Notes: generated by a model from the letters alone, not told the origin. 16,347 nucleotides of DNA from Pseudomonadota bacterium (GCA_900299205.1 OMIW01000043.1:1-16347), one strand, 5' to 3'; shown: positions 1 through 16,347, counted from the first letter of the stretch. Numbers and translations: made by a program.

Positions 1-399
1 GAGGAGGTCGCTTCTTCAAGGGATGATGCGGATGAACCATCTCTCGCCGTCGCAAACGAAAATGCGACTCGTCAACTGCTCGCTGTCGATTTTGAGCTAG
101 CTGGTGGCGAACCAGTTGTTTCTTTTCAACTCAGCAAACCCGCCACGACGTTTGAACTTGCTCGCCGAGATCATCGAACGTTTGTTTTGACGATTCCGAG
201 CACCGCCATATCAACCCTGGGACTTGCTCTTCCTCAATATCCGCCTAAGGAATTTGGCGGAATTACGTTTATTCATCCTCAGGGAGGTCAGCCAAAGTTG
301 TTGACAACAATAGGTGTTGAGAAAGGAGTTAAGCTCACGGCGATTCCGAACGGCAGCGCAATTTACGTTAAGGTCGAATCAATTACCAAACCCGACTAG
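1..399 (+). CDS. 3' fragment of an unrecognised protein, possibly with an AMIN-like beta domain
   Basis: Frame 1 is open from the first base to a TAG stop, giving the last 132 residues of a protein whose start lies outside the window. An internal ATG exists only as a methionine-free reading would allow (no ATG is seen before the end; the first alternative start is a TTG at 187), so the gene should be treated as partial. The first ~25 residues are acidic and look like a linker. The remainder alternates short hydrophobic strands with turns and ends in a strand-rich stretch (AIPNGSAIYVKVE), a pattern reminiscent of AMIN-type periplasmic domains, which bind peptidoglycan or sit at the N-terminus of secretins. 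That resemblance is by eye only. No catalytic motif or membrane segment is visible in the fragment. The following gene is 306 nt away, so an operon with it is uncertain. Confidence 0.6.
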   Translation, partial: EEVASSRDDADEPSLAVANENATRQLLAVDFELAGGEPVVSFQLSKPATTFELARRDHRTFVLTIPSTAISTLGLALPQYPPKEFGGITFIHPQGGQPKLLTTIGVEKGVKLTAIPNGSAIYVKVESITKPD

Positions 400-705
400 A
401 TATCTATTGGGATATACTTTCCGGTAGCTGGATGCCGATCTGTGTGCTACGACACCTTCAGGTGCTGCGAAAGATAGCGAACCGGATACCGGGGGCTTTT
501 ACAATGATGTCGGCTCCTGAAAGGTCCTCACATAGAGGGTTTATTGGGATCTTCTCATCGTTTTCGCACAGACAGAATGGGGCACTGAGAGAAATAATCA
601 GGTCCATTTTTTAACATCATCCCCTTTCTCGTCGATGTTTGAACGAGGGTAGTACCCACACCCTGACACATCACTTCGCAGCCTTTAATGCACGGAGGGG
701 GTGTT
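400..705. other. Intergenic region with small dyads, no gene supported
   Basis: This 306-nt gap holds no convincing coding region. A 60-codon reading frame at 432-614 has no ribosome binding site and no recognisable product. Short inverted repeats are present: CACCTTCAGGTG (453-464), CTCGT/ACGAG arms (628-632 and 643-647) and GGGTAGTACCC (647-657). None is followed by a T-run, so no intrinsic terminator is called. The last two overlap and lie about 50-80 nt before the sugar transferase start, where an operator could sit. No good -35/-10 pair was found. Confidence 0.4.
694..701 (+). promoter_or_regulatory. Ribosome binding site that fixes the start of the sugar transferase
   Basis: GGAGGGGG lies 4 nt before the ATG at 706. 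An in-frame ATG at 688 lies upstream of this Shine-Dalgarno sequence and has none of its own, so 706 is preferred. The protein then begins MYKRFGKRLFD, the usual beginning of this family. Confidence 0.75.
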
Positions 706-1353
706 ATGTACAAACGCTTTGGAAAGAGGCTCTTCGATATAGTGGGTAGCTCTGTAGTGCTGATACTGACTAGCCCTATCCTCCTTGGGGTCGTCTTTGC
801 TCTCCTTCATGCTCACCGAGGTGGCATCCTGTTTTCTCAGAGCCGCCCTGGCCTTCACGGAGAGCCTTTCCGAATACTCAAATTCAAAACGATGACTGAT
901 GAGCAAGGGCCGGACGGTGAGCTCCTCCCCGATTCGCACCGGATAACCCCCCTCGGGAGAGTCATTCGAAAATTTTCAATAGATGAATTACTTCAACTTG
1001 TAAACGTACTCAAAGGCGACATGAGCCTTATCGGCCCCCGCCCCCTCCTTCCTGAATATCTCCCCTATTATTCGGCACGAGAACAGCACCGCCACGACGT
1101 AAGACCCGGAATCTCTGGGCTTGCCCAAGTTCGGGGACGCAATGCACTCAGCTGGAGGCGACGGCTGCGATATGACATCTTCTATGCCGACCACATCTCC
1201 CTCGGACTTGACCTCCGAATATTCTTTTTAACCATAATGAAGGTAATTTCGGCCAGTGACATTGATCCAAATGACGATAGTGAGATTACCCGATTTGACG
1301 ACTACGTCAGAAACGTTCGACTGTGCCACGAAACATCCTCGGGTGTTGCGTGA
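706..1353 (+). CDS. PglC-type polyprenyl-phosphate sugar-1-phosphate transferase
   Basis: This 215-aa protein is a complete small monotopic phosphoglycosyl transferase of the bacterial sugar transferase family. Such enzymes transfer a sugar phosphate from a UDP-sugar to undecaprenyl phosphate at the inner membrane and start the assembly of a surface polysaccharide or glycan. Residues ~10-33 form the hydrophobic N-terminal membrane hairpin preceded by basic residues (KRFGKR). Family motifs follow in order: KFKTMT, the catalytic Asp-Glu dyad in SIDEL (D93/E94), LKGDMSLIGPRPLLPEYL, RPGISGLAQVRGRN and the final YDIFYADHISLGLDL. It lacks the extra N-terminal membrane and nucleotide-binding regions of WbaP/WcaJ-type enzymes. 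The sugar substrate cannot be read from sequence, and no other glycan genes are nearby, so it may stand alone or belong with genes upstream of the window. Confidence 0.93.
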   Translation: MYKRFGKRLFDIVGSSVVLILTSPILLGVVFALLHAHRGGILFSQSRPGLHGEPFRILKFKTMTDEQGPDGELLPDSHRITPLGRVIRKFSIDELLQLVNVLKGDMSLIGPRPLLPEYLPYYSAREQHRHDVRPGISGLAQVRGRNALSWRRRLRYDIFYADHISLGLDLRIFFLTIMKVISASDIDPNDDSEITRFDDYVRNVRLCHETSSGVA

Positions 1354-1437
1354 AGGATAGGGGTTGCTCACTACTCGGTGGTGAGTGATATCGTAGGAGG
1401 CGTGCGTTCAACGGGAGCGCTTTCAGTCTCTTTCCTC

Positions 1438-1442
1438 AGGAG
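1438..1442 (+). promoter_or_regulatory. Ribosome binding site deciding the proline dehydrogenase start
   Basis: AGGAG lies 7 nt before an in-frame GTG at 1450. The longest reading frame begins with GTG at 1378, but a purine-rich stretch upstream of it (1354-1363) is about 15 nt away, which is poor spacing. A stronger AGGAGG at 1395-1400 has no start codon at a suitable distance; the GTG at 1402 is only 1 nt away. Confidence 0.45.
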
Positions 1443-1449
1443 TCGTGTC

Positions 1450-2874
1450 GTGCTGTCTGATCCTCAATCTCATCTTCAACGCCCCGATCCAGCCACTGAA
1501 TATCTCCCCGCAACGATTCCGAGCTTTGAGGATAAGGTTACCGACCTCGGCAAAAAGATACTCGCGGGAATTCGGGTTGAGAGAGCATCTATCCTCTCGA
1601 AGCAATACTGGTCCCAGCGTTTTATGGAGTGGTCAACCAAGACCCCTTCCCTTAAGAGGAACCTCTTTCGGCTCGTTGATGTGCTCCCCTCCCTCGAAAG
1701 CTCAGACGCGATTTCCGATCATATTGCTCAGTATCTCGGCGACGAGGCCTCAACCCTTCCAACGTGGGCAGCGTGGGGAATCCGACCGCCAGGGTCAGCC
1801 ACAAAAGCGATTATGGCAAGCGGGGTAAGGCTTGGCGTTCGACAGATGGCGGCACAGTTTATTGCTGGAGAAACTCCCCGTGCAGCGCTCGGAACCCTCC
1901 GATCAATCCGTCGCTCCGGATTTGCATTCACCGTGGATCTCCTCGGCGAATATTGCGTGAGTGAGCGCGAAGCCGAGAGCTATCTGAAGCGATACATCGA
2001 GTGCTTGACAGTCCTCGGCAGCTCGGTTCCGAAATGGCGCGAGAGTAGATCGCTCATGCAGGACAACCCGGGGGATAGCCGGGCGGCCTGTGTATCAGTT
2101 AAATTGACCGCTCTCTATTCTCAGGTTTCATCACTGAACCAAAAAAGAAGCGTCACTCTTCTCTCTGATCGTCTTGCCCTTCTGGCGAATGAAGCACGAC
2201 AGGCCAACGCTCAGATATATGTCGACGCTGAGGATTCCGCGAACAATGAGATCATCTACAAGGCATTCAAAAGAGTTTTTAGCAGCGCGGAATTCCGGGG
2301 AGACTTTCTCGTCGGCTGCGTCGTTCAAGCCTACTCGCGTCATGCAGCGACATTACTGACGGACCTCCTCTCGTTTTCAAAGGAACGGGGATGCCCTATC
2401 GCGATTCGGCTCGTTAAAGGAGCGTACTGGGATCACGAAACGACAGTTGCCCGGCAGAATGGGTGGTCGTCCCCTCTATTTTCTCACAAATCATCGGCCG
2501 ATGCGAATTTCGAACGACTTAGCCGTTTTCTGATAGATAATCACGAGCGATTATTCCCCGCTTTTGGATCTCACAACGTACGTTCTCTCTCGCATGCCTG
2601 CGTTTACGCTGAGTCTCGGGGCGTTCCGAAAAGCGCCTTTGAACTTCAGATGTTATTCGGCATGGCAGACCCCATCGCGCGTGCATATCGGCACCACGGC
2701 CACCTTGTTCGTCTCTACGTGCCTTTGGGCCCCCTCCTTCCGGGGATGGGATACCTCGTTCGTCGACTCCTTGAAAACACCTCGAATGAATCGTTCTTAA
2801 GGCATACCTTCTTCGATGACCATACCACTGACGCACTTCTTACCGCGCCTCAATTTGATCCGGAGGACCGATGA
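1450..2874 (+). CDS. Proline dehydrogenase (PutA-type PRODH domain, standalone)
   Basis: FAD-dependent oxidation of L-proline to delta-1-pyrroline-5-carboxylate, passing electrons to the quinone pool; first step of proline catabolism. With the GTG at 1450 the protein has 474 residues; from the GTG at 1378 it has 498. The N-terminal ~120 residues are helical like the region before the barrel in PutA. The barrel carries FTVDLLGE, SVKLTALY, YVDAEDSAN, RLVKGAYWD, GSHNVRSL, FELQMLFGM and GYLVRRLLEN. In 474-aa numbering, K218, D259, Y423 and the pair R438/R439 match E. coli PutA K329, D370, Y540 and R555/R556; the K-D spacing of 41 and Y-R spacing of 15 are exact. It lacks PutA's DNA-binding domain and the fused dehydrogenase, which is instead the next gene, overlapping by 4 nt (ATGA). 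Function is firm; the exact start is not. Confidence 0.93.
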   Translation: MLSDPQSHLQRPDPATEYLPATIPSFEDKVTDLGKKILAGIRVERASILSKQYWSQRFMEWSTKTPSLKRNLFRLVDVLPSLESSDAISDHIAQYLGDEASTLPTWAAWGIRPPGSATKAIMASGVRLGVRQMAAQFIAGETPRAALGTLRSIRRSGFAFTVDLLGEYCVSEREAESYLKRYIECLTVLGSSVPKWRESRSLMQDNPGDSRAACVSVKLTALYSQVSSLNQKRSVTLLSDRLALLANEARQANAQIYVDAEDSANNEIIYKAFKRVFSSAEFRGDFLVGCVVQAYSRHAATLLTDLLSFSKERGCPIAIRLVKGAYWDHETTVARQNGWSSPLFSHKSSADANFERLSRFLIDNHERLFPAFGSHNVRSLSHACVYAESRGVPKSAFELQMLFGMADPIARAYRHHGHLVRLYVPLGPLLPGMGYLVRRLLENTSNESFLRHTFFDDHTTDALLTAPQFDPEDR

Positions 2875-4463
2875 ATACTCCCTTTTTCGTCAATGAGCCG
2901 TTTACTGATTTCTCTGTTTCGTCAAATCGCAAACTTCTGCGCGATGCCCTTGAGCGACTCGAATCGACCCGCTCAACTGCGGGACTTGTTGCGTATCCCA
3001 TAATCAATGGCCAACGACGAACAACGCCAAATATCTTTGAGCGTGAGGATCCCTCCACCAAAGATATTCAGCTCGGTACCATTCATTTTGCGTCTCGAGA
3101 CGACGTTGATGAAGCTTTTTCATCTATCGAAGAGGGACGTCTCGGATGGCAGGACACACCAATAAGCGAAAGGGCATCGATCCTGAACCGCGCCGCCTCA
3201 ATAATGCAGGATCGCCGTCACGACCTCAATGCGCTCATCATTCGTGAGGTCGGCAAGCCGTGGAAAGAGGCTGATGCGGACGTCGCTGAGGCGATCGATT
3301 TTTGCCGATACTATGCAGAACGAGCATTTCATTTTGCCTCGCCCATCGCGACGAGCGATATTCCCGGCGAGGAGAATGTGCTTGTCTATCACCCTCGCGG
3401 TACAGCCGTCGTAATTGCCCCATGGAATTTTCCTTTCGCGATTGCATGTGGCATGACGGTCGCTGCTCTTGTCACCGGGAATGGTACAATTCTCAAACCC
3501 GCCGAGCAGTCAAGTCTTGTCGGCTTCGCTCTCGCAGAGCTTCTTCTCGCGGCAGGGGTACCACCGAACGCATTCGCATTCCTCCCCGGTCAGGGAGAAG
3601 ATATCGGCCGAGCATTGGTTGAGGATAAACGGGTTGATCTCATTTGTTTCACCGGCTCGCGAGCGGTGGGTCAGCAGATAATTTCGAGTGCTGCCACCCC
3701 ATACCCTGAGCAAAGAGCGATCAAACGGGTCATCGCGGAGCTGGGAGGAAAAAACGCCATCATTGTTGATGAAGATGCGGATGAGGACGACGCAATCCGA
3801 GGAATACTGGCCTCAGCCTTTGGATTTGCTGGTCAAAAGTGTTCGGCGTGTTCGCGCCTTATTGTTGTGGGCAAGCAGTATTCACGATTTATTGAGCGAC
3901 TCATCGAGGCAGCAGCCGATCTCATCGTCGGTCCCAGCGCGCAACCGGAGACGGTTGTCGGTCCCGTGGTTGACGATGATGCCTATCAAAGGTTGAATCG
4001 GACGATTGAGCACGCACGTCAGGAATGCCGCGTTGTCGTCGCTGCTCGAAACGGATCCGAGGGGTATTTCATCCCACCAACGATCATCGTCGATCCACCC
4101 CTCACCAGTAGCTGGTGGAGCGAGGAGCTGTTTGGCCCAGTTATATGTACCACCTCGGTAGCAACCTTTGACGATGCGTTGAGACTCGCGACAGACTCTC
4201 CGTATGCACTCACTGGCGGCGTTTTCTCCCGTAATCCTCGGAACCTTGAGGCTGCCAAGCGCCATTTCGCGGTCGGCAATCTTTACCTCAACCGAGCAAT
4301 CACTGGAGCCCTCGTTGCACGACAGCCGTTCGGAGGGAGCCGGATGTCGGGAATCGGCTCAAAGGCCGGAGGGCCCGATTATCTTCTTCAGTTTGTCGAA
4401 CCGCGTACTATCACTGAAAATACCTCTCGGCGAGGATTCGTTCCCGAGATTGCTTCATCTTAA
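2871..4463 (+). CDS. pruA: Delta-1-pyrroline-5-carboxylate (L-glutamate gamma-semialdehyde) dehydrogenase
   Basis: A 530-aa NAD(P)-dependent aldehyde dehydrogenase that oxidises glutamate semialdehyde to glutamate, the second step of proline degradation, in the cytoplasm. Visible landmarks are the cofactor-fold motif PWNFPFAIACGM, the general base Glu in AELGGKN (E290), the catalytic Cys in FAGQKCSACS (C324), the EELFGPV segment and the C-terminal RQPFGGSRMSGIGSKAGGPD followed by YLLQFVEP. This ending is characteristic of the P5CDH/RocA/PutA group rather than of general aldehyde dehydrogenases. The start ATG overlaps the TGA of the proline dehydrogenase (ATGA) and has GGAGGA at 2862-2867, so the two proteins are probably translationally coupled. 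Handing P5C directly from one subunit to the other, as in fused PutA, is plausible but inferred. Confidence 0.96.
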   Translation: MNTPFFVNEPFTDFSVSSNRKLLRDALERLESTRSTAGLVAYPIINGQRRTTPNIFEREDPSTKDIQLGTIHFASRDDVDEAFSSIEEGRLGWQDTPISERASILNRAASIMQDRRHDLNALIIREVGKPWKEADADVAEAIDFCRYYAERAFHFASPIATSDIPGEENVLVYHPRGTAVVIAPWNFPFAIACGMTVAALVTGNGTILKPAEQSSLVGFALAELLLAAGVPPNAFAFLPGQGEDIGRALVEDKRVDLICFTGSRAVGQQIISSAATPYPEQRAIKRVIAELGGKNAIIVDEDADEDDAIRGILASAFGFAGQKCSACSRLIVVGKQYSRFIERLIEAAADLIVGPSAQPETVVGPVVDDDAYQRLNRTIEHARQECRVVVAARNGSEGYFIPPTIIVDPPLTSSWWSEELFGPVICTTSVATFDDALRLATDSPYALTGGVFSRNPRNLEAAKRHFAVGNLYLNRAITGALVARQPFGGSRMSGIGSKAGGPDYLLQFVEPRTITENTSRRGFVPEIASS

Positions 4464-4526
4464 CGGTCCCACACAACTCGTTTGCTTTTCATCCGTCGTT
4501 TCTTCTTTTTTCGGAGTCAATTATCC

Positions 4527-5624
4527 ATGACAACAATCAACGATCCCCTGATTGCAGGCGCTCTTCATCTGCCGAATCGACTGGTGATGGCGCCACTTAC
4601 GCGGATGCGGAGCAAACAGCCGGGCAACATCCCCCACGAGCTTAACGCAACCTACTACGCTCAGCGCGCGAGCGCGGGGCTTATCATCTCCGAGGCAACG
4701 CAGGTATGTCAGCAAGGCCAAGGGTATCCGGGGACCCCCGGTATCCACTCAGAGGAACAGATAGCAGGCTGGCGGCTCGTTACGGATGCAGTGCACTCAG
4801 CGGGTGGTCGTATCGTTCTGCAGCTTTGGCATGTGGGGAGGATATCTCACTCATCGCATCAGCCGAACGATGAACTCCCCGTCGCCCCATCCGCGATTGC
4901 AGCGAAGAATAGCGGGACTATGACAGCCGATTGGAAACCGACTCCAATTCTCACACCCCGTGCTCTGGAAACCGATGAAATTCCTGGAATCGTGGCAGCA
5001 TTTGCGGCAGGAGCTGCCAACGCAAAAGAGGCGGGGTTTGATGGGGTCGAGGTTCACGGTGCTAATGGGTATCTCCTCGATCAGTTTCTCCAGGATGGGA
5101 GCAATCACCGCTCGGATCAATACGGAGGCTCGATAGAGAATCGGGCACGCCTCCTGCTTGAGGTCGTCGATGCTGTGATCGGGGTGTGGGGGGCTGACAG
5201 GGTGGGGGTCCGGCTCTCGCCTTACGGCACCTTCAACGACATGAGTGATAGCGATCCAGTGGCCCTCTTTACCTACGTTCTTGGCCAGCTCAGTGATCGA
5301 TCGATCGCGTTCGTTGATCTGATTGAACCTCGTTCATCGGGAGCGGGAGGGAGCGATAAGGTTCTCGAAGACAAACCAGATACGGCGAAACTCTTTCGTC
5401 AGTCGTTTCGTGGGGTTCTCGTTTCAGCCGGTGGCTATCAGCCCGACTCTGCCAAGGAGGCCGTTGCTGAGGGGATAGCCGATGCCGTTGCATTCGGTCG
5501 ACTCTTTATTGCAAATCCCGATCTGCTACGCAGAATCTCCGAGAATGCTCCTCTCAATCGATACGATCGAGCAACGTTCTACGGGGGTGGCGAAAAGGGG
5601 TATACTGATTATCCTTCGTTGTGA
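4527..5624 (+). CDS. nemA: Old Yellow Enzyme family alkene/N-ethylmaleimide reductase
   Basis: A 365-aa FMN-dependent ene-reductase of the Old Yellow Enzyme family, which uses NAD(P)H to reduce activated C=C bonds such as those of enals, enones and maleimides; typically an electrophile detoxification enzyme in the cytoplasm. The barrel starts with LPNRLVMAPLTRMRS. LQLWHVGRISH, the substrate-binding His/Asn pair in EVHGANGYL (H177, N180) with Y182, then DQYGGSIENRARLL and the FMN phosphate-binding region AFGRLFIANPDL follow. The end DRATFYGGGEKGYTDYP is that of classical NemA/OYE proteins. ATG 4527 is chosen because GGAG (4513-4516) lies 10 nt upstream; an in-frame ATG at 4482 would add 15 unrelated residues. 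It lies 63 nt after the proline genes, possibly on the same transcript. The physiological substrate cannot be inferred. Confidence 0.95.
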   Translation: MTTINDPLIAGALHLPNRLVMAPLTRMRSKQPGNIPHELNATYYAQRASAGLIISEATQVCQQGQGYPGTPGIHSEEQIAGWRLVTDAVHSAGGRIVLQLWHVGRISHSSHQPNDELPVAPSAIAAKNSGTMTADWKPTPILTPRALETDEIPGIVAAFAAGAANAKEAGFDGVEVHGANGYLLDQFLQDGSNHRSDQYGGSIENRARLLLEVVDAVIGVWGADRVGVRLSPYGTFNDMSDSDPVALFTYVLGQLSDRSIAFVDLIEPRSSGAGGSDKVLEDKPDTAKLFRQSFRGVLVSAGGYQPDSAKEAVAEGIADAVAFGRLFIANPDLLRRISENAPLNRYDRATFYGGGEKGYTDYPSL

Positions 5625-5697
5625 GGAAGTGACGGGGGCAGTGGTGTCGCGTAGGGCGCGGCGTGGCGATGATGGGGACCAGCGATGGGAGTAGGAA

Positions 5698-7755
5698 ATG
5701 CAAAAGGTCCTTGACGCGCTCGAATCTGGAGAACCGTTTGGTCTTCTCTGCGATGCCATTGTTGAGAGTGTATGCCAGCTCAGACGGGTTCAGGGGGCAG
5801 TTCTGGAGCTCGCCCCCGACGCACGCCAAAGTGCGATGACCGAGGTTGCCCGTTTTTTCTCTCCAGACACGACCAAGCTCGCGTCACCCAGACTCAATGA
5901 GAGCACCTACCCCATTAAGCGGTTTGGAGTTGTCGTCGGTCGGCTGGCAATTTGGGCAACGGGCCCTCTCGGCAGAGGGGTTCACCAGCGCATCCAGCTG
6001 CATGCGCTGTGGGGGGGCATCGCCTTTGAGCGCGCCCGAGCGGGAAACCAAATTCAAACCCTCCTTGAGCGCCTCCAAGTTCTCAATGATCTTATTCAAC
6101 TTGTAAGTTCGAACGCATCCCTCCACAACCTTTCATCTGAGGTCGCACGCCAAGCCGCTTCGCGTTTTAACGCAAAAGTGGCGGTAATATGCACGGCCCA
6201 GAAGCTCGATGAGATGACCTCTTTTACTGTCATGGGTGGCTTTGGATGCCCCCCCTCGGTTACTCATCAAACTATCTCCGCCAAGGAAGGTGTTCTCAGC
6301 GAGCTTGTGAGAAGTCTCAGTCAGGTCGGCATTCAGTCACTACCTGATGACCCTGATCCTGCTTTCTCTTGGATGGAGAAATGGGGAATGCGATCAGTCC
6401 ATATCGGCCCACTTCTCCACGATAACCAGCTGTTCGGCGCATGCATTTTGGGATTTCCGAAGGTTCGCACGCTGACTCGACCCGAGGAGGAGCGTTTAGA
6501 AGAATTTTTGGTTGCCGCAACGGTGGGACTCGCAAACGCGAGGAATAGAGACTCCCTTGTCGCCTACTCAGAGCAGCTCGAAGCCCTGATCGAATCCCGT
6601 ACGAAACAGCTTGTGGACGAATCTGCTCGAGCCAGAGAAGCGAGCCAAGCTAAGTCCCGGTTCCTTGCGAACATGAGCCATGAACTACGCAATCCCCTCA
6701 CCTCGATTGTTGGTTTTTCCTCACTCCTCTCCCAGGGCACATACGGTGAAATGACCGCTGAACAGAGTGATGCTCTCGCGGAGATTACCAAATCGAGCAT
6801 TCATCTTAAGAATCTCATCGCAGATATTCTCGATCTCACTCGAATAGAATCGGGGGAAGAGAGCGCCATCCCCGAGACGGTCGACGTCAACCAGCTGCTT
6901 GCCCAGGTGGTTCGACTCATGCATCAGAGTGCCTCAGAGAAGGATCTCGCGTTTTCCTGCGAGGATCAACATAGCCAGCTCTACGCGCTCTGCGATCCCA
7001 GGCATCTTCGTCAGATCCTCATAAATCTTGTGAGCAACGCTGTCAAATACACAAGACCGGGTGGGATGGTTAGTATTGGAGCATCAGCGGTTGATAATAG
7101 AGTCCGGATCTTGGTCAAAGACTCTGGCATAGGCATGTCCTCAAAACTTTTAAAAACACTCTTCGATAGATTTTCTCGGGGAGAGGATGACTACACCCGA
7201 CAGCAGGAGGGGACCGGAATAGGACTCGCTATCGTTCATCAACTGCTTTCACTCAACAAAGGAATGATAGAGGTAGAGTCAACACCGAATCTGGGGAGCA
7301 CCTTCATCGTATCATTTCCCATCGGCTATACTCCTCCGTTTGAAACGCAGGAAGAAAACATCGACGCTCAACCGCTTTCGCTGCGCGGACATACGATTCT
7401 AGTGCTCGATGACGATTCGTCGGCACGACAGATTATTCAGGCTGTCCTGGAGATGCACGGAGCAGAGATTATCGTTTGTAACTCAAATACAGAGGCCGAA
7501 TCCCAGCTAGTCGGGGCAGAAGTTGATCTGATCATCTCCGATATCAACCTGTATAGTGAGAGCAATCTCCCATTTATCGAAAAAATGCGACTACATTACG
7601 AGACAATTCCAGTTATCTTGGTATCAAGCTCCGCATTTCAGGAGGATAAAGCCAGAGCTCATGCGGCAGGCGCTTGTGACTTCGTGACTAAGCCATTCGA
7701 GACAAGAGCGTTGGTGGAGTCGGTCAGACGAGCATTGTCTCATGCAAGGGGTTAA
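5698..7755 (+). CDS. Cytosolic GAF-containing hybrid histidine kinase with C-terminal receiver
   Basis: A 685-aa sensor kinase without any membrane segment, so it should read an internal signal. Residues ~1-115 look like a degenerate GAF-like domain; a clearer GAF domain spans ~125-285 (ending GACILGF...FLVAATVGLANAR). A short coiled coil leads into the dimerisation domain with the phospho-accepting His in MSHELRNPL (H328). The ATPase domain has the N box NLVSNAVKYT (N443/N447), the G1 box DSGIGM (D475), the F box LFDRFSRG and the G2 box GTGIGLAI (505-512). The receiver (~565-685) has the acidic cluster LDDD (571-573), phospho-acceptor D615 in IISDINL and K665 in TKPF. All kinase and receiver key residues are present, so both are probably active. 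GGGAG (5687-5691) lies 6 nt before the ATG. No partner response regulator or phosphotransfer protein is nearby; its target is unknown. Confidence 0.94.
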   Translation: MQKVLDALESGEPFGLLCDAIVESVCQLRRVQGAVLELAPDARQSAMTEVARFFSPDTTKLASPRLNESTYPIKRFGVVVGRLAIWATGPLGRGVHQRIQLHALWGGIAFERARAGNQIQTLLERLQVLNDLIQLVSSNASLHNLSSEVARQAASRFNAKVAVICTAQKLDEMTSFTVMGGFGCPPSVTHQTISAKEGVLSELVRSLSQVGIQSLPDDPDPAFSWMEKWGMRSVHIGPLLHDNQLFGACILGFPKVRTLTRPEEERLEEFLVAATVGLANARNRDSLVAYSEQLEALIESRTKQLVDESARAREASQAKSRFLANMSHELRNPLTSIVGFSSLLSQGTYGEMTAEQSDALAEITKSSIHLKNLIADILDLTRIESGEESAIPETVDVNQLLAQVVRLMHQSASEKDLAFSCEDQHSQLYALCDPRHLRQILINLVSNAVKYTRPGGMVSIGASAVDNRVRILVKDSGIGMSSKLLKTLFDRFSRGEDDYTRQQEGTGIGLAIVHQLLSLNKGMIEVESTPNLGSTFIVSFPIGYTPPFETQEENIDAQPLSLRGHTILVLDDDSSARQIIQAVLEMHGAEIIVCNSNTEAESQLVGAEVDLIISDINLYSESNLPFIEKMRLHYETIPVILVSSSAFQEDKARAHAAGACDFVTKPFETRALVESVRRALSHARG

Positions 7756-7782
7756 ATTCGCCCTTATCTGATAGTAACCCAT

Positions 7783-8280
7783 ATGCGTTTCGTCATCTTT
7801 ACCTCAGAGCCGATCAAAGAGCCTCATATTGCCTCGCTTGAGGAAAACTACCTCAACCGTATGAAGAGCTGGATTCCAATATCTCTCGAGTCCCAGACAG
7901 GATCCCGATCTCCCTCCTTTCGGTCACGCCGTAGCTCATCGGGTAAGGGCTCCTCATCTGGCCACCCGGCCGGCAGACGCACCTTTCTGCCACCCGCTCT
8001 TCAGCGCGGCTTCCTCATTCTTCTCGACGAAACCGGTCGGTCACTCAATTCACGCCAATTCGCAACCCTCCTCGAACAAGCCACTCACCGGAGCGAGTGC
8101 GATACCGTGTTCGCGATTGGGCCAGCCACAGGTTGGACACCAACGCAACGGGAAGAGGCGGATATGCTCCTCTCGCTATCACCGATGACCTTTCCACACC
8201 AAATAGTCCGACTACTTTTGCTCGAACAAATCTATCGCGGACTTGCAATCAATCGAGGATTGCCCTACCACAAGGATTAG
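7783..8280 (+). CDS. rlmH: 23S rRNA (pseudouridine1915-N3)-methyltransferase RlmH, with a Ser/Arg-rich segment
   Basis: RlmH is a small SPOUT-class, SAM-dependent dimeric enzyme that methylates pseudouridine 1915 in helix 69 of 23S rRNA. The C-terminal half is typical: FLILLDETGRSLNS (77-90), the SAM-binding loop FAIGPATGW (110-118), LLSLSPMTFPHQIVR, LLLLEQIYRG and the family-defining end LPYHKD. The protein is 165 aa against 155 in E. coli. Two things are odd. Residues 41-66 are an almost pure Ser/Arg/Gly stretch where other RlmH proteins have an ordinary helical region. The SAM-loop motif reads IGPATG instead of the usual IGGxxG. There is no strong ribosome binding site at the ATG. It is the last + strand gene before a convergent operon 45 nt away. 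Confidence 0.9.
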   Translation: MRFVIFTSEPIKEPHIASLEENYLNRMKSWIPISLESQTGSRSPSFRSRRSSSGKGSSSGHPAGRRTFLPPALQRGFLILLDETGRSLNSRQFATLLEQATHRSECDTVFAIGPATGWTPTQREEADMLLSLSPMTFPHQIVRLLLLEQIYRGLAINRGLPYHKD

Positions 8281-8325
8281 ATGAAGTTTTTTATTCAACC
8301 CGGACTTTCGACGGGGGCCTCTCTA

Positions 8326-9702
8326 TCACCTCAACACGAATCTCATCACCAAATCGGGCACAAATCCATTGATTAAGATAAATCCCGTAATTATGAGAAT
8401 ACATACCCGCTCGCGACCAACCAGCGGAAGGGCAACGGCATTTGGGTAAGAGGGACTCCCAAAAAAAGATCGAGCAAAGAGTCTAAAACATGAGTATCCG
8501 TTGAGGGCAAGGGCGAACACGATCACCGGGACGAGTTGTACCTGGTGTGCAAACGCCCCCTGAAAAAGGAGCTCCTCGCTGATAAAACCAATCGTACCGG
8601 GAAAGCCGACGAGAGAGAGCGCGCAAACAAGAAAACACAATCCAAGCTCTGGATAAGTGCTCGCAAGCCCTGATGCCGAGGTTACCCCCGAAAGACCAAA
8701 CCGGCTAGATAGACAGGAGAGAGCAAGCACCAATCCACCTGAGGCAAAAAGAAGGTTTAGGGTATCAAGCTCAACCGGGACGAGACCAGACGAGCCTACC
8801 GCCGAGGTCCCCGCGAGCACCATGAATCCGAGATGCGACATCACCACATATCCTCCAATTCTTTTGAGCCGATGCTCACCAAACAGGAGAAGTGCAACGT
8901 AGATAAGGCCGATAGCGCAGATAACAGTCAAAGAGAGCGATACGCTATGGGGCAGCCGAGGATACAGGGGAAGGAACAATCGCAGAAAAAACGTGACCCC
9001 TATCGTCATCGTGAGGAGCGGAATGAAGATATTCAAACGGGGAGCACCAAGAAAAAGGGGAAGCCAGCTATGAAACGGAAATAACCCAAGGAATGAGAGC
9101 ATCGAAATAACAAGACAAGTTGACGGCAACCAATGGAGCTCGGCCTCGAACGGTCTATCAATAGGAGGAAGTGCTTGACTATCAAAACCCAACGAGGCGA
9201 TAAAGCCGAACAAAGCTATCCAAGCCAGAATTCGATACAAGATATAGGTTGCCATCCGCTCGCTGTTTAACGAATCAAAAATCAGATAAGCCCGCTCCTG
9301 CAACACAAGGCGCGTCACCGAGATCGTTACCATCAGCAGGAATAAAACAAACAGAATCGGATTTGCCACCCGAAACATAACCATACATGCCGAACTCGCA
9401 AAAAAAACCGTCACAAAGTCTGGTCGAGAGATTACCCGATGAGGGACCGCTGCGAAGCCAACGACCGAAATGAGGGCATAGGCAATAGTAAGCAACCGCG
9501 ACACCTGGCCACCATTATCGCCAAGGGAGGGCAGAGCGAGATGCCATGCTATACCGAGGCTAAGGATACTCGCCCCAATACCAATGACCCGAATCCAGGG
9601 TCGAAGGTCAACCCTCCGGTGACAAGAAACCGTAACAACCCAGCCGATTAAGAAAGGAAGAGAGGGAAGCCACTCTCCCGAAGTCATTACGAAGCTACTC
9701 AT
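8326..9702 (-). CDS. Divergent NuoM/antiporter-like membrane subunit of the DAB module
   Basis: A 458-aa, very hydrophobic protein with about 12-14 membrane segments, related to the antiporter-like subunits of complex I (closest by eye to NuoM). Recognisable motifs are FPFHSWLP (208-214), HRLKRIGGYVVMSHLGFM (278-294, with the conserved Lys K280) and LVGFPGTIGFISEELL (364-379, with E376 at the position of NuoM E407). Key charged residues of the entry half-channel are missing: the helix-5 region (NPILFVLFLLMVTIS) has no Glu, NuoM K234 is replaced by F204, and K265 by T233. It may therefore be a structural or partial-channel subunit. ATG 9702 overlaps the dabB stop (ATGA) and has GGAGG 8 nt upstream (9711-9715); a longer start at 9723 would put this site inside the gene. 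It is the last gene of the sulP-dabA-dabB operon. Confidence 0.85.
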   Translation of the reverse strand: MSSFVMTSGEWLPSLPFLIGWVVTVSCHRRVDLRPWIRVIGIGASILSLGIAWHLALPSLGDNGGQVSRLLTIAYALISVVGFAAVPHRVISRPDFVTVFFASSACMVMFRVANPILFVLFLLMVTISVTRLVLQERAYLIFDSLNSERMATYILYRILAWIALFGFIASLGFDSQALPPIDRPFEAELHWLPSTCLVISMLSFLGLFPFHSWLPLFLGAPRLNIFIPLLTMTIGVTFFLRLFLPLYPRLPHSVSLSLTVICAIGLIYVALLLFGEHRLKRIGGYVVMSHLGFMVLAGTSAVGSSGLVPVELDTLNLLFASGGLVLALSCLSSRFGLSGVTSASGLASTYPELGLCFLVCALSLVGFPGTIGFISEELLFQGAFAHQVQLVPVIVFALALNGYSCFRLFARSFFGSPSYPNAVALPLVGRERVCILIITGFILINGFVPDLVMRFVLR

Positions 9703-10970
9703 CTTCGGGTCCTCCCCGCCCATCGACCTATGGTTGCCGTGAACTGTGCCTCACACCGACCGAGATGAGTCGACACCCGCTCGAGGATGCTCACCAGGCT
9801 ATACGGGCCCAGACCATCGCGTATGCTCGTTAGAAATGCCACTCGATACGCCAAGGCAGCCACTCGAGAATCGGCAGCGAACTGCCCACCGTGTCGTGTC
9901 CTCCCCTCGTGAAGAGCTGAATTTGCGCTTAGAATCTGATAAGTTCTCAAAACTGAGTGCCCGATGAAATGAATTACCGCAACCCGATAAAACCCACAGC
10001 CCACTTCAATAAACATCAGGCCGACCTGAGACATCGACGCGAATGCCAGGCTGCCCTTAATGTCTGTCTGAACTGAAGCCTGAATTGAACCTAATCCTGC
10101 TGAAACTATCCCAATCACACAAAGCGTGCTGTTAAACCACACCGGGAATGTGATCCATTCCCCTGATCTTAGAAGAAGGTAGAGCCCGGCATGTACCGAT
10201 AGCCCCCCGTAAAATATGGCACTTGAGGGCGTTGGACCCTCCATTGCTCGGGGGAGCCAAGCGGAGAAAGGAACCTGCGCCGATTTAGGCATTGCGGCAA
10301 GAAGTATGAGAATAGGGATAATTATGCCACGCAAGCCATCCAGCGATGGATTGGGCGAAATACCACCCTCCTGATGCATCGTGAGCATGAGCGCGGCAAG
10401 AAGAAGACTCGTATCACTGAGCCGATATGCCCAAAATGCGCGGAGCGCATTTTCGCGAGTCGCTCCTCTCTCATGAAAAAAAGATATGAGAAGGGCAGAT
10501 GTCAGCCCAATCAGCTCCCAACCAATGTACATCGTGGCCATATTCCGCGCGAGAACAACTATCGACATCCCAAGGGCGAAGAGCATCACGAGGAGGTAAA
10601 AACGCCCGTGTCCACGGTCGCGGTGCAGATAGTCGCGCGAGAAGGCTGCTGCAATACCGCACAGGGAATAGGTGATCACCAAAAAGGGAGCTGCGAGACC
10701 GTCGAAGGAGAGTTGAACCTGAAGGGAGTGATGGGAGAGAGAGCACAGCATCACCGATGCCACCTCAGTTGGCACTCCTCCGAAAATCAGATAACCCGCC
10801 GAAGCAATAAGCACAGAGGTCCATGCTATCAGCAGCCCATATCGAGCAATGTTCGATATAAATTGTTCACGCCGTGTACCGCCACAAAATATCGCCAAGG
10901 CGATAAGGACCAACGCCCCTACGATGGCCCAAACGGCAGCAAGAGCAAAGAAGGGTACCAGAGTGATCAC
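9699..10970 (-). CDS. dabB: DabB, NuoL-like ion-conducting subunit of the DAB inorganic-carbon transporter
   Basis: A 423-aa inner-membrane protein with about 11 hydrophobic segments, homologous to NuoL/MrpA-type subunits and placed directly after dabA, the arrangement that defines DAB systems. DabB is thought to carry cations whose flow powers CO2 hydration by DabA. Visible motifs are YIGWELIGL (helix-5 Glu, E152), AMPKSAQVPFSAWLPRAM (helix-7 Lys, K229), EGPTPSSA, QTDIKGSLAFASMSQVG (K305) and HFIGHSVLRTYQIL, in which NuoL K342 is replaced by R342. After residue ~350 the protein becomes polar and ends, so the last helices of NuoL, including the one with the exit-side Lys, are absent. The start is GTG, with GGAGGA (10978-10983) 7 nt upstream, overlapping the end of dabA. 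It overlaps the downstream NuoM-like gene by 4 nt. Confidence 0.9.
   Translation of the reverse strand: MITLVPFFALAAVWAIVGALVLIALAIFCGGTRREQFISNIARYGLLIAWTSVLIASAGYLIFGGVPTEVASVMLCSLSHHSLQVQLSFDGLAAPFLVITYSLCGIAAAFSRDYLHRDRGHGRFYLLVMLFALGMSIVVLARNMATMYIGWELIGLTSALLISFFHERGATRENALRAFWAYRLSDTSLLLAALMLTMHQEGGISPNPSLDGLRGIIIPILILLAAMPKSAQVPFSAWLPRAMEGPTPSSAIFYGGLSVHAGLYLLLRSGEWITFPVWFNSTLCVIGIVSAGLGSIQASVQTDIKGSLAFASMSQVGLMFIEVGCGFYRVAVIHFIGHSVLRTYQILSANSALHEGRTRHGGQFAADSRVAALAYRVAFLTSIRDGLGPYSLVSILERVSTHLGRCEAQFTATIGRWAGRTRR
9711..9715 (-). promoter_or_regulatory. Ribosome binding site for the NuoM-like gene
   Basis: On the minus strand GGAGG lies 8 nt before the ATG at 9702, inside the last codons of dabB. 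Together with the ATGA stop/start overlap it supports 9702 as the start and translational coupling to dabB. Confidence 0.7.
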
Positions 10971-10973
10971 TGA

Positions 10974-13900
10974 TTAATCCTCCATCGATTGATGCACCGA
11001 CACGAAAGGAAGATTGCCCGATCGGTGCGAGATAAGGGACTCTTCATCATGAACCTCAGGCACCAACGCCTCAAATGCATCATAGGCAGAGGATACTCTT
11101 CCCCGAATGAGGGGGAAAAGCCGATGATCAACCGGATCGTAGAGAGCAACCTTCACCCATTCGCGCTCAATTAATCCTCTTACAACGGGCAATCTCCCGA
11201 GTGCAGCCTCGAATTGCTCAAGGCGTGACTCAATTATGATATTCAGCCGAACCGGCTCATGAATTTCGACCATCTGGGCCGGTAGTCCTGTGCGCAGATC
11301 ACTCGCAAACCCAGTAATCACCCCCACTAAAGAGGCAATATTCATCGGAAGCTTACTTCCAGCCCCATATACTTCATTATCAACAGACGAAAAGAAGTAT
11401 TCGAGATTTATCCCCATACATACCGGCACAACCGCAGCAAGGATTGCCGTAAGAATTGAAGCCTCCGGATCCACAGAGGGTTCGTAAGAAACAAGAAATG
11501 AGCGCCGGTCGAAGAAGACTCCTCGGGAATGATTGCGCGGACCAATTATTGCTATCGCATTCGTAGCGTGCCCATACTCAGGCCTTGGCTCCGCGATGCT
11601 CTGAGTTCTTCCTTCCACATGCGCAAGTGCTGCATCTCTGTCGTCGTGAGGTGCATACGCAAATCGTCGACACCGCTCCCGGGCGTTCCTACGACGGGCC
11701 TCGTCTACAAGGAATCTTAGCTCCTCAAAAAACTGCCCCGAAGCAGCGGGGATTGAGTCAGTGTCAAAGTAACTGATCGAATCGCTGCTCGTATCGTGAT
11801 ACCCGCCCAGAAAGTGGGTAGAATCCGGAATGTCAATACCCGATTCCCTCAGCAATCTACGAACATCTTGACGATTCGCCATGAGAGCAAAGACGCGCGC
11901 ATTCACCCGTCCCGGTCGTCCTCCACATGCACCACAATCGTAGGCTGATCGAAACGGGTTATTGCGTGATGAGGAGCCATGGCCAAACAAAACGACAATC
12001 GGGGCAAAATTATTTACAAGTCCGATACTACGTAAAAGCCCTCCTACTCGCTGTGCCATCTCAACAGGAGAAAAACCCATTAGTCGTTCGGTAGAAAACT
12101 CGTCGGCCTGACACCCCTCCTCTCGCTCATAAACAATATCCGTCACCGTATCAAGCGGCTCACGACCTGCGATGATGCCAGAGATTCTCCCCGACAATCG
12201 GGGAAAAAGAGTCCTCATCAACATCGGGACGAATGCAATCCCTCCGAGGAGAGAGGCGAGCGCACCACCCATTGCTGACCGGGAACCCCGATCAAACATA
12301 CCTCGACTTCGAATCAAGGTTCGACCAAAGGCGAGGCGTCGATCAACAACGGATAAATGTTGATCCTTTGCTCGCTCGACCACTACATGCCGAGGGCGTA
12401 TAACTACTGGGCAAAAGGGAGCCTCTCCCCCTTCAATCGATTGGTATGCTACATCAACACCGAAGAACCCTGCTGTCCCGAAGGTCACTACATGACGGCC
12501 CATCTCCTCGAGATACCGACGGAAGGACTCTTCTCGATCATCGATACAGGTGATGATTTGGAAGTGGGGGATTGAAGCCGGGCGAGCAGAATGCTTCACA
12601 CCAGCGAGGAATGCGTGATAAACCCGTCTTTCGAAGTTACCCTCGAACGCGAGGTGCCAGACCCGCTCCCGGCGGCGCACTTCCCAGGAGGCAAACAAAC
12701 TGAACAGACGCTCTTTTCTCCACGCCGGCCAGGTCACCAGAGTCCTGGCCGTTACTCCCCGAACCTGACACCAACGGAAAAGATGAAATGCCCGATAATA
12801 GAGGCGGTTGACGATATCATCAGAGTCGACGCCATGTGGCCGAATCTGAGCTCGAGGTTCATCACGAAGGACGTCACGAGCTCTTGCTCGGATTATCATA
12901 GAAACAGCGAGAAACTGAATAAGAAGGTCCTCTCGGGATGCGGAACTTGTCGGGAGAACTTCATGCCGAGTTTCAAGAAGATGAAAGAAACCAGCCCAGC
13001 CCTTAAGTTCGAGTAACTCCCTCTGGAGCACCTCCTCCCATCTGTCCTGGGCCAAATCTTCTTCCCGCAAGATATCCTCAAGGGCGTCAAGTGGGTCTCG
13101 GCCTACCAATCGAGTTAGTCGACTTCCGACTCCTCTGACAAACCACGGAACAAGGGGTGAATGGCCTTGAAGCACCTCACTTACTGCGACGACAAAGCCT
13201 TCCTTACGCCGAGGAAGCTGCCACCCTGCAACTCCATCATCAACATAAGCGGCAGCTAATTTCGTAATGAGAGGCATAGTTAGCTCTCGAGCTGCTCGGT
13301 CTACTGTATCGGCATTCATTCCATCGAGCCGAGTCTCAAGACGAACCATCCGTAAGGCATCGGTCATACTCGCGAGCCACAACATCCTCAAAGCGGTGCG
13401 ATTGACGTCCGGAACCGGGCGTTCCAAAAGCTTCGTGAGCTCCTCGACTACTAATTCATCGTCCTTATTCCAATATTCATGTCGCTCAATGTATTGGTCG
13501 AGATACTCAGAACGCTCCGCAAGGGACATCGCTCGGACGATTGCTCGCTCGCGAGCGATTTCGCCCTCCCACCGTGGAAACGCAAGTTCGGCCGGGTGAT
13601 GATCGAGACCCCCATGTTCGAGAAGTGCCCAGAAAACCGATTCTCTAGTCGTATGTTCGGGAGCTGATAGCAGAATGGCTCGGATGTCCTCGATCGCGCA
13701 CTCGTCAGAGGCAACCTCCTCGTTCTGCCTAACCAGACTCGGCTGATCAAGGAGAATGGCTTCGCGAAGGTCGTGATCATTTATCCTTCCACCGATGAAG
13801 GATCTCTGGTAAGAAAACTCCGATTGATAGGCTCTTGCTCCATAGACACTCGCTGCCTTTTCTACTCCCTCAAGAAAATGATACTCCTCAAAGGCATGGA

Positions 13901-14012
13901 GCGTATTGTGATGAACAAAAACATCAAGGGGGCCTTGAGTTGGCAGGTAATGAGATATCCGGTTGATGATATCACGAAGGCCTGACCGATTGCTGCCGGT
14001 CGAAAGGGTCAT
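10974..14012 (-). CDS. dabA: DabA (DUF2309), beta-carbonic-anhydrase-like subunit of the DAB complex
   Basis: A 1012-aa protein of the DUF2309/UPF0753 family. DabA is a peripheral cytoplasmic subunit that binds zinc and is thought to hydrate CO2 to bicarbonate in one direction when coupled to DabB. The N-terminus has the family signature around FVHHNTLHAFEEYHF and GGRINDHDLREAIL. The predicted zinc ligands are all present: C489 and D491 in TCIDDREES, H678 in LFGHGSSS and C693 in SAYDCGACGG. The C-x-D spacing and the 15-residue His-Cys spacing match Halothiobacillus DabA2 (C351, D353, H524, C539). No membrane segments dominate. The protein is large for the family. GGGAG lies 5 nt before the ATG. 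It follows sulP by 72 nt and is followed after 3 nt by dabB, so the three belong to one transcript. Confidence 0.95.
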   Translation of the reverse strand: MTLSTGSNRSGLRDIINRISHYLPTQGPLDVFVHHNTLHAFEEYHFLEGVEKAASVYGARAYQSEFSYQRSFIGGRINDHDLREAILLDQPSLVRQNEEVASDECAIEDIRAILLSAPEHTTRESVFWALLEHGGLDHHPAELAFPRWEGEIARERAIVRAMSLAERSEYLDQYIERHEYWNKDDELVVEELTKLLERPVPDVNRTALRMLWLASMTDALRMVRLETRLDGMNADTVDRAARELTMPLITKLAAAYVDDGVAGWQLPRRKEGFVVAVSEVLQGHSPLVPWFVRGVGSRLTRLVGRDPLDALEDILREEDLAQDRWEEVLQRELLELKGWAGFFHLLETRHEVLPTSSASREDLLIQFLAVSMIIRARARDVLRDEPRAQIRPHGVDSDDIVNRLYYRAFHLFRWCQVRGVTARTLVTWPAWRKERLFSLFASWEVRRRERVWHLAFEGNFERRVYHAFLAGVKHSARPASIPHFQIITCIDDREESFRRYLEEMGRHVVTFGTAGFFGVDVAYQSIEGGEAPFCPVVIRPRHVVVERAKDQHLSVVDRRLAFGRTLIRSRGMFDRGSRSAMGGALASLLGGIAFVPMLMRTLFPRLSGRISGIIAGREPLDTVTDIVYEREEGCQADEFSTERLMGFSPVEMAQRVGGLLRSIGLVNNFAPIVVLFGHGSSSRNNPFRSAYDCGACGGRPGRVNARVFALMANRQDVRRLLRESGIDIPDSTHFLGGYHDTSSDSISYFDTDSIPAASGQFFEELRFLVDEARRRNARERCRRFAYAPHDDRDAALAHVEGRTQSIAEPRPEYGHATNAIAIIGPRNHSRGVFFDRRSFLVSYEPSVDPEASILTAILAAVVPVCMGINLEYFFSSVDNEVYGAGSKLPMNIASLVGVITGFASDLRTGLPAQMVEIHEPVRLNIIIESRLEQFEAALGRLPVVRGLIEREWVKVALYDPVDHRLFPLIRGRVSSAYDAFEALVPEVHDEESLISHRSGNLPFVSVHQSMED

Positions 14013-14084
14013 TGTGTCTCCCTGAACAAAGATACTGGGCTCTGAACGACGCTCTCTGTGCCTTCGATGGTGGCCCCGGAAATA

Positions 14085-15686
14085 TCAGCGGCGAATCGCC
14101 GTCGCAGTCGGATCGGCGCCTGAGCACACATGAGCATCGAGTCCCGATACAAAAATAGTCACTCCCGCAAGCTCTGCCTGTAACCGCCCGAGTTTATCGC
14201 GGAATGTATGTTCCACCAGAGTGCATTGACTAAAATCAATTTGCACTTTGCTGACTTCCGGCCCCGCCTCTTCAATGATTCGCCGAAACGCGACAAAATT
14301 GCTAAAGACTGCGTTACCTTGAAGTCGTATCCGCAACGTATCATCTTCTCTTTCAACCACCTGCGAACCAGAAAGAATATGATGAAGCTTGGTCCCTCGG
14401 AGAACGACATAGCCGACCGCACAACCGAGGCCGGCCGCGACGCCAATCAACAGGTCCTCGGTGACGGTCAAAACGCACGTTATCAAGAAAAAAACAAACT
14501 GTTCCCGTCCGGTATTCCACGCATGAATGAACTCGCGAGGTGCCGCGAGCCGAAAGCCGACATAAACCAAGACCCCCGCCAGCGCACTGAGGGGCACTCG
14601 GGCCAGGATCGGGGAGAAAACTCCCAAGTAGGCGAGCAACAACAATCCGTGCGTTAGGTTTGCCCGCGAGGTCGACGCCCCCGCATCCACGTTCGCTTTG
14701 CTTCGCACAATTTCAGAAATCATCGGGAGACCTCCAAGGAGACCCGATATGACGTTACCAATTCCTAGCGCTATCAAGTCCCTATCGGGATTCGCTCGAC
14801 GACGCTCAGGGTCCATCCCATTTACGGCACTCACGGTCAAGAGAGACTCAATACTACCAACGATCGCGAAAAAGGCTATATATTTCAGAGAGTGAAAAGA
14901 GATGAGTCGTGACCAATCAGGAAAAAAAACCGACTCAGAGAGAGAATGAGGTAATTTCACCAAGAAATCAGGACCCAAAGGATACTCAGCACCGTGAAAT
15001 ACATAGGTATGGAGCTGCGTGATGTCAAAGAGGGCGTCGAAACAGATTGCGAGGACCAGCACGATCAGAACGGCAGGCACCCGCTTTAAAAAACCGAGCG
15101 GGTAGCGCGCACAAATAATCATCACTGCAAGACTGGTGACCCCTATCAAGGTGATTACCGGGTTCAAAGCTTTGAGGCTGTTTCCGATCTCAGAAATAAG
15201 CGCCATCGGAGTCTTTCCACTCGGAGTCACGCCGAGCAGAACATGGATCTGCTTTCCCATGACGATAATACCGATCGCCGCGAGCATGCCATGGATGACA
15301 GATCCAGGCATCATCTCAGCGAGAACACCACACCGAAATACCCCCAGCAGAATCTGGATGACTCCCGCAACGACGATTGCAGCCGCCGTACGGTACACTC
15401 CCGACATCGGATCCCCGGGGTCGGCGAGCTCTGTTACCGCCCCGAGAACGATCACGATCAATCCCGCCGCTGGTCCTTTAATGGTGAGGCGTGCGCCGCC
15501 TGCCAGAGAGGTAACTACCCCCCCAACGATTGCCGCAATCAGCCCCGAAGCCGCTGGATAGCCACTTGCCACGGCGATTCCAAGCGAGAGGGGAAGTGCT
15601 ATGAGGGAAACTAAAAAACCGGCGGCGAGGTCACTCGTCCAGCCGCTTTTGGAGGAGGTAGCCGCAGAGGGCGCGATCTGTTTCAT
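14085..15686 (-). CDS. SulP family inorganic anion (possible bicarbonate) transporter with STAS domain
   Basis: A 533-aa inner-membrane transporter of the SLC26/SulP family. Residues ~20-430 form the transport domain, with LAAGFLVSLIALPLSLGIA near the start, TIKGPAAGLIVIVLGAV as the substrate-site helix, and the signature SAVNGMDPERRRANPDRDL followed by GLLGGLPMISEIVRSKANV. Residues ~445-525 form a cytoplasmic STAS domain; its loop reads VEHTFRDKL instead of the canonical DSSG, as in the SulP subgroup with a DHT-type motif. The family moves sulfate, bicarbonate, dicarboxylates or other anions, and sequence alone does not tell which. Its position as first gene of an operon with dabA and dabB suggests bicarbonate, as an inference. 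GGAG lies 5 nt before the ATG. The gene is complete. Confidence 0.92.
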   Translation of the reverse strand: MKQIAPSAATSSKSGWTSDLAAGFLVSLIALPLSLGIAVASGYPAASGLIAAIVGGVVTSLAGGARLTIKGPAAGLIVIVLGAVTELADPGDPMSGVYRTAAAIVVAGVIQILLGVFRCGVLAEMMPGSVIHGMLAAIGIIVMGKQIHVLLGVTPSGKTPMALISEIGNSLKALNPVITLIGVTSLAVMIICARYPLGFLKRVPAVLIVLVLAICFDALFDITQLHTYVFHGAEYPLGPDFLVKLPHSLSESVFFPDWSRLISFHSLKYIAFFAIVGSIESLLTVSAVNGMDPERRRANPDRDLIALGIGNVISGLLGGLPMISEIVRSKANVDAGASTSRANLTHGLLLLAYLGVFSPILARVPLSALAGVLVYVGFRLAAPREFIHAWNTGREQFVFFLITCVLTVTEDLLIGVAAGLGCAVGYVVLRGTKLHHILSGSQVVEREDDTLRIRLQGNAVFSNFVAFRRIIEEAGPEVSKVQIDFSQCTLVEHTFRDKLGRLQAELAGVTIFVSGLDAHVCSGADPTATAIRR

Positions 15687-15844
15687 GAAGTCTCCAAAGG
15701 ACCTACCCGCAGATTACGTTCGGGGGCCATCAGATCGGAGGGTACGCCCCTGTAATCGGTCTTGCAAGCTCACAAAAGGTAAAAGCCTTGACACCTTATA
15801 AAAAAACCTACCCTCATTCGTACCCCTGGCGATATCATCAGGTT
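15687..15844. promoter_or_regulatory. Divergent intergenic region, presumed promoters of the sulP-dab operon and the rightward gene
   Basis: This 158-nt region is the only non-coding space upstream of the four-gene minus-strand operon. On the minus strand TTGCAA (15762-15767) and TACCCT (15739-15744) are 17 nt apart and give a weak sigma-70-like match about 50 nt before the sulP ATG. On the plus strand a perfect TTGACA (15788-15793) is followed by an AT-rich run (TTATAAAAAAA) but by no good -10 at the normal distance. No riboswitch, LysR-type T-N11-A box or terminator could be defended by eye. Confidence 0.35.
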
Positions 15845-16347
15845 ATGTCGAACGCTGATCACCCGCTTAAAGAGGACGCCGAGGAACATGATTCCGTCTC
15901 TCACCATCTGCCCCCAGCGAAAGGCCACCCCCCTCCGCCAAAGAACTCAAAAATTGCCTTCTCAATTCTGACCCGCGAGGTCCATGCGACTCTCCCCCTC
16001 GGAGTTTACGCCCTGAGAATTGTTCCCTTCGAATGTCAGCTCGAAGGTGGGACATTTCGGGCGTTACACATCAAGATAGACCTTCCACCAGAAAAAGAGG
16101 GATCGTTCGACAAATGGTGGAGCGAGTTTGAAACGCGCTTCGATGTGCGTATCCATCCGACGAAAGAGTGGGCGAACAGAGGAATCGACAATCTTTTGCG
16201 GGGGGTTTCTGGAAATCAGGAGATACTAACCGATAGCGACATTCCAGCTCTCAACCGACGACTCCAGCATTTCGATCAGGTGCCGGGGGATCGGCGGGCT
16301 GATCCCCTACTAAAGACCATCCCTCTGGATAAGGGTAAAGACCTCAC
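15845..16347 (+). CDS. 5' part of an unrecognised gene, divergent from the sulP-dab operon
   Basis: An ATG at 15845 opens a frame of 167 codons that runs off the end of the window without a stop. No other in-frame start lies upstream. The N-terminal ~38 residues are polar, His/Pro-rich and low in complexity (DHPLKEDAEEHDS, then a short proline run), with no signal peptide or membrane segment. From about residue 39 (IAFSILTREVHATLPLGVYA) a folded domain begins, with strands rich in charged residues and a tryptophan pair (FDKWWSEFE). I do not recognise the family. The ribosome binding site is weak (AGG 2 nt before the ATG). A shared promoter region makes it a candidate partner or regulator of the carbon-uptake operon, but nothing in the sequence proves this. 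Confidence 0.65.
   Translation, partial: MSNADHPLKEDAEEHDSVSHHLPPAKGHPPPPKNSKIAFSILTREVHATLPLGVYALRIVPFECQLEGGTFRALHIKIDLPPEKEGSFDKWWSEFETRFDVRIHPTKEWANRGIDNLLRGVSGNQEILTDSDIPALNRRLQHFDQVPGDRRADPLLKTIPLDKGKDL

Follow-up and report, generated by a model that had tools for sequence, protein, structure and literature searches.

In the only DAB complex with a solved structure, a glutamate on the membrane finger of DabA and helices TM12-15 of DabB link the flow of protons to CO2 hydration, and the locus described here raises the question of what a third, NuoM-like subunit would contribute to such a machine. We analysed a 16,347-nucleotide stretch of DNA from a Pseudomonadota bacterium (GCA_900299205.1, OMIW01000043.1), hereafter the window, and found on its minus strand a four-gene operon for a SulP transporter, DabA, a short NuoL-like DabB and a NuoM-like third subunit, for which we coin the names dabM (gene) and DabM (protein). 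The gene order is the one given by a first-pass annotation of the same DNA, and each gene has a Pfam match. The SulP-family anion transporter gene (14085..15686; 533 aa; PF00916, 204 bits) lies 72 nt upstream of dabA, as had been noted, and is followed by dabA itself (10974..14012; 1012 aa), whose product matches PF10070 along the entire profile (1-747 of 747) with 692 bits against a cut-off of 25 and is the predicted zinc beta-CA-like CO2-hydrating subunit. Next come dabB (9699..10970; 423 aa, with a GTG start preceded by GGAGG; PF00361, 135 bits) and dabM (8326..9702; 458 aa with the ATG at 9702 as start; PF00361, 59 bits).

The annotation had also spoken of overlaps among these genes. For dabB and dabM this holds, with 4 nt (ATGA) shared if the ATG at 9702, which is preceded by GGGGAGGA, is the start, but dabA and dabB are separated by a gap of 3 nt; fixed-ratio synthesis, for its part, can only be inferred from such gene overlap. 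The first ATG of the dabM frame is at 9723 and would lengthen the overlap with dabB to 25 nt. DabM residue numbers used below follow this 465-aa reading, and seven is to be subtracted for the 9702 start (E384 becomes E377).

Flanking genes on the plus strand encode a bacterial sugar transferase, a proline dehydrogenase, an aldehyde dehydrogenase, an FMN oxidoreductase, a hybrid histidine kinase and RlmH. The proline dehydrogenase has a PutA N-terminal domain and its gene overlaps that of the separate aldehyde dehydrogenase by 4 nt in a split-PutA-like arrangement (1378-4463). At the other end, an ORF on the plus strand (15788-16345) that encodes 186 aa or more and has no Pfam match diverges from the operon and is cut by the window end.

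Distribution and precedents of the gene cluster

A search of 84,980 species genomes gave 80 loci, which were picked by similarity to the window DabA and so sample this clade rather than all DABs. Most belong to Planctomycetota, with others in Verrucomicrobiota, Myxococcota, Acidobacteriota and deltaproteobacteria-like MAGs. Where a dabB gene has room downstream, dabM almost always lies directly downstream of it or is fused to it (60 of 62), often with the same 4-nt overlap, and in the DabA tree the three-subunit DabAs fall into a single long-branched clade (SH-aLRT 100). A conserved lineage of DABs with three subunits, one of them NuoM-like, is thus borne out as proposed. Two loci that appeared to be without DabM (L047 and L109) were rejected as exceptions, as they contain overlong DabM-matching ORFs missed by the distance rule, and so were two with DabA and no DabB (L079 and L103), whose DabB-DabM genes are on other contigs of their genomes. 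Across the 45 genomes searched in the window genome's own phylum, 11 have DabA and nine have DabM, always with DabA (9/9); the DabA-only genomes are G025, in which the locus ends inside dabB, and G029, which is described below.

The full SulP-dabA-dabB-dabM order is not limited to one genome, as it recurs in four related genomes, with three more cut by contig ends; given this recurrence and the presence of the dabA-dabB-dabM core across several phyla, we rejected chance gene neighbours as an explanation. SulP was found in the cluster at 21 of the 38 loci that have space for it upstream and downstream alike, 12 times downstream and 9 times upstream, which makes dabA-dabB-dabM the core and SulP an associate instead of the integral part that the first-pass annotation had made of it. 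The closest solved relative of the window SulP by sequence is 6ki1 (E 1.7e-25), which we take to be BicA. The protein belongs to the PF00916 superfamily and scores below the cut-off of the NCBIfam BicA equivalog (131.9 of 880 bits); it is likely an accessory importer of bicarbonate or another anion.

Other arrangements were seen as well. A Verrucomicrobiaceae contig (L080, 7902-18763) has a pair of three-subunit DAB operons that are inverted relative to each other and flank SulP. DAB genes are scattered in Schlesneria genomes (L079, L103 and L167), with a lone DabA, DabB-DabM elsewhere and one DabM adjoining DabA. In four relatives, dabM is followed by a Cu-oxidase_4 (PF02578) gene (L032 2894-3649, L033 12510-13289, L034 8621-9409 and L038 10514-11269) that is absent from this place in the window.

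Although the arrangement had been put forward as undescribed, COGNAT reported in 2017 that ybcC (dabA) upstream of a nuoL homologue often has COG0659 (SulP) and COG1008 (NuoM) nearby; this 'clade C' has the same gene set and order as the window operon and is the same thing (PMC5700660). The text of that paper covers the neighbourhood only and is silent on the shortened DabB, the finger lacking its Glu and the partial fusion described below. We found no experiment on, or characterisation of, a NuoM-like DAB subunit in the open-access literature, a search outside which most subscription papers and all supplements lie. What looks new is the set of linked differences from two-subunit DABs.

Nor do all described DABs have two subunits, as the first-pass annotation had assumed. 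DAB1 of Halothiobacillus neapolitanus and a Nitrobacter plasmid locus likewise have three proteins, but the third is small or hypothetical and not antiporter-like. The Nitrobacter DabA is similar in its length of about 1000 aa, but it keeps the finger Glu, the Nitrobacter DabB has a tail of 226 aa with four TM helices, and the locus adjoins RuBisCO and a carboxysome gene. On plasmid 1 of Nitrobacter hamburgensis (L151, 1-12574) we observed that form I RuBisCO and CsoS2 adjoin two dabA-PII pairs of the DAB1 type. Annotated two-subunit control loci have the order dabB-dabA, against dabA-dabB here. A CO2-hydrating protein on NuoL-like and NuoM-like subunits is also found in the cyanobacterial NDH-1MS complex (NdhF3, NdhD3, CupA), a vectorial carbonic anhydrase. 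The window operon differs from it in having no quinone/ferredoxin module and DabA in place of CupA, and the window DabB does not reach the cut-off of the NdhF3 profile (98.4 of 588.7 bits).

Residue patterns in DabA, DabB and DabM

The reference for these comparisons is DAB2 of H. neapolitanus (DabA2-DabB2, PDB 9rd0), in which cryo-EM placed a zinc site at Cys351/His524/Cys539 with an Asp353-Arg355 dyad and showed a finger-like DabA2 hairpin entering DabB2 (PMC13144422). Glu444 of this finger replaces NuoL Lys399/Asp400 and is essential, with E444A and E444Q both abolishing activity, and DabB2 TM12-13 together with the finger are the probable periplasmic half-channel (PMC13144422). The window system shares with DAB2 the DabA family, the Cys2His zinc site, the Asp-Arg dyad and a NuoL-like entry path. 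Together with the full-length PF10070 match and a NuoL-like DabB adjoining DabA, the zinc site and dyad place it in the DAB/DAC superfamily; DabB TM12-15 and the DabA finger Glu, which mark the two-subunit DAB2 type, are missing.

In the window DabA the zinc ligands (C489, H678 and C693) and the dyad (D491-R493) are kept, as they are in all 77 three-subunit DabAs and all 12 control DabAs, the controls being two-subunit loci of ten plasmids, Methylocystis, the DAB1-like Nitrobacter locus and a reverse-strand system on contig L102. The DabA profile matches 9rd0_A with an E-value of 9.4e-118, and an AlphaFold2 model (pTM 0.81) forms the finger from two long helices, 550-578 and 580-602, and is of low confidence at its tip. 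The intact site, the profile match and the finger helices make CO2 hydration the likely chemistry of this subunit. A Foldseek search with the same model gave no significant match even though the profile finds 9rd0_A, and its silence is uninformative. The membrane finger hairpin, at about 550-606, has no equivalent of Glu444. This glutamate is absent from all 77 three-subunit DabAs and present in 12 of 12 controls, and in 75 of the 77 there is no acid within about ten columns of its site; what the clade conserves in the finger is Arg, Gly and Pro.

DabB differs from its two-subunit counterparts at its end. The window protein matches 9rd0_B (E 4.9e-25), its PF00361 match covers profile positions 1-226 of 294 only, and beyond the His motif of TM11 the three-subunit DabBs have tails of 81-158 aa with no TM helix in 65 of 69 and one in the other four, whereas tails of 178-226 aa with three to four TM helices are found in all 13 two-subunit or DAB1-type controls (TM counts are from hydropathy, plus AlphaFold2 for one homologue). 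DabB2, by comparison, has 551 aa and includes TM12-15. A sequencing error or frameshift in the window was rejected as the cause of the short DabB, short tails being the rule in the 69 relatives. Residues E152, R183, D186, K229, H260, K305, H334 and R342 are kept in 69 of 69, and the protein carries the NuoL entry path (TM4-11) and ends before TM12-15. Two of these positions separate the groups: E152, the equivalent of NuoL Glu144, is Glu in 69/69 and acidic in 0/13 controls (Ile151 in DabB2), and position 260 is His in every three-subunit DabB (69/69) but Asn in every control (13/13). In complex I, NuoL Glu144 has been described as one half of an ion pair close to where subunits meet (PMC13144422). 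With DabB lacking TM12-15 and DabA lacking the finger Glu, the third subunit seems to be a necessary part, not an optional extra.

DabM belongs to the Mrp/Nuo antiporter family and scores below the cut-off for a curated NuoM (95.6 of 263.8 bits). Its central charged residues are largely lost: among 63 DabMs the TM7 Lys of NuoM is never present (Arg in 55, and Phe in the window), and the TM11 His region is not kept. The position of E384, in TM12, is acidic in all 63 (48 Glu, 15 Asp). When aligned with the NuoL and NuoM of its own genome, E384 falls one residue past their TM12 Lys and Glu; if the aligned TM12 Lys is Lys399, E384 would stand at the place of NuoL Asp400. We rejected the view that the DabM acid is simply the retained NuoM Glu, as it aligns one residue later, beside the TM12 Lys of NuoL.

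Natural variants and the proposed proton path

In G029, of the same class as the window genome, the finger Glu is missing from DabA and no gene scores above the DabM threshold. The DabB of this genome has 676 aa, of which the last 266 match TM10-14 of the DabM family profile (hhalign E 2.6e-7, probability 93%), with positions 210-291 of Pfam PF00361 matching there as well and a Glu kept at the E384 position ('NFFVWEFL' against 'GFISEELL'). Since the G029 DabA is inside the three-subunit clade (SH-aLRT 90 in the DabA tree), the state of G029, which is one MAG with a very long branch, looks like the result of a secondary reduction in which DabM lost all but its C-terminal half. The locus (L153, 1948-6601) has an AMP-binding (acyl-CoA synthetase-like) gene upstream and no adjoining SulP. 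In Sorangium cellulosum So0157-2 (L066, 11041-14358), DabB and DabM are joined in one 1105-aa frame by a low-complexity Arg-Ala-Arg-Arg repeat of roughly 100 residues, and given this linker the fusion could be accidental; in its relative So0008-312 (L106), a stop codon terminates DabB and a frame of its own encodes DabM. The DabM-homologous half of the Sorangium fusion aligns with NuoM along its entire length and has the complete fold of that protein (Z 49, rmsd 2.2 over 483 residues). An AlphaFold2 model of the natural DabB-DabM fusion, from a shallow alignment, reached a pTM of 0.55 with no readable interface. The third variant, a Verrucomicrobia-like contig in an Akkermansia record (L102, 232-10861), has a two-subunit DAB and a divergent SulP-dabA pair of the three-subunit type, the finger Glu being present in the DabA of the former and absent from that of the latter. 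As the three-subunit DabAs are one clade on a long branch, the linked differences (finger Glu, DabB tail, E152/H260 and the DabM acid and Lys) may be one evolutionary event rather than repeated covariation, and G029 and L102 are the sole checks of them with some independence.

Our preferred reading, which we consider somewhat probable, is that the operon specifies a DAB/DAC complex of three subunits (DabA-DabB-DabM) with the C-terminal half of DabM as proton exit and an accessory SulP importer; its composition we infer from the genes and its proton path from the residues. The residue patterns strongly suggest that DabM would supply the exit half of the path. The more specific version, in which a single proton path is divided between an entry half in DabB and an exit half in DabM with the TM12 acid replacing the finger Glu, seems to us about evenly balanced. 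Under this scheme, the proton-motive force would push protons through the membrane part, entering by way of DabB E152, K229, H260, K305, H334, H338 and R342. DabM would pack on DabB as NuoM does on NuoL, its N-terminal half serving as a scaffold with the NuoM fold, and its C-terminal bundle with E384 would be the exit half, standing in for DabA Glu444 and DabB TM12-15. Proton passage would then activate the buried zinc site of DabA for one-way conversion of CO2 to bicarbonate, as proposed for DAB2, and the product would go to anabolic carboxylases in an organism without RuBisCO.

Each of NuoM and NuoL holds a whole channel in complex I, and the full NuoM fold of the Sorangium DabM half would suit a DabM that is a second complete ion channel, with two or more ions moved per CO2. 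This is what the COGNAT authors guessed from the number of membrane subunits, more of which would move more ions (PMC5700660). We find it distinctly unlikely, as the TM7 Lys and TM11 His region are not kept, DabB alone without TM12-15 makes two full channels improbable, and G029 appears to retain the C-terminal half of DabM only. The largely lost central charges would fit a structural or regulatory DabM that fills the space of DabB TM12-15, anchors the DabA finger and carries no protons, and so would the acid-free finger with its conserved Arg, Gly and Pro; this too is rather unlikely, however, given an acid at the TM12 place in 63/63 DabMs and its persistence at the aligned position of the G029 DabB.

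Membership in the Mrp/Nuo family could also mean that DabM acts on its own as a cation/proton antiporter and has no more than the operon in common with the DAB proteins. We regard this as highly improbable in view of its near-obligate adjacency to dabB, the natural DabB-DabM fusion, the joint loss, within one clade, of DabB TM12-15 and the finger Glu, and the occurrence of DabM only with DabA among the genomes searched in the phylum.

Bicarbonate supply and coupling of CO2 hydration

The absence of RuBisCO from the window extends to the host genome, as no RuBisCO large chain was detected in it or in eight operon-bearing relatives, and biotin carboxylases are present in all nine. The suggestion that the module supplies bicarbonate to anabolic carboxylases in a heterotroph fits these findings. 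A beta-CA was not found in the window genome (G000, about 90% complete) and is present in all eight relatives; alpha-CA (PF00194) was not found in any of the nine genomes, the search covering the beta and alpha classes. We know of no NuoM-like subunit in MpsAB of Staphylococcus aureus. Its proteins are DabA/DabB homologues that provide inorganic carbon for a heterotroph and can replace carbonic anhydrase, but are proposed to act by Na+/HCO3- symport (PMC6689103). By analogy with MpsAB, the main bicarbonate source of S. aureus (PMC8567241), the operon may be the main bicarbonate source of the window organism.

A large lineage of planctomycetes, myxobacteria, verrucomicrobia and acidobacteria has neither the finger Glu nor DabB TM12-15, and nearly always has DabM. 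If DabM replaces both, then the indispensable step in coupling would be an acid at the place of NuoL Lys399/Asp400, which can be moved between proteins. If the path is indeed split, the proton-motive force would be coupled to CO2 hydration by a second architecture, and the complex I antiporter family would include a natural case of division into half-channels. Such a system would offer a test bed for how proton paths are split among complex I antiporter-like subunits, and another part for the engineering of bicarbonate supply.
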